Positions 1 to 64,000 of a stretch of 64,000 nt of DNA are shown piece by piece. How positions within the stretch are numbered: position 1 is the stretch's first letter; each line of letters opens with the position of its first letter. Under the pieces are notes generated by a model. The model ran no database searches. It was given only the letters and a program-made list of their open reading frames with translations, and was not told the origin of the DNA. Source of the stretch: Sphingobium naphthae (lineage in GTDB: Bacteria > Pseudomonadota > Alphaproteobacteria > Sphingomonadales > Sphingomonadaceae); the NCBI RefSeq assembly GCF_020782235.1, contig NZ_JAJGNO010000001.1:124001-188000 (forward strand), given 5' to 3'. The translations under genes and the position numbers were made by a program.

Positions 1-678
1 GGCCGCATAGGCGGCGATGCGGTCGTCCAACGCGGCGCCGTCCAGATCGGGCGTGTCGCTGTAATAGGTGTCCTCGACGAAGATGGTGTGATCGTCCCAG
101 GGGAGGAGATAGACGAAGCGGTAGCCGTCCAGCTGGTCGACGCTGGCGTCCATGATGACGGGGCGCTCGACGCCATGGGGCGCATCGCAGCGCAGGGCGT
201 GGCCGACGAATTTCTGCCAGCCGCAATGGAGCGCCGACAGGTCGCCAGGACCCCGCGCATCGAGCACCGCCTGTGCGCGAATGGTGCGGCCATCGGCTAG
301 CGTCACCCGGTCGGGCGCAAGCGCGGCGACGTCGACGCCGGTCAGCAGGCGATCCCCCAGGACGGAACGAAGATGGACAGCGAAAGCGACAGATGTGACG
401 CTGTTATAGGGTGTGGGCAGATCGCGGCGATAGCCGGGGAAGATCACGGCATGCCCCTGCGGCCAGCGATGGGCGATGAGCGGCTCCACCAGCCAGCGAT
501 CCTGCGCCGCCACGTCGCCGTCGAAGAAGGACCAGATATGGTTGCCGCCGGGCGCGTGGCCTCGCTCGATCAGCAGCAGCGACAGATCGGGCCGCAGCGC
601 CGCCAGCGCGAGCGCGGCCAAGCCACCGGCCAGTCCGCCGCCGATAATCGCCAGGTCACAGTGCATGTCGTTGCTCAT
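1..678 (-). CDS. crtY: Lycopene beta-cyclase, 3' end cut by window edge
   Basis: FAD-dependent enzyme that closes the beta-ionone rings of lycopene in carotenoid synthesis at the membrane. Only the first 226 codons lie in the window; the reading frame is open to base 1, where the family (roughly 380-400 residues) would continue. Seen: a dinucleotide-binding GGGLAGG at residues 13-19, the cyclase block NHIWSFF at 46-52 and FVEDTYYS near residue 200. The start is ATG at 678; an in-frame ATG at 666 is also possible. It is divergent from dmeR, with 89 bases between the starts. The identification rests on these motifs and is firm; the end cannot be judged. Confidence 0.9.
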   Translation of the reverse strand, partial: MSNDMHCDLAIIGGGLAGGLAALALAALRPDLSLLLIERGHAPGGNHIWSFFDGDVAAQDRWLVEPLIAHRWPQGHAVIFPGYRRDLPTPYNSVTSVAFAVHLRSVLGDRLLTGVDVAALAPDRVTLADGRTIRAQAVLDARGPGDLSALHCGWQKFVGHALRCDAPHGVERPVIMDASVDQLDGYRFVYLLPWDDHTIFVEDTYYSDTPDLDGAALDDRIAAYAA

Positions 679-747
679 CGGCCCTTGATAGAGGGTCGCA
701 GGGCATGGCGATAGCGTCGCCTGCGCAGCCTTGGCAGAAAGGCGATT

Positions 748-769
748 ATAGTATAGGGGGGTATGCTAT
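748..769. promoter_or_regulatory. FrmR/RcnR-type operator in front of dmeR
   Basis: An imperfect dyad made of ATAGTATA, a run of six G, and TATGCTAT. It matches the layout of operators of the CsoR/RcnR/FrmR family (AT-rich arms around a G or C tract). The right arm includes the dmeR start codon (768-770), so bound repressor would cover the translation start and any promoter just upstream. The match is by eye to the remembered family consensus. Confidence 0.75.
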
Positions 770-1040
770 GCACATTATCGCGGATCGAGAGAAACTGCTG
801 GCGCGGGTCCGGCGGATCGCCGGCCAGGTCGCGGCGGTCGAGCGCCAGCTGGCGGGCGACGCCGGCTGTTCGGAGACGCTGCAACTGGTCGCCTCCGTGC
901 GGGGCGCGGTGGGCAGCCTGATGGAAGAGCTGATCGAGCAGCATATGCGCGAGCATGTCGCGCGGCCCGGCATGACCGACGCCGCGCGGGCGGCCGCCGC
1001 GGAGGAGATGCTGGCGCTGATCCGGCGGTACGGGAAATGA
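768..1040 (+). CDS. dmeR: DmeR-like Ni/Co-responsive repressor (CsoR/RcnR family)
   Basis: Small all-helical, DNA-binding metal sensor of 90 residues. The metal-ligand fingerprint of the family is readable as His2, Cys34, His59 and His63. This is the H-C-H-H pattern of RcnR-type nickel/cobalt sensors, not the x-C-H-C pattern of copper CsoR. The next gene is a CDF exporter whose start overlaps the stop (ATGA at 1037-1040), which matches the DmeRF pair described in rhizobia. It probably represses its own operon through the dyad at 748-769. An in-frame start 21 codons upstream is less likely because it would place coding sequence across the operator. Confidence 0.88.
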   Translation: MHIIADREKLLARVRRIAGQVAAVERQLAGDAGCSETLQLVASVRGAVGSLMEELIEQHMREHVARPGMTDAARAAAAEEMLALIRRYGK

Positions 1041-2020
1041 CGATGCACGATCCCCATCACGGGCACAGCCATCATCATGGCCATGGGCACGACCATGCGC
1101 ATGACCACGCCCTTCCCGCCGCCACGCCCGGCGAGGCGGAGGAGAGCCATTATTTCGACCATATCTACCTGTCCGCCGGGCATGATCGCAATGCGCGGCG
1201 GACGCTGTGGGTGGTGTGGCTGACCGCCGCGACGATGCTGGTCGAGATCGGCTTTGGCTGGCTGACGGGATCGATGGCGCTGCTGGCAGACGGATTTCAC
1301 ATGGCGACCCATGCGGGCGCGCTGGCGGTAGCGGCCGCCGCCTACGGCTATGCGCGGCGGCATGCCCGCAACCCGCGCTACACGTTCGGCACGGGCAAGG
1401 TCGGCGACCTGTCGGGTTTCGCGTCGGCGCTGCTGCTGGGCGTCACCGCCCTGTTCATCGCAGTCGAATCGATCATGCGCTTCTTCGAGCCGATCGACGT
1501 GGCGTTCGGCGAAGCGACGCTGGTGGCGGTCATCGGCCTGGTCATCAACATCCTGAGCGCGCTGCTGCTGGGGCATGACCATAGCCATGGTGAGGGCGAT
1601 GGGCACGGCCATGTCCATGCCGACAATAATTTGCGCGCCGCCTATGTGCATGTGCTGACCGACGCGCTGACGTCGGTGCTGGCGATCGCGGCGCTGCTCG
1701 CCGGGCGCTATCTGGGCTGGGGCTGGATGGACCCGGCGGTCGGGCTGTTGGGCGCGGTGGTGATCGCGCGCTGGTCCTGGGGGCTGATGCAGGACACCGC
1801 CGCGATCCTGCTCGACACCGCAGAGCCGGCGCTGATGGCGCGGGTGCGATTGGAAGCGGAGGCGGAAGGCGCGACGATCCGCGACCTGCACGTCTGGCGC
1901 ATCGGTCCCCATGCCCATGCCGCGATCCTGAGCCTGGCGCCGGGCGCCGATGGCGATGCGGTGCGCGCGCGGATCCGCGCGCTGCCGCGGATGGAGCATG
2001 TGACGGTGGAGTGCGGCTGA
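1037..2020 (+). CDS. dmeF: Cation diffusion facilitator, Co/Ni exporter DmeF
   Basis: Inner-membrane divalent metal exporter of the CDF family, 327 residues. The N-terminus is histidine-rich (most of residues 4-24), and a second His-rich loop lies between membrane segments at about 180-194. The membrane metal site reads HMATH at 88-92, in place of the HxxxD of zinc-type CDFs, and HVLTD at 205-209. The His-rich ends and the RcnR-like regulator upstream point to cobalt and nickel. Translation is coupled to dmeR by a four-base overlap. It is convergent with the next gene, which ends 21 bases away. Confidence 0.9.
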   Translation: MTMHDPHHGHSHHHGHGHDHAHDHALPAATPGEAEESHYFDHIYLSAGHDRNARRTLWVVWLTAATMLVEIGFGWLTGSMALLADGFHMATHAGALAVAAAAYGYARRHARNPRYTFGTGKVGDLSGFASALLLGVTALFIAVESIMRFFEPIDVAFGEATLVAVIGLVINILSALLLGHDHSHGEGDGHGHVHADNNLRAAYVHVLTDALTSVLAIAALLAGRYLGWGWMDPAVGLLGAVVIARWSWGLMQDTAAILLDTAEPALMARVRLEAEAEGATIRDLHVWRIGPHAHAAILSLAPGADGDAVRARIRALPRMEHVTVECG

Positions 2021-2041
2021 ACGGCCCTGCGGCGTGCGCCC

Positions 2042-2470
2042 TTATTGCGGCTTCAGCGCATCCATGATCTGGCGCACCGGGCTGATGTCATAGCCGGCGG
2101 CGGCGGCCTGCGCGGCGAGCACATCGGGATGATCGCCCGCCCGCGCGCGCGTGAGCGCCCAGAGCAAGGTGCTGCGCGTGCCCGAGCGGCAATAGGCCAG
2201 CAGCTTGCCCTCCCCCGCCTGCTCCAGCGCCTGCGCCATGCCGTCCAGCTGCCACGGCGCGAAGCCGCCATGCGCGACCGGAACGGCGATATAGTCGATC
2301 CCCGCCTTGAGCGCCGCCGCCTCGATCTGCGCGCCGTTGACCTGGCCCGGCTCCTCATCATCGGGGCGGTTGTTGACGATCATCGTCACGCCCTGCGCCT
2401 GGGCCTCCGCCACGTCATCGACGCTGATCTGCGGCGCCACGAGAATGCGGTCGGTGAGCGTGCGGAACAT
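2042..2470 (-). CDS. TIGR01244/DUF442-type sulfurtransferase-phosphatase domain protein
   Basis: A 142-residue stand-alone domain of the family found fused to beta-lactamase-like sulfide oxidation proteins (Blh type). The active loop CRSGTRS near residue 103 has the Cys-x4-Arg layout of rhodanese/dual-specificity phosphatase folds, and NNRPDDEEPGQ near residue 33 is typical of the family. Start ATG at 2470 is chosen because AAGGAGA lies 6 bases before it; an upstream in-frame start would overlap recQ. It lies 73 bases downstream of recQ on the same strand. The cellular substrate is unknown. Confidence 0.8.
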   Translation of the reverse strand: MFRTLTDRILVAPQISVDDVAEAQAQGVTMIVNNRPDDEEPGQVNGAQIEAAALKAGIDYIAVPVAHGGFAPWQLDGMAQALEQAGEGKLLAYCRSGTRSTLLWALTRARAGDHPDVLAAQAAAAGYDISPVRQIMDALKPQ

Positions 2471-2543
2471 GGGCTTTCTCCTTCTGCCGCGAGCCATGCG
2501 CCGGGACGGGCGCGGATTCAAGAGTGGAACGAGCGCTTCCGCC

Positions 2544-4319
2544 TTACAAGAAGGGGCGGATCGCGGCGAGGAAGGCGTCGCCATAGGCGTCGAGCTTCTT
2601 CTGGCCGATGCCGCTGATATGGCTCATTTCGCGGATGTTCGACGGGCGCTGCTCGGCCATCTCGCGCAGGGTGGAATCGTGGAAGATGACATAGGGCGGC
2701 ACCCCGCCTTCCTGCGCCAGTTCGCGGCGGCAGGCGCGCAAGGCGTCGAACAGCGGATCGCCGACGGGGTTCGCGTCCGCGCCGTTGCGGGCGTTGCGCC
2801 GCCCCCGCCGCTCGCGCCGGGGCGGCACCAGGATGCGCACTTCCTCCTCCCCGCGCAGGATCGGCCGCGCATTGGGGCCGAGCATCAGCCCGCCATGCTC
2901 GGTCGTTTCCAGCGCGTCGCGGACCAGCAGCGCCCGCTGCACCGGGCGCAGCAGCGCGGTTTCATCGCCACTGACGATGCCGTGGACCGAAATGCGGTCA
3001 TGGCCGCGCTCGCGCACCTTGTCGTTGGCCGCGGCGGTCAGCACCGCTTCGATATGGCCCGCGCCAAAGCTCTGGCCGGTGCGATAGACGGCGGAGAGAT
3101 ATTTGCGTGCGGTTTGCGTCGCATCGACGCTGGCGGGGGGCGACAGGCAATTGTCGCAATTGCCGCAGGTCGGCGGCGGGTCCTCGCCGAAATGGCGCAG
3201 CAGGATGGCGCGGCGGCAGGTCGCCGTTTCGACCAGCGCGCCCAGCGCGGCGATGCGGGCGCGCTCGCCCTGCTGGCGCGCCGGCTCCAGTTCGGCGATG
3301 CGCATCCGGGCGCGGGCGAAATCCTCCGCGCCCCAGAAGAGATGCGCGACCGCCGGTTCGCCATCGCGCCCGGCGCGGCCCGATTCCTGATAATAGCCCT
3401 CGATCGACTTGGGCAGGCCGGCATGGGCGACGAAGCGCACGTCGGGCTTGTCGATCCCCATGCCGAACGCGACGGTGGCGACCATCACCATATCCTCGCT
3501 GGCGATGAAGGCGGCCTGGTTGGCGGCGCGCTGGGCCGGGTCCATGCCGGCATGATAGGCGCGCACGGCGCGGCCACCCCGCCCCAGCGTCTCGGCCAGT
3601 TTCTCGGTCGCGGCGCGAGTCTGGGCATAGACGACGCCGGGCCCGGGATGCTGGCCGAGCAGATCGGCGAGCTGGCGCGTCAGCCCTTCGCGGGGATGCA
3701 CGGCATAGCGGATATTGGGCCGGTCGAAGCCCGAGATGATGAGGCCATCTTCGGGGATGCCCAGCTGCACCAGAATGTCCCGCCGCGTATGCGCGTCGGC
3801 GGTCGCGGTGAGCGCCAGGCGCGGCACGTCGGGGAATTCGTCCAGCAGCGGGCGCAGCAGCCGATAGTCGGGGCGGAAATCATGGCCCCATTCGGACACG
3901 CAATGGGCTTCGTCGATGGCGAAGAGCGCGATCTTCGCCGTGCGCAGCAGGGCGCGAAACCCCTCCCCGCTCGCACGTTCGGGCGCGACGTAGAGAAGAT
4001 CGAGTTCGCCCTGGCGCAGGCGGTCCTGCGTCTCGCGCCAGTCGGCGTCGACGCTGGTGAGGCTCGCCGCGCGCAGGCCCACCGCGTTGGCGGCGCGAAG
4101 CTGATCATGCATCAGGGCAATGAGCGGCGAGACGACGATGCAGCAGCCGTCAAGCGCGGCGGCGGGAAGTTGATAGCAGAGCGACTTGCCCGCGCCCGTC
4201 GGCATGATGGCGAGCGTCGGCCGGCCCGCCATGACGCGGCCGACCACCTGTTCCTGCACCCCGCGGAATGCGGTGAAGCCGAAGATATCGTGCAGAAGCG
4301 TGGGAATGTCGCGCGCCAT
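2544..4319 (-). CDS. recQ: ATP-dependent DNA helicase RecQ
   Basis: 3'-5' DNA helicase of recombination repair, 591 residues, close to the usual bacterial RecQ length. Seen in order: Walker A in PTGAGKSLCYQLP near residue 40, the DEAH-type box DEAHC near 137, the SF2 motif VI region with QESGRAGRDG, a RecQ zinc-binding cysteine cluster (CRRAIL...CGNCDNC) near 360-390, and a C-terminal HRDC domain with SGIGQKKLDAYG near 570. The start ATG at 4319 fits the alignment of the N-terminus. No defect is visible. Confidence 0.95.
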   Translation of the reverse strand: MARDIPTLLHDIFGFTAFRGVQEQVVGRVMAGRPTLAIMPTGAGKSLCYQLPAAALDGCCIVVSPLIALMHDQLRAANAVGLRAASLTSVDADWRETQDRLRQGELDLLYVAPERASGEGFRALLRTAKIALFAIDEAHCVSEWGHDFRPDYRLLRPLLDEFPDVPRLALTATADAHTRRDILVQLGIPEDGLIISGFDRPNIRYAVHPREGLTRQLADLLGQHPGPGVVYAQTRAATEKLAETLGRGGRAVRAYHAGMDPAQRAANQAAFIASEDMVMVATVAFGMGIDKPDVRFVAHAGLPKSIEGYYQESGRAGRDGEPAVAHLFWGAEDFARARMRIAELEPARQQGERARIAALGALVETATCRRAILLRHFGEDPPPTCGNCDNCLSPPASVDATQTARKYLSAVYRTGQSFGAGHIEAVLTAAANDKVRERGHDRISVHGIVSGDETALLRPVQRALLVRDALETTEHGGLMLGPNARPILRGEEEVRILVPPRRERRGRRNARNGADANPVGDPLFDALRACRRELAQEGGVPPYVIFHDSTLREMAEQRPSNIREMSHISGIGQKKLDAYGDAFLAAIRPFL

Positions 4320-4421
4320 CGGGCGGCCTTAGCGACTGGCGCGCGGCGGGGCTAGGGTGGTCGGGCAGAAGCTGTGTTCTGGGCGAGGGGCTCGAAGGCG
4401 GCCAGGCCGCGCCAACCCGGA

Positions 4422-4541
4422 TCAGCCGTGCATCGCGACCCAGGCGACGGCCAGGGCAATGGCCAGCACAAAGGCGATGATCATATAGATGCCGAGCGTG
4501 CGCGTGGCGGTTTTCGGCGTCTTTTCGGTGTGATGGGGCAT
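4422..4541 (-). CDS. Small single-span membrane protein (39 aa)
   Basis: A 39-residue gene: about 15 polar residues (MPHHTEKTPKTATRT), one hydrophobic span (IYMIIAFVLAIALAVAWVAM) and a short tail. AGGAAA lies 8 bases before the ATG at 4541, and codon use is like the neighbours. The shape resembles the tiny membrane subunits and stress peptides of many bacteria, but I do not recognise a named family. It sits between recQ and an unknown membrane-anchored protein, both on the same strand. Confidence 0.6.
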   Translation of the reverse strand: MPHHTEKTPKTATRTLGIYMIIAFVLAIALAVAWVAMHG

Positions 4542-4680
4542 GAAGAGTTTCCTGTTATAGACAGTGGATCAACGCGGCAGCGCGCGACATGATCCGCGGT
4601 CGAAACAGGACAGGCTGCGCCGCCGAACCGAACGCCAGCGCACATTCGGGGAAAGCCCGGCTGATTGTGCGGATCAGCGG

Positions 4681-5001
4681 TCAGCCGGCTGGATCGAGCA
4701 GGCAACCCCAGCCGGGTTTGAAGCGCGCGGTGCGGGCGGCGAGCAGCGGGACGCTGGCCCTGACGGCGCGCTGATCGGGAACGTCGGTCAGCGTGACGAG
4801 CGCCATGCCCGGTTCCTTGTCGTCGGCGCAGCTGCCCATGGCCCGTCCCTCGACATAGCGGCAGGAGCAGCCGATTCGCGCGCCATAGGCAGCGCCCAGG
4901 CGCGCGCGCGCGCTGAGCGTCGTCCAGTTCCAGGCGAGCAGGCCCAGAAGCATGAGGACGATCAATGCCGCCCCGATCCACCATTTCCGTCGAACCGCCA
5001 T
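4681..5001 (-). CDS. Membrane-anchored, cysteine-rich protein of unknown function
   Basis: A 106-residue protein with one N-terminal membrane span (about residues 6-23) after a short basic start (MAVRRKWW), so the rest is expected in the periplasm. The outer part carries a CSC pair, a further Cys about 12 residues on, and a Cys near the C-terminus, which could form disulfides. It starts back-to-back with the serine hydrolase at 5039 (37 bases between starts), so the two may share a control region. I do not recognise the family. ATG at 5001 was chosen because the upstream in-frame starts run into the divergent gene. Confidence 0.6.
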   Translation of the reverse strand: MAVRRKWWIGAALIVLMLLGLLAWNWTTLSARARLGAAYGARIGCSCRYVEGRAMGSCADDKEPGMALVTLTDVPDQRAVRASVPLLAARTARFKPGWGCLLDPAG

Positions 5002-5038
5002 GGCCCTTTTCCGCGCCTGCCTGTAAGGGCGCCGGCTT

Positions 5039-6163
5039 ATGCAGATCGAAAGCCGAATCGTAAAGCGCCTTGGCATGGGCGCGGGCCTTGCCGCGTTGAT
5101 CCTGGCGGGCAGCCTGGCCGGCCGCGCCGCCCCCAAGGCCAAGCCGCTTTACGCCGTCGCGGACGATGCAATCGTGAGCGAAAGCGCACTGCGCGCCGCG
5201 ATCGACCCGCTGTTTGAGGAGAAGGCGATGGGCCAGACCCGCGCGCTGCTGGTCTTGCGCGACGGGGCGGTGATCGCCGAACGCTATGCGCCGGGTTTCG
5301 GACCCGACACGAAATTGCTGTCCTGGTCGATGGCCAAGAGCGTGACCGGCGTGCTGGTGGGGCTGATGGTCGCGGACGGGCGGCTGGCGCTGGATGCGCC
5401 GGTGCCGGTGCCGGCGTGGAGCCAGCCGGGCGATCCGCGCGGCACGATCACGCTGCGCCAGCTGCTGACGATGAGTTCGGGCATCGACCATGTCGAGGAT
5501 GGCGAGCCGGTGACGGCGGGCGACACGGTGCGGATGCTGTTCCAGGACGGCGCGCGGGACATGGCCGCCTATGCCGAAGCGAAGCCGCTGGCGCGAGCGC
5601 CAGGCGAAAGCTTCGCCTATTCGACTGGCAGCACGATGATCCTGTCGGACCTGATGACGCGGATGCTGACCAACAGCGAGGCGCCGGACGTGCGCCGGCG
5701 CGCGATGCAGACATTCATCGACGGGCGGTTGAAGGCGCCGGGCAACCTGCCCAGCCTGACGCCCGAATATGACGCGCATGGCACGATGATCGGCGGCAGC
5801 ATCCTGCACATGACCGCGCGCGACTATGGCCGCTTCGGCGAATTGCTGCGCCGGCGCGGCCGCACCCCGGCGGGGCACCAGATCCTGCCGGAAAAATGGA
5901 TCGACCTCATGACCATGCCATCGCGGCGCAACCCGGCCTATGGGCTGCATATCTGGCTGAACCGCCCAAGCGACATCAGTGCGCTGATGCCCGGCCAGGC
6001 GCCCGAGAGCCTGTTCGGCTGCGTCGGGCATAATGGGCAATATATCCTGATTTCGCCGTCGCAGCGGCTGACCGTGGTGCGCATCGGCATGTCGCCGCGC
6101 AAGGAGCAGCGCCGCGCGGTGCGCGCGGGGCTGGCGCGGCTGATGGGGCTGTTCCCGGGCTAG
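5039..6163 (+). CDS. Periplasmic serine hydrolase (beta-lactamase / class C family)
   Basis: A 374-residue penicillin-binding-protein-like hydrolase of the CubicO/beta-lactamase class C superfamily. The SxxK nucleophile motif is SMAK near residue 98, the second motif Y-S-T near 198, and an HNG-type third motif (GHNGQYI) near 333. The N-terminus (MQIESRIVKRLGMGAG followed by a hydrophobic stretch) looks like a signal sequence. The fold covers D-aminopeptidases, esterases and beta-lactamases, so the substrate cannot be named. Its stop overlaps by four bases the stop of the convergent PhzF gene. Confidence 0.85.
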   Translation: MQIESRIVKRLGMGAGLAALILAGSLAGRAAPKAKPLYAVADDAIVSESALRAAIDPLFEEKAMGQTRALLVLRDGAVIAERYAPGFGPDTKLLSWSMAKSVTGVLVGLMVADGRLALDAPVPVPAWSQPGDPRGTITLRQLLTMSSGIDHVEDGEPVTAGDTVRMLFQDGARDMAAYAEAKPLARAPGESFAYSTGSTMILSDLMTRMLTNSEAPDVRRRAMQTFIDGRLKAPGNLPSLTPEYDAHGTMIGGSILHMTARDYGRFGELLRRRGRTPAGHQILPEKWIDLMTMPSRRNPAYGLHIWLNRPSDISALMPGQAPESLFGCVGHNGQYILISPSQRLTVVRIGMSPRKEQRRAVRAGLARLMGLFPG

Positions 6164-6945
6164 AGAAGGAAGCGCCCCTCGATCACGGTGCGGCATGCGC
6201 CGGTGAGGAGGACGCGGTCGCCATCGAGCGTGCAGCCGATCCGGCCGCCGCGGGCGGACGCCTGCACCGCGCTGATGCGCGTCCTGCCGAGCCGCTCCGC
6301 CCAGAAGGGGGTGAGCAGGCAATGGGCCGATCCGGTCACCGGATCCTCGTCGATCCCGCCGCCGGGGACGAAGACGCGGCTGACGATGTCGCTGTCCGCG
6401 CCGGGCGCGGTGGCGATCAGCATGATGTCGCCCTGGGCCCGCAGCGCGGCAAAATCGGGCGTCAGAGCGCGCACGGCGGCTTCGTCGGGGAAGAGGAAGA
6501 GGCTGTAGCCGCCGTCGCGCCAATGCGATTCGAGCGCCGCGCCGCCCAGGCCCTGGGCAAGATCGGGCAGGTCGCGCGGCGCCATCGTCCAGGCCGGCAG
6601 CGAGAGGGCATAGCCCTCCCCCGCGCGCGACACGGTGAGCACGCCGGCATGGCGCGTGCGAAAGCGGACATGATCGCCCTGCATCAGCACATGGCCGCTC
6701 GCCAGCGTGGCATGGCCGCACAGCTTCACCTCCACCTGTGGCGTGAACCAGCGCAGCGCGAAATCGGCCTCCGGATCATCGGGGGTGGCGACGGTGAAGG
6801 CGGTTTCGGAGAGGTTGTTTTCCTCGGCAATCGCCTGCAGCGTCGCATCGTCGAGCCAGGCGTCGAGCGGGATGACGGCGGCCGGGTTGCCGGTGAAGGG
6901 CGCGTCGGCGAAGGCGTCGACCTGAGTGAAGGGCAGGCTGGTCAT
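6160..6945 (-). CDS. PhzF family isomerase/epimerase
   Basis: A 261-residue protein with the diaminopimelate-epimerase-like fold of PhzF. The catalytic glutamate lies in NNLSETAF near residue 46, and the family signatures FTGNPAAV (near 17), ELKLCGHAT-type VKLCGHAT (near 73) and EDPVTGSAH (near 202) are all present. No phenazine genes are nearby, so it is better read as a general member of the family than as a phenazine enzyme. The start ATG at 6945 fits the conserved N-terminus. Confidence 0.88.
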   Translation of the reverse strand: MTSLPFTQVDAFADAPFTGNPAAVIPLDAWLDDATLQAIAEENNLSETAFTVATPDDPEADFALRWFTPQVEVKLCGHATLASGHVLMQGDHVRFRTRHAGVLTVSRAGEGYALSLPAWTMAPRDLPDLAQGLGGAALESHWRDGGYSLFLFPDEAAVRALTPDFAALRAQGDIMLIATAPGADSDIVSRVFVPGGGIDEDPVTGSAHCLLTPFWAERLGRTRISAVQASARGGRIGCTLDGDRVLLTGACRTVIEGRFLL

Positions 6946-7023
6946 GCGGGAATTCCTTTCGTTGGCGCTCTTCTGCCTCGCCTCGCGACGGCGGGACAGG
7001 GCCGGCCCGTCCGCAATGGCCGT

Positions 7024-8805
7024 TCAGCCCAGCAGCACCAGCGCGCCGCAGACGGCAAGGCCGACGATGATGTTGAGCGGCACGCCGATGCGCACGAAAT
7101 CTGCGAAGCGATAGTCGCCCGCGGCATAGACGAGCGCATTGGTCTGGTAGCCGATCGGCGTCGCGAAACAGGCCGACGCCCCGATCATCAGCGCGATCAC
7201 CAGCGGCCGGGCATCGACCTGAAGCTGATGCGCCAGCGCGATCACGATGGGAGTCATGAGCGCGGCGACCGCATTGTTGCTGAGCAATTCCGACAGGATC
7301 AGCGCGGCGAAATAGACGATGAAGATCAGTGCCCAGGGCGGCGCGACCTGCATCAGCGGCGTGATCCAGCCGACCATCATTGCGACGCTGCCGGCCTGTT
7401 CCAGCGCGACGCCGACCGCCAGCATGGCGAAGATCAGCACCAGCACATCGCCGTCGATCGCACCCCAGGCTTCCTCCGCATCGATGCAGCGCGTCGCCAG
7501 GATCGCGCCCACGGCGATGATGGCGGCCAGGCCGATGCCGATCACGTCGAAGGCCGAAAGCAGGATGACCAGCGCCATGGCGAGGATGGCGATCCACGCC
7601 TTGTTGCGGCGGAAGGCGCGGGTGCGGCTGATATCGACGCCCATCAGGTTGGGATTATCCCGCAGCGAGCGCATCGCGTCGTCGCTGCCCGCGATCAGCA
7701 GCCGATCGGCGCCGCGAATGCGCGCTTCGGCGAGGTTGGGCCCGGGCAAATGCCGCGCACGGTTGATGCCGATGATCCGGACGCGCAGCGCGTGAAGGAA
7801 GGGAATGTCGGCCAGACGCTCGCCGATCGAAGGGTGGCTGGGCGCGACCATGGCCTCGATCACCGTGCCTTCGCGGCCGGAGGTTTCGGAATCGGCGGCG
7901 ATGCCGAGTTCGAAATGGCCCGATTCGCGCAGCGTCATGATCGCGGTGCCATCGGCGCGGACGATCAGCCGATCGCCGGCGTGCAATTCCTCCTCCGACA
8001 AGTCGCCGCGCCGGATCTCGCCCGCCCGCTTGAGCCCCAGCAGCGCCGCCGAGCGGCCGAACATGGTGAGCGAGCCGATCTCTCGACCGATATATTCGCT
8101 GTCATGCGGCACGACCAGTTCGGTGAGATAATCCTGGGCATTGCCGCCATCTTGCCCGGAGATGGCGGGCGGATCGCTGGGCAGCAGGAAGGATAGACCG
8201 ACCAGCGCCGCCAGCCCCGCCACCGTTCCGGCGATGCCGAAGGGCGCGATGTCGAAGATGCCGAAGGGTGTCATTCCCTGGTCCGCCGCGATGCCTGCGA
8301 CGATGAGGTTGGTCGACGTGCCGATGAGCGTGATGCAGCCGCCCAGGACGGCGACGATGCTGAGGGGCATCATCAGCTTCTTGAGCGGAACGCCCGTCAC
8401 CTGCGACAATTTGAAGATGATCGGGATCAGCACGACCACGACCGGCGTGTTGTTGAGGAAGGCGGAGGCGAGCGTCGCGCCCAGCATGACTTCCACGATC
8501 GCGAGGCGCGGATGCTTTTCCGCTCGCTTCATCACGAAATCGGCGGCGCGATTGATGGTGCCGGTGCGAATAAGCGCGCCCGCCAGCACGAACATCGCAC
8601 CGATGGTCAGCGGCGCGCTGTTGGAGAAAACGGAAAACAGCCCCTTTTCATCGAGCAGCCCCAGCGCGGCATAGGCGCAGGCGCCCAGCACGGACACGAC
8701 CGTGGGCGAATAGCGTTCGCGGACAAACTCCACAAACATCAGCGCAAGGATGACGAGGCCGATTTCCGCGCGATAGACACCCAAAAGCGCGGACATAAAA
8801 TGCAT
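7024..8805 (-). CDS. SLC13-family permease with two RCK_C (TrkA-C) domains
   Basis: A 593-residue inner-membrane transporter of the divalent-anion:sodium symporter class. Two halves of hydrophobic spans (about 1-210 and 405-593) flank a soluble middle with two TrkA-C/RCK_C-like domains (about 215-385). Repeated family motifs are SAFLNNTPVV near 113 and SELLSNNAVAALM near 510. Substrates of relatives include sulfate, citrate and other anions; none can be assigned here. ATG at 8805 has a G-rich stretch about 10 bases upstream; ATG at 8796 is an alternative. Confidence 0.85.
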   Translation of the reverse strand: MHFMSALLGVYRAEIGLVILALMFVEFVRERYSPTVVSVLGACAYAALGLLDEKGLFSVFSNSAPLTIGAMFVLAGALIRTGTINRAADFVMKRAEKHPRLAIVEVMLGATLASAFLNNTPVVVVLIPIIFKLSQVTGVPLKKLMMPLSIVAVLGGCITLIGTSTNLIVAGIAADQGMTPFGIFDIAPFGIAGTVAGLAALVGLSFLLPSDPPAISGQDGGNAQDYLTELVVPHDSEYIGREIGSLTMFGRSAALLGLKRAGEIRRGDLSEEELHAGDRLIVRADGTAIMTLRESGHFELGIAADSETSGREGTVIEAMVAPSHPSIGERLADIPFLHALRVRIIGINRARHLPGPNLAEARIRGADRLLIAGSDDAMRSLRDNPNLMGVDISRTRAFRRNKAWIAILAMALVILLSAFDVIGIGLAAIIAVGAILATRCIDAEEAWGAIDGDVLVLIFAMLAVGVALEQAGSVAMMVGWITPLMQVAPPWALIFIVYFAALILSELLSNNAVAALMTPIVIALAHQLQVDARPLVIALMIGASACFATPIGYQTNALVYAAGDYRFADFVRIGVPLNIIVGLAVCGALVLLG

Positions 8806-8861
8806 CTGGCGGTGGCCCCCTGGAACGCTCGAACCTGCGTTTTAGCCACCGACAACGAAAT

Positions 8862-8889
8862 GGGCCAGCCATGGTTGCATGGCTGGCCC
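8862..8889 (-). terminator. Perfect 12-bp inverted repeat, probable aroC terminator
   Basis: GGGCCAGCCATG, a four-base loop GTTG, then its exact complement. Read on the minus strand it lies about 215 bases beyond aroC and is followed by ATTTCGTTG, a weak T-rich tail. It also lies just upstream of the transporter at 7024-8805, so it would separate the two units. Use as a protein-binding site is possible. Confidence 0.5.
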
Positions 8890-9103
8890 GTGTCGCGGCG
8901 TTCAGGGGACGCTTTGACCGTCAATCCGCGCTTTTTCATCGCAGCGTTTTCCAAGAAAAACGCATGGATGCGCAGTGACGCTCCCCAGGCTTACGCGCTG
9001 CCGCACGCCCTCCCGCGGGCGTTGGATGTCATCCTAGCGTAACAGAGGCGAGTCGTCTCGCCCGAAGCACGCGTTCGGCGCGCGATTGGCGCGGTTCGGC
9101 GCG
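8890..9103. other. Intergenic region without recognised gene
   Basis: No convincing reading frame. Three short hairpins are visible: GCGTTTT with AAAACGC (8944-8963), ACGCCC with GGGCGT near 9004-9022, and GGCGAG-TCGT-CTCGCC (9047-9062). None has a T tract. This is presumably the untranslated tail of the aroC message. Confidence 0.4.
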
Positions 9104-10186
9104 TCAGTCGGCCGCGCGGTCGCCGCACTGGGCGCGGTGGAGCAGCTTCTGGTCGGCCAGGACCAGCGCCATCATCGCTTCCACCACCGGCACGCCGCGG
9201 ATGCCGACGCACGGATCGTGCCGGCCCTTGGTGATGATCTGCGACGCTTCCCCATCGCGGGTCACCGTGTCGACGGGGATGAGGATGGAACTGGTGGGCT
9301 TGAAGGCGACGCGCAGCTTGATCGGCTGGCCAGTCGAAATGCCGCCGGCGATGCCGCCCGCATGGTTGGCCAGAAAGGTCGGGCCGTCGGCGCCCGGGCG
9401 CATCGGATCGGCATTCTGCTCGCCGCGCAGACGCGCCGCTGCAAAGCCATCGCCAATCTCCACCCCCTTGACCGCGTTGATGCTCATCATCGCAGCGGCC
9501 AGTTCGCTGTCGAGCTTGGCATAAAGCGGCGCGCCCCAGCCGGCGGGCACGCCCGCGGCCACGCATTCGACGACAGCGCCGAGCGACGAGCCGTCCAGCC
9601 GCGCGTCATCGACCAGCTTTTCCCAGCGCCGGGCAGCCTGCGCGTCGGGGCAGAAGAACGGGTTTTCGGCGATCTGGGCGGGATCGAAATTCGCATGGTC
9701 GATTCCGTCGCCGCCGATTTCGCTGACATAGGCGAAGATATCGACGTCGGGGATGACGGCGCGCGCCACAGCGCCGGCCGCCACGCGGCTGGCGGTTTCG
9801 CGCGCCGACGACCGGCCGCCGCCGCGATAGTCGCGAAAACCGTATTTGGCGTCATAGGCATAGTCGGCATGGCCGGGGCGATACGCCTTGGCGACGTCCG
9901 AATAATCCTTTGAGCGCTGGTCGGTATTGTCGATCATCAGGCTGATCGGCGTGCCGGTCGTGCGCCCTTCGAACACGCCGGAGAGGATGCGCACGGCGTC
10001 GGGCTCGCGCCGCTGGGTGGTGAATTTCGACGTGCCGGGCTTGCGCAGGTCGAGCCAGGGCTGAATGTCCGCCTCGCTCAGCGCCAGGCCGGGCGGGCAG
10101 CCATCGACCACCGCGCCGATGGCGGGCCCATGGCTTTCACCCCAGGTGGAGAAACGGAAGACGCGACCGAAACTGTTGAAACTCAT
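9104..10186 (-). CDS. aroC: Chorismate synthase
   Basis: Converts 5-enolpyruvylshikimate-3-phosphate to chorismate, the last common step of aromatic amino-acid synthesis, using reduced FMN. The 360 residues match the family length. Signatures are [18 protein letters not shown] near residue 17, [18 protein letters not shown] near 124 and the C-terminal [17 protein letters not shown] block. The start at 10186 overlaps by four bases the stop of the DUF559 gene upstream, so the two are probably translated together. Confidence 0.96.
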
Positions 10187-10608
10187 TGCCCCCTCTCCCC
10201 GTGAGGGAGAGGGAGGGACCCGCTCGGCGGAGCCGAGTGGGAGGGTGAGGGATTTTCACGCGCCGTCATCAAAATCGTCTCCAACACCCCGTCCAGATTA
10301 TCCATCACATCCGCATTGCAGAAGCGCAGCACATGGAAGCCTGCCCCGCGCAAAACCTGCGACCGATGCTGATCGGCTGCTTCCCTAGCGGCATGACTAT
10401 CACCGTCAACTTCAATGACCAGCTTGAGGTCGGCGGCATAAAAATCCGCGATATAAGCACATAGCCAGACTTGGCGACGGAATTTGATGTCGCTGAGCTG
10501 CCGGTTGCGCAGCTTAGCCCAGAGCCTTTTTTCCGGTTGAGTCGGATCGCGACGCAAGGCGCGAACCCTCATCAGGGACTCTGGCCGGTCAGGATCGGGT
10601 CGTCGCAT
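10183..10608 (-). CDS. DUF559 (endonuclease-like, PD-(D/E)XK fold) protein
   Basis: A 141-residue protein of the DUF559 family, related to very-short-patch-repair endonucleases. Seen: the [10 protein letters not shown]-type N-terminal block near residue 30, [15 protein letters not shown] near 43 and the VIEVDGDSH core near 65 with the acidic residues of the nuclease fold. The last ~23 residues are encoded by an intergenic repeat (10189-10251), so the native C-terminus probably ended earlier. Both ends of the gene abut copies of the same repeat. Biological role unknown. Confidence 0.8.
10189..10251. repeat. Sphingomonad-type palindromic intergenic repeat, copy 1
   Basis: Two hairpins: CCCTCTCCC with GGGAGAGGG (10191-10213) and CTCGGC-GGA-GCCGAG (10223-10237), followed by GGGAGGGTGAGGG. 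It overlaps the end of the DUF559 reading frame. A related copy in opposite orientation lies at 10611-10670, and a looser relative at 21054-21180. Confidence 0.75.
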
Positions 10609-10610
10609 TG

Positions 10611-10670
10611 CCCCCTCACCTTCCCACCGCTTCGCGGCGGGCCCCTCCCTCTCCCCCGAGGGGAGAGGGG
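10611..10670. repeat. Sphingomonad-type palindromic intergenic repeat, copy 2
   Basis: Contains CCCTCACC, a small CCGC-TTC-GCGG hairpin, and a 10-bp stem CCCTCTCCCC-CGA-GGGGAGAGGG (10647-10669). It lies between fabI and the DUF559 gene and is inverted relative to the copy at 10189-10251. The long stem next to the fabI stop may act as a terminator or mRNA stabiliser. Confidence 0.75.
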
Positions 10671-10678
10671 ATCTTGAT

Positions 10679-11485
10679 TTACTTGTCCAGCGCGATGTCC
10701 GGTGCGTCTTCGGCCTTCATGCCGATGACGTTGTAGCCGGCATCGACATGATGGATTTCACCGGTCACGCCGGCCGCCAGGTCGGACAGGAGATAGAGGC
10801 CCGCGCCGCCTACATCCTCGATCGTCACGTTGCGGCGTAGCGGCGAGTTCAATTCGTTCCATTTGAGGATGTAGCGGAAATCGCCAATGCCGCTGGCGGC
10901 GAGCGTCTTGATCGGGCCGGCGGAGATGGCGTTGACCCGGATATTTTCGGGCCCCAGGTCCATCGCCAGATATTTGACGCTGGTTTCCAGCGCCGCCTTG
11001 GCCACGCCCATGACGTTGTAATGCGGAATGACCTTTTCCGCGCCATAATAGCTGAGCGTCAGGATGCTGCCGCCATTGGGCATCAGCGCGCGGGCGCGCT
11101 TGGTGACAGCGACGAAGCTGTAGGCCGACACGTTCATGGTCAGCAGGAAATTGTCGAGGCTGGTGTCGACATAGAGGCCGCGCAGCTCATTCTTGTCGGA
11201 AAAGCCGATCGCGTGGACGACGAAGTCGAGCCCGCCCCAGCGCTGCTCGATCTGCGCGAAGGCGGCGTCGAGCTTGTCCATGTCGGTGACGTCGCAGTCG
11301 ATCAGGAAGTCGGAACCGACTTGCTCGGCGAGCGGCCGCACGCGCTTGGCCAGCGCATCGCCCTGATAGGAGAAGGCGAGTTCCGCACCCTGGGCGTGAA
11401 GCTGCTTGGCGATGCCCCAGGCCAGCGACTTGTCGTTGGCCAGCCCCATGATGAGGCCGCGCTTTCCTGCCATCAAGCCTGTCAT
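10679..11485 (-). CDS. fabI: Enoyl-[acyl-carrier-protein] reductase (NADH) FabI
   Basis: Final reductive step of each fatty-acid elongation cycle in the cytoplasm. It has 268 residues, the normal length, in an SDR fold. Seen: the N-terminus LMAGKRGLIMGLANDKSLAWG, the diverged catalytic motif with SYYGAEKVIPHYNVMGVAK near 150-168 (Tyr-x6-Lys), and the substrate loop RVNAISAGPIKTLAASGI near 188. This is the target class of triclosan and isoniazid-type inhibitors. Its start overlaps the yihY stop by four bases, as in a shared operon. Confidence 0.96.
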   Translation of the reverse strand: MTGLMAGKRGLIMGLANDKSLAWGIAKQLHAQGAELAFSYQGDALAKRVRPLAEQVGSDFLIDCDVTDMDKLDAAFAQIEQRWGGLDFVVHAIGFSDKNELRGLYVDTSLDNFLLTMNVSAYSFVAVTKRARALMPNGGSILTLSYYGAEKVIPHYNVMGVAKAALETSVKYLAMDLGPENIRVNAISAGPIKTLAASGIGDFRYILKWNELNSPLRRNVTIEDVGGAGLYLLSDLAAGVTGEIHHVDAGYNVIGMKAEDAPDIALDK

Positions 11486-12447
11486 ATCGTCGTTCCGTTC
11501 CCTTTGTCCTGCGCGGTCGCGTCAGCCTCCTCTTCGGGAAATTCCGCCAGCGCCGCGTTCAATTCGGCGCCAATTACCACGCCAAGCCCGACGAGAAAGA
11601 AAAAAATGAGCGTGATCATGACGCCCGCGAGGCTGCCATAGGTGCGCCCATAGCCGCCCAGCAGCGACAAGGTGGGCGGTAGCAGCAGCACCGTTCCATA
11701 CCACCAGAGCGCGGTCGCGACCGCCCCCGGCCATTTGGGAAAGCAGCGATCCTTATAGGCCGTGGGGGTCAGCGCGACATAAAGCGACCAGAGGGCGACG
11801 CACAAGATGCCCATCGGCACCAGGCGGGCGGAAGCGACGAGCGCGATCGCCTCGTCCGCCCAGGGCAGGATGCGGTGCAGGAACTGGTCGACGCCGGTGA
11901 TCACGATCTGCAGCGAGAAGGCGAACATGACGGCGAAGACGCTGACCAGCGTGATGCCGATCGCGCCGAGGCGATAGCGCCAGAAGGGCTTGGTGCTGCG
12001 GGTGCCATAGGCGCGGCGCAATATGTCGCGGATCGTTTCTATCAGGCTTCCGACGGTCCACAGGCCGACCAGCCCGCCCAGCCACAGCAACGGTCCGCTG
12101 CGCGCGGTGAGCACGTCGCTGATCGGCTGGCGCACCACATCAGCGACGCCGCGCGGCACGGTGTAGAGAAAGGCGTTGACCGCAGCGACGCCGTCCTGCG
12201 TGCGGCCGAATATGCTCGCCACCGCCGCCGCGACGATGAAGAACGGAAAGAGCGTCATCAGCGACAGATAGGCAAGATTGCCGGCGTGAATGAAACCGTC
12301 GCTATAGGTGCCGACGGCCACGCGCTTGGCGACTTCGAACAGATGCGATCCGGGGCGGACGCGGTCGATCTGCCGGTGAAAATGCGCCCGTGCCTCCCGC
12401 GCCATCTGGCGACGCTGCTCGGGCGACAGGGGCGAGGGCATCGGCAT
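11482..12447 (-). CDS. YihY/virulence factor BrkB family membrane protein
   Basis: A 321-residue inner-membrane protein with about six spans. Signatures are the GNLAYLSLMTLFPFFIV stretch near residue 57 and the conserved C-terminal YGSLAGVMITLIFFF block near 265. The family was once annotated as RNase BN; that assignment is wrong, and no function is established. The acidic tail (FPEEEADATAQDKGN) precedes the overlap with fabI. ATG at 12447 is used; ATG at 12405 is an alternative. Confidence 0.85.
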   Translation of the reverse strand: MPMPSPLSPEQRRQMAREARAHFHRQIDRVRPGSHLFEVAKRVAVGTYSDGFIHAGNLAYLSLMTLFPFFIVAAAVASIFGRTQDGVAAVNAFLYTVPRGVADVVRQPISDVLTARSGPLLWLGGLVGLWTVGSLIETIRDILRRAYGTRSTKPFWRYRLGAIGITLVSVFAVMFAFSLQIVITGVDQFLHRILPWADEAIALVASARLVPMGILCVALWSLYVALTPTAYKDRCFPKWPGAVATALWWYGTVLLLPPTLSLLGGYGRTYGSLAGVMITLIFFFLVGLGVVIGAELNAALAEFPEEEADATAQDKGNGTTI

Positions 12448-12533
12448 GCGCGGTCAGCGACGCGTCGCGACGGACGGACGCGGATCGCCGCCGCTCCGCC
12501 GCGGCTGGCGCAAGAGCTGCGCCGCGCCGGGCA

Positions 12534-13475
12534 CTAGACCCCCAGCGACGCGCGCACCGCGCGACCGTCGGTCCAGCCTTCGACAAAGGCGGTGAGCGCT
12601 GGATCGTCGGCGGGCAGATCGATCTGGAGCGTCACCAGCTGGTCGCCGCGGCGGCCATCCTTGCCGGAAAAGCCCTTGCCGCGCAGGCGCAGCGTCTTGC
12701 CCGAGGATGCGCCGGGCGGGATGCCCAGCAGGACCGGGCCGTCGACGGTCGGCACCTTGACCTTGCCGCCCTTCACCGCCTCATCCAGGGTGATCGGCAG
12801 ATCGAGCAGCACATTGTCGCCGTCGCGCGTGAAGAAGGGATGCGGCTTCACCTCGATCGTGACGATCGCGTCGCCCGCGCCGCCCGGCCCCGCCTGCCCC
12901 TTGCCCGACAGGCGCATCTGCGTGCCGGTTTCCACGCCGGCGGGCAGCTTGAGGTCGATGGTCTTGCCATCCTGCAGCGTGATGCGCTGGGGCGCCAGGG
13001 TAGCGGCATCGGTGAACTGCACCGCCAGCCTGTAGGCGACATTGGCGCCCTTCTGCGGCGGCGCCTGCCGGCCAAAGCCGCCGCCAAAGCCCGCGCCGCC
13101 ACCGGCCCGGCGGCCCGCGCCCCCGAACAGCCCTTCGAAAATATCGCCGAAATCCGCGCCGCCTTCGCCAAAGTCGAAATGGGCGGACTGGCCGCCCGGA
13201 CCGCCGCGAAAGCCACCATTGCCGCCGCCGCCAAAGCCGAAGGGCGCGGTGGGATTGCCCTCCGCGTCGATCTCGCCCCGGTCGAAGCGCGCGCGCTTGT
13301 CCTTGTCGGACAGAAGATCATAGGCGTTGGTCGCGGCGGAAAATTTCTCCGCCGCCTGGGGATTGTCCTTGTTCCGGTCGGGATGCAGTTCCTTGGCCAG
13401 CTTGCGATAGGCGGACTTGATCTCCGCCTCGCTGGCGCTGCGGGCTACGCCCAGAGTGGAATAGGGATCGGCCAT
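12534..13475 (-). CDS. DnaJ C-terminal domain co-chaperone (CbpA-like)
   Basis: A 313-residue Hsp40 of the type lacking zinc fingers. The J domain occupies residues 1-65, with the HPD motif as LHPDRNKDN near 33. A Gly/Phe-rich linker (about 75-130) is followed by two beta-rich peptide-binding domains (about 140-305). It stimulates DnaK-type chaperones. It differs from canonical DnaJ by having no CxxCxGxG repeats. Divergent from pdxH with 139 bases between starts. Confidence 0.9.
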   Translation of the reverse strand: MADPYSTLGVARSASEAEIKSAYRKLAKELHPDRNKDNPQAAEKFSAATNAYDLLSDKDKRARFDRGEIDAEGNPTAPFGFGGGGNGGFRGGPGGQSAHFDFGEGGADFGDIFEGLFGGAGRRAGGGAGFGGGFGRQAPPQKGANVAYRLAVQFTDAATLAPQRITLQDGKTIDLKLPAGVETGTQMRLSGKGQAGPGGAGDAIVTIEVKPHPFFTRDGDNVLLDLPITLDEAVKGGKVKVPTVDGPVLLGIPPGASSGKTLRLRGKGFSGKDGRRGDQLVTLQIDLPADDPALTAFVEGWTDGRAVRASLGV

Positions 13476-13614
13476 TCATCCTACCTGTTGCAAAAAAGCA
13501 TCACTTGACGCCTATGTGGACGATGCTGGGCGCACATTCAAGACGCGGATGCAGCCCATGTCCATCCGTAGCGCCCATATCGACAGGCTGCGATCGCCTG
13601 CCTAGAAGAAGCGC

Positions 13615-14190
13615 ATGACCGACCCCTTCGCCCTGTTCGACGCCTGGTATGCCGAGGCCCGCGATACCGAGATCAATGACAGCAACGCCATGGCGCTGGC
13701 CACGGCGGACGCGCGCGGACGCCCGTCGGTGCGGATGGTGCTGCTGAAAGGACATGGGCCGGACGGCTTCATCTTCTACACCAATTTCGAGGGGCGCAAG
13801 GCCAGCGAACTGCTGGACAATCCCCATGCCGCCCTGCTGTTCCACTGGAAGTCGCTGCGCCGCCAGATCCGCGTCGAGGGCGCGGTCGGCGCGGTCGATG
13901 ACGCGACCGCCGACGCCTATTTTGCGAGCCGAAGCCGCGATAGCCAGCTGGGCGCCTGGGCGTCCGACCAGTCCCGCCCGCTGCCCGACCGGCGAGTCTT
14001 CATGGACCGGTTCGAGGAGGTGAGCGCCCGTTTCGAAGGCGGCCCGGTGCCGCGCCCGCCGCACTGGTCGGGCTTTCGCGTCACCCCCGAACGCATCGAA
14101 TTCTGGCAGGATCGCGCGCATCGCCTGCATGAGCGCCGCCTGTTCGAGCGCGATGGCGACGCCTGGCGCGAAGGGCTGCTCTATCCCTGA
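13615..14190 (+). CDS. pdxH: Pyridoxine/pyridoxamine 5'-phosphate oxidase
   Basis: FMN-dependent last step of pyridoxal 5'-phosphate synthesis and salvage, in the cytoplasm. It has 191 residues. Signatures are RPSVRMVLLKG near residue 38, FIFYTNFEGRKASEL near 52, the SRDSQLGAWASDQS substrate loop near 105, and the C-terminal Arg/His block HRLHERRLF near 165 with GLLYP at the end. The start ATG at 13615 fits the family N-terminus. Confidence 0.95.
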   Translation: MTDPFALFDAWYAEARDTEINDSNAMALATADARGRPSVRMVLLKGHGPDGFIFYTNFEGRKASELLDNPHAALLFHWKSLRRQIRVEGAVGAVDDATADAYFASRSRDSQLGAWASDQSRPLPDRRVFMDRFEEVSARFEGGPVPRPPHWSGFRVTPERIEFWQDRAHRLHERRLFERDGDAWREGLLYP

Positions 14191-14373
14191 CAAATGCCGT
14201 TAGCGCCTGACCGAGCGGAAAAAGCGGGCGCGGAAAGACGGCCCTGCTTCGTCTTCCCTCATGCGACTGGACGCGCGCAATTGCCGCGCGGCCATGCGCC
14301 TGTTAGGTGTCTGCGCCTGACAGACGTAAAAATAAGGCGGGGGCGCGCTCGCGGGCGGCCTTAGAGGAATTTG

Positions 14374-15705
14374 ATGCGAAACAGACTGACGGCGTTCATC
14401 CTCATCGGCATGGTCGCGGGGGTGCTGACCGGCTTCGTGGCCAATCTCTGGGTCGGGGGCGATGAAGCCACGGCGAAGGATGTGGCCGGCTATTTCCACC
14501 TGCTCGCCGACATCTTCCTCCACCTCATCAAGATGATCATCGCGCCGCTGGTCTTTTCCACGCTGGTCGCGGGCATCGCCCATATGGGCGACAGCGCTGC
14601 GCTCGGCCGGATCGGCGGGCGGGCGCTCGCCTGGTTCATCATCGCGAGCCTCATTTCGCTGAGCCTGGGCCTCCTCTTCGTCAATTTCTTCCAGCCGGGC
14701 GCGGGGCTGAACCTGGTGCGGTCGGGCGTCGATGCGGGCGTGAGCACCGAAGGGCTCAATTTCCGCGACTTCGTCCTCCACATCTTCCCGACGTCGATGA
14801 TCGGCGCGATGGCGGAAAATTCGATCCTGCAGATCGTCGTCTTCTCGCTGTTCGTGGGCGTCGCGCTGACCGCGATCGGCGACAAGGGCAAGCCGATCGT
14901 CACGGTGATCGAGGCGATGGTCGAGCTGATGCTGCAAGTGACGGGCTATGTCATGCGCGTCGCCCCGCTGGCGGTGTTCGGCGCGCTCGCCTCCTCCGTC
15001 ACGGTGCAGGGGCTGGGCGTTTTGCGGACCTATGGCGAGCTGGTCGGCGAATTCTACATCGCCATCTTCTGCCTGTGGATCTTGCTGTTCCTGGCCGGAT
15101 CGCTGTTCCTGGGCAAGCGGATGATCAAGCTGATCCGCTATGTCCGCGAACCGATCCTGATCGCCTTTTCAACCGCCTCGTCCGAGGCGGCCTATCCCAA
15201 GATGCTGGAGCAGCTGGACCGGTTCGGCGTGCCGCGCCGCATCTACAGCTTCGTGCTGCCGCTGGGCTACAGCTTCAACCTCGACGGGTCGATGATGTAT
15301 GCGACCTTCGCCACCATCTTCATCGCCCAGGCCTATGGCATCGACCTGCCGATCATGACGCAGATCACCATCCTGCTGGTGCTGATGGTGACCAGCAAGG
15401 GCATCGCAGCCGTGCCGCGCGCCAGCCTGGTCGTCGTGGCCGCGACGCTGGGCCAGTTCGACCTGCCGGTCGAGGGCATCGCCTTCATTCTGGCGGTCGA
15501 TCATTTCATGGATATGGGCCGCACGGCGACCAATGTGCTGGGCAACGCCATCGCGACGTCGGTCATCACCAAATGGGAAGGCATGCTGGAGGTCGAGGAG
15601 CCCGAATATGTGCCCCATCCCAAGGCGCCCGCGCACACGTCCGCCCATGGCCGCGCCGGGCTGGAGCTGGGGCCCGACATGGTGGACGAAGCGCGCAAGG
15701 GGTAG
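14374..15705 (+). CDS. Dicarboxylate/amino acid:cation symporter (DAACS), copy 1
   Basis: Inner-membrane Na+/H+-coupled symporter of the GltP/DctA family, 443 residues, with about eight spans plus two re-entrant loops. The first loop reads FSTASSEAAYP (family SSS motif with SSE) near residue 265, and the NMDGT-type motif is NLDGS near 300. It carries a longer, soluble C-terminal tail than its neighbour. Start ATG at 14374 has GAGGA 5-9 bases upstream; a TTG directly before it is in frame. A paralogue lies at 16790 and a bestrophin between them. Substrate not deducible. Confidence 0.88.
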   Translation: MRNRLTAFILIGMVAGVLTGFVANLWVGGDEATAKDVAGYFHLLADIFLHLIKMIIAPLVFSTLVAGIAHMGDSAALGRIGGRALAWFIIASLISLSLGLLFVNFFQPGAGLNLVRSGVDAGVSTEGLNFRDFVLHIFPTSMIGAMAENSILQIVVFSLFVGVALTAIGDKGKPIVTVIEAMVELMLQVTGYVMRVAPLAVFGALASSVTVQGLGVLRTYGELVGEFYIAIFCLWILLFLAGSLFLGKRMIKLIRYVREPILIAFSTASSEAAYPKMLEQLDRFGVPRRIYSFVLPLGYSFNLDGSMMYATFATIFIAQAYGIDLPIMTQITILLVLMVTSKGIAAVPRASLVVVAATLGQFDLPVEGIAFILAVDHFMDMGRTATNVLGNAIATSVITKWEGMLEVEEPEYVPHPKAPAHTSAHGRAGLELGPDMVDEARKG

Positions 15706-15759
15706 GAAGGCGCTGCATGCCCGCTGCCCGGCGCAAAGGCGGGGTAACGGGCGGCGCGA

Positions 15760-16644
15760 TCACCACAGCACGCCCTTGACCGGCTTGTGCGGCTCCGGCG
15801 CGGGGTCGCCGATCGCCTGAAGCAGGTCGATCTCGATCGTGCGGCACATCGCCGTCATCGGCACGTCATGCACGGTGTCGGCGAAGGGATCGGTCAGATC
15901 ATCGCCGATGCGCAGCACCGCCAGGAACATCAGCCCCGCCACGGTGGAGCCAAGCGGGGTCGCGAAACCCAGCGTCTCCACCAGCCCGATCGGCAGCGCG
16001 ATGCAGAAAATGTGGGTGAAGATGGTCGGCAGGAAGCGATATTGCACCGGCAGCGGCGTGTTCTTGAGCCGCTCCATGCCGCCCTGGGCATTGGCGATGT
16101 CGACCAACACAGCTTCCATCTGCGTCTGCTGGATGGTGTCGATCATGCCTTCGCGCCGGGCCATGTCGATCCGGCGGCCGGTGCTGTCGAGCAGGCCATT
16201 GGCGGCATTGACGCGGGCCAGCGCCTTGCCCGTGTCCTGTTCCTCCAGGAATTTGGTGACGTCTTCGCCAATCGGCTGACGGCGCAGCTGGCAGCGCAGC
16301 GCGTTCACATAGGCGATCTGCCGCTTGACGATTTCCCGCTTCAGGTCGCGCGCCTGCGGATCGGGCAGGAAATTGCGCGCGGCGCGCGCGATGTTGCGCG
16401 ACGCGTTGATCATCGCGCCCCAGAGCACGCGCCCTTCCCACCAGCGCTGGTAGGAACTGTTCGACCGAAAGCCCAGAAACAGGGCCAGCGCCGAGCCGAA
16501 GATGGTGAGCGGCAGTTCGGGCGCGTGGAAGGGCAGCAGATAATAGGTCACTGTCACCGCGCAGTCCCAGATGAAGAGGATCGTCAGCGGCTTCCATACT
16601 TCGGACGCGATGCGGCGCAGGCTGGGAACGGGATCAACAATCAT
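15760..16644 (-). CDS. Bestrophin family ion channel (UPF0187)
   Basis: A 294-residue membrane protein of the bestrophin/UPF0187 family, which forms pentameric chloride or cation channels. Seen: two N-terminal spans, the GFRSNSSYQRWWEGR motif near residue 60 that defines the family, and the C-terminal DPFADTVHDVPMTAMCRTIE block near 257. Start ATG at 16644 has CGGAGA 7 bases upstream; upstream in-frame starts would add a basic, unconserved extension. It is transcribed against the flanking symporters. Confidence 0.88.
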   Translation of the reverse strand: MIVDPVPSLRRIASEVWKPLTILFIWDCAVTVTYYLLPFHAPELPLTIFGSALALFLGFRSNSSYQRWWEGRVLWGAMINASRNIARAARNFLPDPQARDLKREIVKRQIAYVNALRCQLRRQPIGEDVTKFLEEQDTGKALARVNAANGLLDSTGRRIDMARREGMIDTIQQTQMEAVLVDIANAQGGMERLKNTPLPVQYRFLPTIFTHIFCIALPIGLVETLGFATPLGSTVAGLMFLAVLRIGDDLTDPFADTVHDVPMTAMCRTIEIDLLQAIGDPAPEPHKPVKGVLW

Positions 16645-16789
16645 GAACGTCTCCGGCAATGAAAGGACGCAACGCGCCCGGCGGCGCAAATGCTCCGTCG
16701 ATGTCATGGCGAAACGAAATGTCATGCATGCGGCAACCGCAGCAACATCGACACGTTAGTCCTGCACCATCCCCCAGCGGAGCCGCCGC

Positions 16790-18112
16790 GTGACCAGCGA
16801 CATGAGCAGCAGCACGGCCGAAGAGCGCAGGAAGAAGGCGGCCCGCACGCTTCAATGGCAGATGCTGGCCGGGTTCGTCATCGGGCTGACGCTGGGCCTT
16901 GCGACCTATATGGCCGCGCCGGACGCCGCATGGGTGGATCAGGTCACGCGCTATGTGACGGGGCCGGTCGGGCAGATATTCCTGCGCCTGCTGTTCATGC
17001 TGGTCATCCCGCTGCTGGTGTCCGCGCTGATCGTGGGCATCGCCGAAATGGGCGAACTGCGCTCGCTGCAGCGCGTGGGCGTGCGGACGCTGCTGTACAC
17101 GTTGGTCGTGTCGGGCATCGCCGTGGTGCTGAGCCTGGTGATCGTCAACCTGCTGCGCCCGGGCGCCGGGGTCGATCCGGCCGACGCGCAGGCGATGCTG
17201 GCCAATGCAGGCCAGGGCGCCCAAGCGATCCTGGCGCGCGGCGCCGAGACGTCGAGCGGCATGGACGCCTTCCTGCGGATCATCCCGGACAATGTCATCG
17301 GCGCGATGGCCGAAAACGACATATTGGCCGTCATGGTCTTCGCTCTCTTCTTCGGCATCGGCCTGGTGCTGGTGCAGACGGAGCAGTCGCGCATCCTGCT
17401 GACCGCCATGGAAGGGCTGTTCGAGGTGACGATGCGCCTCATCGGCATCGTCATCCGCCTGGCGCCGATCGCCATCGCCTGCTTCATGTTCAACCTGGCG
17501 GCGCAGTTCGGCTGGGACCTGCTGGTGCGCCTGTCCGCCTATGTCGGCGTGGTGCTGCTGGCGCTGGGCATCCAGATGTTCGGCGTTTTTTCGCTGCTGC
17601 TGCTGTTCCTGGCGCGGCGATCGCCCTTGCGCTTCTTCGCGGCCGTGCAGGAAGCGACGGTCATGGCCTTCGCCACCGCATCGTCCAATGCGACGCTTCC
17701 GACCGCGCTGCGGGTGGCGGAGGACAATCTGCGCCTGCCCCGCCGGATTTCCCGCTTCGTCCTCACCATCGGCGCCACCGCCAACCAGAATGGCACGGCG
17801 ATGTTCGAAGGCATCACCGTCATTTTCCTGGCGCAGTTCTTCCATGTCGAGCTCAGCCTGACGCAGCAGGTGATGGTGATGCTGGTGTGCATATTGGGCG
17901 GGGTCGGCACGGCGGGCGTGCCGGCGGGGTCGCTGCCGGTGGTCGCGATGATCCTGGGCATGGTCGGCGTGCCCCCGGCCGGCATCGGGCTGGTGCTGGG
18001 CGTCGACCGCTTCCTCGACATGTGCCGCACGGCGCTCAACGTCACCGGCGACCTGGTGGCGGCGACAGTGATCGCGGCGGGGGAGAAGGACCCTCCCCCG
18101 GCCGCTACCTGA
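16790..18112 (+). CDS. Dicarboxylate/amino acid:cation symporter (DAACS), copy 2
   Basis: Second GltP-like symporter, 440 residues. The first re-entrant loop reads FATASSNATLPTAL near residue 303, and the NMDGT-type motif is NQNGTAMF near 337. This variant suggests a different substrate from copy 1. A GTG start at 16790 is preferred because CGGAG lies 8 bases before it; ATG at 16802 is the alternative. The stop overlaps by eight bases the end of a convergent small gene at 18105. Confidence 0.88.
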   Translation: MTSDMSSSTAEERRKKAARTLQWQMLAGFVIGLTLGLATYMAAPDAAWVDQVTRYVTGPVGQIFLRLLFMLVIPLLVSALIVGIAEMGELRSLQRVGVRTLLYTLVVSGIAVVLSLVIVNLLRPGAGVDPADAQAMLANAGQGAQAILARGAETSSGMDAFLRIIPDNVIGAMAENDILAVMVFALFFGIGLVLVQTEQSRILLTAMEGLFEVTMRLIGIVIRLAPIAIACFMFNLAAQFGWDLLVRLSAYVGVVLLALGIQMFGVFSLLLLFLARRSPLRFFAAVQEATVMAFATASSNATLPTALRVAEDNLRLPRRISRFVLTIGATANQNGTAMFEGITVIFLAQFFHVELSLTQQVMVMLVCILGGVGTAGVPAGSLPVVAMILGMVGVPPAGIGLVLGVDRFLDMCRTALNVTGDLVAATVIAAGEKDPPPAAT

Positions 18113-18287
18113 GCTTGGCGATCGACAGCCCGTCCTGCTTGGCGCGGGCCTTGACCGACTCCTCGCTGCGGGTGAGCGCCTTGGCGATGGCCTTCAGGGC
18201 CATCCCCTTCTTGGCGAGGCTGTGCAGCTTCTGGATCTCGTCCGCGGTCCAGGGCTGCTTGTGCCGTTCGAAACGTTCACCCGCCAT
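18105..18287 (-). CDS. Small SANT/Myb-like helix-turn-helix protein (60 aa)
   Basis: A 60-residue basic protein containing one Myb/SANT-like or HTH helical bundle: the Trp-anchored PWTADEIQKLHSLAKKGM, then a recognition-like part ALTRSEESVKARAKQDG. It begins 5 bases after the purA stop on the same strand, so it is probably translated from the purA message. A DNA-binding role is inferred from the domain shape only. Confidence 0.7.
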   Translation of the reverse strand: MAGERFERHKQPWTADEIQKLHSLAKKGMALKAIAKALTRSEESVKARAKQDGLSIAKLR

Positions 18288-18292
18288 GGCGA

Positions 18293-19582
18293 TCAGTCCG
18301 CGAAGGGATCGCGGACGAGGATGGTGTCGTCGCGTTCGGGAGAGGTGGAGACGAGCGTGACCGGGCAGCCGATCAGCTCCTCGATCCGGCGGATATATTT
18401 GATCGCCTGCGCCGGCAGATCGGCCCAGCTGCGCGCGCCGGCGGTGGTTTCGCTCCAGCCGCCGATCCGTTCGTAGATCGGCTCGGCGCGCGCCTGGTCC
18501 TGCGCATGGGCGGGCAGATAGTCGAACGTGCGATCGCCGATGCGATAGCCGGTGCAGATCTGCAGTTCCTCAAACCCGTCCAGCACGTCGAGCTTGGTAA
18601 GGGCGATGCCGGTGACGCCGGACACGGCGACCGACTGGCGCACCAGCACCGCGTCGAACCAGCCGCAGCGGCGCTTGCGTCCGGTGACGGTGCCGAATTC
18701 ATGGCCCCGCTCGCCCAGGCGCTGGCCGATGTCATTTTCCTGCTCCGACGGGAAGGGCCCCGATCCGACGCGCGTCGTATAGGCCTTGACGATGCCGAGC
18801 ACGAAGCCGGCGCCGCTGGGGCCAAGGCCAGTGCCGCTCGCCGCCGTGCCAGCGACGGTGTTGGAGGAGGTGACGAAGGGATAGGTGCCATGATCGATAT
18901 CGAGCAGCGTGCCCTGCGCGCCTTCGAACAGGATGCGCTTTCCTTCCGACTTCGCCTTGTTGAGGGTCAGCCAGACGGGCTTGACGAAGGGCAGGATGAA
19001 GTCGGCGATCTCCGTCAGTTCGGCCATCAGCGCGGCGCGGTCGATCGGCGCTTCGTTGAAGCCGGCGCGCAAGGCGTCATGATGGGCGGTCAGGCGATCG
19101 AGCTGCGGGCCAAGATCGTCGAGATGGGCCAGATCGCAGACGCGGATGGCGCGGCGGCCGACCTTGTCCTCATAGGCCGGGCCGATGCCGCGCCGGGTCG
19201 TGCCGATCTTGCCGGCGCCGCTCGCATCCTCGCGCAGGCCATCGAGGTCGCGGTGGAAAGGCAGGATCAGCGGGCAGGTTTCGGCGATCTGGAGATTGTC
19301 GGGCGTGATGTCCACCCCTTGCCCCTTGAGCTTGGCCACTTCGTCGCGGAAATGCCATGGATCGAGCACCACGCCATTGCCGATCACCGACAGCGTGCCG
19401 CGCACGATGCCCGAAGGCAGCAGCGACAGTTTGTAGACCTTGTCGCCCACCACCAGCGTGTGGCCGGCATTGTGGCCGCCCTGGAACCGCGCGACGACAT
19501 CCGCGCGCTCCGACAGCCAGTCGACGATCTTGCCCTTGCCCTCGTCGCCCCATTGGGCGCCGATCACGGTGACATTTGCCAT
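18293..19582 (-). CDS. purA: Adenylosuccinate synthetase
   Basis: GTP-dependent joining of IMP and aspartate, the first committed step to AMP. It has 429 residues, the standard length. Signatures are [16 protein letters not shown] near residue 7, the GGHNAGHT loop near 36, [13 protein letters not shown] near 130, and the C-terminal GTP-guanine region (LTKLDVLDG near 296). Start ATG at 19582 was chosen to match the family N-terminus (MANVTVIG); 31 further codons are open upstream but unconserved. Confidence 0.97.
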
Positions 19583-19816
19583 GGATACACTCCTCCGCCC
19601 GCCGCGCGGACCGGCCATGCCCTTCGACGGGACTCGGCATGCCGGTGGGATAGGATGGACGCGCCGTGCTGTCACGGGCGTCCTTTGCGGGGCGCGCGTT
19701 AGCCCCGCGCGGCGACCGCGTCAAGGCTGGCGCGGTTACACTTTAGTACAGCGGCATGGCTTTACGCCGGACCGCCGCGGGCGGATGATGGAAGGAGGCA
19801 AGAAAGGCGAGACCCC

Positions 19817-20710
19817 ATGCGCGCACGATTTTCCCTGATCCTCATCCCGACGCTGCTGCTGGCGGGAGCGGCCGATGCACAATCGCTGCGCGAGAGATGG
19901 CGCGCCAAGCTGGCGCAGGGACAGCAGAGCGCGCCGGGCGGGCGCAGCATGGCCTATGGCAAGGATGCGCTTCAAACGCTGGACTTCTGGCCCGGCGCGA
20001 CGGCCAAGGCGCCGCTCATCCTCTTCGTCCATGGCGGCGGATGGAAGCGCGGCAGCAAGGACAATGCGACCGGCGCGGCCAAGGTCAGCCACTATAACGG
20101 TCTTGGCTATGCCTTCGCATCGATCAACTATCGGCTGGTGCCGGACGCGACGGTGGAGCAGCAGGCGCAGGACGTGGCCGACGCGCTCGCCTATCTGCGC
20201 GAACAGGCGCCGGCGCTGGGCGTCGATCCGAACCGCATCGTGCTGATGGGGCATAGCGCGGGGGCGCATCTGGTCGCGCTGGTCGGCACCGACATGCGCT
20301 ATCTGACCAAGGCGGGGCTGAAGCCCGATGCGGTCAGGGGCGTGATTGCGCTGGACGGCGCGGCCTATGACGTGGCGCGGCAGATGCAGGAGGGCAATCG
20401 CGTGATGGCGAGCACCTATGAACAGGCGTTCGGCACCGATCCGGCGCGGCAAAGGGCGCTTTCCCCCACGTTGCAGGCGGCGACGCCCAACGCGCCCGCC
20501 TTCCTGATCCTGCATGTCGACCGGGCGGACGGCACGGCGCAGGCCAATGCGCTGGCCGCGGCGTTGCAGGCCGCAGGCACGCCGGCCGAGCTGCACGCGC
20601 TGGAAGGACGCGGGCTGCGCGGCCATATGGAGATCAACCGGTCGCTGGGCGAAGCCGATTATCCGGGCACGGGACTCGTGGACGCGTGGCTGAAGCGGCT
20701 GCTGGACTAG
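19817..20710 (+). CDS. Secreted alpha/beta hydrolase (esterase-like)
   Basis: A 297-residue hydrolase with an N-terminal signal sequence ending near ADA-QS at residue 22. The oxyanion motif HGGGW is near residue 74, and the nucleophile elbow GHSAGAH near 150. The acid is probably Asp in HVDRADG near 235, and His in GHMEIN near 272. The shape is that of carboxylesterases of the BD-FAE/kynurenine-formamidase type. It lies against the direction of purA and hisZ. Confidence 0.85.
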   Translation: MRARFSLILIPTLLLAGAADAQSLRERWRAKLAQGQQSAPGGRSMAYGKDALQTLDFWPGATAKAPLILFVHGGGWKRGSKDNATGAAKVSHYNGLGYAFASINYRLVPDATVEQQAQDVADALAYLREQAPALGVDPNRIVLMGHSAGAHLVALVGTDMRYLTKAGLKPDAVRGVIALDGAAYDVARQMQEGNRVMASTYEQAFGTDPARQRALSPTLQAATPNAPAFLILHVDRADGTAQANALAAALQAAGTPAELHALEGRGLRGHMEINRSLGEADYPGTGLVDAWLKRLLD

Positions 20711-20731
20711 CAAACGAGCGCGCCACCGACG

Positions 20732-20756
20732 CGACAGTGTGAAGTTCACAGTGTCG
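20732..20756 (+). terminator. Dyad downstream of the hydrolase, possible terminator
   Basis: Twelve-base arms around a single G, pairing in eleven of twelve positions; the core TGTGAA-G-TTCACA is perfect. It begins 22 bases after the hydrolase stop and is followed within ten bases by CTTTT. A weak rho-independent terminator is the simplest reading. The very symmetric core would also suit a repressor-binding site. Confidence 0.4.
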
Positions 20757-21333
20757 TCGGGCTTTTGCGCCCGAAGCGCCCGGAAGGCGACCGGCAAGCG
20801 CCCGCGACGCGACGCCAACGCGACACGGACGCGACAGGCAGGCCACGCTCGCGCGCCATCAGGGTCACGGCGACGCCACCAGCGCGCCGAGGCGCGGAGC
20901 AGTGCAGCGCGCGGGGCGACCAGGCGGCGGGGGGAGAATGCGGGCTTCATCCCACAGCATAGATCAGAGAAAATCCTACATTGGTAGCGGAATGGTCGCG
21001 ATCCGCATCACTGCCGGGACTTTATCGACCAACAGCGACCGAACGCAGCATCCTTCCCTGTTAGGGAAAGTGGCAGCACGAAGTGCTGACGGAAGCGGGT
21101 CATACGATCGAGAGGGGGACACCCCTCCGTCACGCGCTGCGCGCGCGACACCTCCCCTGCCAGGGGAGGAGGGTGACGGGACGCGGCCTGAGACAGACCT
21201 TGATGTCCCTCCTTCAACGGAATGGGTGCGCCGCGTCAGCGGCGCTCTACGTGTCGGCAAGGCAGAAATCGCCCCATCCTGGCAACCAGCCTGGAGGCAG
21301 CGCGGCGGATGGTGCTGCGCCAGATATCCGCGC
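20757..21333. other. Long intergenic region between hydrolase and hisZ
   Basis: About 580 bases. The first half is rich in GCGAC/CGCGACGC words, and its open frames translate to Arg-rich sequence with no family I recognise. An AT-richer stretch near 20955-21030 follows. The second half holds the hairpin repeat at 21054-21180. Nothing here is supported as a gene. Confidence 0.5.
21054..21180. repeat. Composite hairpin repeat
   Basis: Three perfect hairpins in a row: TTCCCT-GTT-AGGGAA (21054-21068), CAGCAC-GAA-GTGCTG (21074-21088) and CCTCCCCTG-C-CAGGGGAGG (21151-21169), ending in AGGGTGACGGG. The last hairpin and its tail resemble the repeats at 10189 and 10611, so this is probably the same family of mobile intergenic elements. 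Confidence 0.65.
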
Positions 21334-22464
21334 TCAATAAGCGCGCGGTTCGGCTCCGTCCAGCCAGTGGGAGCAGCGCTGGGCCGCGCCGTCTTCGCCG
21401 GCGGAGAGGGCGGCGACGGTGTGCCAGCCCTGGGCACGCAGTTCGGCGGCGCGATCGGCGTCGGCGCCGAGCGGGACGAACAGGCGGCGGGGGCTTTCGC
21501 CGCCGAAGCCGGCGTCGATCAGCGGATCGGGATAGAGGGAAAAGCCCATGGCGGGCTCATCGGCGCCGTCGGCGCGGGCGATGGCATAGCTGCCGCCGCG
21601 ACCGATCTCGCCGACGAAGCCTTCGGCGAAAATGGAGAAGCCGAACCAGTTCTGGAATTCGAAGCCATGCCGTTCGGTCGGATCGAGCGTCAGGGTGATG
21701 TCCCAGCCGATCGGCCGGGCGATGGCGCGCAGGCCCGCGATGCGGCTGTCGATCACGCCGTCGATGCTGGCGCTGAACGCTTCCAGCTGCTCCATCGCTG
21801 CGTGGAACGGCCCGGTGGCCTGGATCAGCGGCAGATAGGCGGCGGCGGCTGGGCCGAGCGCGGCGAGCGCGCCGGCATCCTTGGCATCGAGCTCGGTGCG
21901 GACCGCTTCCACCTGCTTGTCTGCGAGCGGCAGCGGCCCGGCGGCGAGCATGTCGACAAGGTCCGGCAGGGTGAAATCGATGGTGATGCCGGTGACGCCG
22001 GCCGCCTGCAACGCTTCGATCGCGACATTGACGATCTCGACCGCCGCGGCGACGCTGTCGCTGCCGATCAGTTCCGCGCCCAGCTGCATCTTCTCACGCT
22101 CGGGGCGCAGCTGGCTCGCCTTCTGGCGGATGACCGGGCCGGCATAAGAGAGGCGCAGCGGACGCGGCGCCGCGCGCAGGCGGGTGGCGGCGATGCGGCC
22201 GACCTGGGCGGTCATGTCCGGGCGGAAGGCGAGGCTGCGCTGCGACACCGGATCGACCGCGCGCACCAGATCCTGCGCGCGCATGGATTTGAGGCGCTGG
22301 GTCAGCGTATCCTCAAATTCCGCGAGCGGCGGCATGACGCGTTCATAGCCATGAGTGGCGACCGTATCGAGCACGCGCCGCGCCAGGCGGGCGGAGGCTT
22401 CGGCCTGAGGCGGCAGGCGGTCGGAAAGGCCTTCGGGCAGGAGGCCGGGTGGGATCATGGTCAT
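21334..22464 (-). CDS. hisZ: ATP phosphoribosyltransferase regulatory subunit HisZ
   Basis: A 376-residue catalytically inactive paralogue of histidyl-tRNA synthetase that activates the short form of HisG in the first step of histidine synthesis. Seen: the class II synthetase-like motifs VMPPLAEFEDTL near residue 44 and FRPDMTAQVGRIAATRL near 76, and RLSYAGPVIRQ near 100. The anticodon-binding domain of true HisRS is missing, as expected. The start is ATG at 22464, with ATG at 22458 as alternative. hisG is not in the window. Confidence 0.88.
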   Translation of the reverse strand: MTMIPPGLLPEGLSDRLPPQAEASARLARRVLDTVATHGYERVMPPLAEFEDTLTQRLKSMRAQDLVRAVDPVSQRSLAFRPDMTAQVGRIAATRLRAAPRPLRLSYAGPVIRQKASQLRPEREKMQLGAELIGSDSVAAAVEIVNVAIEALQAAGVTGITIDFTLPDLVDMLAAGPLPLADKQVEAVRTELDAKDAGALAALGPAAAAYLPLIQATGPFHAAMEQLEAFSASIDGVIDSRIAGLRAIARPIGWDITLTLDPTERHGFEFQNWFGFSIFAEGFVGEIGRGGSYAIARADGADEPAMGFSLYPDPLIDAGFGGESPRRLFVPLGADADRAAELRAQGWHTVAALSAGEDGAAQRCSHWLDGAEPRAY

Positions 22465-22500
22465 GGCTGGCCCTTTAGCGCAAAACGCCGCCTGTTCCAC

Positions 22501-22603
22501 TCCGTTCGTCCTGAGTAGCCACCGAGCAAAGTCGAAATGGCGTATCGAAGGATGCGTCGATACGGGGCTTCGACAGGCTCAGCCCCTACGCAGCACGAAC
22601 GGA
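22501..22603. repeat. Long inverted intergenic repeat (CCGTTCGT type)
   Basis: The element starts TCCGTTCGTCCTGAG and ends ACGAACGGA, with the inner words GTCGAAATGG, CGATACG and GGGGCTTCGACAGGCTCAG. Repeats of this wording (CTTCGACA..GCTCAG and CGTTCGT..CTGAG) are frequent between genes of sphingomonads and xanthomonads; this is from memory. It fills almost the whole gap between serA and hisZ. Confidence 0.8.
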
Positions 22604-22611
22604 ATCGAGAA

Positions 22612-24192
22612 TCAGGCGAAGCGCAGCAGCTTCACCTGCTTCACGCCGGCGAGGTTGCAGATTTCCCAGCGCAGCGGTTCGGTGACGGTGCCGTCGACCG
22701 AAAGCAGCAGCACCGCTTCGCCGCCCTGGTCGCGGCGGCCGAGATGGAAGGTGCCGATATTGACCTGCGCTTCGCCCAGGGTCGAACCCAGGCGGCCGAT
22801 GAAGCCGGGCGCGTCCTGGTTGACGATGTAGAGCATGGTGCCGCCAAGGTCGGCCTCCACCTTGATGCCGAACAGTTCGACCAGGCGCGGCTGGGCATGG
22901 CCGAACAGCGTGCCGGCCACCGACTTGTCGCCATTGGCGGTGGAGACGGTGACGCGCACCAGCGTCTGATAGTCGCCTTCGCGGTCATGGCGCACTTCGC
23001 GCACGTCGAGGCCGCGTTCCTTCGCCAGGAAAGGCGCGTTCACCATGTTCACCGTGTCGGAATAGACGCGCATCAGCCCGGCCAGCACCGCAGCGGTGAT
23101 CGGCTTCTGGTTGAGTTCGGCGGCATGGCCTTCCACTTCGACCGCGACGCCGGTGATGGCGTCGCCTTCAAGCTGGCCGACCAGGCTGCCGAGCTTTTCG
23201 GCGAGCGCCATATAGGGCTTGAGCTTGGGCGCTTCCTCGGCCGAGAGCGAGGGCACGTTGAGCGCATTGGTGATGCCGCCGTCGAGCAGATAGTCGCTGA
23301 GCTGTTCGGCGACCTGAAGCGCGACATTGACCTGCGCCTCGTCGGTCGATGCGCCCAGATGCGGGGTGCAGATGAAGTTCGGCGTGCCGAACAGCGGCGA
23401 TTCCTTGGCCGGTTCGGTCTGGAACACGTCGAGCGCGGCGCCCGCGACATGGCCCGAATCCAGCGCCTCCTTGAGCGCCGCCTCGTCGATCAGGCCGCCG
23501 CGCGCGCAGTTGATGATGCGCACGCCCTTCTTGGTCTTGGCGAGATTTTCGCGGCTGAGGATGTTGCGGGTCTGGTCGGTCAGCGGCGTGTGCAGGGTGA
23601 TGAAGTCGGCCTTGGCCAGCAGCGTGTCGAGATCGGCCTTTTCCACGCCCATTTCGACGGCGCGTTCGGGCGTCAGGAAGGGATCGAAGGCGACGACCTT
23701 CATCTTGAGGCCCAGCGCGCGAGTCGCGACGATCGAGCCGATATTGCCCGCGCCGATGAGGCCGAGCGTCTTGCCGGTGACTTCGACGCCCATGAAGCCA
23801 TTCTTGGGCCACAGGCCCGCCTGGGTCTGGGCATTGGCTTCGGGCAGCTGGCGGGCGAGCGCGAACATGAGCGCGATGGCATGTTCGGCCGTGGTGATCG
23901 AATTGCCGAAGGGCGTGTTCATGACGATCACGCCCTTGGCCGAGGCATAGGGGATGTCGACATTGTCGACGCCGATGCCGGCGCGGCCGATGACCTTCAA
24001 ATTGGTCGCGGCGTCGAGGATTTCCCTGGTGACCTTGGTCGAGGAGCGGATGGCGAGGCCGTCATAGTCGCCGATGATGGCCATCAGCTCTTCGGGGGTC
24101 TTGCCGGTGATGACGTCGACATCGACGCCCCGTTCCTGGAAGATCGCGGCGGCGCGGGGGTCCATCTTGTCGGAAATGAGGACTTTGGGCAT
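22612..24192 (-). CDS. serA: D-3-phosphoglycerate dehydrogenase
   Basis: NAD-dependent first step of serine synthesis. It is the long form (526 residues) with substrate and NAD domains (about 1-310), an intervening domain, and a C-terminal ACT domain (about 455-526) that usually senses serine. Seen: the NAD fold GLIGAGNIGSIVATRA near 144, the catalytic Arg in INCARGGLIDE near 231, Glu near 260 and His in FICTPHLGASTDEAQ near 285. serC lies upstream on the same strand, separated by a palindromic repeat. Confidence 0.96.
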   Translation of the reverse strand: MPKVLISDKMDPRAAAIFQERGVDVDVITGKTPEELMAIIGDYDGLAIRSSTKVTREILDAATNLKVIGRAGIGVDNVDIPYASAKGVIVMNTPFGNSITTAEHAIALMFALARQLPEANAQTQAGLWPKNGFMGVEVTGKTLGLIGAGNIGSIVATRALGLKMKVVAFDPFLTPERAVEMGVEKADLDTLLAKADFITLHTPLTDQTRNILSRENLAKTKKGVRIINCARGGLIDEAALKEALDSGHVAGAALDVFQTEPAKESPLFGTPNFICTPHLGASTDEAQVNVALQVAEQLSDYLLDGGITNALNVPSLSAEEAPKLKPYMALAEKLGSLVGQLEGDAITGVAVEVEGHAAELNQKPITAAVLAGLMRVYSDTVNMVNAPFLAKERGLDVREVRHDREGDYQTLVRVTVSTANGDKSVAGTLFGHAQPRLVELFGIKVEADLGGTMLYIVNQDAPGFIGRLGSTLGEAQVNIGTFHLGRRDQGGEAVLLLSVDGTVTEPLRWEICNLAGVKQVKLLRFA

Positions 24193-24215
24193 ATTTCTGG
24201 TTCCTGTGCTTCACC

Positions 24216-24301
24216 GTCACCCCGGGCTTGACCAGGGGTCCCGCTGTTCCTGCGGGCGGCGTGAATGAAGAAGCGGGACCCCGGCTCAGGGCCGGGGTGA
24301 C
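24216..24301. repeat. Long palindromic repeat between serC and serA
   Basis: The outer arms begin GTCACCCCGG and end CCGGGGTGAC, with inner arms GGGGTCCCGCT and AGCGGGACCCC. The whole forms a long, interrupted hairpin of about 30 bp per arm. It is the GTCACCCC...GGGGTGAC type widespread in alphaproteobacterial intergenic DNA. It may act on message stability between serC and serA. Confidence 0.8.
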
Positions 24302-24310
24302 GCAGAAAGA

Positions 24311-25474
24311 TTAAGCGGCAGCCTTGGTCTGGGCGTAGGCCCAGTCGAGCCAGGGGCCGAGCGCTTCGATGTCGGCGGTGTCGACCGTCGCGCCGCACCA
24401 GATGCGCAGGCCCGCCGGAGCGTCGCGATAGCCCGCCACGTCATAGGCGGCGCCTTCCTTTTCGAGCAGGGCGGCGAAGGCCTTGATGAAGGCTTCATCC
24501 GCACCCTCGACGGTGAGGCAGACGCTGGTGGTGGAGCGCGTCGCGGGATCGGCGGCGAGATGGTCGAGCCAGTCGCGATCCTCCACGATCCGGTCGAGCG
24601 CCGCCGCATTGGCGTTGCTGCGCGCGATCAGGCCATCGAGGCCGCCCAGCGACTTGCCCCATTCGAGCGCGAAGATCGCATCCTCGACCGCGAGCATGGA
24701 GGGCGTGTTGATGGTTTCGCCCTTGAAGATGCCTTCGGCGAGCTTGCCCTTCGCCATCAGGCGGAAGACCTTGGGCAGTGGCCAGGCGGGGGTGTGGGTT
24801 TCGAGACGCTCGACCGCGCGGGGGCCCAGGATCAGCACGCCATGGCCGCCTTCGCCGCCCAGCACCTTCTGCCAGGAGAAGGTGGCGACGTCGATCTTGG
24901 TCCAATCGATGGCATAGGCGAAGACCGCGCTGGTGGCGTCGGCGAAGGTCAGGCCTTCGCGCGTCGAGGGGATCCAGTCGGCGTTGGGCACGCGCACGCC
25001 CGAGGTGGTGCCGTTCCAGGTGAAAAGCACGTCATGGCTGAAATCGACCTGACCAAGGTCGGGCAGCTGGCCATAGTCGGCGCGGATGATGGTGGGATCG
25101 AGCTTCAGCTGCTTGGCGGCGTCGGTCACCCAGCCTTCGCCGAAGCTTTCCCAGGCGAGGGTCGTGACGGGGCGCGCGCCCAGCATCGTCCACATCGCCA
25201 TTTCAAAGGCGCCGGTGTCGGAGCCGGGCACGATGCCGATGCGATGCGTGTCGGGCAGCTGGAGCAGTTCGCGCATCAGGTCGATGCAATAGCCAAGGCG
25301 GCTCTTGCCGATCTTCGCGCGATGCGAGCGGCCGAGCGAGTCGGTGCTCAGCTTGTCGGCGCTCCACACGGGCGGCTTGGCGCAGGGACCGGAAGAGAAG
25401 AAGGGGCGAGCCGGACGATGAGCGGGCTTTTCAGCAGGCGCAATGGTGGCGTCAACGGCAGTCAGATCAGTCAT
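24311..25474 (-). CDS. serC: Phosphoserine aminotransferase
   Basis: PLP-dependent second step of serine synthesis, also used in pyridoxal phosphate synthesis in some bacteria. It has 387 residues of the alphaproteobacterial/archaeal-like SerC subgroup. Seen: RPFFSSGPCAKPP near residue 22, FTWNGTTSGVRVPNADW near 150, and the PLP lysine in FSWQKVLGGEGGHG near 200. AAGGAG lies 9 bases before the ATG at 25474. First gene of the serC-serA pair. Confidence 0.95.
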   Translation of the reverse strand: MTDLTAVDATIAPAEKPAHRPARPFFSSGPCAKPPVWSADKLSTDSLGRSHRAKIGKSRLGYCIDLMRELLQLPDTHRIGIVPGSDTGAFEMAMWTMLGARPVTTLAWESFGEGWVTDAAKQLKLDPTIIRADYGQLPDLGQVDFSHDVLFTWNGTTSGVRVPNADWIPSTREGLTFADATSAVFAYAIDWTKIDVATFSWQKVLGGEGGHGVLILGPRAVERLETHTPAWPLPKVFRLMAKGKLAEGIFKGETINTPSMLAVEDAIFALEWGKSLGGLDGLIARSNANAAALDRIVEDRDWLDHLAADPATRSTTSVCLTVEGADEAFIKAFAALLEKEGAAYDVAGYRDAPAGLRIWCGATVDTADIEALGPWLDWAYAQTKAAA

Positions 25475-25635
25475 GTAATGCGTCTCCTTGCAGAGAGCAC
25501 GCGCGGCGTTGGGACCGCGTGGCCCGTCGGCCGCCCTAAAGACCGGGGCGAAAGAGTCAAGGCGAATGTCGGAACGAGACGAGCCGAGCGGCCGGTTAAC
25601 TTTCGTAAAGGATTGCGATGGTAAACACCTGATTC

Positions 25636-26334
25636 ATGGAAAAGCGGGCGATGGGCAATCTGCGCGGCGCGGCCACGGCTGCGCTTTTGGCAAGCATGAT
25701 GACGCTGGCGGGATGCGGCGGCGACCTGGTGCCGCGCGGCAAGGTCGCGCGCGCGTCGAAGCCGGTGCGCGCGCCGGCGCGAACGACCCGGCCATCGCAG
25801 CCGGCGCTGGAAACGCGACAGTGCTTCGCCAAGCTGCAATCGCAGGCAGTGTCCTTCACCCCCCTGCCCGACCGCAATTTCGGCGGCGGATGCAATGCGA
25901 TCAACAGCGTCAAGCTGCTGGACATCGGCGTGCCGGCCACCGGGCTGGGCGCGATGACGTGCAACCTGGCGGCCAATTTCGCGGCCTGGGCGCGTTATGG
26001 CGTGCAGCCCGCCGCGCGCGTCGTCTTCGGCGCGGAGATCGAGAAGATCGAGACGTTCGGCACCTATAATTGCCGGCCGATCGCCGGCAGCGGGAAGCTG
26101 AGCGAACATGCGCACAGCAACGCGATCGACGTGTCGGCCTTCGTCCTGTCGGACGGCCGGCGGATCACGGTCCAGCAGGGCTGGCATGGCGACAAGCAGA
26201 CGCGCCAGTTTCTGAGCCTGATCCACGCCAGCGCCTGCAAGCGGTTCAAGACGGTGCTGAGCCCCGATTACAACGCGGCGCATCACGACCATTTTCATTT
26301 CGACATGGGCGGCCGCGGCGGCTTTTGCCGCTGA
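25636..26334 (+). CDS. Extensin-like C-terminal domain lipoprotein
   Basis: A 232-residue envelope protein. A signal sequence ends in the lipobox LAGC near residue 30. The rest is the extensin-like domain found across alphaproteobacteria: paired cysteines (CFAKL, GGGCNAIN, MTCNL, YNCRP, ACKRF, GFCR) and the His/Asp pattern EHAHSNAIDVSAF and HHDHFHFD. That pattern recalls D-Ala-D-Ala-type zinc peptidases, so a cell-wall role is plausible but unproven. ATG at 25651 is an alternative start. Divergent from serC. Confidence 0.8.
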   Translation: MEKRAMGNLRGAATAALLASMMTLAGCGGDLVPRGKVARASKPVRAPARTTRPSQPALETRQCFAKLQSQAVSFTPLPDRNFGGGCNAINSVKLLDIGVPATGLGAMTCNLAANFAAWARYGVQPAARVVFGAEIEKIETFGTYNCRPIAGSGKLSEHAHSNAIDVSAFVLSDGRRITVQQGWHGDKQTRQFLSLIHASACKRFKTVLSPDYNAAHHDHFHFDMGGRGGFCR

Positions 26335-26372
26335 GCGCCAACAAACATCTGACGGCTTTTGCCGCTGAGCGC
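26319..26372 (+). repeat. 20-bp direct repeat copying the extensin gene's 3' end
   Basis: CGGCTTTTGCCGCTGAGCGC occurs at 26319-26338, across the stop codon of the extensin-like gene, and again at 26353-26372. Each copy contains the small hairpin CGGC-TTTT-GCCG. It looks like a local tandem duplication. Confidence 0.7.
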
Positions 26373-26444
26373 AGGACGAGGGTCTGCGGATTTCTGCCGC
26401 CAAGGCGTCTTGGCAATGTCATCGCCGATGCCTAATTGGCCCTG

Positions 26445-27320
26445 ATGACACGAAAAGAGATTGAGGAACGCAAGTTCCGCCCTGCCCGCGAAGAGGCAGG
26501 CGACGCCGCCAAGCAGGCCGGCACCCCCCAGACGCAAAGCGCCGCCTATCGGCTGGCCTTCCAGGACACCGAATTCCTGCTGCGCGAGGATTTGCGCCCG
26601 GTGCGTTTCCAGCTGGAGTTGCTCAAGCCCCAGCTGCTGATGGACGAGGCGCAGATCGAATCGACCTTCGTCTTCTATGGTTCGGCGCGCATTCCAGAGC
26701 CCGATCAGGTGCAGGCGCGCATCGATGCGGCCAACACGCCGGAACTGAAGCGGATCGCCGAAAATCTGGGCCGGAAAGCGCGCTATTATGAGGAAGCGCG
26801 CAAATTGGCGCGGATCGCCGCCCAATATCCGGTCAACGCGGCGGGATGCCGCCATTTCGTGGTCTGTTCGGGCGGCGGGCCATCGATCATGGAGGCCGCC
26901 AATCGCGGCGCGCAGGATGTCGGCCAGACCACGATCGGCATGAACATCGTGCTGCCGCACGAGCAGGCGCCCAACCGCTTCGTCACGCCCGAGCTGAGCT
27001 TCCAGTTCCACTATTTTGCGCTGCGCAAGATGCATTTCCTGCTGCGCGCGCGAGCGCTGGCGGTGTTTCCCGGCGGCTTCGGCACGTTCGACGAGATGTT
27101 CGAGCTGCTGACGCTGATCCAGACCGGCAAGATGAAGCCGATCCCGATCCTGCTCTATGGCAAAGATTTCTGGAACCGCGTGGTCGATTTCGAGGCGCTG
27201 GCGGACGAAGGCGTGATTTCGCACAAGGATCTGGAGCTGCTGACCTGGGTCGAGAGCGCCGAGGAAGGATGGGCGGCGGTGCAGCGCTTCTACGAGGATA
27301 GCGACGCGCCGGACTGCTGA
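26445..27320 (+). CDS. LOG-family protein (TIGR00730-like, putative nucleotide phosphoribohydrolase)
   Basis: A 291-residue cytoplasmic protein of the LOG/lysine-decarboxylase-like Rossmann family. Signatures are CSGGGPSIMEAANRGA near residue 145 and PGGFGTFDEMFE near 210. It belongs to the longer subgroup with about 100 extra N-terminal residues. Relatives act on nucleoside 5'-monophosphates (cytokinin activation in plants, PpnN in E. coli). ATG at 26445 is preferred over a TTG three codons earlier. Confidence 0.85.
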   Translation: MTRKEIEERKFRPAREEAGDAAKQAGTPQTQSAAYRLAFQDTEFLLREDLRPVRFQLELLKPQLLMDEAQIESTFVFYGSARIPEPDQVQARIDAANTPELKRIAENLGRKARYYEEARKLARIAAQYPVNAAGCRHFVVCSGGGPSIMEAANRGAQDVGQTTIGMNIVLPHEQAPNRFVTPELSFQFHYFALRKMHFLLRARALAVFPGGFGTFDEMFELLTLIQTGKMKPIPILLYGKDFWNRVVDFEALADEGVISHKDLELLTWVESAEEGWAAVQRFYEDSDAPDC

Positions 27321-27376
27321 CGGCAGCGAACCCGCATGGCCTTGCCCTATCCGGCGCTCCGGACTAGGGCGCGGCC

Positions 27377-28042
27377 ATGATGGACGCGCTGGCCCATGTC
27401 GACACCTGGATCTTCGATCTGGACAATACGCTCTATCCGGCGAAGGCGGACCTGTTCGCGCTGATGGACGTGAAGATGGGCGAGTTCATCCAGGGCCTGC
27501 TGGGATGCGACGCCGCTGTCGCGCGCGAGACGCAGAAGCGCTATTTCCTGGAGCATGGCACGACATTGTCGGGCCTGATGCACCATCATGGCATCGAGCC
27601 GGGCGACTATCTGGCCTATGTCCACGATATTTCGATGGATCGGCTGGAGGTGGACGAAGCGCTCAACAACCATATCGCCGCCTTGCCGGGCCGGCGGCTG
27701 ATCTTCACCAATGGCGACGCCGATTATGCGGGCCGCGTGCTGGATCGGCTGGGCCTGGGCCAGGCGTTCGAGCTGATCCACGACATCCATGCCTGCCAAT
27801 ATGTGCCCAAGCCCGACCCGTCGGGCTATGACGCGCTGTGCCGCGCGCATGACGTCGATCCGACGCGCGCCGCCTTTTTCGAGGACATGGCGCGCAATCT
27901 GAAACCCGCCAAGGCGATCGGGATGACCACCATCTGGGTCAATAACGGATCGGAAGCGGGCAATCACGACCACCATCCCGATTTCATCGATTTCGAAACC
28001 GACCATCTGACGCCATTTCTGGCCGACATTCTGGGGAAATGA
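27377..28042 (+). CDS. HAD-family pyrimidine 5'-nucleotidase
   Basis: A 221-residue HAD hydrolase of the SDT1/PHM8-like pyrimidine 5'-nucleotidase group. Motif I is FDLDNTLYP near residue 13, motif II FTNGD near 111, the motif III lysine is in YVPKPDP near 138, and motif IV FFEDM near 160. The start is ATG at 27377 or the next codon. The stop overlaps the dapD start (ATGA at 28039-28042), so the two are co-translated. This order with dapD is familiar from other alphaproteobacteria. Confidence 0.88.
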
Positions 28043-28893
28043 CCATGAGCCAAGAGCTGATCACCACCATCGACGCCGCCTGGGAAGACCGGGCCAATGT
28101 CAGCCTGACGACGCAGGGCCCCGTGCGCCAGGCGGTCGACAAGGCGCTGAGCCTGCTCGACAAGGGCGAACTGCGCGTCGCCGAACCCACCGGCGCTGAC
28201 GGGTCCGGCTGGCAGGTCAATCAGTGGGCGAAGAAGGCGGTGCTGCTGTCCTTCCGCCTGAACGACAATGTCATGATCGACAATGGCCCGGGCGCCGGCC
28301 ATTGGTGGGACAAGGTGCCGAGCAAGTTCGCCGGCTGGGACGAGGCCGCATTCCGCGCCGCCGGCTTCCGCGCGGTGCCGGGCAGCTTCGCGCGCGCCGG
28401 ATCGCACATCGCCCGCAACGTCATCCTGATGCCAAGCTTCGTCAATATCGGCGCCTTCGTCGATGAAGGCACGATGGTCGACACCTGGGTGACGGTGGGC
28501 AGCTGCGCCCAGATCGGCAAGAATGTCCATTTGTCGGGCGGCGTGGGCATTGGCGGCGTGCTGGAGCCGCTGCAGGCCGATCCGGTCATCATCGAGGATG
28601 ACTGCTTCATCGGCGCGCGGTCCGAAGTCGTGGAAGGCGTGCGCATCGGCAAGGGTTCGGTGCTGTCGATGGGCGTGTTCATCGGCCAGTCGACCAAGAT
28701 CGTCGATCGCACCACCGGCGAGATCTTCATGGGCGAAGTGCCGCCCTATTCGGTCGTCGTGCCCGGCAGCCTGCCCGGCAAGCCGCTGCCCGACGGCACG
28801 CCCGGCCCCAGCCTCTATTGCGCGGTGATCGTGAAGCGCGTCGACGCGCAGACCCGGTCCAAGACCGGCATCAACGACCTGCTGCGCGACTGA
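28039..28893 (+). CDS. dapD: Tetrahydrodipicolinate N-succinyltransferase
   Basis: Succinyl-CoA-dependent step of lysine and meso-diaminopimelate synthesis. It has 284 residues, with an N-terminal helical domain and a left-handed beta-helix of hexapeptide repeats (about 110-240). Signatures are [20 protein letters not shown] near residue 132, [20 protein letters not shown] near 175 and the C-terminal [23 protein letters not shown] at 28045 would be equally good. Confidence 0.96.
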
Positions 28894-29032
28894 CGCATCC
28901 ACCGGCCATGGCGGGCCATGTTGCACGCCATGGCCGTTCATGGCGGCGCTGTTACGCGCCGTCACGCCAGCGACGCATTCTGAAATTCCTCCGCGATAAA
29001 GACGCGGCATCCTTCATGGGACTTTCGCACCC

Positions 29033-30280
29033 ATGGAGACTGATATGGGACGCCCCTGGTTCGTCCGCAGCGAATCCGCGCACCCTGCCCCGCACCCGCC
29101 GCAGCGCATCTGCTTCTTCTTCAACGCGCAGATCCACCAGCTTTTCCACGCGCTGCCGGTCGCGATCCAATTGTCGCGCAACGCGGGCTTTGCCGTGGAT
29201 GTGCTGGCCGCGACCGAGGATCATATCGCGCTCGCCCGCGACATGGCGGCGGGGCGCGGCGCGGGGCCGATCCGCTTCCGGCGCTGCGGCGGGGCGTGGC
29301 TGGAGGCGCTGACGCGCGTCAGCGGCGCGTCGATCCCGCCGAAGATCGCGGTGCTGCTGAGCGCGGCGCGCCAGTTGCGGCGCTATGACGCGATCGTCGT
29401 GCCGGAACGGACGTCCCTGCTGCTCAAGCGGCTGGGGCTGTGCAAGGCGCGCTTCATCCACACCTGCCACGGGGCGGGCGACCGGGCGGTGGGCTATGAC
29501 CGGCGGATCGCCCATTTCGATTTCGTGCTGCTGGCCGGCGAGAAGCAACGGCACAGGATGCTGGCGGAAGGGCTGATCCGCGAGGGGCATTATGCGATCA
29601 CCGGCTACAGCAAGTTCGACCTGACGCGGCCCGTGGCGTCGGCCGATCGGCTGTTCCCGGAGAAGCGGCCGATCGTGCTCTACAACCCGCATTTTTCGCC
29701 GCGCCTGTCTTCCTGGCCGACGATGGGCGAGGATATTATCCGCCAGTTCGCGCAGGACGATCGCTTCAACCTGATCGTCGCGCCGCATATCCGCCTGTTC
29801 GACAATCGCCGGCGGCGCGCGGCGATGGAGAAGCGGCTGGCCGACCTGGCGCGCATGCCGCACGTGCATATCGACCTGGGCAGCCGGGCGAGCGTCGACA
29901 TGCGCTATGTCCACATGGCCTCGCTCTATCTGGGCGACGTCAGCAGCCAGGTCTATGAATATCTGGCGCGGCCGCGCCCCTGCCTGTTCCTGAACGGCCA
30001 CCGCGCCGATTGGCAGGAGGACCGCAGCTATGGCCATTGGCGCTATGGGCCGGTGCTGGAGACGGCGCAGGACATCGTCGATCAGGCCGCAAGGGCGATC
30101 GACACGCATGCCGCCTATGTTGCCGCCCAGCATCAGGGCCTGTCCCGCACCTTCGACCATGGCAGCGAGGGCGCGGGAGTCCGCGCGGCGCGCGCGATCG
30201 CCCAGTATCTGGACGCCGAGCGGCAGAGCGCGAACCGCCGCAAGGACAGACGCGTGCCGCTGGAGCTGGCCCATGGGTGA
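29033..30280 (+). CDS. CDP-glycerol glycerophosphotransferase-like protein
   Basis: A 415-residue protein resembling the TagB/TagF-like, GT-B-fold family that handles polyol phosphates or sugars in surface polymers. Seen: CHGAGDRAVGYDRRIAHFD near residue 143, ITGYSKFDL near 188, VLYNPHFSPRLSSW near 212, and YLGDVSSQVYEYLA with the family's S-S-x-x-E/Y pattern near 300. The role (teichoic-acid-like polymer, capsule or lipopolysaccharide) is inferred. It overlaps the next glycosyltransferase by eight bases. Start ATG at 29033; ATG at 29045 is possible. Confidence 0.7.
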   Translation: METDMGRPWFVRSESAHPAPHPPQRICFFFNAQIHQLFHALPVAIQLSRNAGFAVDVLAATEDHIALARDMAAGRGAGPIRFRRCGGAWLEALTRVSGASIPPKIAVLLSAARQLRRYDAIVVPERTSLLLKRLGLCKARFIHTCHGAGDRAVGYDRRIAHFDFVLLAGEKQRHRMLAEGLIREGHYAITGYSKFDLTRPVASADRLFPEKRPIVLYNPHFSPRLSSWPTMGEDIIRQFAQDDRFNLIVAPHIRLFDNRRRRAAMEKRLADLARMPHVHIDLGSRASVDMRYVHMASLYLGDVSSQVYEYLARPRPCLFLNGHRADWQEDRSYGHWRYGPVLETAQDIVDQAARAIDTHAAYVAAQHQGLSRTFDHGSEGAGVRAARAIAQYLDAERQSANRRKDRRVPLELAHG

Positions 30281-31418
30281 GCGTGGCCCGCACATCTGGA
30301 TGGTCGCGCGCGTCTACGCGCCCGACGAGGGCGGGGTGCAGACCTACGCCCGCGAAGTGGGGCGCGCCTATGCCGCTTCGGGCCGGCGCGTCACCATCTT
30401 CGCCAAGAGTTCGGCCGGCCCCCGCCGGGTGCGGGAGGGCGGCATCGACCTGATCGACGTCGGCGCCGCATCGATGCTGAGGGTCTATTGGCGGCTGCTG
30501 CGCGCCATGATCGGCGCCTGGCTAAGCGGCGCGCGGCCGGACATGATCCATGCCTGCACCTGGCGCGCGGCGCTGCCCGCCCTGCTCTTCCCGGGCGCGA
30601 TGGTGATCACCGTCCATGGCCGCGAAGTGGGGCGGCCGCGCGGGCTCGCCTTCCTGCTGCTGTCGCTGACGCTGCGGCGGGCAAGACGCATCGTGGCGGT
30701 GAGCGACGCGACGCGCGCCCTGCTGATCGATCGGCTGCCGGCGCTGGACGATCGCACCATCACCGCCTGGAACGGCGTCGTCATGCCGCCCGAACGCCCG
30801 CCCACGCCCTTCGCCCGGCGCGAGGGCCATGCCCAGGTGCTGAGCGTGTGCCGGCTGGTCGCGCGCAAGAATATGGCGGCGGCGGTCCGCGCGGTCGCCG
30901 GCGCGCTCCGGACGGGCGCGCGGCTGCGCCATTGCATCATCGGCCGGGGCGTCGATGGCGTGCGGGTGCGCGAGGCTATCCGCCAATGCGGCGTCGAAGG
31001 CGCGGTGACGATGGCGGGCTATGTCGCGGCCGAGCAGCTGGAGGAGGCCTATCGCAACGCCGACATCTTCCTGCATCCGCAGATCGCGCTGGAGGATGGC
31101 GCGGAAGTAGAGGGCTTTGGCCTGTCGATCGCCGACGCGATGGCGCAGGGGATCGTCTGCATCGTCGGGCGCGATGGCGGGCCGGCGGAGTTCGTGCGCG
31201 ACGGCGTCACCGGCTTTGTCGTGGACGGCCGATCGCAGGACGCGATCCGCGCCGCGCTGGACCTGCTGGCGCGCGATCCCGCGCTGTGCCTGCGGGTGGG
31301 CGAGCGCGCCCGCGCCTGGGTGGCGCACAACCTTTCCTGGGACCGGCATGTCCGGCTGTGCCTGGGCGAGGAGGATGGCGCGCCATTGCCGTCCGGCGCG
31401 CTGGCGCGGGCCGCCTGA
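30273..31418 (+). CDS. Glycosyltransferase family 4
   Basis: A 381-residue GT-B glycosyltransferase. Seen: an N-terminal acceptor domain with VYAPDEGGVQTYAREVG near residue 14, ITVHGREVG near 112, the donor-domain start VLSVCRLVARKNMAAAVRA near 190, and the EGFGLSIADAMAQG nucleotide-sugar motif with its E-x7-E-like spacing near 281. It is linked by overlaps to the transferase upstream (8 bases) and the sulfotransferase downstream (TGATG). The sugar is unknown; a retaining mechanism is expected for the family. Confidence 0.85.
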   Translation: MGERGPHIWMVARVYAPDEGGVQTYAREVGRAYAASGRRVTIFAKSSAGPRRVREGGIDLIDVGAASMLRVYWRLLRAMIGAWLSGARPDMIHACTWRAALPALLFPGAMVITVHGREVGRPRGLAFLLLSLTLRRARRIVAVSDATRALLIDRLPALDDRTITAWNGVVMPPERPPTPFARREGHAQVLSVCRLVARKNMAAAVRAVAGALRTGARLRHCIIGRGVDGVRVREAIRQCGVEGAVTMAGYVAAEQLEEAYRNADIFLHPQIALEDGAEVEGFGLSIADAMAQGIVCIVGRDGGPAEFVRDGVTGFVVDGRSQDAIRAALDLLARDPALCLRVGERARAWVAHNLSWDRHVRLCLGEEDGAPLPSGALARAA

Positions 31419-32422
31419 TGGGCGCGATCGTCCATATCGGTTATCACAAGACGGGCACGACCTGGTTCCAGGAGCGTTTCTACCCCGCGGTGCGCAACCG
31501 CCGCTATGTGCCGCGCGCCACCGCGCGCGCCGCGTTCCTGCAGCCGGGCGCGCTGCATTTCGACCCGATCGAGGCGCTGCACATCATCGGCGCGGCGGCG
31601 GACGAGACGATCCTGTGCGAGGAAAATCTGAGCGGCGGACTGCATAATGGCGGCCTGGCCGGCGCCTTGTCCAAGGATGTGGCGAGCCGGATCGCGCGCA
31701 CCCTGCCCGATGCGCAGATCGTCATCTTCGTGCGCGATCCGCTGTCGGCGATCGCATCGGCCTGGGTGCAATATGTAAAGGGCGGCGGCACGTTCGGGCT
31801 GCGGCGCTATCTGTTCGGGCGCGACCGGCTGAGCCCCGTGGCGCCCGAACGGGACGAGCCGCCCGGATTCTGCTTCGAGCATTTCGACTATGCCCGGCTG
31901 ATCGCCCACTATGATGCGCTGTTCGGGCCGGAGCAGGTCCATGTCTTTCGCTACGAACATTTTCGCGCCGACCCGCGCGGCTTTGCGGCGCGCTATGCCG
32001 CCCGGCTGGGGCTGGAGGTCGACCTGGACCAGATCGACTGGCGCGCGCGCAACCCGTCGCTCAGCCGGCCGCTGCTCTGGATGGCGCGAGCGATGAACCT
32101 GTTCACGCGGCGCGCGGTGGCGGACAAGAGCTGGATCGTCCATATACCCGGCTGGTACAAGCTGAGCCGACGGCTGCTGCGCCGCGCCAGCGCGTCGGGC
32201 CGGTTCGGCCGCCCGCTGCGCGCGCAGGCGCTGATCGACCCGGCGCTGCGCCATCATATCCGCACCCGCTATGCCCAGAGCGAGGCGCTGCTGGCGGCGC
32301 GGCTGCGCTGGCAGGACGCAGCGTTGCGGGACAGCGACGGCTGGGCGAAGACGGGTCGCGGCCGGCGGCGGCGTCATGGCGATGATGATCGCCCTTCACA
32401 GACGCCTGCTCATTGTCGATGA
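31418..32422 (+). CDS. PAPS-dependent sulfotransferase domain protein
   Basis: A 334-residue soluble sulfotransferase. The 5'-phosphosulfate loop is GYHKTGTTWFQ near residue 8, and the 3'-phosphate-binding region is VIFVRDPLSAIASAW near 104. The position after two glycosyl/glycerol-phosphate transferases suggests that it sulfates a surface glycan. The start ATG at 31418 overlaps the preceding stop. Its last ~16 codons are shared, in another frame, with the response regulator, and the Arg-rich C-terminus (GRGRRRRHGDDD) may be a by-product of that overlap. Confidence 0.82.
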   Translation: MGAIVHIGYHKTGTTWFQERFYPAVRNRRYVPRATARAAFLQPGALHFDPIEALHIIGAAADETILCEENLSGGLHNGGLAGALSKDVASRIARTLPDAQIVIFVRDPLSAIASAWVQYVKGGGTFGLRRYLFGRDRLSPVAPERDEPPGFCFEHFDYARLIAHYDALFGPEQVHVFRYEHFRADPRGFAARYAARLGLEVDLDQIDWRARNPSLSRPLLWMARAMNLFTRRAVADKSWIVHIPGWYKLSRRLLRRASASGRFGRPLRAQALIDPALRHHIRTRYAQSEALLAARLRWQDAALRDSDGWAKTGRGRRRRHGDDDRPSQTPAHCR

Positions 32423-33092
32423 CGACGCCGCGCTGACCGCCCAGCTGGCGGACCAGTTCAGCCCCTATGGCTTCGATGCCGATGGCGCGGCGACCCCCGC
32501 GGAAATGCGGATCATGCTCGCCCGGCGCGACTATGCGCTGGTGGTGCTCGATCCGATGGTGCAGCCGGCGAACGCCGCTGGCCTGCTGCGCGAGCTGATC
32601 GCGGAGCATCGCCTGCCGGTGATCCTCCATTCGGCCGCCTGCCTGGAAGCGGAGCGAATCGCCGCGCTGGAATTCGGCGCGGACGATTGCCTGTCCAAGC
32701 CCGCCCATCCCCGCGAGCTGCTGGCGCGCATCCGCGCCGCGCTGCGCGGCCGGGTGCAGGACCGCCCCTCCCCATCGGCGACCATCCGCTTCGCCGGCTG
32801 GCGGATCGACCTGGAGACCGGGCAGCTGTTCGACGGCACCGGCCGGTCGGTGCCCCTGTCGGAGGGCGAGTTCCAGCTGCTGCGCGTCTTTGTCGAACAT
32901 CCGCGCCAGGTGCTGGATCGCGGCCATCTGCTCGACCGCGTCTATGGCGACGCCAGCGAGCATTTCGACCGGTCGATCGACGTCCAGCTATGCCGGCTGC
33001 GCCGCAAGCTGTCGGCGAGCGGGCTGAAAGGGCCGGTCATCCGCACGATCCGCAACGAAGGCTATATGTTCGTGCATGCGGTGACGCACTGA
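32376..33092 (+). CDS. OmpR-family response regulator
   Basis: A 238-residue two-component regulator: receiver domain (about 10-125) and winged-helix DNA-binding domain (about 140-235). The phosphorylation apparatus is intact: the acidic pair in LLIVDDDAAL, the acceptor Asp in VVLDPMVQP near residue 55, Ser in ILHSAA, and Lys in CLSKPAHP near 108. No histidine kinase lies next to it, so it is an orphan here. The start overlaps the sulfotransferase end by 47 bases; ATGs at 32382 and 32385 are alternatives. It probably controls the polysaccharide genes, an inference from position. Confidence 0.88.
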   Translation: MAMMIALHRRLLIVDDDAALTAQLADQFSPYGFDADGAATPAEMRIMLARRDYALVVLDPMVQPANAAGLLRELIAEHRLPVILHSAACLEAERIAALEFGADDCLSKPAHPRELLARIRAALRGRVQDRPSPSATIRFAGWRIDLETGQLFDGTGRSVPLSEGEFQLLRVFVEHPRQVLDRGHLLDRVYGDASEHFDRSIDVQLCRLRRKLSASGLKGPVIRTIRNEGYMFVHAVTH

Positions 33093-33096
33093 TCCG

Positions 33097-34086
33097 TCAT
33101 TCCAGCGCCAGCAGCGCGAAGGTGGCGAGCCAATGTTCGCCCATATAGTCGCCCGCGACATGCGGCAGGCTGGCGTCGAGATGCACCTGCGCCGCCCGCT
33201 GCGCCAGCGGGCTGACCGGATCGTCCGGGCCGAGCGCCGCCGCGATCCCGCGCCAGCACCAGGCGCGGCTGAGATTGAGGCCGTCGAGATGCGCGATCTT
33301 GCCATCGCTGCGGTCCGACACGGTGGCGGGCGTGAAGAGCGTCGCGGGTTCGCCCTGGGACAGGACCGGCAGGAAGTCGTGGAACCAGGCGGCGAAGGCG
33401 GCGCGATCCAGGATGCGGCTCATCAGCAGCGCTTCGCACAGGGTGGGTGAGAGAAATTCGTCGCCGCCCGGCTCCCACGCCTGACAGGCGCGGTCGCGAC
33501 CGAACCAGTGCAGCGCGCGCGTCCGGATGAGGGCGACCAGCGCGTTGTCGCGCCGCTGCGCCCAATCGAGCGCGTGGATCAGCGCGAAGGCGATGTTGTA
33601 GTGAGTGCCGACGCGCAGCGGATAGGTGAGCTTGGGCAGGAAGACGTGGAAGCGAGCGGCGAAATCGCCCGCCAGCGGCGCGAGGGCCGCCGCCCAGGGG
33701 GCATCGTGCCGATCCAGTTCGGCATGGAGCGCGAGCAGCCAGGCCCAGCCATAGGGCCGTTCGAACCCTGCGCTCATCGGCCGGGTCAGATATTCGCGTT
33801 CCCCCGCGACATGCGCCGGCGTCAGCATCGCATCGGCGCGGGCGCGAATGGCGGGCGCTTGCGCCACATCGGGGAAAAGCCGCATCAGCCGCATCACCTG
33901 CCACCAGCCATGGACGCAGCTATGCCAGTCGAAACTGCCATGGAAGATAGGGTGATGCTCGCGCGGCGGGCGCGCGTCCTGCGGCCCGTTCAGCACCAGG
34001 TCCATCTTGAAGGGATATTCGCGGCCGAGATGCGACAGGGTGAGCGCCGCGAAACGGCTGGCGATGTCCGGAGTGAGCAGGGTCAT
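33097..34086 (-). CDS. DUF2891 family protein
   Basis: A 329-residue protein of the DUF2891 family. Typical blocks are HPIFHGSFDWHSCVHGWW near residue 45, RPYGWAWLLALHAEL near 112, RVGTHYNIAFAL near 160 and the C-terminal VAGDYMGEHWLATFALLAL. The His/Trp-rich core looks like an alpha/alpha-toroid, as in glycan- or peptide-cleaving enzymes, but no activity is known to me. No signal peptide is seen. The start overlaps the DUF979 stop by four bases, the last link of an acylase-DUF969-DUF979 operon. Confidence 0.8.
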   Translation of the reverse strand: MTLLTPDIASRFAALTLSHLGREYPFKMDLVLNGPQDARPPREHHPIFHGSFDWHSCVHGWWQVMRLMRLFPDVAQAPAIRARADAMLTPAHVAGEREYLTRPMSAGFERPYGWAWLLALHAELDRHDAPWAAALAPLAGDFAARFHVFLPKLTYPLRVGTHYNIAFALIHALDWAQRRDNALVALIRTRALHWFGRDRACQAWEPGGDEFLSPTLCEALLMSRILDRAAFAAWFHDFLPVLSQGEPATLFTPATVSDRSDGKIAHLDGLNLSRAWCWRGIAAALGPDDPVSPLAQRAAQVHLDASLPHVAGDYMGEHWLATFALLALE

Positions 34087-35021
34087 GGGAAGGCGAGCCA
34101 GTAGATGAGGAAGATGTTGACGATGAGCAGCGGGACGGCGGTGCCGACCTGCCGCTTGATGACGCCATGCTTGTCCTTGAGGTCCAGCAGCGCGGCGGGC
34201 ACGAGATTGAAATTGGCCGCCATCGGCGTCATCAGCGTGCCGCAGAAGCCCGCCAGCATGCCGATGGCGCAGACGATCGCCGGATCGCCGCCATAGGTGC
34301 GGATCAGCAGCGGCAGGCCGATCGCGGCGGTCATCACCGGGAAGGCGGCGAAGGCATTGCCCATGACCATAGTGAAGAGCGCCATGCCAAGCCCATAGGC
34401 GATGACCGCGCCCAACAGGCTGCCCTGCGGGATCGCCATGCTGACGATCTGGCCCACGACATCCCCCACCCCCGCCAGCGCGAACACGGCGCCGAGGCTG
34501 GCGAGCATCTGCGGCAGGATGGCAGCCCAGCCGACCGAGTCCATCAGCCTGCGTCCCTGTTGCAGCGGCTCGGTCGGGCCGGCGCGCAGCCAGAGGCATC
34601 CGACCAGCGATGCGATCAGCACCCCCAGCGCCAGCGCGATCAGCGTCGCCTGCTTGCCGTCGAACCAGGCCGGCGCCTGCTTGAACGCGAAGGTGCCGAC
34701 CAGCGCGGTGGCAGGGATGATCAGCGCGATGACGAACAGCCGATTGCCCATGCGCGCCGATCGGTCGCGGCGCACGGCGTCGGGCACCGGCCCCTGCCCG
34801 CGCCCCATGCCGCCAAGCCCCGCCAGCGCCACGAGCCCCAGCAGCAGCACGCCATTGCCCAGATCGCCCAGCCAGTCGCCACCCCACATGCTGAGCGCCA
34901 GCAGCGCCCAGAAGGCGGCCGTCGTCCAGCGGCGCGGATTGGCGCGATCGGCCAGGCCCAGCAGCGCGAAAGCGGCGAACATCGCGCCCGCCACGGCATA
35001 GACCCAGTGCAGCGTGATCAT
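34083..35021 (-). CDS. DUF979 membrane protein (two-part transporter subunit)
   Basis: A 312-residue inner-membrane protein of the DUF979 family with about nine to ten spans and a conserved MVMGNAFAAFPVMTAAIG stretch near residue 208. DUF979 and DUF969 proteins nearly always occur as a pair and behave like a two-subunit permease. As far as I recall, such pairs have been connected with 5-oxoproline uptake. Four-base overlaps join it to DUF969 upstream and DUF2891 downstream. Confidence 0.82.
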   Translation of the reverse strand: MITLHWVYAVAGAMFAAFALLGLADRANPRRWTTAAFWALLALSMWGGDWLGDLGNGVLLLGLVALAGLGGMGRGQGPVPDAVRRDRSARMGNRLFVIALIIPATALVGTFAFKQAPAWFDGKQATLIALALGVLIASLVGCLWLRAGPTEPLQQGRRLMDSVGWAAILPQMLASLGAVFALAGVGDVVGQIVSMAIPQGSLLGAVIAYGLGMALFTMVMGNAFAAFPVMTAAIGLPLLIRTYGGDPAIVCAIGMLAGFCGTLMTPMAANFNLVPAALLDLKDKHGVIKRQVGTAVPLLIVNIFLIYWLAFP

Positions 35022-35701
35022 GCCGCCTCCTCCGTCGCCGCCGGGCCGCGCTTCAGCCGGCGGTCGAGCCGCCAGAGCCGGAAGCCATGGATCAGGAAAG
35101 CGGCAATGGCGGTCGGGATCGCCCAGACCGACAGGTGCAGCGGCTCCAGGCTGATGCCATATTGCTCCAGCAGTCCCTTGATCAGCAGGATCGATCCGAT
35201 GGCGAGGAAAATATCCTCACCGAAGAACAGGCCGATATTGTCGGTCGCGGCCGCCCAGGCCTTCACTTCCTCGCGCCGATCATCGTCCAGATCGCCGGCC
35301 TGCGCCTCCGCCGCCGCTTCGGCGATCGGCGCGACGAGCGGGCGCACCGTCTGGGCGTGACCGGCGACCGATGTGAGGCCCACCGCCGCCAGCCCCTGGC
35401 GCAGCAGCATATAGCCGGCGAGGAACTGCCCCACCGTCGCGCCGCGCATCCTTGCGATGAGGCCGCGCGCCCTTTCCTGCAGGCCATAGGCTTCGAGCAG
35501 GCCGACCACGGGCAGCACGATCCAGATGATGCTGACATAGCGTGCTTCGTTGAACGCCTTGCCGAAAGCGGCGAGGATGGTCAGCGGATCGAGCCCGGCC
35601 GCGATGCCGGTGACGATCGCCGAGGCGAGGATCACCAGCAGCGGATGGAAGCGCAGCAGAAAGCCCGCGACGATGACGACGATGCCGAGCAGGACCCACA
35701 T
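35018..35701 (-). CDS. DUF969 membrane protein (partner of DUF979)
   Basis: A 227-residue inner-membrane protein with about five spans. Family features are FHPLLVILASAIVTGIAAGL near residue 18, the RGATVGQFLAGYMLLRQG region near 85 and DNIGLFFGEDIFLAIGSILL near 153. It is the presumed small subunit of the permease formed with DUF979. It starts 9 bases after the penicillin-acylase-family gene, which suggests import or recapture of that enzyme's product. Confidence 0.82.
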   Translation of the reverse strand: MWVLLGIVVIVAGFLLRFHPLLVILASAIVTGIAAGLDPLTILAAFGKAFNEARYVSIIWIVLPVVGLLEAYGLQERARGLIARMRGATVGQFLAGYMLLRQGLAAVGLTSVAGHAQTVRPLVAPIAEAAAEAQAGDLDDDRREEVKAWAAATDNIGLFFGEDIFLAIGSILLIKGLLEQYGISLEPLHLSVWAIPTAIAAFLIHGFRLWRLDRRLKRGPAATEEAA

Positions 35702-35710
35702 GCGCGCGCC

Positions 35711-37909
35711 CTAGGACCCGGGGCGATAGCGGCGCTCGACATGGCCGGCGAGTTCGTCGGGATAGAAATAGACGGGCCGCAGCGTGCCGTTCGCATAAAG
35801 GGGCGACTGGTCGTTGAAATGCGGCGAGGCGGGATCGCCGCTTTCGCCGCCGACGCTCACCGCCCTGGCGTGGACGCGATCGCCGAACTCCACCGCGGCG
35901 ATGAAGCTGTTGCCGCTGGTGCCATACCATTTGCGCGTGCCGGGATAGGCGCGCGCGCCGAAGGAGGCGAGCGAGCCCCAGCGCGCCGAGCTGAAGGGTA
36001 TGGGGATGCTGGGCGCCGCATCGTCGAACGTCGGCGTGATCGCGCCGGTCAACCGCTGCAGCCGGTTGATGTCGCCCCAGGGCGTGCGCCAGTCGCCGAA
36101 ATCCCGCTCCAGCCGCAAGACGACGGATGAAAGCAGCGACAGCTTCACCGCCGCCGGGGCGGCCGCCATCCGGTCATAGAGGGTGCGGGGCGCGCCTTGA
36201 CTGTGCGCCAGCGTCCATTGGCGCAGATCCTCCGCCCAGAGACAGGCGAGGCTGTTGGGCACCGAGCGCAGGCCCCAGCGATAGTCCCAGCCGCGCAGCG
36301 CGGCGATCGGCTCCGCCAGCGCCGCCTTGCGCGCGTCGCCCGCCGGCAGCGCATCCCAGGCGGCGGTCAGCATCGGCACGAAGCGCGCGAAAGCGGGCTG
36401 GTAGCTGTCGAAGGCGGCGGCGGTCAGGCTGTCGAGCGAATAGTTTTTGCCCGCCGACAGCAGCATGACGGCATGGTCGCCGCGCGGATTTTCACCCATC
36501 ATGTCCATGTAGCGCGGGAAATCGGCGGCCTTCTGGCTGTCCCGGCCCGCTGCCGACCAGGGACCGTTATTCGTGTTCTGGATCCAGCCGCCCGCCGGAT
36601 TGCGCAGGCCGGGCAGCGCATCGAGGGGCGTCAGCCCCTTCCAGTCGGTGGCGGGATCGCTGCCGTCCACTGGCTGCGTATAGTCGAAGCGATCATCGCG
36701 CAGCGGCACGAATTGCGGATGCAGATAGGCGATGGTGCCGTCGGCGTCGGCGAAGATGGTGTTATTGGACGAATTGGCCTGGCGCGCCGCGACCTTGACG
36801 AAGGCGGCATAATCGCGCGCCTTGGTGCGCATGAAGGATTGCTCCAGCGCGGGAATGGGCTTGTCCATCATCGCGAAGGCCACCCATTTGCCGTCCCGTT
36901 CGCCGATGATCGGCCCGTGATGGGTGCGATAGACGGTGAAGCGGCGCTCCGCGCGCGCGCCGTCTTTCGTGCGATAGGCCAGCGTGACCGTGGCGGCGCG
37001 GACCGGGCGCTGCTCCGCGCCATAGCGGTAGGTCAGCGCGCCATCGGGCCGGCGCGTCACCGTTTCGAGAAATTCGTCGACGGCATCCACCGTGCTGGAC
37101 GTGTGCATCCATCCGGCGGTCGGATTGAAGCCCTGATAGATGAAGAACTGCCCCCAGGTCGCAGCGCCATAGGCGTTCAGCCCTTCATCGCTGGTCATCT
37201 GCAGTTCGGAGCGGAAGAAGAAGCTGGTGTGCGGATTGATCCACAGCAAAGCGTGGCCGCTGGCGCTCTTGCCCGGCGCGATGGCGAAGCCGTTGGAGCC
37301 GCGCGGTTCGGGATCGGGATCGGCCATGGCGAGCGGGCGGCCGTCCGGCGCGCCGTAAAAGGCCTTGAGCCGGTCGAGCGGAATACGCTCGATATCGCCG
37401 CCGATGCTGCCTTCGGTGAAGCTGAGCGCCATCCAGGGTTCAAAGCGCGTGATGACGCGCGGCTTCACCTGCGGGTGGGTGGCGAGATAATAGTTGAGGC
37501 CGTCGGCCCAGGCGTCCATCAGCCTGCGCAGCCAAGCCGGGCTCGCCGCATAGTCGGCGCGCAGCTTTTGCGGGTCCATGTAGAGGCGCGCGCGCAGATC
37601 CTGCCAGATTGCGTCCTCCCCTTCCGCTTCCGCGGTGCGGCCGAGCGCGGTCAGATAATTGGCCTCGATCCGGTCGAAGTCGTCTTCGGCCTGGGCGTAG
37701 ATCATGCCGAAGACGGCGTCGGCGTCGCTGCGGCCATGGACATGGGCGATGCCCCAATCATCGCGCTGGATGGTGACGCGCGCCGCCTGCGCCCGCCATT
37801 CCGCCATGTCGGTGCGGGCTTCCGCGGTCTGGGCTTCGACGGCCTGGGCGATGAGAAGGACGGGCAGGAGAGCGGGCAGGATGCGGGCGAGCGGCAGCTT
37901 GAAAGTCAT
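35711..37909 (-). CDS. Penicillin acylase family N-terminal nucleophile hydrolase
   Basis: A 732-residue periplasmic precursor. It has a signal peptide (about 1-27), an alpha chain, and the autocatalytic cleavage site at RGSNGFA, where Ser205 would become the N-terminal nucleophile of the beta chain. Relatives hydrolyse amide bonds of penicillins, N-acyl-homoserine lactones and acyl amino acids. The exact substrate is open. It heads an operon with a DUF969/DUF979 permease and a DUF2891 protein, which points to use of an N-acylated or cyclic amino compound as nutrient. Confidence 0.85.
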   Translation of the reverse strand: MTFKLPLARILPALLPVLLIAQAVEAQTAEARTDMAEWRAQAARVTIQRDDWGIAHVHGRSDADAVFGMIYAQAEDDFDRIEANYLTALGRTAEAEGEDAIWQDLRARLYMDPQKLRADYAASPAWLRRLMDAWADGLNYYLATHPQVKPRVITRFEPWMALSFTEGSIGGDIERIPLDRLKAFYGAPDGRPLAMADPDPEPRGSNGFAIAPGKSASGHALLWINPHTSFFFRSELQMTSDEGLNAYGAATWGQFFIYQGFNPTAGWMHTSSTVDAVDEFLETVTRRPDGALTYRYGAEQRPVRAATVTLAYRTKDGARAERRFTVYRTHHGPIIGERDGKWVAFAMMDKPIPALEQSFMRTKARDYAAFVKVAARQANSSNNTIFADADGTIAYLHPQFVPLRDDRFDYTQPVDGSDPATDWKGLTPLDALPGLRNPAGGWIQNTNNGPWSAAGRDSQKAADFPRYMDMMGENPRGDHAVMLLSAGKNYSLDSLTAAAFDSYQPAFARFVPMLTAAWDALPAGDARKAALAEPIAALRGWDYRWGLRSVPNSLACLWAEDLRQWTLAHSQGAPRTLYDRMAAAPAAVKLSLLSSVVLRLERDFGDWRTPWGDINRLQRLTGAITPTFDDAAPSIPIPFSSARWGSLASFGARAYPGTRKWYGTSGNSFIAAVEFGDRVHARAVSVGGESGDPASPHFNDQSPLYANGTLRPVYFYPDELAGHVERRYRPGS

Positions 37910-37965
37910 GGCGGCCAGCTAACCCGCATTGCAGGCGCCTGTCACCCCCTTTGCCCCGGCGCGGG

Positions 37966-39297
37966 TCAGGGCCGCGCGAACGGGTCCTCCCGCAGCGAGC
38001 GGCCCGCGGTTTCGGGCATGAAGCGCAGCGCCGCCAGGCCGACCAGGCAGGCCGCCATCATCAGGAAGGCGGGCATGAGTTCATTGCCGGTCCAGGAGAT
38101 GAGGCCGCTGCCGATCGCCGGCGCGGTGCCGCCGAACAGGGATGTCGAGACATTATAGGCGATGGCGAACCCGGCGAAGCGCACGGAGGTGGGAAAAAGC
38201 GCGGGGAAGGTCGCGGAGATGGTCGCCAGTTGCGGCACGTAGCAGAGGCCGAGCAGCACGAAGCCGACGATCGCGCCGACAAGACCCGTCGCCATCAGCA
38301 TGTAGAGCGGCACGACGCCGACCAGCAGGCTGAGCAGCGACACGCGCCACATCGCCCGCCGCCCCACGCGATCGGACAGGTGGCCGGCGAACGGCAGGAA
38401 GACCATCATGAAGACCATGCCGATGATCGGCACCACCAGCGCTTCATCAGTGGTGAGGCCGATGCGCCGCTGCAGATAGGTGGGCATATAGCTGAGCAGC
38501 GTATAGTTGACGACATTGAGCGCCACGACCAGCCCGCCCACGACCAGCATCGGTCGCCAGTGGCGCGCCAGCAATTGCGCCAGGCGCGGCGTTTCGGCCT
38601 GGCCGCTGGCATGGCCATCCTCGCGGAAGATCGGCGTGTCTTCCATGCGGGCGCGCAGATACATGCCGATAAGGCCCATGGGCGCGGCCACGAGGAAGGG
38701 CACGCGCCAGCCCCATTGGTGCATCGCATCATCCCCCAGCAGCAGCGAGAAGCCGAGCATCAGCAGCGCGCCGAAGGAGAAACCCGCCAGCGTGCCGAAT
38801 TCCAGGAAGCTGCCATAGAAGCCGCGGCGATCATCGGGCGCATATTCGGCCATGAAGGTCGCCGCGCCGCCATATTCGCCGCCGGTCGAAAAGCCCTGAA
38901 CCATGCGCAGAAGGATGAGCAGGGTCGGCGCCCAGAAGCCGATGCTGGCATAGGAGGGAATGAGGCCGACCGCCAGCGTCGCGCCCGACATCATCAGGAT
39001 GGTGAGCGCCAGCACCGACTTGCGCCCCATGCGGTCGCCGAGCGGGCCCCAGAAGAGGCCGCCCAGGGGCCGGACGAGGAAGGATATGGCGAAGGTCGCC
39101 AGCGCGAACAGCACCGCGTCGTCCACATTGCCCGGAAACAGCGCGGCGGAGATATAGGTCACGCCATAGGCGTAGATGCCATAGTCGAACCATTCGGTGG
39201 CATTGCCCAGCGCGGACGCGGCGATGGCGCGGCGCAGCGTCGCCTGATCGACGGAATGCGCCGCTGCGGGAGGGGCGGCGATGCTTGCAGCGGTCAT
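37966..39297 (-). CDS. MFS transporter, MHS (ProP/ShiA-like) family
   Basis: A 443-residue, 12-span proton symporter of the metabolite:H+ symporter subgroup. Seen: GNATEWFDYGIYAYG near residue 31, the loop 2-3 signature GDRMGRKSVLALTI near 85, and GGEYGGAATFMAEYAP near 138. Relatives carry proline/betaine/ectoine (ProP), citrate, shikimate or alpha-ketoglutarate. The start overlaps the stop of the MFS gene upstream, at the end of the ectoine operon, so uptake or recycling of a compatible solute is an attractive guess. Confidence 0.85.
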   Translation of the reverse strand: MTAASIAAPPAAAHSVDQATLRRAIAASALGNATEWFDYGIYAYGVTYISAALFPGNVDDAVLFALATFAISFLVRPLGGLFWGPLGDRMGRKSVLALTILMMSGATLAVGLIPSYASIGFWAPTLLILLRMVQGFSTGGEYGGAATFMAEYAPDDRRGFYGSFLEFGTLAGFSFGALLMLGFSLLLGDDAMHQWGWRVPFLVAAPMGLIGMYLRARMEDTPIFREDGHASGQAETPRLAQLLARHWRPMLVVGGLVVALNVVNYTLLSYMPTYLQRRIGLTTDEALVVPIIGMVFMMVFLPFAGHLSDRVGRRAMWRVSLLSLLVGVVPLYMLMATGLVGAIVGFVLLGLCYVPQLATISATFPALFPTSVRFAGFAIAYNVSTSLFGGTAPAIGSGLISWTGNELMPAFLMMAACLVGLAALRFMPETAGRSLREDPFARP

Positions 39298-40541
39298 GGC
39301 GTCTCTCCATCAACAGTGTCGGCAGCGGTATTGGGGTCGAGCAGCGACGCCATGGGCGTGGTGCGCGGCACGATCTGGAAATCCTGCTGCTCGGGCGCGG
39401 GCACGGGATCGCTGGACGCCTGGCGCCAGAGGCCGAAGGCGAGCGTCGCGCCGGCGCACAGGGCAATGAAGAGGAACAGGCCGCTCGCCCCCGCCATCGT
39501 CATCACCGCCGCCGCGCCCATCGGTCCAAGCGCCGCGCCGACCGAATAGAGCAGCACCAGCCGCCCGCTGGCCGCGACTCGTTCCGACGCGAGCAGCCGG
39601 TCGTTGCTGTGCGCGACGCAGAGCGGATACAAAGCGAAGCTGAGCCCGCCAAAGGCCGCGCCCAGCGCCAGCAGCGGCAGCCCGCCCCCGCTCAGCATCG
39701 CCAGCGCCACGCTGACGGCGAGGGTCGCGGCGAAGCTCCAGACGATGACGGCGCGCCGATCATAGCGGTCCGACAGGCGGCCGAGCGGCCATTGCATCGC
39801 GACGCCGCCCAGGATCACGGTCATCATGAAGCTGGCGGTCGCGCCGAGATTGAGGCCGAGGCGGCGCACATGGACAGCGGCAAGACCGTAGAAGGCGCCC
39901 AGCATCAGGCCGGTCGCCACCGCGCCCACGACGCCGAGCGGCGACGCGGCGAAAAGCGAGCGGATCGAAAAGGCGGTCGCATCCTGCGGCGCGGGCGCGC
40001 TGGATCGGGTGAGGCAGAGCGGAATGATGGCGAGCGAAATGAGAATGGATGCGATCTGGAAGGGAATGGCCGGCAAGGCGCCGCTTGCGCCCAGCAGCAA
40101 TTGCCCGACCGCCTGGCCGGAATAGAGGGCGACCATATAGGCGGCGAGAATGCTGCCGCGCGTCTGCGCTTCGGCCCGGTCGTTGAGCCAGCTTTCAAGG
40201 CAGATGAAGACGCCCGCGACGCAGACGCCGTCGATCAGCCGAAGCCCCGCCCACAGCAGCGGATGATCGAGCAGCACATAGGAGAGAGTACTGGCTGAGA
40301 GCAGCGCGACGAAGGCGGCGAAGGCGCGGATATGGCCGACCTGCCGCACGATGCCGCCGGCGCGCAACGCGCCGATCACGAGCCCGCCGAAATAAGCGGT
40401 AGCGACCGCGCCGATCGCCATCGTGCCCGCGCCCGCCCGCTCCAGCCGCAGGCTGATGAGCGTCGCCAGAAAGCCGCCGCCCGCCATCAGCATGAAGATG
40501 GCGAGCAGCAGGCTCTGAACGGGGCGGATCGCAGCGATCAT
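39294..40541 (-). CDS. MFS transporter (YcaD-like)
   Basis: A 415-residue, 12-span major facilitator with the layout of the YcaD/UMF1-like group. Seen: GGLVIGALRAGGIVRQVGHIR near residue 50 as the loop 2-3 region, GVFICLESWLNDRA near 110 (typical of YcaD-type proteins), and QWPLGRLSDRYDRR near 250. It starts 26 bases after the ectoine aspartokinase gene and is likely co-transcribed. Ligand unknown; ectoine export or import would fit the location. Confidence 0.82.
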   Translation of the reverse strand: MIAAIRPVQSLLLAIFMLMAGGGFLATLISLRLERAGAGTMAIGAVATAYFGGLVIGALRAGGIVRQVGHIRAFAAFVALLSASTLSYVLLDHPLLWAGLRLIDGVCVAGVFICLESWLNDRAEAQTRGSILAAYMVALYSGQAVGQLLLGASGALPAIPFQIASILISLAIIPLCLTRSSAPAPQDATAFSIRSLFAASPLGVVGAVATGLMLGAFYGLAAVHVRRLGLNLGATASFMMTVILGGVAMQWPLGRLSDRYDRRAVIVWSFAATLAVSVALAMLSGGGLPLLALGAAFGGLSFALYPLCVAHSNDRLLASERVAASGRLVLLYSVGAALGPMGAAAVMTMAGASGLFLFIALCAGATLAFGLWRQASSDPVPAPEQQDFQIVPRTTPMASLLDPNTAADTVDGETP

Positions 40542-40567
40542 CGGAGGCGCATCGGGGCGCGCGGCGC

Positions 40568-42013
40568 TCAGGCCGCGCGCCGACCCTCTGCGACCGGCTC
40601 GTCATGCTCCTCCACCAGCGCGCGGTGGAGCGCGGCGACGGCAGCGTCATAATGGCGCGTGTCGACCACGAACTGGACGTCCACGTTGCGGATCTGATGC
40701 TGCATCGCGATGACGTCGATGTCCGCCTGCGCCAGAGCCTTGAGCGCGTCGGGCATCAGGCCCGGACGCGAAATGTCGCTGCCGATCACCGATACGATTG
40801 CCACCGGGTGCGCCGAAATGGAGGCGTCGGGATAGCGATCCTGCAAGTCGGCGATCACCCGCTTCACCTTGGCCGCGTCGGCGGACAGATAATGAGTGAT
40901 GGTGTTGGCGTTGGACGCCTTGCTGACGATCCACGCGCCATGCCGGGTCAGCGCCTCCAATATGGCGGCGTCATAGCCCTTCACGCCCACCATATCCTGC
41001 TCGAAAAATTGCAGCGCCTGCGCCGTGCGGATGCCGGTGACGATTTCTACCCGCGGCGTGTCCGACACATATTTGCCGCAGATGAGCGTGCCGCCATCTT
41101 CCCGATCGAAGGTGTTGCGCACCCGCAGCGGAATGTCGGTCTGGCGCAGCCCACGTCCGGCGCCGGGATGGATCGCCTCCATGCCCAGATTGGCGAGCTG
41201 GTCGGCGACATCATAGTTGGTGCGGCCGATCTTGCGCGCCTTGTCGGTGCCGACCAGCCGGGGATCGGCGCTCGACAGGTGGAATTCCTTGTGAATGATC
41301 GCCTCGCGCGCCTGCGTCAGCACGGCGATGCGCGAAAAGGTCATTTCGGAATAGCCGCGCGCATAGCGGCGCACCATGCCTTCGCTGCACCCGGCATAAC
41401 CGGTCACGATCGGCAGGGTGGTGGCGAGATCGATGGTGGCGAAGGCCTGTTCGATGCGTTCATCGAGGCCGCGCATATCCTCCTGATCCCAGAGGGTGAG
41501 GTCCACGAAACAGGCGTTGACGCCACGATCCCGCAGCAGCAGCGCGGTCGAATGGGCGCTGTGCGCTTCCCCGAGCCCGGCGAGCAGTTCGCGCACCGTC
41601 ACCAGCTGTTCCTTGACGCAGAAGCGGCCATGGCTGCGCAGCCGCGCGAGATCGTCGAGGCAGGCGGCGACCGCGTCGATGCGCGCATCGACGAAGGCAT
41701 TGGCTTCGGCCAGGCTTTCGGCGCGCGCGAACATGTCGGCATTGCGGCCGTGCATCGCCGTGCGCACGGTTTCGATCGCATGACGCCAGCCATCGGCGCC
41801 GTCATCGGCGACGAAGCGCGCATAGACGCCGGGCTCGCCCGATTTCTTATGCTCCAGCAGCAGGTCGGTCATGCCGGCATAGGCCGACACGACGAAGATG
41901 CGGTTATAGAGGTCTGCGCCCTTGCGTCCCGCGATCAGGACATTGTCGAACAGGGTCGCAGTGGCGGCCATGGAGGTGCCGCCGATCTTTTCCACGCTAT
42001 GCTTGCCGCTCAT
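40568..42013 (-). CDS. ask: Ectoine-associated aspartate kinase (Ask_Ect)
   Basis: A 481-residue aspartokinase of the type restricted to ectoine operons, feeding aspartyl phosphate and then semialdehyde into ectoine synthesis. Seen: VEKIGGTSMA near residue 7 (kinase start), the substrate region GYSEMTFSRIAVL near 228, and C-terminal ACT-like repeats (ISAHPVAIVSVIGSDI near 400). Members of this group are typically less feedback-inhibited than LysC. The start overlaps ectD by four bases. Confidence 0.92.
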   Translation of the reverse strand: MSGKHSVEKIGGTSMAATATLFDNVLIAGRKGADLYNRIFVVSAYAGMTDLLLEHKKSGEPGVYARFVADDGADGWRHAIETVRTAMHGRNADMFARAESLAEANAFVDARIDAVAACLDDLARLRSHGRFCVKEQLVTVRELLAGLGEAHSAHSTALLLRDRGVNACFVDLTLWDQEDMRGLDERIEQAFATIDLATTLPIVTGYAGCSEGMVRRYARGYSEMTFSRIAVLTQAREAIIHKEFHLSSADPRLVGTDKARKIGRTNYDVADQLANLGMEAIHPGAGRGLRQTDIPLRVRNTFDREDGGTLICGKYVSDTPRVEIVTGIRTAQALQFFEQDMVGVKGYDAAILEALTRHGAWIVSKASNANTITHYLSADAAKVKRVIADLQDRYPDASISAHPVAIVSVIGSDISRPGLMPDALKALAQADIDVIAMQHQIRNVDVQFVVDTRHYDAAVAALHRALVEEHDEPVAEGRRAA

Positions 42014-42930
42014 GCCAGCGCCTCCTCCATCAGGGGGCCGGTGACCGGCGCGATCGGTTGCGGCTCGCCGCGCGCGGCGATGAATTCGGGGCGGGGCTTG
42101 TCGACGCCGAATGGCGCGGCCAGGCGATTGCTGAGAGCATTATAGACCATGAAGGCGTTGGCGCGCGGGAAAGGCGTGATGTTGCCGTTCGATCCATGCA
42201 TGGTGTTGCAATCGAAGATCACCACCGAGCCGGGCTTTCCGGTCGGGGCGACGATGCCATGCTTGTGCGCCAGTTCGGCCAGGCTGTCCTCGTCCGGAAC
42301 GCCATATTCCTGGCGCTTGAGCGACTGGCGATAATGATCCTCCGGCGTTTCGCCGATGCAGGTGAGATAGGCCTTGTGGCTGCCGGGGATCAGCATCAGC
42401 GGGCCGTTGTTCGGCGTGTTTTCCGCCAGCAGCACCGACATGGACAGCGCGCGCATGCGCGGCATGCCGTCTTCCACATGCCAGGTTTCAAAGTCGCTGT
42501 GCCAGTAGAATTCCTTGCCCGTGAAGCCGGGCTTATAATTGAGGCGCGACTGGTGAATGTAGACGCGATCGCCCAGCAGGAACTGCGCGACGCCAGCCAG
42601 GCGGCTGTCGGCGGCCAGGCGGCCGATCACGTCGCTCTGGGCGTGAATCTTGAAGATCGAGCGGACTTCCTTGCCGCCCGGCTCGGTGATGACGGTTTCA
42701 TCTTCCAGCGCCTGCGGATCGGCCAGCAGCTTGCCGGCCTCGCGCTGCAGGAAGGCGACTTCGGCGTCCGAGAAAATATCCTCCAGCACCAGATAGCCGT
42801 CGCGGTCGAACTGTTCGGCCTGGGCGCGGCTGATCGGCGCATCCTCGCTCCAGTCGCTGTGGACGACAGGGTCGAGGCGCGGCAGAAATTCCGCCACATC
42901 GGCATGGCGGGACGGGTAGATGTCTTGCAT
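42010..42930 (-). CDS. ectD: Ectoine 5-hydroxylase
   Basis: Fe(II)/2-oxoglutarate-dependent dioxygenase converting ectoine to 5-hydroxyectoine in the cytoplasm. It has 306 residues. The iron ligands are visible as H-x-D in WHSDFETWHVEDGMPRMR near residue 143 and a distal His near 245 (TMHGSNGNITPFPR). The EctD consensus FxWHSDFETWHxEDGMPxMR is intact. It sits fourth in the operon with an 88-base gap after ectC, in which I see no terminator. Confidence 0.95.
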   Translation of the reverse strand: MQDIYPSRHADVAEFLPRLDPVVHSDWSEDAPISRAQAEQFDRDGYLVLEDIFSDAEVAFLQREAGKLLADPQALEDETVITEPGGKEVRSIFKIHAQSDVIGRLAADSRLAGVAQFLLGDRVYIHQSRLNYKPGFTGKEFYWHSDFETWHVEDGMPRMRALSMSVLLAENTPNNGPLMLIPGSHKAYLTCIGETPEDHYRQSLKRQEYGVPDEDSLAELAHKHGIVAPTGKPGSVVIFDCNTMHGSNGNITPFPRANAFMVYNALSNRLAAPFGVDKPRPEFIAARGEPQPIAPVTGPLMEEALA

Positions 42931-43018
42931 GGGACTTCCCCCTTTTTAGCTATGTGTCAGTAGATGGAGCCGGCGACCGCCCGTTCTTGCGACGGACGGA
43001 CGCCTGATCGGGCTCGCG

Positions 43019-43426
43019 TCAGTCGGCGAGCGCGGGCTCGCGTTCGGGATCGGCAGGATAGGCGCCGTTTTCGTCATGCACTTCCTTGCCGGTCACCGGC
43101 GGATTGAAGACGCAGGCGCACAATATGTCCGTTTCGGGACGGACGATATGCTTGTCATGCGCATTGAGCGCATACATGACGCCCGGCGCCAGCTGATGCG
43201 TCACGCCATCGCCCAGATCCTCGATCGTGCCGGTGCCCTTGAGCACCAGGACCGCTTCGAGATGGTTCTGATAATGCATGTGCAGCTCTTCGCCGGCATA
43301 CATGGTGGTGACGTGGAAGGAGAAGCCCATGGCGTCATCCTTGAGCAGCAGGCGAGCGCTTTCCCACCCCTTGGATTTCACGTTGCGGTCGGACTTGCGG
43401 ATGTCCTGAAGCTTGCGAAGGAACAT
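43019..43426 (-). CDS. ectC: L-ectoine synthase
   Basis: Cupin-fold enzyme that cyclises N-gamma-acetyl-diaminobutyrate to ectoine. It has 135 residues, the standard length. Seen: the N-terminus [20 protein letters not shown]-like start with [20 protein letters not shown] near residue 21, the cupin core [18 protein letters not shown] near 50 and the conserved [10 protein letters not shown] near 87. It begins 11 bases after ectB, with AAGGAGACACATT as ribosome-binding site. Confidence 0.96.
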
Positions 43427-43437
43427 AATGTGTCTCC

Positions 43438-44748
43438 TTATTCTGCGGCGACGCCATAGGTGACGGTCAGGGCGGAGCGGACGGCCGCTTCGAGAATGTC
43501 GAGGCCAGCGGACAGCACAGCGTCGTCGATCACGAGGGGCGCCAGCACCTTGACGATTTCGTCATGCGCGCCGCTGGTTTCGATGATGAGCCCCTGCGCG
43601 AAGCAGGCGGCGGTGATGGTTTCGGCAACTTCGCCCGATCCGACGTCGATGCCGCGCATCATGCCGCGGCCGCGGGTCGAAAGGCCATGTTCGGCGGCCA
43701 TCGCGTCCAGCCGCCGCTCCAGCAGCGCGCCGCGACGGGCGATGTCCTGCTGGAAGGCGTCGTTGCTCCAGAAATGGCGCAGCGCGGCCGTGGCGGTCAC
43801 GAAGGCGTGATTATTGCCGCGGAAGGTGCCGTTATGTTCGCCCGGCGACCATTGGTCGAGTTCCGGACGGAACAGGGTCAGCGCGAAAGGCAGGCCCATG
43901 CCCGACAGCGACTTCGCCATGGTGACGATGTCGGGCGTGAAGCCCATGCCTTCGAAGCTGAAGAAATTGCCGGTCCGGCCTACGCCCGCCTGAATGTCAT
44001 CGACGATCATCAACGCGCCATGGCGCTTGGCGATGTCGGCGATCTTGCGCAGCCATGCGGGCGACGCGGCATTGAGCCCGCCTTCGCCCTGAACGGTTTC
44101 GACCAGGATGGCGGCCGGCGCGTCCAGGCCGCTCGACGGGTCGGACAGGCGGCGCTCCAGCAGTTCGGCCGTGTCGACATCGGGACCATGATAGCCGTCA
44201 TAGGGTTCGTGGCTGACATGGTTGAGCGGCACGCCCGCGCCCCCGCGCTTGGCGGCGTTGCCGGTGCAGGCCAGCGCGCCCAGGGTCATGCCGTGGAAGC
44301 CGTTGGTGAAGGCGATCACCAGTTCGCGCCCGGTGATCTTGCGCGCCAGCTTGATCGCCGCTTCCACGGCGTTGGTGCCGGTCGGGCCGGTGAACATGGC
44401 GCGATAGTCGAGGCCGCGGGGCTTGAGGATCACATCCTCCAGCGCGGCGAGGAAATCCTGCTTCGCATCGGTATGGAGGTCGAGGCCATGGGTGACGCCG
44501 TCATTGGCGATATAGTCCATCAGCGCGGTCTTGAGCACCGGGTGGTTATGGCCATAGTTCAACGTCGAGCAGCCCGACAGGAAGTCGAGATAGCGGCCGC
44601 CCTGATTGTCGTGCATCCACACATCCTGCGCCTTGTTGAACTGGCGCGGCATCGACCGGGCATAGCTGCGCACGCCCGATTCGCGGCGTTCATAGATGGC
44701 CCGGTCGGGAATGGCGGCGGTGGGTTTGGGAAGAAGGGTCGTGGTCAT
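43438..44748 (-). CDS. ectB: Diaminobutyrate-2-oxoglutarate aminotransferase
   Basis: Class III PLP aminotransferase making L-2,4-diaminobutyrate from aspartate semialdehyde. It has 436 residues. Seen: [15 protein letters not shown] near residue 57, [18 protein letters not shown] near 118, the [11 protein letters not shown] block near 246 and the PLP lysine in [12 protein letters not shown] near 278. It starts 3 bases after the ectA stop, so translation is tightly coupled. Confidence 0.96.
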
Positions 44749-44751
44749 GGC

Positions 44752-45306
44752 TCAGAAGTCCTCCTGTTGGTGCCGCCCCTTCGGGGTCAGCGGGCCGATG
44801 CGCGCCTGCCATTCAGTGGCATGGGCGCCGGCGAAATGGGCATCGCGCTCGAAACGGGCGGTCTTTTCCAGCGGCGCGCCCCAATTGCGGGCCAGCCCCT
44901 GAAACAGCGCCCACGAAGCGCGATTATCGTCGGTGATGGTTGTCGTCAGGTGCGTGACGCCGGCCTGCTCGGGCCGCGCCAGCAACGCCTCGATCATGCG
45001 GCTGGCGAGCCGCTGGCCGCGCGCGGCGGATGAGACCGCCACTTGCCAGACGAAGAAATTTTCGGGCGCTGCGGGCGGGCGATAGCCCGACACCCATCCC
45101 GCCACCGCACCGTCGCGTGTCGCGACGATGCAGCTGTCGGCAAAATCGGTGCATTGCAGCAAATTGCAATAGGCCGAATTAGGGTCGAGCGGCGGACAAG
45201 CCGCGATCAACGCCGTGATGGCCGGCCCGTCCGTTCCGACGGGCTTGCGAAACGCAATGTCCTGCCCCTCACTCCCTTCGGAGCGCGCAGAAGCCCGTGG
45301 CGGCAC
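44752..45306 (-). CDS. ectA: L-2,4-diaminobutyrate N-gamma-acetyltransferase
   Basis: GNAT-fold acetyltransferase, first ectoine-specific step after EctB's product forms. It has about 184 residues, with CPPLDPNSAYCNLLQCTDFAD near residue 37, VWQVAVSSAARGQRLASRM (the acetyl-CoA loop) near 86 and TITDDNRASWALFQG near 120. The start is uncertain. GTG at 45306 is the only usual start codon upstream of the conserved domain but has no Shine-Dalgarno. ATT at 45258 follows a G-rich AGTGAGGGGCAGGAC and would give a short N-terminus beginning at the conserved FRKP. Confidence 0.92.
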   Translation of the reverse strand: MPPRASARSEGSEGQDIAFRKPVGTDGPAITALIAACPPLDPNSAYCNLLQCTDFADSCIVATRDGAVAGWVSGYRPPAAPENFFVWQVAVSSAARGQRLASRMIEALLARPEQAGVTHLTTTITDDNRASWALFQGLARNWGAPLEKTARFERDAHFAGAHATEWQARIGPLTPKGRHQQEDF

Positions 45307-45393
45307 AGCCGCTGTAGCTTGGGTATCGAAGATTGTTCATCTCCCGAATTATTTTCTGAACAAGGGACTCAACGCCCTTCCGTTACGGCGCGG

Positions 45394-45421
45394 AATATAC
45401 CGATTTTGACGAATTTTTCAA
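45394..45421 (-). promoter_or_regulatory. Predicted sigma-70 promoter of the ectoine operon
   Basis: Read on the minus strand: TTGAAA (45421-45416), a 16-base spacer, TATATT (45399-45394). Transcription would begin near 45387, leaving about 80 bases of leader before the ectA GTG. The leader contains a small stem AAGGG/CCCTT (45362-45379). Strong by eye for a GC-rich genome. Confidence 0.65.
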
Positions 45422-45439
45422 CCCCGCGCTTGAAATTTT
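45412..45439. promoter_or_regulatory. Dyad between the divergent ectA and ectR promoters, candidate EctR operator
   Basis: The arms AATTTTTCAA and TTGAAATTTT (8 of 10 positions symmetric) surround CCCCGCGC. Each inner half is the -35 box of one of the two opposing promoters. A MarR-type dimer bound here would block both. The assignment is by position and symmetry only. Confidence 0.5.
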
Positions 45440-45458
45440 ATTTTGCAGTGCGAAGTAT
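45430..45458 (+). promoter_or_regulatory. Predicted promoter of ectR
   Basis: TTGAAA (45430-45435), a 17-base spacer, AAGTAT (45453-45458). The stretch is AT-rich compared with its surroundings. A start near 45465 would leave only a short leader before the strong ribosome-binding site of the small ORF at 45487. Confidence 0.55.
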
Positions 45459-45486
45459 CTCCGCCCGGAAAAAAGGAGCGGAGACA

Positions 45487-45537
45487 ATGTTGGTGACCGC
45501 CCTTTGGTTCCGCTATGGAGCCGATCATGCAAGCTGA
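45487..45537 (+). CDS. Possible 16-residue leader ORF overlapping ectR
   Basis: The peptide would be MLVTALWFRYGADHAS. It has the best ribosome-binding site of the region, AAGGAG at 45473-45478, eight bases before its ATG. Its stop lies just past the ectR start at 45527, in another frame, which is the usual layout of translational coupling. Whether the peptide itself matters cannot be seen. Confidence 0.4.
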   Translation: MLVTALWFRYGADHAS

Positions 45538-46015
45538 CACCGCCACACTGACATTGCGCGCGCTGCGCCGGATCATGCGCGCGACCGAGATCGGAAGCCG
45601 CCAACTCGCCGCCGCGACCGGCCTCACCCCGTCCCAGTTGCTGGTGCTGCGCGAAATCGATGCGCGGGACGCGGCAACGCCCGGCGCGGTCGCGCAGGCG
45701 CTGCATTTCAGCCAGGCGACGATCACGACGATCGTCGACCGGCTGGTGGCGCTCAACTATGTCCAGCGCCAGCGCAGCGAACGGGACAAGCGGCAATTCC
45801 ACCTGTCCATCCTGCCCGATGGCGTCAAAGCGCTGGACGATGCGCCGGACCCGCTGCAAATGACCTTCACCGACCGGTTCGGGCGGTTGCAGGCGTGGGA
45901 GCAGGCGATGATCCTGGCGTCGGTCGAGCGCCTCGCCCTGTTGATGGACGCGCAGAATATCGACGCCGCGCCGTTGCTGGACAGCGGCCTCATCGATCGG
46001 TCGGAGCCGGCCTGA
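45527..46015 (+). CDS. ectR: MarR-family regulator of the ectoine operon (EctR-like)
   Basis: A 162-residue winged-helix repressor of the MarR family. Seen: LTPSQLLVLREIDA near residue 33, the recognition region ALHFSQATITTIVDRLVALNY near 54 and the wing QRSERDKRQFHLSILPDG near 77. Divergent MarR regulators (EctR1) are known to control ect operons in methylotrophs and halophiles. ATG at 45527 is favoured because GGAG lies six bases upstream; ATG at 45515 would add four residues. Confidence 0.88.
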   Translation: MQADTATLTLRALRRIMRATEIGSRQLAAATGLTPSQLLVLREIDARDAATPGAVAQALHFSQATITTIVDRLVALNYVQRQRSERDKRQFHLSILPDGVKALDDAPDPLQMTFTDRFGRLQAWEQAMILASVERLALLMDAQNIDAAPLLDSGLIDRSEPA

Positions 46016-46098
46016 GCGGTCCGGAGCCGTGATCGCCCCGATCGCCGTCGGGCGGACATCCATCGAGCCGAGGGAACCGGAAGGGCCGCACAGGCTTT

Positions 46099-46120
46099 CT
46101 GCCCCCTAGGGCAGGGAGGG
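46099..46120 (+). promoter_or_regulatory. Hairpin abutting the actA ribosome-binding site
   Basis: CTGCCC-CCTA-GGGCAG (46099-46114) ends directly at the Shine-Dalgarno GGAGGG (46115-46120), four bases before the CTG start of actA. The stem might set ribosome access to the whole respiratory operon. Confidence 0.45.
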
Positions 46121-46124
46121 CAAG

Positions 46125-46787
46125 CTGGCTCAGATATTTCCCCGCGCCGCCGACACATGGCTGCGGATAGGAACATTGTTATGCGTCTGCGCCGCCGCCC
46201 TGCTGGGCATTGCGGGCTGGACCCGTGTGCGATCCCCTTATGAGACTCAGCAGGGCTGGGTGCAGCACCAGCCCGTGCCCTTCAGCCACAAACATCATGT
46301 CGCCGATGCCGGCATCGACTGCCGCTATTGCCACAGCAGCGTCGAAACCAGCGCCCATGCCGGCCTGCCCGCCACCCATGTCTGCATGACGTGCCATTCG
46401 CAGCTCTGGGCCGGCGCCGAGGTGCTGGCGCCGGTGCGAGACAGCCTGGCCACCGGCCGGCCGCTGGTGTGGCACCGAGTCGCGCAAGTGCCGGACTATG
46501 TCTATTTCAACCATTCGATCCACGTCGCGCGCGGCGTGGCCTGTGTCGAATGCCATGGCCGCATCGACACCATGCCGCTGATCCAGCAGGCCAAACCCTT
46601 CCAGATGCAATTCTGCATCGATTGCCATCAGGACCCCGCCCCCCATCTCCGCCCGCCCGACAAGGTGACGCAGATGGCTCCGCTGAGCTGGTCCGCCGCC
46701 GAACAGCGCCGCTATGGCGAGCGCGTGATGGCCGCCCACCGCATCGATCCCAAGAAGCTCGTCAATTGCGAAATGTGCCACCGATGA
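46125..46787 (+). CDS. actA: Alternative complex III subunit ActA, pentahaem cytochrome c
   Basis: Membrane-anchored pentahaem c-type cytochrome that carries electrons from the quinol site. CxxCH motifs lie at residues 66-70, 87-91, 140-144, 164-168 and 215-219. The single N-terminal span is about 12-33. The frame is open from 46110 with no ATG or GTG before the span. CTG at 46125 has GGAGGG four bases upstream and gives MAQIFPRA, the N-terminus I recall for this family. TTG at 46176 would cut the anchor in half. The stop overlaps actB (ATGA). Confidence 0.88.
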   Translation: MAQIFPRAADTWLRIGTLLCVCAAALLGIAGWTRVRSPYETQQGWVQHQPVPFSHKHHVADAGIDCRYCHSSVETSAHAGLPATHVCMTCHSQLWAGAEVLAPVRDSLATGRPLVWHRVAQVPDYVYFNHSIHVARGVACVECHGRIDTMPLIQQAKPFQMQFCIDCHQDPAPHLRPPDKVTQMAPLSWSAAEQRRYGERVMAAHRIDPKKLVNCEMCHR

Positions 46788-49600
46788 GCGGCGAGCGCCC
46801 CCTGGACGACGCCCTGTCGGCGCTGCACGGCCAGAGCGGCCGCGCCTTCTGGCGTAGCCTGGACGACCTCATTCAGCGCCCGGAGATGCGCGCGCGACTG
46901 GCGCGGGAATTTCCGGCGCTGGCGGGATCGGCCGGCGACTGGCGGCGGCGCGACATATTGAAGTGCCTGGGCGGCGCGCTGGCGATCGCGGGGCTGGACG
47001 GATGCGAACGCGCGCCCGACGAGGACGCCCTGCCCTATGTCGAGCAGCCCGAGGGCGAAGTGCCGGGCGTCGCGCGCCTGTATGCCACGGCGGTCGAGAT
47101 GGACGGCGTCGCGCAGCCGGTGATGGGCAAGACGCGCATGGCGCGGCCGATCAAGCTGGAGGGCAATATGCGCCACCCGGCGAGCGGCGGCGCGACCGAC
47201 GCCTTCACCCAGGCGGCGCTGCTAGGGCTATATGACCCCGAACGGTCGAAGGCGCCGCTGTTCAAGGGCGACGAGACGGACTGGGCGCGAGTCGACGCGG
47301 CGATGGCAGGCCTGCGCGCCACGTTCGACCGCACGGGCGGCGCGGGATTGCGCCTGGTGACGGGGCCGGTGGGATCGCCGACTCTGCTGCGCCAGATCGG
47401 CGACATGCTGGCGCGGTGGCCGCAGGCGCGCTGGCACATCTGGTCGCCGCTGCCGCGCCGGACCCGCGCCTTGCGCCTCGAAAGCGCGCAAGTGGTGGTG
47501 GCGCTGGACGACGATCTGATCGGCGCTGGCCCGTTCCAGACATACCATGCCAAGGGGTGGGGCGAGCGGCGGCGCGGCTATCAGGCAGGGGACGGCAGCG
47601 CGCTGCTGTTCGTCGCCGAGCCCAGCCCCACCATCACCGGCGTGACCGCGACGGACCGGCTGGTGGCGCGGGAGGACCGCATCGGCGCGCTGATCGCGGC
47701 GCTGGAGAGCAGGATCGACACGGGCCGGATGCCGGCCGGGCTCAACAGCCGGGAAGCCGACTGGATCGAGACGGTGGCGGCGGCGCTGGAGCGGCACCGG
47801 GGCGCGGGGCGACTCGCGCTGGGCGCGCATCACCCCGCCGCACTGCATCGCGCCGTGCGGCGGATCGGGGCGCTGCTGGGCCATGCCGAAGCCGAGGAGG
47901 ACCGAGGCGTAGCGCAGGACCTGTCGGCGCTCATCGCGGAGATGGAAGGCGGCGCGGTTCAGGCGCTGATGATGCTGGACGTCAATCCCGTCTTTGCGAA
48001 CCCGGGCTTCGCCGCGGCGATGGCGAAGGTGCCCGAAACCATCCATGTCGGGCTCCATGCCGATGAAAGCGCCGCGCGCTGTCGCTGGCACCTGCCGCTG
48101 GCCCATGCGCTGGAAAGCTGGAGCGACGGACGCTGCGCCGACGAGTCGGTCACGATCATCCAGCCGCTGGTCCGGCCCTGGCTAGCGGTGCGGTCGCGCC
48201 ATGCGGTGCTGGCGAGGCTGATGGGCGACGACCGACTGGATCGCGCCATCGTCCGGGCGACCTGGGACCTGGATGACGCACGCTGGCGCGCCGCATTGAT
48301 CGATGGGCGGATCGCTGATGCGGCGGCGAGCCCGGCGCCTGTCCCGGTCCCAGCGAACCGCAGCGAAGGGGCCGAGCCGCCCTTCCCCGCTGCGGACGCG
48401 GACGGCCTTTCCGTCGTCATCCGTCCTGACCCCTGCATCTGGGACGGGCGATACGCGCCCAATCCCTGGCTGCAGGAACTGCCCAAGCCGATGACCAAGA
48501 TCGCCTGGGGCAACGCCATTCATGTCAGCCCCGCCCTGGCGCGCGAACGGGGACTGAAGAATGAGGATGTGGTGCGGCTGCGCGTCGGCGACCGCAGCGT
48601 GGAAGGGCCCGTATGGATCCTGCCGGGGCAGCAGCGCGACACGATCCTGCTGCATCTGGGCCATGGCCGCACCCGCGGCGGCCGTGTCGCGAAGGGGGTG
48701 GGCTTCGACGCCTGGCCGCTGTGGAACGCAGAAGGACCGGTCGCGATCGAAAAGCGCGACCGGACCGAGCGGATCGCATCGACCCAGCATCATTTCGCGA
48801 TGGAGGAGGATGAATTCGTCCGCTTCGTGAACGCCGCCGCCGACACGCTGCCCCAGGAGCCGCCGCGCGCCACCTTCTTCCCCTCGCAAAAGTCGAGCCC
48901 TGCCTGGGGCATGGCGATCGACCTTGATCTTTGCATCGGCTGCAATGCCTGCGTCGTCGCCTGCGTCGCGGAAAACAACATCCCGATGGTCGGCAAGGAG
49001 CAGGTGGCGATGGGCCGGGAAATGCACTGGCTGCGGGTCGACCGCTATTATCAGGGATCGCCCGACGAGCCGAAGCACGCCTTTCAGCCCGTGCCCTGCA
49101 TGCATTGCGAGGATGCGCCCTGCGAAATGGGCTGCCCGGTCAATGCGACCGTGCACAGTCCCGACGGCATCAACCTGCAAGTCTATAATCGCTGCATCGG
49201 CACCCGCACCTGTTCGGCCTATTGCCCCTATAAGGTGCGGCGGTTCAACTGGTTCGACCTGACGGGCGGCGATCCCCCCGAATTGCGCGCCGCCCGCAAT
49301 CCGGAAGTGACGGTGCGGTCGCGCGGCGTGATGGAAAAATGCACCTATTGCATCCAGCGGATCAGCGCGGCGCGGATCGAGGCGAAGAAGGAGGACCGAC
49401 CCATCGCCGACGGAGAGGTCGTCACCGCCTGCCAGGCAGCCTGCCCGACGCAGGCGATCGTCTTCGGCGATACCGCGCGGCCCGACAGCGCCGTGGCCCA
49501 GCGCAAGGCCGATGGTCGCGACTATGACCTGCTGCGCGAAGCCAATACCCGGCCGCGCACCACCTATCAGGCGCGAATCCGGCGCGGGGACACGACATGA
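46784..49600 (+). CDS. actB: Alternative complex III subunit ActB, molybdopterin-like/iron-sulfur fusion
   Basis: A 938-residue periplasmic subunit. It has a Tat-type signal with RRRDILKCLGGALAIAG near residue 49, then a large domain related to molybdopterin oxidoreductases (about 80-690) that in characterised complexes binds no cofactor. The C-terminal third is a ferredoxin-like domain with four cysteine clusters: CIGCNACVVAC near 718, CMHCEDAPCEMGC near 772, CIGTRTCSAYC near 804, and CTYC with CQAAC near 853-885. It passes electrons between the quinol site and the haems. Overlaps actA and actC by four bases each. Confidence 0.93.
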   Translation: MSGERPLDDALSALHGQSGRAFWRSLDDLIQRPEMRARLAREFPALAGSAGDWRRRDILKCLGGALAIAGLDGCERAPDEDALPYVEQPEGEVPGVARLYATAVEMDGVAQPVMGKTRMARPIKLEGNMRHPASGGATDAFTQAALLGLYDPERSKAPLFKGDETDWARVDAAMAGLRATFDRTGGAGLRLVTGPVGSPTLLRQIGDMLARWPQARWHIWSPLPRRTRALRLESAQVVVALDDDLIGAGPFQTYHAKGWGERRRGYQAGDGSALLFVAEPSPTITGVTATDRLVAREDRIGALIAALESRIDTGRMPAGLNSREADWIETVAAALERHRGAGRLALGAHHPAALHRAVRRIGALLGHAEAEEDRGVAQDLSALIAEMEGGAVQALMMLDVNPVFANPGFAAAMAKVPETIHVGLHADESAARCRWHLPLAHALESWSDGRCADESVTIIQPLVRPWLAVRSRHAVLARLMGDDRLDRAIVRATWDLDDARWRAALIDGRIADAAASPAPVPVPANRSEGAEPPFPAADADGLSVVIRPDPCIWDGRYAPNPWLQELPKPMTKIAWGNAIHVSPALARERGLKNEDVVRLRVGDRSVEGPVWILPGQQRDTILLHLGHGRTRGGRVAKGVGFDAWPLWNAEGPVAIEKRDRTERIASTQHHFAMEEDEFVRFVNAAADTLPQEPPRATFFPSQKSSPAWGMAIDLDLCIGCNACVVACVAENNIPMVGKEQVAMGREMHWLRVDRYYQGSPDEPKHAFQPVPCMHCEDAPCEMGCPVNATVHSPDGINLQVYNRCIGTRTCSAYCPYKVRRFNWFDLTGGDPPELRAARNPEVTVRSRGVMEKCTYCIQRISAARIEAKKEDRPIADGEVVTACQAACPTQAIVFGDTARPDSAVAQRKADGRDYDLLREANTRPRTTYQARIRRGDTT

Positions 49601-50916
49601 CCCACGCGGAGCAGCAGGAAGCGGCCGCACGCCGCATCGTGGCCATGCCCGCCCGCTTCCCCGCGCCCCGCATGTGGTGGGCGATGTTCCTGGTCGCGCT
49701 GGGCCTGCTGGCGCTGTTCCTGGTGTCGGTCGCGGTGCTGTTCGTGCGCGGGCCGGGCGTCTGGGGCAATAATATCCCGGTCGCCTGGGGCTTTCCCATC
49801 TCCAACTATATCTGGTGGCTGGGGATCGGCCATGCCGGCACGTTGATTTCCGCCATGCTGCTGCTGGTCGGGCAGCAATGGCGCAACAGCCTCAATCGCT
49901 TCGCCGAGGCGATGACGCTGTTCGCCGTCATGTGCGCGGGGCTTTATCCCATCCTGCATCTGGGCCGGCCGTGGCGCTTCTACTGGATAGCACCCTACCC
50001 CAGCACGATGGGCGTGTGGCCGCAGTTCAAGAGCCCGCTGACCTGGGACTTTTTCGCGGTGCTGACCTATCTGATCGTGTCGGTGCTCTTCTGGTATATC
50101 GGCATCCTGCCCGACCTGGCGGCGGCGCGCGATCGAGCCAAGGCGCGGCGCTGGCAGATTTTCTTCGGGCTGGGCGCGCTTGGCTGGCGCGGATCGGCGC
50201 AGCATTGGCATCGCTGGCAGCAAAGCTATCGGCTGACCGCCGCCATTGCGGTGCCGCTGGTGGTGTCGGTCCATTCGGAAATCTCCTTGCTGATGGCGGC
50301 CGGTCCGGTGCCGGGCTGGGTTTCCACCGTCTTCCCGCCCTATTTCGTGCTGGGCGCGGCCTTTTCGGGCTTTGCCGTGGTGTCGATGCTGACCGTCTGG
50401 TTGCGGGCCATGTTGCGGCTGGAGACGCTGGTGACGCAGCGCCACCTCGATATGCTCGGCATCCTGCTGCTCGCGACCGGGCTCATGACCGCCTATGGCT
50501 ATCTGGCCGAACTGTTCACCGCCGCCTGGGCTGGCGGGCGCGAGGCGGAGACGATGTGGGACCGTTTCGTCGGGCCCTATGCCTGGAGCTATTGGGGCGC
50601 GGTGATCCTTAATTTCGCGCCGCTGCAGGCGCTGTGGTGGAAGCGCGTGCGGGTGGCGCCGGTCGCGCTGTTCCTGATCGGCCTCAGCGTCACGATCGGC
50701 ATGTGGCTGGAGCGCTACATGCTGCTGGTGTCGTCGCTCTATCGCGACTGGCTGGAAAGTTCGGTCGGCCTGTTTCATCCCAGCTTCTGGGACTGGAGCC
50801 TCTTTGCCGGGACGCTGGGGCTGTTCCTCACCTGCTTCCTGCTGTTCATCCGCTTCCTGCCGGTGATTTCCGCATTCGAGGTGCGCGAAGCGGCGCTGGA
50901 GGATGCGCATGGCTGA
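49597..50916 (+). CDS. actC: Alternative complex III subunit ActC (NrfD/PsrC-like)
   Basis: A 439-residue integral membrane subunit with about ten spans, related to NrfD/PsrC quinol-binding subunits. Seen: SNYIWWLGIGHAGTLISAMLLL near residue 69 (the His/Gly-rich quinol region), LHLGRPWRFYWIAPYP near 120, and VVSVHSEISLLMA near 223. It lies between ActB and the small ActD subunit. The first ~25 residues are cytoplasmic. All of the typical ActC blocks are present. Confidence 0.93.
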   Translation: MTHAEQQEAAARRIVAMPARFPAPRMWWAMFLVALGLLALFLVSVAVLFVRGPGVWGNNIPVAWGFPISNYIWWLGIGHAGTLISAMLLLVGQQWRNSLNRFAEAMTLFAVMCAGLYPILHLGRPWRFYWIAPYPSTMGVWPQFKSPLTWDFFAVLTYLIVSVLFWYIGILPDLAAARDRAKARRWQIFFGLGALGWRGSAQHWHRWQQSYRLTAAIAVPLVVSVHSEISLLMAAGPVPGWVSTVFPPYFVLGAAFSGFAVVSMLTVWLRAMLRLETLVTQRHLDMLGILLLATGLMTAYGYLAELFTAAWAGGREAETMWDRFVGPYAWSYWGAVILNFAPLQALWWKRVRVAPVALFLIGLSVTIGMWLERYMLLVSSLYRDWLESSVGLFHPSFWDWSLFAGTLGLFLTCFLLFIRFLPVISAFEVREAALEDAHG

Positions 50917-51430
50917 GCTTCATGCCCTGCTCGCCGAGTTCGACAGCCCCGAGCGGCTGATCGACGCGGCGCGCCGACTGGGTGGGCAAGGGTGGCGGCT
51001 GGAGGCCTTCACCCCCTTTCCCGTCGAGGGGCTGGGCCGGATGCTGGGGTTCGCCGACAATCGGGTGCCACGCGCGATGCTGATCGGCGGGGCGACGGGC
51101 GCGCTGCTGGGTTTCCTGATGCAGGTCGCGACTAATCTGGACTATCCGCTCTGGATCGGCGGGCGGCCGCTGATCGCGGTTCCCGCTTTCCTGCTGATCT
51201 GCTTCGAGATGCTGGTGCTGGGCGCGGTGCTGGCGGGCATCGGCACGATGCTGATCGCCAACCGCCTGCCCCGCCTCCATCATCCGGTCTTCGCCGCCGA
51301 TCGGTTCGACCTGTCGGCGGACGACCGTTTCTTCCTCGCGATCCTGGCCGACGCAGCCTTTGATCGGGACGCGGCGGGCAAGGCGCTGGCCGCGCTGCAT
51401 CCGCGCGCCATCATCGAGGTGCCGGCATGA
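50909..51430 (+). CDS. actD: Alternative complex III subunit ActD (DUF3341)
   Basis: A 173-residue membrane subunit of the DUF3341 family. A soluble N-terminal part starts AELHALLAEFDSPERLIDAA, and two spans (about 57-78 and 90-115) are followed by a C-terminal domain with HPVFAADRFDLSADDRFFL. It anchors the complex next to ActC. ATG at 50909 is preferred over ATG at 50903 because GGAGG lies six bases before it. Overlaps actC by eight bases and actE by four. Confidence 0.9.
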   Translation: MAELHALLAEFDSPERLIDAARRLGGQGWRLEAFTPFPVEGLGRMLGFADNRVPRAMLIGGATGALLGFLMQVATNLDYPLWIGGRPLIAVPAFLLICFEMLVLGAVLAGIGTMLIANRLPRLHHPVFAADRFDLSADDRFFLAILADAAFDRDAAGKALAALHPRAIIEVPA

Positions 51431-51906
51431 AGGCGCGGCTGATCCTGCTTCTGCTGCTGGGCGGATGCGACCAGAATATGGTGCAGCAGCCGCGCTATGA
51501 CGAATATGAGCGCTCGCCGCTCAGCGCCAATGGCAGCAGCATGATCGCGCCGCCCGACGGCGTCGTGGCGCAGGATGCGGTGGCCCGGGCGGCGCAGGCG
51601 CAGCGTCCGGCGATGACCCCGGCGCTGCTGGCGCGGGGCCGCGAGCGCTATGGCATCTACTGCGCCATGTGCCATGGCGTGGACGGGCGCGGCGACGGCA
51701 TCGTGCCGGCGCGCGGATTTCCCCGGCCGCCCAGCTATATGGAGCCGCGCCTGGTGGCCGCCCCGACGGCGCATTTCTACGACGTCATCACGCATGGCTA
51801 TGGCGTCATGTATGCCTATGCCGATCGGGTGAGCCCGCAGGATCGGTGGGCGATCGCCGCTTATATCCGGGCGCTGCAGAAGGCCGGAGGCGCCGATGCG
51901 CGTTGA
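51427..51906 (+). CDS. actE: Alternative complex III subunit ActE, monohaem lipoprotein cytochrome c
   Basis: A 159-residue periplasmic cytochrome c tethered by a lipid. A very short signal ends in the lipobox LLGGC (Cys14). One haem motif, CAMCHG at residues 79-84, is followed by a methionine ligand candidate in GYGVMYAYAD near 128. It is expected to hand electrons from ActA to the oxidase or to soluble cytochrome c. Overlaps ActF by 11 bases. Confidence 0.92.
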   Translation: MKARLILLLLLGGCDQNMVQQPRYDEYERSPLSANGSSMIAPPDGVVAQDAVARAAQAQRPAMTPALLARGRERYGIYCAMCHGVDGRGDGIVPARGFPRPPSYMEPRLVAAPTAHFYDVITHGYGVMYAYADRVSPQDRWAIAAYIRALQKAGGADAR

Positions 51907-52927
51907 ATTGCTGCGGCCGGAGGCGCGCCTGCTGATCGTCGGCGGCCTGAGCGCGGGCGCGGCTCTGGCGCTGTGCCTGATCGATCCCGCAGCGGCGCTG
52001 ACGGGGTGGCTGGGCGCGGCCGTGGCCTTTGCCGCGATCCCGGCAGGCGCGCTGTGCCTGATGGCGATGATGAGGCTGATCCCCGGCGCATGGGGGGAAT
52101 CGCTGCGGCTGACATGCGAGGCCGGGACGTTGCTGGCGCTGCCGGCGCTTGCCCTGTTCCTGCCGGTCATGCTGGGCGTGCGCGCGATCTATCCATGGAT
52201 GGCGCATCGCCCCGAAACCGCGTTCCAGGCCTTCTGGCTTGGCCCCTGGTTCTATGCCCTGCGCACGCTGCTCTGGTTCCTGATGCTGTGGGGCGCGGCG
52301 CGCGCGATTCGGGCGCGCCGCCGGACGCGCGCCGTCGCAGCGGCGACGCTGGTCGCCTTCCCCCTGCTGGGCAGCCTGGTCGCGATCGATTGGCTGATGT
52401 CGCTCGACCTGCACCTCGCCTCCTCGGCCTTCGGGCTGCAATGCTTGATCCTGTCCGTGACGCTGGCGTTCGCCGGCCTGCTGCTGTTCCGCATCGGTGC
52501 GGGCGCGCGGCCTTATCGCGTGGGCGTGCTGGGCGCGTTGCTGCTGACGCTGCTGCTGCTGTGGGCCTATATCCAGTTTCTGACCTTCTTCATCCTCTGG
52601 TCGCCGGGCCTGCCGGACGGCGCGTATTGGTATGGCCGCCGGGCCGGCGGCTGGGACGTGGCCGAATGGGCGTTCGGCCTGCTGGGCGGTTTGCCCCTGC
52701 TGCTGTTGCTGCTGGCCAAGGTCCGCAGGAGCCCGAGGCTGCTCGCGCGGCTCTGCATCGCCGTCGTTGCGGGCAAGCTCATCGAGTTCGCCTGGCTGGC
52801 GCTGCCGGGCCAAGGGCCGGTCGGCCTGATCGGCTTCGCGCTGGCGAGCCTTGGCCTTGGCAGTGGCGCCGCGGCGGGATTGTCGATCGCGCTGCGGCGG
52901 CGCGTGCGCGCGCGGAGGCCGACATGA
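51896..52927 (+). CDS. actF: Alternative complex III subunit ActF
   Basis: A 343-residue membrane subunit with about ten spans, distantly related to ActC but lacking its quinol site. Seen: VAIDWLMSLDLHLASSAFGLQ near residue 162 and a WAYIQFLTFFILWSPGLPDGAYWY block near 222, both typical of ActF. It completes the six-subunit set; no extra ActG/ActH genes are visible. Overlaps the next small gene by four bases. Confidence 0.9.
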   Translation: MRVELLRPEARLLIVGGLSAGAALALCLIDPAAALTGWLGAAVAFAAIPAGALCLMAMMRLIPGAWGESLRLTCEAGTLLALPALALFLPVMLGVRAIYPWMAHRPETAFQAFWLGPWFYALRTLLWFLMLWGAARAIRARRRTRAVAAATLVAFPLLGSLVAIDWLMSLDLHLASSAFGLQCLILSVTLAFAGLLLFRIGAGARPYRVGVLGALLLTLLLLWAYIQFLTFFILWSPGLPDGAYWYGRRAGGWDVAEWAFGLLGGLPLLLLLLAKVRRSPRLLARLCIAVVAGKLIEFAWLALPGQGPVGLIGFALASLGLGSGAAAGLSIALRRRVRARRPT

Positions 52928-53340
52928 CCCGGCCGCTGCACAAGGATACGCGGGTCCAGCGCGGGCGATCCGCAGACCATCGCGCGCAGGAACGGCGCGA
53001 CGCGTCGCCCTGGCGCGTCGTTTCTGTCGTCGCGGCCTTCCTGAGCCTGATCCCGATCGGCCTTGGCGTGGCGGCGCTGGTGGCGAATAGCTGGCGCGGC
53101 GACCATCATCCCAGCGCAGGCGCCGCCGCCCGGGCCGACCGGCAGCCGCCCGCCCCGCGGCTGCTGGCCGACCCAGAACGGGCGCGGCTGCGGCTGGAGG
53201 CGGGGGCGCGCCGGCGGCTGGAACGCGGCCCCATCCCGATCGACAAGGCCATGGCCGATGTCGCCAAGGATGGCTGGGACGAGGGAGCGGCGCCTTCCAC
53301 GGCGCAGGTCGCCCGCGATCACAGGCGAGCGGCGCCATGA
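52924..53340 (+). CDS. Small single-span protein conserved between ActF and SCO (unknown function)
   Basis: A 138-residue protein: a basic N-terminus, one span (about 32-54, VVSVVAAFLSLIPIGLGVAAL), then a periplasmic tail rich in Ala and Arg that ends with the motif RGPIPIDKAMADVAKDG near residue 110. A similar I-P-I-D/E-x-A-M segment occurs, as far as I remember, in proteins at the same place in other alternative complex III-oxidase clusters. That suggests an assembly or linker role between complex III and the oxidase. Overlaps both neighbours by four bases. Confidence 0.7.
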   Translation: MTRPLHKDTRVQRGRSADHRAQERRDASPWRVVSVVAAFLSLIPIGLGVAALVANSWRGDHHPSAGAAARADRQPPAPRLLADPERARLRLEAGARRRLERGPIPIDKAMADVAKDGWDEGAAPSTAQVARDHRRAAP

Positions 53341-54107
53341 TCCGTATCCTGCTGATCCTGATGATGGCGCTGTGCCTGGTGGCTCCGGTCCGCGCGCAAA
53401 GCGGCTTCGACCCGTTCGGCGAGGCCAGCATCGACGAGCATCCCGGCGCGCCGGTGCCGCTCGACGCGCCGTTTCGCGATTCCGATGGCAACCGGACCAG
53501 CCTGCGCCAGATTGCCGGCGGCAAGCCGATCCTGCTGATCCCGGTGCTGCATAATTGCCCGAATATCTGCGGCGTCACTCTGGCGGGCGTGGCGGACGCG
53601 ATCGCCGCGCAACCGCTGCGCGCCGGGCGCGACTTCACCCTGGTGGCGTTCGGCATCGATCCGGGCGAAGGCCCGAAGGATGCAGCGGACGATCTGGCCC
53701 GGCTGCGCAGCCATGCGGGACAGGGGATGCCGGCGCGGGCGCTCACGGGATCAGCCGCCGCCATCCATGCCGTCACCGACGCGATCGGCTATCGCTATGC
53801 CTGGGACGCGCGGATCGGCCAATATGCGCATGTCGCGGCCACCGCGGTGCTGACGCCGCAGGGCCGGCTGTCCGGCTGGCTCTATGGTCTCACCCCGCGT
53901 CCGGCCGACCTTACCGCCGCGATCCACGACGCACGGCGCGAGAAACAGGCGCATTGGGGTGAGCGGCTGTTGCTGCTCTGCTTCCATTATGATCCGGTGA
54001 CGGGCCGCTATACCGCGTCGATCGAGAAGATATTGAAGGTGGCCGCCATCCTGACCGTGCTGGGGCTGATCGTCCTGATCTGGCAGTTGCGCAGGGACCG
54101 GGCATGA
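53337..54107 (+). CDS. SCO1/SenC-type copper chaperone
   Basis: A 256-residue thioredoxin-fold protein that delivers copper to the CuA site of oxidase subunit II. The signal peptide is residues 1-20. The copper/redox motif CPNIC lies at 74-78 and the distal His is in QYAHVAATAV near 163. Unlike short Sco proteins it has a C-terminal membrane span (about 232-250), as is usual for the versions encoded in these clusters. Directly followed by coxB. Confidence 0.9.
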   Translation: MIRILLILMMALCLVAPVRAQSGFDPFGEASIDEHPGAPVPLDAPFRDSDGNRTSLRQIAGGKPILLIPVLHNCPNICGVTLAGVADAIAAQPLRAGRDFTLVAFGIDPGEGPKDAADDLARLRSHAGQGMPARALTGSAAAIHAVTDAIGYRYAWDARIGQYAHVAATAVLTPQGRLSGWLYGLTPRPADLTAAIHDARREKQAHWGERLLLLCFHYDPVTGRYTASIEKILKVAAILTVLGLIVLIWQLRRDRA

Positions 54108-55057
54108 GCGGCGGGATCCTGTTCTGGCCGCCCGCGGCGTCGCATCATGCCGAGCAGGTCGACCTGCTGATCGGCAGTTTCGGCGCGATGACCTGGCTGC
54201 TGACGCTGCCGGTCTTCGTGCTGATGGCCTGGTTCACCATCCGCTACCGCCGCAGCAGGGATGTGAACCGCGACCATGCGCCCACGCGCAACCTGTGGGT
54301 GGAGCTGGGCTGGTCGATCATCCCCTTCATCCTGACGCTGGGCTTCTATGTCTGGGCGACGATGCTCTTCCTCGACATCTACCGCCCGCCGGCCGATGCG
54401 GTGCCGATCCATGTCGTCGCCAAGCAATGGATGTGGAAATTCCAGCATCCCGACGGCGCGCGCGAGATCAACGCCCTGCACGTGCCCGCCGGGCGGCCGG
54501 TCAAGCTGATCATGACGTCGGAGGATGTGATCCACAGCTTCTACGTCCCCGCCTTGCGCGTGAAGCAGGATCTGGTCCCCGGCCGCTACACATCCCTGTG
54601 GTTCGACGCCGAAAAGCCGGGCCGCTACCCGCTGCGCTGCGCGGAATTCTGCGGGACCGACCATAGCGTCATGGGCGGCATGCTGATCGTCATGCCGCCG
54701 CAGGATTATGCCGCCTGGCTGGCGCGCAATCGCGATGGCGGCACGGACGGGACGCTGGCGCAGGCGGGGGCGCGGCTGTTCCGCGACCTGGGGTGCAGCG
54801 GTTGCCATGGCGCGGCATCGACGGTGAAGGCGCCGCCGCTGGGCGGGATCTTCGGCCGCCCGGTTGCGCTTTCCAGTGGCGATACGCTGATCGCCGACGA
54901 CCAGTATCTGAGCGATTCCATTCTGTTGCCCAACAAGCAGGTGGTCGCGGGCTACGATCCGATCATGCCCACCTATGGCAATGTGCTGCGCCCCGAACAG
55001 GTCAACGCGCTGGTCGCCTATCTGAAATCCACCCGCGCCAGCAAGGACAGCCCATGA
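54104..55057 (+). CDS. coxB: Cytochrome c oxidase subunit II with fused cytochrome c domain (caa3 type)
   Basis: A 317-residue subunit with two N-terminal spans (about 24-46 and 70-92). The CuA domain has ligands His144, Cys179, Glu181, Cys183, His187 and Met190 all present. An added C-terminal cytochrome c domain carries CSGCH at 231-235. The fused haem c defines a caa3 oxidase and can take electrons straight from alternative complex III. Confidence 0.95.
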
Positions 55058-56700
55058 CCGACGAGCCGCGTTTCGAGCATCCGCCCGAGGAAGCCGCGAC
55101 CAGCTATCTGGCCGACGGCTACAGCCTGCGGTCCTGGTTCCTGACGACCGACCACAAGCGGATCGCGCTGCTCTATCTCGTGTCGATCACCTTCTTCTTC
55201 CTGGTCGGCGCCGGCGCCGCGGCGCTGATCCGGCTGGACCTGCTGACGCCGCAGGGCGACCTGCTGAGCAATGACGGCTATAATCGCGCCTTTTCGATCC
55301 ATGGCATCGTCATGGTCTGGTTCTTCCTGATCCCGGCCATTCCCAATGTGCTGGGCAATTTCCTGGTGCCGATCATGATCGGCGCGCGGGACCTGGCCTT
55401 CCCGCGGCTCAATCTGCTGAGCTGGTATATCTATATCCTGTCCGGGCTGCTGACGCTTTATGTGGTGGTCGGCGGCGGCGTGGACACGGGCTGGACCTTC
55501 TACACGCCCCTATCGTCCGTCTACGCCAACGGCGCAGTGGTGGCGACCATCGTCGCGGTGTTCATCAGCGGATTTTCGACGATCCTGACCGGCCTCAACT
55601 TCATCGTCACAATCCACAAGTTGCGTGCGCCCGGCATGACCTGGAGCCGCCTGCCGCTGTTCATCTGGTCGCATTATGCCGTGTCGATCATCTTCGTGCT
55701 GGCGACGCCGGTGCTGGCGATCACGCTGCTGCTGGTCGCGGCCGAGCGACTGATCGGCATCGGCGTGTTCGACCCCCGGCTGGGCGGCGACCCGCTGCTG
55801 TTCCAGCATCTCTTCTGGTTCTACAGCCACCCGGCCGTCTACATCATGGTGCTGCCCGCGCTCGGCGTCGTGAGCGAACTCATCACCGCCGCCGCGCACA
55901 AGCGCATCTTCGGCTATTGGTTCGTCGCCTTCGCCTCGATCGCGATCGCCGTCATCGGTTTCATGGTGTGGGGCCATCACATGTTCGTGTCGGGCCAGTC
56001 GGTCTATGCGAGCGCGGTCTTTTCCTTCCTGTCGATCGCCGTCGCGGTGCCGAGCGCGATCAAGGTCTACAACTGGACCGTCACCCTCTACAAGGCGGAC
56101 ATCGCGATCGACGCGCCCTTGCTGTTCGCGCTGGGCTTCATCGGGCTGTTCGTGGCGGGCGGCCTCACCGGGCTGATGCTGGCGATGCTCGCGATCGACG
56201 TGCATGTGACCGACACCTATTTCGTCGTCGCCCATTTCCACTATATCATGGTCGGCGGCAGCGTGACCGCCTTCTTCGGCGGGCTCCATTTCTGGTGGCC
56301 CAAGATCACCGGCCGGCTCTACAACGAGACGCTGGCGCGGATCGCGGCGATCCTGATCCTGATCGGCTTCAACATCACCTTCTTCCCGCAGTTCATGCTG
56401 GGATATGAAGGCATGCCGCGCCGATACCATGTCTACCCGCCCGAATTTCAGGTGCTGCACGTCATATCGTCGATGGGCGCGGCGCTGCTGGCGATCGGCT
56501 ATGCGATGCCCGCCGTCTACCTGATCTGGTCGCTGCTGCCCGGCGGGCGGCGCGCGCCGGCCAATCCCTGGGGCGCGTCGGGCCTGGAATGGACCACCAG
56601 TTCGCCCCCGCCCCAGCATAATTTCATCGGCCAGCCCGTGGTCGTGCGCCAGCCCTACGACTATCCGCTGGCCCATCCGGTGAGCCGCGACGATGGCTGA
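55054..56700 (+). CDS. coxA: Cytochrome c oxidase subunit I, A2-type
   Basis: A 548-residue, 12-span catalytic subunit of a haem-copper oxidase. Ligand positions are His83 (low-spin haem), the cross-linked pair His259-Tyr263 in YSHPAVY, the CuB histidines in GHHMF at 308-309, and the haem ligands in [14 protein letters not shown] near 397. The D-channel glutamate of A1 oxidases (GHPEVY) is Ala261 here, and the YS at 257-258 before HP marks the A2 class. Overlaps coxB by four bases and subunit III by eight. Confidence 0.96.
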
Positions 56701-57319
56701 AGAGGAGAGATTCGCGCCCTTCGCCGACGCGGCGCGGGCGCGCGACGCCGACCGGCTGGGCATGCTGATCTTCCTGGCCAGCGAGATCATGCTGTTCGGC
56801 GGCATCTTCGCCGCCGCGCTGGCGCTGCGGCTGGAGCATGGCCCCGACTATGCCGCCGCTGCCGGGCATCTGAAACTGTGGCTGGGCACCGCCAATACGG
56901 CGATCCTGCTGACATCCAGCCTGATGGCGGCGCTGGCGGTGGAGGCGGCGCGGGCCGGCGCGCCGCGCCGCGCGGCACGCGCCTTGCTCGCCGCCCTGCT
57001 GCTCGGCTGCGCCTTCCTGGCGGTCAAAGGCGTCGAATATGCGGGCGAATATCGCGAGGGCCTGATGCCCGGGACGGCGACCGCGCATTTCGACGGGCCG
57101 GCCCAGACCCTCTTCATGAACCTCTATTTCGTCGGCACCGGGCTGCATGCGGTGCATGTGACGATCGGCATCCTGCTGATGGCGATGGCGGCGCTGAGCC
57201 AGCGCGCGCGGCAGGACCGGAATGCGATGCTGATCGGCAATGTCGCGCTCTACTGGCATTTGGTCGATGTCGTCTGGCTGTTCCTTTACCCCACGCTGTA
57301 CCTGGCGGGCGTGCGATGA
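56693..57319 (+). CDS. coxC: Cytochrome c oxidase subunit III
   Basis: A 208-residue subunit III with five spans, as in bacterial caa3/bo3-type oxidases; the first two spans of mitochondrial-type CoxC are absent. Seen: [19 protein letters not shown] near residue 24, the [10 protein letters not shown] block near 112 with the conserved Glu, and [12 protein letters not shown] near 148 and [15 protein letters not shown] near 186. It stabilises the catalytic core. Confidence 0.92.
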
Positions 57320-57591
57320 GCGGGACGGTCCGCCTGCTGCTGGCCTGGGCCGCGCTGATGGCGTTGCTGGCGCTGACGCTCGGCGCCGCTTTCCTGCCGC
57401 TGGGCCCGGCCAAGCCGTGGATCGCCTTTGCGATCGCCACGGCCAAGGCGGCGCTGGTCCTGTGGTTCTTCATGGAGATGCGGTCGGAGCGCGGGCTGGC
57501 GCGCCTGGCGATGCTCGCGGGCTTTGTGTGGCTGGCGATCCTGTTCGCGCTGACCGCGACGGATTATCTGACGCGCGCATGGATGACGTGA
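57316..57591 (+). CDS. coxD: Cytochrome c oxidase subunit IV family protein
   Basis: A 91-residue protein with three hydrophobic spans (about 6-27, 35-52, 62-82) and the subunit IV signature ATAKAALVLWFFMEMR near residue 40. It is the small accessory subunit of the oxidase. The ATG overlaps the subunit III stop. It is the last of twelve genes in unbroken overlap from actA. Confidence 0.88.
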   Translation: MSGTVRLLLAWAALMALLALTLGAAFLPLGPAKPWIAFAIATAKAALVLWFFMEMRSERGLARLAMLAGFVWLAILFALTATDYLTRAWMT

Positions 57592-57666
57592 TTTTTCCGG
57601 GCGTTGCGGAACGCATCGGCAATGGCTCCGTTCCCGAAGGACCAGCCGTGGAGAAGGAAGGCAAGG

Positions 57667-59955
57667 ATGAGCGATCCCACCCAGCAGGACGAGGATAGCG
57701 TCCATTATGATGGCCCCGCCGGCGGGTGGGGCTCCGTCCGGGGCATGGCCAGCATCTACGGCAAGGAATGGGCGACGCCCGCGGCGCTGGAGACGCTGGC
57801 GCGGCAGAACAAGCCCGGCGGCTTCATGTGCGTGTCCTGCGCCTGGACCAAGCCGGCCAATCCCCACCCTTTCGAATTTTGCGAAAATGGCGCCAAGGCG
57901 ACATTATGGGAGCTGACCAGCCGACGCTGCACGCCCGACTTCTTCGCCAAACATACGGTGTCCGAACTGCGCGGCTGGAAGGATTATGATCTGGAGCAGA
58001 CCGGGCGGCTGACCCACCCGATGAAATATGACAGCGAAAGCGACACCTATGTGCCGGTCGAATGGGACGAAGCGTTCCAGGGCATTGCGGCGGAGCTGAA
58101 GGCGCTCGATCCCAAATCGACCATCTTCTACGCGTCGGGCCGGGCGAGCCTGGAGACCAGCTATCTCTATGCGCTGTTCGCGCGCCTCTATGGCCACAAC
58201 AATCTGCCCGACAGTTCCAACATGTGCCATGAAACGACGTCGGTGGGCCTCAAGAAAGTGACCGGCTCGCCGGTCGGCACATGCGTGTTCGACGATTTTT
58301 CCAAATGCGACGCCATCTTCTTCTTCGGCCAGAATACCGGGCAGAACAGCCCCCGCTTCCTTCATCCGCTGCAGGAAGCGGTAAAGCGCGGGTGCCGGAT
58401 CGTCACCTTCAACCCGATCCGCGAGCGCGGGCTGATCGCCTTCAAGAATCCGCAAAGCCCGCGCGAGATGCTGACCAGCAAGGAAACCCCCATTTCCGAG
58501 CTGTACCTGCAGGTCCGGCCGAGCGGCGACATCGCCGCCATCATGGGCCTGTGCAAACATGTGCTGGCGCGTGAGGCGCAGCAGCTCGCCGAAACCGACC
58601 GCCACCTGCTCGACATGGATTTCATCGCGCAGCACACCCATGGCTTCGACGCGTTCGTCGCGCAGGTGGAAGCGACCGGCTGGGACGAGATCGAGCGGGA
58701 ATCGGGGATCGCGCGCAAGGACCTGGAAGCGGCCGGCGACATCTATTGCGACGCCCACAATGTCATCGGCATCTATGGCATGGGCGTCACCCAGCATGTC
58801 CATGGGTCGCAGACGATCGGGATGCTGGTCAACCTGCTGGCGATGCGCGGCAATCTGGGCCGGGAGGGCGCGGGCATTTCGCCGGTGCGCGGGCACAGCA
58901 ATGTGCAGGGGCAGCGGACCGTGGGCATATCGGAAAAGCCCGAGCTGGTGCCCTATGACAAGCTGCGCGCCCTGTTCGACTTCGATCCGCCGCCGGACAA
59001 GGGCATGGCGACGGTGGAGGCATGCGAAGGCATCATCGACGGCAGCGTCAAGGCGTTCATCGGACTGGGCGGCAATTTCGTCCGCGCCATCCCCGAACAG
59101 ACGAAGATGGAAGAGGCGTGGCAGGGGATGCGCCTGACCGTCCAGATCGCGACCAAGCTCAACCGCAGCCACCTGATAAACGGGAAGGTCGCCTATCTCC
59201 TCCCCTGCCTCGGCCGGTCGGAGGAGGACATGCAGGCGTCGGGCCCGCAGACGGTGACGATGGAGGACAGCCTCAGCATGATTCACGGATCGGTCGGCAA
59301 GCGCAAGCCGGCGAGCGCGCATCTCCGGTCCGAAATGGCGATCGTGGCGGGGATGGCAAAGGCGACACTTACGCCCCATCCCAAGCTGAAATGGGACGAA
59401 TGGGTGGGCGATTATGCCCTGGTGCGCGACCTAATCGAGGCGACCTATCCCGACAAGTTCGAGCGGTTCAACGCGCGCATGTTCACGCCCGGCGGCTTCT
59501 ACAAGGGCAATGCGGCGCGCGAGCGCATCTGGAAGACGAAGAGCGGCAAGGTCGAGATCACGCGGCCCGACGGCCTGAACGCCTGCGGCTTTGCCGATGC
59601 GCCCGGCCGCTACCGGCTGATCACGCTGCGGTCCAACGATCAGTTCAACACGACCATCTACGGCTTTTCGGACCGGATGCGCGGGATCGAAGGCACGCGC
59701 GACGTGCTGCTGATCAACCGCGACGAAATAGCGACGGCGGGCCTGCGCGAAGGACAGGTGGTGGCGCTCCAGACCGATGCGGAGGATGGCGTGGAACGGG
59801 AAGTCGGCGGCCTGACGGTGACGCCCTTCGACCTGCCGCCGGGCTGCGTCGGCGCCTATTATCCGGAGGTCAATCCGCTGGTGCCGCTGTCGCACCACGA
59901 TCAGCTGTCGAAGACGCCGGCCTATAAATCGGTGCCGGTGCGCATCCGCGCCTGA
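57667..59955 (+). CDS. FdhF/YdeP-family molybdopterin oxidoreductase
   Basis: A 762-residue cytoplasmic bis-MGD-type oxidoreductase, close in length to E. coli YdeP. The N-terminal cysteines CVSCAWTKPANPHPFEFC (near residues 59-76) could ligate an iron-sulfur cluster. SSNMCHETTS near 188 probably supplies the Mo ligand Cys, and GISPVRGHSNVQGQRT near 398 is a family hallmark. ATG at 57667 has AAGGAAGGCAAGG directly upstream. It follows coxD after 75 bases. No partner subunits are encoded, and no signal peptide is seen. Substrate unknown; formate is not assured. Confidence 0.88.
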   Translation: MSDPTQQDEDSVHYDGPAGGWGSVRGMASIYGKEWATPAALETLARQNKPGGFMCVSCAWTKPANPHPFEFCENGAKATLWELTSRRCTPDFFAKHTVSELRGWKDYDLEQTGRLTHPMKYDSESDTYVPVEWDEAFQGIAAELKALDPKSTIFYASGRASLETSYLYALFARLYGHNNLPDSSNMCHETTSVGLKKVTGSPVGTCVFDDFSKCDAIFFFGQNTGQNSPRFLHPLQEAVKRGCRIVTFNPIRERGLIAFKNPQSPREMLTSKETPISELYLQVRPSGDIAAIMGLCKHVLAREAQQLAETDRHLLDMDFIAQHTHGFDAFVAQVEATGWDEIERESGIARKDLEAAGDIYCDAHNVIGIYGMGVTQHVHGSQTIGMLVNLLAMRGNLGREGAGISPVRGHSNVQGQRTVGISEKPELVPYDKLRALFDFDPPPDKGMATVEACEGIIDGSVKAFIGLGGNFVRAIPEQTKMEEAWQGMRLTVQIATKLNRSHLINGKVAYLLPCLGRSEEDMQASGPQTVTMEDSLSMIHGSVGKRKPASAHLRSEMAIVAGMAKATLTPHPKLKWDEWVGDYALVRDLIEATYPDKFERFNARMFTPGGFYKGNAARERIWKTKSGKVEITRPDGLNACGFADAPGRYRLITLRSNDQFNTTIYGFSDRMRGIEGTRDVLLINRDEIATAGLREGQVVALQTDAEDGVEREVGGLTVTPFDLPPGCVGAYYPEVNPLVPLSHHDQLSKTPAYKSVPVRIRA

Positions 59956-59970
59956 GGCGGCGGCAATCCG

Positions 59971-60450
59971 TCAGATCGGCTTGTCGTCATCCTCCTGGAC
60001 GGAATCCTTGTTGTCGTGGCGGATGAAGCTGATCTTGCCATTGGGCTCCAATATGCCCCAGGCGACATCACGCATGTGCGAGATGCCGGCGAGCCGCATC
60101 TCGATCTCCAGTTCGGCGCGCGTGATGCGGTCGCGGCGCATGTTCGCTTCGATGAGGGCGCCGTTGCGGATCAGCACGCGCGGCACGCCCTCCAGCAGCC
60201 GTTCGGCGCGGGGCGACACATAGGTGATCCAGCTGAGCGCCAGCGCCCAGAAGGCGATGGTGCCTATCGCCAGCGTGGCGCCAGTGACGCTGAAGTCATT
60301 ATGCGTCACGCCCTGCTGCACCAGGTCGCCCATCACGATCAGCAGCACCAGCTCGAACGGCGTGACCTGGCTCAGCTCGCGCTTGCCCAGGAGGCGCAGC
60401 AGCGCATACATGATGAAGAACATCACCGTGGCGCGCAGGATGATGTCCAT
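59971..60450 (-). CDS. DUF421 (YetF-like) membrane protein
   Basis: A 159-residue protein with three N-terminal spans (about 1-80) and a small cytoplasmic domain. The conserved block reads LLGKRELSQVTPFELVLLIVMGDLVQ near residue 20, the core of DUF421. The acidic tail DSVQEDDDKPI is a variable end. Family function is unclear (envelope or stress related in Bacillus). It is convergent with the molybdopterin gene, and its start codon touches the stop of the gene at 60450-61022. Confidence 0.85.
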   Translation of the reverse strand: MDIILRATVMFFIMYALLRLLGKRELSQVTPFELVLLIVMGDLVQQGVTHNDFSVTGATLAIGTIAFWALALSWITYVSPRAERLLEGVPRVLIRNGALIEANMRRDRITRAELEIEMRLAGISHMRDVAWGILEPNGKISFIRHDNKDSVQEDDDKPI

Positions 60451-61022
60451 CAGGGCAGGACCTTCATGGTGACGGGCGTTCCGACGATGCGGCGATCTCC
60501 GTCGAGCACGGCGATCTCGCCGCGGGTGCCGGCGAAGAGCGACGGGTTGATCTGCCCGTCGATCTTGAACCGGAAGCTGTCGCCCGCTTCCAGCTTGCCG
60601 AAGGAAAAGCGCTGCGCGCCCTGGCTGTAGCTTTCCTCGCTCGCGGCCGGGATCATCGTGTTGATCGTCATCTGCCGCCAGAGCGGCGCAGAGATGGCGA
60701 TGACGAGGTCGTCGACCGGCCGATGCGCCTGGACCTCGACAATGGTTTCGAAGAACATGCCGTTGCGGATGACGCCGGGCGCCCTGACGGTCAGCGCGGC
60801 CGCATCCGCGTTCACGCGCCGCACCATGTCCGGCTTGCCCCCCAGAAGACCAACGAGCCCGGCGATCATCAGCGCGGCGAGCAGCAGCAGCGGCAGCAGG
60901 GGATTGAAGCCCTTGACCCCGGCGATGTTGCGCCGGGCGATGCCATCGGGAAAGTCCTTGTCCGGGACGGAAGCGGCGAGCGCTGCTGGATCAACGACCA
61001 TAAGGCTGCCCGCTCCCCGCAT
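60450..61022 (-). CDS. Unknown single-span protein paired with DUF421
   Basis: A 190-residue protein: about 40 cytoplasmic residues, one span (about 42-61, LLPLLLLAALMIAGLVGLLG), then a periplasmic beta-rich domain with no cysteines. I do not recognise a family. Its stop shares a base with the DUF421 start, so the two proteins are made together and may interact. ATG at 61022 has AGGA five bases upstream; ATG at 61001 would remove seven residues. Confidence 0.7.
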   Translation of the reverse strand: MRGAGSLMVVDPAALAASVPDKDFPDGIARRNIAGVKGFNPLLPLLLLAALMIAGLVGLLGGKPDMVRRVNADAAALTVRAPGVIRNGMFFETIVEVQAHRPVDDLVIAISAPLWRQMTINTMIPAASEESYSQGAQRFSFGKLEAGDSFRFKIDGQINPSLFAGTRGEIAVLDGDRRIVGTPVTMKVLP

Positions 61023-61239
61023 ATGTCCTGTCGTCCGGTATGGGTCGTGCGATCACTGGTTCAGCAGCCTTGTCCTGTCGTGGCGGAAGAACACCCTGCC
61101 CGCGCTTTCCGTTCCGCTACCGCAATGGGGCTGGCGCGCGTCTGCCCCGACAGGCACAGCGTTCGCCCCGCAATTTCGCTGTCCTACAGATAACCAGATG
61201 GGATAAATGAGTCGCCCTTGCACGGACAGGAGGCGGAAC

Positions 61240-61779
61240 ATGGATATCGACAGGCTGATCGACGAGGTCATCGCGCGCGAGGGGGGATATAGCGACCATC
61301 CCGCGGACCGAGGCGGGCCGACCAATATGGGGATCACCCAGGCGGTAGCGCGCGCCCATGGCTATGCGGGCGCGATGCAGGCTCTGCCCCGCGCCGTGGC
61401 GGAGAAAATCTATCGCCGCCTTTATTGGGACCGGCCGGGCTATGGCTTCGTTGCCGAGTGCAGCTGGCCGATCGCGGCGGAACTGTTCGACACGGCGGTC
61501 AACATGGGCCCGGGCGTCGCCACCGGCTTTCTGCAACGGGCGCTCAATGCGCTCAACCGCAATCAGCAGGACTATCCCGACCTGAAGGTCGATCGCCTGC
61601 TTGGGGCGCGCACGCTGGGGGCGCTGAACGCCTTTCGCGCGCTGCGCGGGCCGAGCGGGGACCAGGTGCTGCTGAAGGCGATCGAGGCGCTGCAGGGCGA
61701 ACGCTATATCGCGCTCGCCGAGAGCCGCCCGGCCAACGAAGCCTTCCTCTATGGCTGGCTTGCGAACCGGATCGGTTAG
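61240..61779 (+). CDS. Glycoside hydrolase family 108 endolysin-like muramidase
   Basis: A 179-residue lysozyme-like enzyme of the GH108 / secretion-activator (ZliS) family. The catalytic Glu is in AREGGYSDHPADRGGPTNMG near residue 12, and the peptidoglycan-binding-3 type C-terminal half contains VDRLLGARTLGALNA near 117. No signal peptide. ATG at 61240 follows an AGGAGG box; an ATG at 61207 is in frame but has no ribosome-binding site. Directly followed by a holin-like gene, so together they form a phage-style lysis pair. Confidence 0.88.
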   Translation: MDIDRLIDEVIAREGGYSDHPADRGGPTNMGITQAVARAHGYAGAMQALPRAVAEKIYRRLYWDRPGYGFVAECSWPIAAELFDTAVNMGPGVATGFLQRALNALNRNQQDYPDLKVDRLLGARTLGALNAFRALRGPSGDQVLLKAIEALQGERYIALAESRPANEAFLYGWLANRIG

Positions 61780-61788
61780 GAGGCGAGG

Positions 61789-62055
61789 ATGAACGAAGCA
61801 GAGGAGGCGAAAGCCGATCCCTGGACGCGGCGGGCGCGGCCGGCATTTCTCTATGTCATGTACGCGCTGTTGCTCTGGTCGGTGCCGATGGGGCTGGTTG
61901 CGGGCATCGATCCGGCGCTGGCGGCGGCGATCATCGCCGGCATGCGCGCCTATTTCGAAGCCCTGCCCGAGCCGCTCTACGCGCTTTTTGGCACCGGCTA
62001 TATCGGCTACACCGCCGCGCGCGCCTGGGGCAAGGCGAAGGGCGCGGAGCGATAG
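61789..62055 (+). CDS. Holin-like small membrane protein
   Basis: An 88-residue protein with two to three short hydrophobic segments (about 20-42, 43-55, 65-80) and a charged C-terminus (AWGKAKGAER). This resembles the three-TM holins found beside endolysins of prophages and gene transfer agents. TAGGAGGCGAGG lies just before the ATG, and the spacing to the endolysin stop is nine bases. The role as lysis partner is inferred from the pairing. Confidence 0.72.
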   Translation: MNEAEEAKADPWTRRARPAFLYVMYALLLWSVPMGLVAGIDPALAAAIIAGMRAYFEALPEPLYALFGTGYIGYTAARAWGKAKGAER

Positions 62056-62261
62056 CGCGGTCCTGCGCCACAAGCGGAAAATGAGAGGGGCCGCCGGGCG
62101 GTGAACACCCCCGACGGCCCATCATTGACATGGTCAGCGGCCAGAAGCGCCGCCCAGTGGGAAATGGTGAATCGCGCTATGTCGGGAGAAGGGAAGCGGG
62201 CCTGTATGTCGGCCGCCTTCAAGGCTCCACAATCACCCCGAAATCGACGCTTGAGCGTCGC
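62056..62261. other. Non-coding stretch after the holin gene
   Basis: It holds a stem GGGCCG ... CGGCCC (62088-62121) a short way past the holin stop, which could end that transcript although it has no T tract, and the hairpin at 62245-62260. Weak open frames exist on both strands (a 70-residue one on + and a TTG-started one on -), but neither has a good ribosome-binding site or a known family. Confidence 0.4.
62245..62260 (-). terminator. Small perfect hairpin after the micro-ORF
   Basis: CGACGC-TTGA-GCGTCG, starting one base beyond the stop codon of the possible 18-residue gene when read on the minus strand, then ATTTC. Possible terminator; short and without a long T run. Confidence 0.35.
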
Positions 62262-62318
62262 TCAGCGGCGCATTCCCCGAATGGACTTGACCGACCCCAT
62301 TGCTGAACCATGAGACAT
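62262..62318 (-). CDS. Possible micro-protein gene (18 aa) with ideal Shine-Dalgarno
   Basis: Reads MSHGSAMGSVKSIRGMRR. Its ATG is preceded by AAAGGAGGTGATCC (62333-62320), which is complementary to the entire 3' tail of 16S rRNA, so ribosome loading should be strong. A 7-bp stem (62350-62386) lies upstream in the leader and a hairpin directly downstream. The peptide is basic and has no known family. Conservation is untested; the site could also be a ribosome-titrating RNA. Confidence 0.4.
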   Translation of the reverse strand: MSHGSAMGSVKSIRGMRR

Positions 62319-62349
62319 CGGATCACCTCCTTTCGCTATGTTGAGCCCG

Positions 62350-62386
62350 CGTGGCCAGTGATGGATCAGTCCGTCATCCGGCCACG
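62350..62386. other. Stem-loop in the intergenic region
   Basis: The outer arms CGTGGCC and GGCCACG enclose a smaller GATG/CATC stem. It lies 16 bases upstream of the strong ribosome-binding site of the micro-ORF on the minus strand. Beyond it, 62400-62455 is unusually AT-rich (TTGTATTATTCTTTTTTGG) and may contain a promoter, but no clear -35/-10 pair stands out. Confidence 0.4.
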
Positions 62387-62485
62387 AACCGAAATGTGAA
62401 TCAGACGAACGCGATCTTCAAGTCTTGTATTATTCTTTTTTGGAATCATACTTGTGCGTCCGTGCCGGGCCGACCCGCCCCTTGG

Positions 62486-63067
62486 TCAGGCGCGACAATC
62501 CTCCACCACCCGCGCAATTTCCGCCCAGGCCGGCAGCACCAGCGGCGCGGCGCCCTGCGCTTCGACGCCGATCTTGCCGCGGCTATAGGCCATCTGGTCC
62601 AGCACGGCGTCGCTGGCGGCGCGCGCGGCGACCAGGGCCGGCTGCGCGCCGCCCTGCGCCGTTGCCGGCCAGCTGACCGCGCCATAGCTGGTGCGGATCA
62701 CCATCGCCCCCTGCCCCGCCCCGGCGCGCGTCAGGATGACGCGCCGGCTGGCCCGGTCGCAGCGCAGCGTCAGCAGCGGCTGGGCGGGTGAACCGAACAG
62801 GGCGACGCTGCCACTCGGTTCGGGCCGGTAGGTCCAGTTCCCCGGCGTCAACGGGCGATCGGCCCAGGCGGCTTCCGCCGCGACCGCCGTTGCCGGAGGC
62901 GGCGTGGGCGTGGGCGTTGGCGAAGGTGTGGGAGCAGGCCGCGGCGCGGGCGCCGGGCGGGCGCGCGCGGGACGCGTGGGCGCGGGGGCATCCGTGGGAG
63001 GCCCGACGCAGGAGGCCAGCAGCATGATGAGGGACGACGCGGTCGCGAGGGCAAAGGGGAAGCGCAT
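62486..63067 (-). CDS. Proline-rich lipoprotein of unknown function
   Basis: A 193-residue lipoprotein. The signal sequence ends in LLASC (Cys20), followed by a Pro/Ala/Thr-rich linker (about 22-62, runs of PTPTP). The compact C-terminal domain (about 75-190) has a conserved-looking LTLRCDRASRRVILTRAG and ends VVEDCRA, with two cysteines that may pair. The linker would let the domain reach into the periplasm. ATG at 63079 is an alternative start. It follows the methyltransferase gene on the same strand. Confidence 0.75.
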   Translation of the reverse strand: MRFPFALATASSLIMLLASCVGPPTDAPAPTRPARARPAPAPRPAPTPSPTPTPTPPPATAVAAEAAWADRPLTPGNWTYRPEPSGSVALFGSPAQPLLTLRCDRASRRVILTRAGAGQGAMVIRTSYGAVSWPATAQGGAQPALVAARAASDAVLDQMAYSRGKIGVEAQGAAPLVLPAWAEIARVVEDCRA

Positions 63068-63126
63068 GGCCCCCGTCATGCCGGACCGCGCCGGACGGCT
63101 CAACCCGAAAAGGGCCAGTGGAGCGA

Positions 63127-63996
63127 TCAGCGCCGCCAGCGCGCCCAGATCGCCGTCGGGAGCAGCAGCCCGCGCTTTTCCTCGCGCACGGCCAGTTCGC
63201 CCGCTTCGACCGTGCCCGGCAGATCGGCGAACGCCTGACGCAGCAATTCGCCGATCGCCAACGCCGACATGCGTACGGCATAGACGGTCAGGAACAGGAA
63301 GCGACTGTCGGCATCGAGCAGCGCGCGGCAATGGGCGATGAGGCCGGGCAGGTCCTCCTCCAGCCGCCACACTTCGCCATCGGGGCCGCGGCCATATTTG
63401 GGCGGATCGAGCAGGATGCCGTCATAGCGGCGGCCCCGGCGCACTTCGCGCGCGACGAACTTGGCCGCATCCTCCACGATCCAGCGGACCGGCCGGTCCT
63501 CCATGCCCGACAGGGCAGCGTTGGCCCGCGCCTGCGCCACCGATTTCTTGGACGCGTCGACATGGACCATGCGCGCGCCGCCGGCCGACAGGGCCAAGGT
63601 GCCGACGCCGGTATAGCCGAACAGGTTCATGACCTCCGCATCGGGCTTGTCGGCGATTGCGCCGCGCAGATCGTCCCACACCGGCGCCATGTCGGGAAAG
63701 AAGCCGAGATGGCGGAAGGGCGTGCAGCTCGATTGGAAGGAGACGTCCTTCCAGCGCAGCGGCCAGCCTTCGGCGGGCACGGGCTGCTCATAATACCAGC
63801 GGCCGCCGCCATCCTCGTCCGAGCCGGGGATGAATTCGCCGTCGGCGCGCCAGTCGCTCGTCGCCGGCTGCCACATCGCCTGGGGTTCGGGGCGAATGAA
63901 GCGGAAGCGGCCATAGCGCTCCAGCTTGCGGCCGCCGCCCGAATCGATCAGGCCATAATCGGGCCAGGGCTCGCCGATGAGGGTCTTGAGTTCCAC
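63127..63996 (-). CDS. Class I SAM-dependent methyltransferase (RlmI/RlmK-like)
   Basis: A 289-residue methyltransferase resembling the catalytic part of 23S rRNA cytosine-C5 methyltransferases but without an N-terminal PUA domain. The SAM-binding motif VMNLFGYTGVGTLALSAGGA is near residue 121, VHVDASKKSVAQARANA near 144, and the DPPKYGRGP catalytic loop near 197. The start is taken as GTG at 63996, four bases from the window edge. The frame is open to the edge, so the true start may lie outside. Confidence 0.82.
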   Translation of the reverse strand: MELKTLIGEPWPDYGLIDSGGGRKLERYGRFRFIRPEPQAMWQPATSDWRADGEFIPGSDEDGGGRWYYEQPVPAEGWPLRWKDVSFQSSCTPFRHLGFFPDMAPVWDDLRGAIADKPDAEVMNLFGYTGVGTLALSAGGARMVHVDASKKSVAQARANAALSGMEDRPVRWIVEDAAKFVAREVRRGRRYDGILLDPPKYGRGPDGEVWRLEEDLPGLIAHCRALLDADSRFLFLTVYAVRMSALAIGELLRQAFADLPGTVEAGELAVREEKRGLLLPTAIWARWRR

Positions 63997-64000
63997 GCAA

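Follow-up and report, generated by a model that had tools for sequence, protein, structure and literature searches.

A four-gene cassette of some Sphingobium genomes joins a predicted glycan-type sulfotransferase to an orphan OmpR-type regulator whose receiver is eroding among orthologs

Neither the sulfation of glycans nor the existence of orphan OmpR regulators is new in itself. NodH is a rhizobial sulfation enzyme, and the heparan sulfate N- and 3-O-sulfotransferases are human enzymes whose substrate is a polymer. In Sinorhizobium, sulfation of LPS by LpsS is known besides that of Nod factors, according to passages of PMC12445080, where LpsS is called a member of the Stf0 family. Among regulators, ChxR, HP1043, and GlnR are presented in passages of PMC12632262 as atypical OmpR-type proteins with degenerate or phosphorylation-independent receivers. 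The locus described here was found in the window (the whole stretch of 64,000 nucleotides of Sphingobium naphthae DNA that was analysed, from a genome of 4.28 Mb). It would share with rhizobial LpsS and NodH an alphaproteobacterial glycan sulfation under transcriptional control (for LpsS, as described in part of PMC12445080), but its sulfotransferase matches PF13469 and PF00685, which sets it apart from LpsS by description and not by sequence, and it is accompanied by two glycosyltransferases and an orphan regulator. Unlike in ChxR, HP1043, and GlnR, degeneracy of this regulator varies among orthologs in one genus, the copy in the window being intact. What is new is the combination of both systems, the repeated absence of the enzymes with the regulator kept, and a within-genus gradient of receiver decay.

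Four genes on the + strand at 29033-33092 overlapped end to end, as the original prediction had stated and the ORF positions bore out. The first, GT1 (29033..30280), would encode a TagF/CDP-glycerol-transferase-like GT-B enzyme, an assignment based on fold and family comparison with weak Pfam signal. It is followed by GT4, a glycosyltransferase of family 4 (30273..31418; PF00534, E 6.8e-31; PF13439, E 4e-17), by ST, a PAPS-type sulfotransferase with a predicted heparan-sulfate-NST/3-OST-like fold (31418..32422; PF13469, PF00685, and structural model), and by RR, an orphan OmpR/PhoB-type response regulator (32376..33092; PF00072, PF00486). GT4, ST, and RR all exceeded the curated Pfam cut-offs; GT1 had no Pfam or NCBIfam match at E 0.01, so that it was rejected as a standard family member. 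As annotated, the overlaps are of 8 bases (GT1/GT4), 1 base (GT4/ST), and 47 bases (ST/RR), the last one agreeing with the predicted start of RR about 47 bases within the ST gene. Comparison with orthologs makes 32385 a more likely start for RR than 32376, which reduces the overlap to 38 bases, as in most orthologs at the same chromosomal site. For GT1, the start at 29045 is more likely than that at 29033, judging from a GGAG followed by ATGGGACGC and from several orthologs beginning with MGR. The upstream neighbour is dapD (28039..28893, + strand; TIGR00965 above cut-off), the marker by synteny of one chromosomal site of the cassette, and the convergent downstream neighbour (33097..34101, - strand; PF11199) encodes a DUF2891 protein marking the same site. 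No histidine kinase domain was detected in the nine genes scanned at 27377-37909 (ORF 35018-35701 left out), in agreement with the claim that RR has no kinase beside it.

Distribution of ST within Sphingobium was patchy, with an ortholog in 19 of 94 genomes (68-100% identity; next best match 40%). In all 19, GT1-GT4-ST-RR appeared in the same order and strand (12/12 genomes from the GT1 search, 6/6 further genomes, and the window), an arrangement that exceeds chance and confirms that the genes form one unit. Eleven titled loci with the same ST comprised nine from Sphingobium, one MAG, and one Novosphingobium. The cassette lies after dapD in 13 genomes; in the other six, which also carry the whole unit, no dapD was seen in the 14-18 kb fetched, so that RR travels with the cassette, and we regard the latter as a movable four-gene set of some Sphingobium. 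At loci used for comparison (G289, L131-L133, L135, CF614, and others) genes were called by a simple GC-based ORF picker and their starts are rough. In G289, from another genus, GT1-GT4-ST occurred at 53-59% without an adjoining RR; this cassette is also beside flagellar genes (FlgK, a flagellin-type gene, and MotA). Novosphingobium sp. CF614 carries ST at 69%, the 12.9 kb around it containing no GT1, GT4, or RR; there, ST precedes genes matching Fer2_3 (succinate-dehydrogenase-type) and AFG1 ATPase, a pair also found near GT1-type genes in L131 and the L142 paralog (by Pfam) and in L133 (by eye). Some ST match at E 0.001 was obtained in 33 of 347 genomes of the family, most of them weak. These matches, and LpsS of Sinorhizobium as presented in part of PMC12445080, indicate that the rarity claimed for alphaproteobacterial glycan sulfation outside Nod factors was overstated.

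We read the locus, with somewhat less than even confidence, as a surface-glycan modification cassette whose regulator is leaving kinase control. RR consists of a receiver (PF00072, 50.8 bits) and a winged-helix Trans_reg_C domain (PF00486, 73.7 bits), both over cut-off. The copy in the window retains all five receiver active-site residues (D15, D16, D59, S86, and K108), does not display the loss of key active-site residues that defines a pseudo-receiver and, with these residues kept, may still be phosphorylated. Among the 23 orphan RR orthologs, nine, that of the window included, keep all five, and an active-site Asp is altered in 14: the phosphoacceptor Asp59 to Glu in six, and Asp16, the second acid of the pair, to Lys in four and to Asn in four. 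All active-site residues were intact in the 25 comparison proteins (17 paralogs of the same genomes and 8 outgroup proteins). On these sequences, the receiver is eroding across orthologs. According to passages of PMC4671073, some but not all regulators take on an active-like state after Asp-to-Glu substitution at the phosphoacceptor or a change of the CheY D13K type, and the same changes did not work in EpsW.

Ordinary two-component control, in which RR is phosphorylated by a kinase from another locus (such as the one of the paralog at G000:C4), the cassette is conventionally regulated, and the receiver changes of other species are noise, is possible but on balance doubtful. It fits the intact active site of the RR in the window and the fact that its closest paralog in the source genome adjoins a HAMP-HisKA-HATPase kinase. 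Against it, our reading of the tree gives the orphan clade about four independent changes, affecting two catalytic positions, and the paralog/outgroup clade none, the two clades being similar in total length (4.86 and 4.06, respectively; FastTree). Moreover, the receiver evolves faster than the DNA-binding domain in orphan RRs (divergence ratio 1.82 vs. 1.02 for paralogs of the same 17 genomes and 0.71 for the 8 outgroup proteins). A histidine kinase adjoined the sister-clade RR in the three loci tested with Pfam out of 25, the paralog of the source genome included, and the orphan RR may thus have lost a partner. A regular expression for kinase genes near the 25 paralog/outgroup loci found none, although Pfam detected kinases in 3/3 of those tested; by eye, no kinase was seen beside the RR paralog in L107 and L109, so that the term kinase-linked holds true for some paralogs only. 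Action of RR without phosphorylation is a putative feature, suggested by the divergence pattern of the receiver.

The assignment of ST is based on profile scores, motifs, and fold. Domain scores were 41.4 and 27.9 bits, against cut-offs of 27 and 22, for PF13469 and PF00685, respectively. The 5'-phosphosulfate loop of PAPS-dependent sulfotransferases is of the K-[ST]-G-T-[TS]-W type, and their 3'-phosphate site has the form R-x7-S. The corresponding loop of ST reads YHKTGTTWFQ in 19 of 20 aligned rows and YHKTATSWFQ in the remaining one; the 3'-phosphate motif appears in the window as RDPLSAIAS, with Arg in 20/20 rows and Ser in 17/20 (Ala in 3/20), and a CEENL motif is found in all 20 rows. 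The structural model of ST, of moderate confidence (mean pLDDT 74), was closest to human heparan sulfate NST/3-OST chains among solved folds (Z 15.7-16.8 over 216-235 residues, rmsd 3.3-4.0), from which it differs in having 14-18% identity with them, and there was a step down to SULT-type/cytosolic, polyketide, and tyrosyl-protein sulfotransferases (Z ≤ 12.0). The bacterial sulfotransferase 3rnl also belongs to the high-Z group (Z 15.7); we know of no substrate for it. The likeness of the modelled fold favours, rather than proves, a sugar acceptor. The suggested search for PAPS synthesis genes gave a positive result, since the source genome contains an APS kinase domain fused to an EF-Tu-like GTPase, whose gene adjoins that of a PAPS-reductase-type protein. 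The part of the original prediction concerning a glycan sulfotransferase agrees with the fold of ST, and the sulfated surface glycan itself stays the presumed product of the cassette. To our knowledge, sphingomonads have no ordinary LPS, and our literature search returned no paper on sulfation of sphingomonad surface glycans or of Sphingobium glycans.

For GT1, the proposed likeness to CDP-glycerol transferases was reasonable with respect to fold and family, and weak in sequence. PF04464 gave no match up to E 10 in the GT1 of the window, and weak matches in 6 of 12 aligned family members (best E 0.019); a search of PDB sequences with the GT1 profile found nothing at E 1, and the profile of the wider family retrieved only Cps3D (E 0.086). 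The GT1 model, also of moderate confidence (mean pLDDT 68), aligned with TagF over 318 residues (Z 18.3, rmsd 3.9). GT1 thereby resembles the CDP-polyol polymerases TagF, TarL, and Cps3D, but differs from them in the absence of a significant sequence match and in a fold equally near UDP-GlcNAc 2-epimerases, which tied with TagF and other GT-B enzymes among the best folds. A GT1 paralog in the source genome adjoins a CDP-alcohol phosphatidyltransferase gene, and a gene of the latter kind, along with two genes for MobA-like nucleotidyltransferases, is also found near a related GT1 in L135, which comes from another genus.

We regard it as improbable that the product of the enzymes is, like Nod factors, a small sulfated glycolipid or signal instead of a surface polysaccharide. 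The cassette has just two transferases and one sulfotransferase, with no flippase, polymerase, or carrier enzyme, and its patchy distribution would also suit a small molecule. This reading is opposed by the glycan-type fold of ST and by the association of GT1-GT4(-ST) with flippase genes: a Polysacc_synt flippase gene is divergent from GT1-GT4-ST in G289, and one further genus has three genomes in which a similar flippase-like gene, recognised by Pfam in L131 and by eye in L132 and L133, is divergent from a GT1-GT4 pair. All 11 Sphingobium genomes searched contained a homolog of the flippase of G289 (38-41%); the copy of the source genome gave no Pfam match at 1e-6.

In the 3' end of ST, a block of the form ACGG-N17-CGTC (32351..32375, + strand) ends 9 bases before the likely start of RR and is probably, from its conservation, the promoter or operator of RR. 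It was located 8-12 bases upstream of the RR start in the 23 orthologs, which are related and do not represent 23 independent events, whether the sequence there codes for ST or not. The block appeared in 58 of 46,000 shuffled upstreams, and it was not found in the 76 upstreams of dapD, GT1, GT4, and ST from the same loci nor in the 25 upstreams of paralog/outgroup RRs. Its core is fixed where flanks differ among orthologs; the copy in the window has diverged internally and retains both ends. At the seven usable ST codons across the block, no synonymous change occurred among sequences with the commonest residue (13 ST sequences); elsewhere in ST the mean modal-codon share was 0.795, and none of 252 stretches of equal length matched this one. 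An ECF-sigma promoter was considered, since the -35/-10 spacing fits and would place the start of transcription near the ATG; the block is not known to match any consensus, and this reading is retained as a conjecture. With one mismatch at most, a longer pattern of the block was recovered ahead of RR in 6 of 10 genomes (the diverged copies of G000, G348, G376, and G372 were missed) and at six other places in five genomes; the backward control gave seven matches in 2 of 10 genomes, so that these other places are at chance level. The shorter exact pattern also occurs at position 42995 of the window, away from any RR.

Upstream of GT1, a second candidate promoter/operator (28950..28999, + strand) comprises TGTTACG, GACGCA, CTGAAAT, and then GCGATAA. 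With a loose regular expression, TGTTRCR and a TGAAAT...GCRAWA-like stretch were found ahead of GT1 in 18 of 20 loci, and the conserved elements also include a GACGCA-like one; the element lies further upstream in L069 and is absent from L071. Allowing up to three mismatches, its 29-base core occurred once in each of six cassette genomes and in none of four genomes lacking the cassette, and a backward control pattern had a single match, in G360, which has no cassette. A wider regulon for this element was discarded, as no second site was present in the 10 genomes at the same threshold. In the dapD-site group the elements are about 10 and 21 bases apart, an arrangement to which an OmpR-type protein could bind in tandem, and RR is the putative ligand.

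RR is not confined to the cassette. An ortholog (at least 55% identity) was present in 17 of 61 genomes of the genus, 13 with the cassette and four without GT1-GT4-ST. In three of the latter RR lies between dapD and the DUF2891 gene, and in the fourth the contig starts at RR with DUF2891 downstream. The description of the regulator as built into the cluster was therefore not borne out, RR existing alone in these genomes and having a probable promoter or operator of its own. None of the four contains a copy of the GT1 element, and persistence of RR in them suggests that it may have other targets. In the RR tree, the four RR-only rows are dispersed among cassette rows, and well-supported branches force at least three changes; this topology is most simply explained by the enzymes having been lost repeatedly, with repeated gain as a possible alternative. 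Of the five long terminal branches of the tree, two lead to RR-only proteins, as expected if the cassette is the main target of RR; the other two RR-only proteins have branches of ordinary length, and the cassette-bearing row L093 is likewise among the five. Upstream of RR in the RR-only locus L085, 36 bases resembled the ST 3' end (0/500 shuffles with each of seven partners); this stretch also matched the GT1 upstream of L061 (0/500 shuffles) and not the other six, and the likeness may reflect the regulatory block itself rather than a scar. Deletion scars in L084 and L086 were borderline and partner-dependent, and were not accepted. That RR belongs to the dapD site and is unrelated to a cassette merely integrated ahead of it would account for the RR-only genomes and for the block upstream of RR, but seems unlikely in view of the six genomes with the whole unit and no dapD in the sequence fetched, the nesting of RR-only rows within cassette rows, and the ST-like bases of L085.

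We prefer to read the locus as a cassette that modifies a surface glycan and whose regulator is moving out of kinase control. On this view, a carrier-bound glycan would be assembled or lengthened by GT1 and GT4 at the cytoplasmic face, a CDP-activated polyol phosphate being what GT1 may add, and ST would transfer sulfate from PAPS to this glycan, to be exported by a Wzx-type flippase encoded elsewhere. GT1, GT4, and ST would be expressed from the conserved promoter ahead of GT1, and RR would be made both by read-through and from its own promoter within the ST gene, acting on the GT1 promoter increasingly without phosphorylation. A more specific proposal, which we consider speculative and rather unlikely as a whole, is a graded series within one genus: an OmpR-type RR captured by a mobile glycan-sulfation cassette would be turning kinase-independent by several routes (Asp59 to Glu twice, Asp16 to Lys, and Asp16 to Asn), with its own promoter within the coding end of ST and GACGC-like half-sites maybe shared by the RR and GT1 promoters, and control of surface sulfation would become constitutive or dose-dependent.

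The conserved cassette offers a concrete genetic handle on surface-glycan sulfation in sphingomonads, given their lack of ordinary LPS and the outcome of the literature search reported above. The block embedded in ST suggests that the end of an upstream protein may be fixed by the control signal of the gene that follows it. Part of PMC12632262 asks how pseudo-receivers originate and how they are switched; with intact, Glu, Lys, and Asn receivers all available as matched orthologs within a single genus, this question becomes testable by allele swaps, and RR would be a natural example in which to follow the loss of a kinase by its regulator.

In the window, a penicillin-amidase family protein is encoded on the minus strand (35711-37909) near the DUF979 gene; its likeness to the PvdQ acylase model was weak (E 1.1e-24), and its score of 86 bits lay far under the model's cut-off of 950.

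The closest paralog of the OmpR-type regulator in the source genome (locus L106 on G000:C4, 3359-6371) is flanked by a gene for a dioxygenase-domain protein and a histidine kinase gene, and its relatives in other genera (L107-L109) appeared, by eye, to have similar genes nearby.

The PAPS-type sulfotransferase was present alone (69%) in Novosphingobium sp. CF614 (L105, 5779-6999), at the locus where genes of the TagF-like GT-B type reside in other sphingomonads. A Sphingobium locus (L070 and L142) combines a paralog of the TagF-like enzyme with a CDP-alcohol phosphatidyltransferase, L142 additionally carrying what were judged by eye to be nucleotidyltransferase-like and flippase-like genes; this locus looks like a core surface-glycan pathway.

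In G289, a genome of another genus, the genes for the TagF-like enzyme, the family 4 glycosyltransferase and the sulfotransferase are adjoined by flagellar genes (FlgK, flagellin-type and MotA) and by a flippase gene (L071, 311-9440), a neighbourhood which hints that their substrate may be flagellar or a surface glycan.
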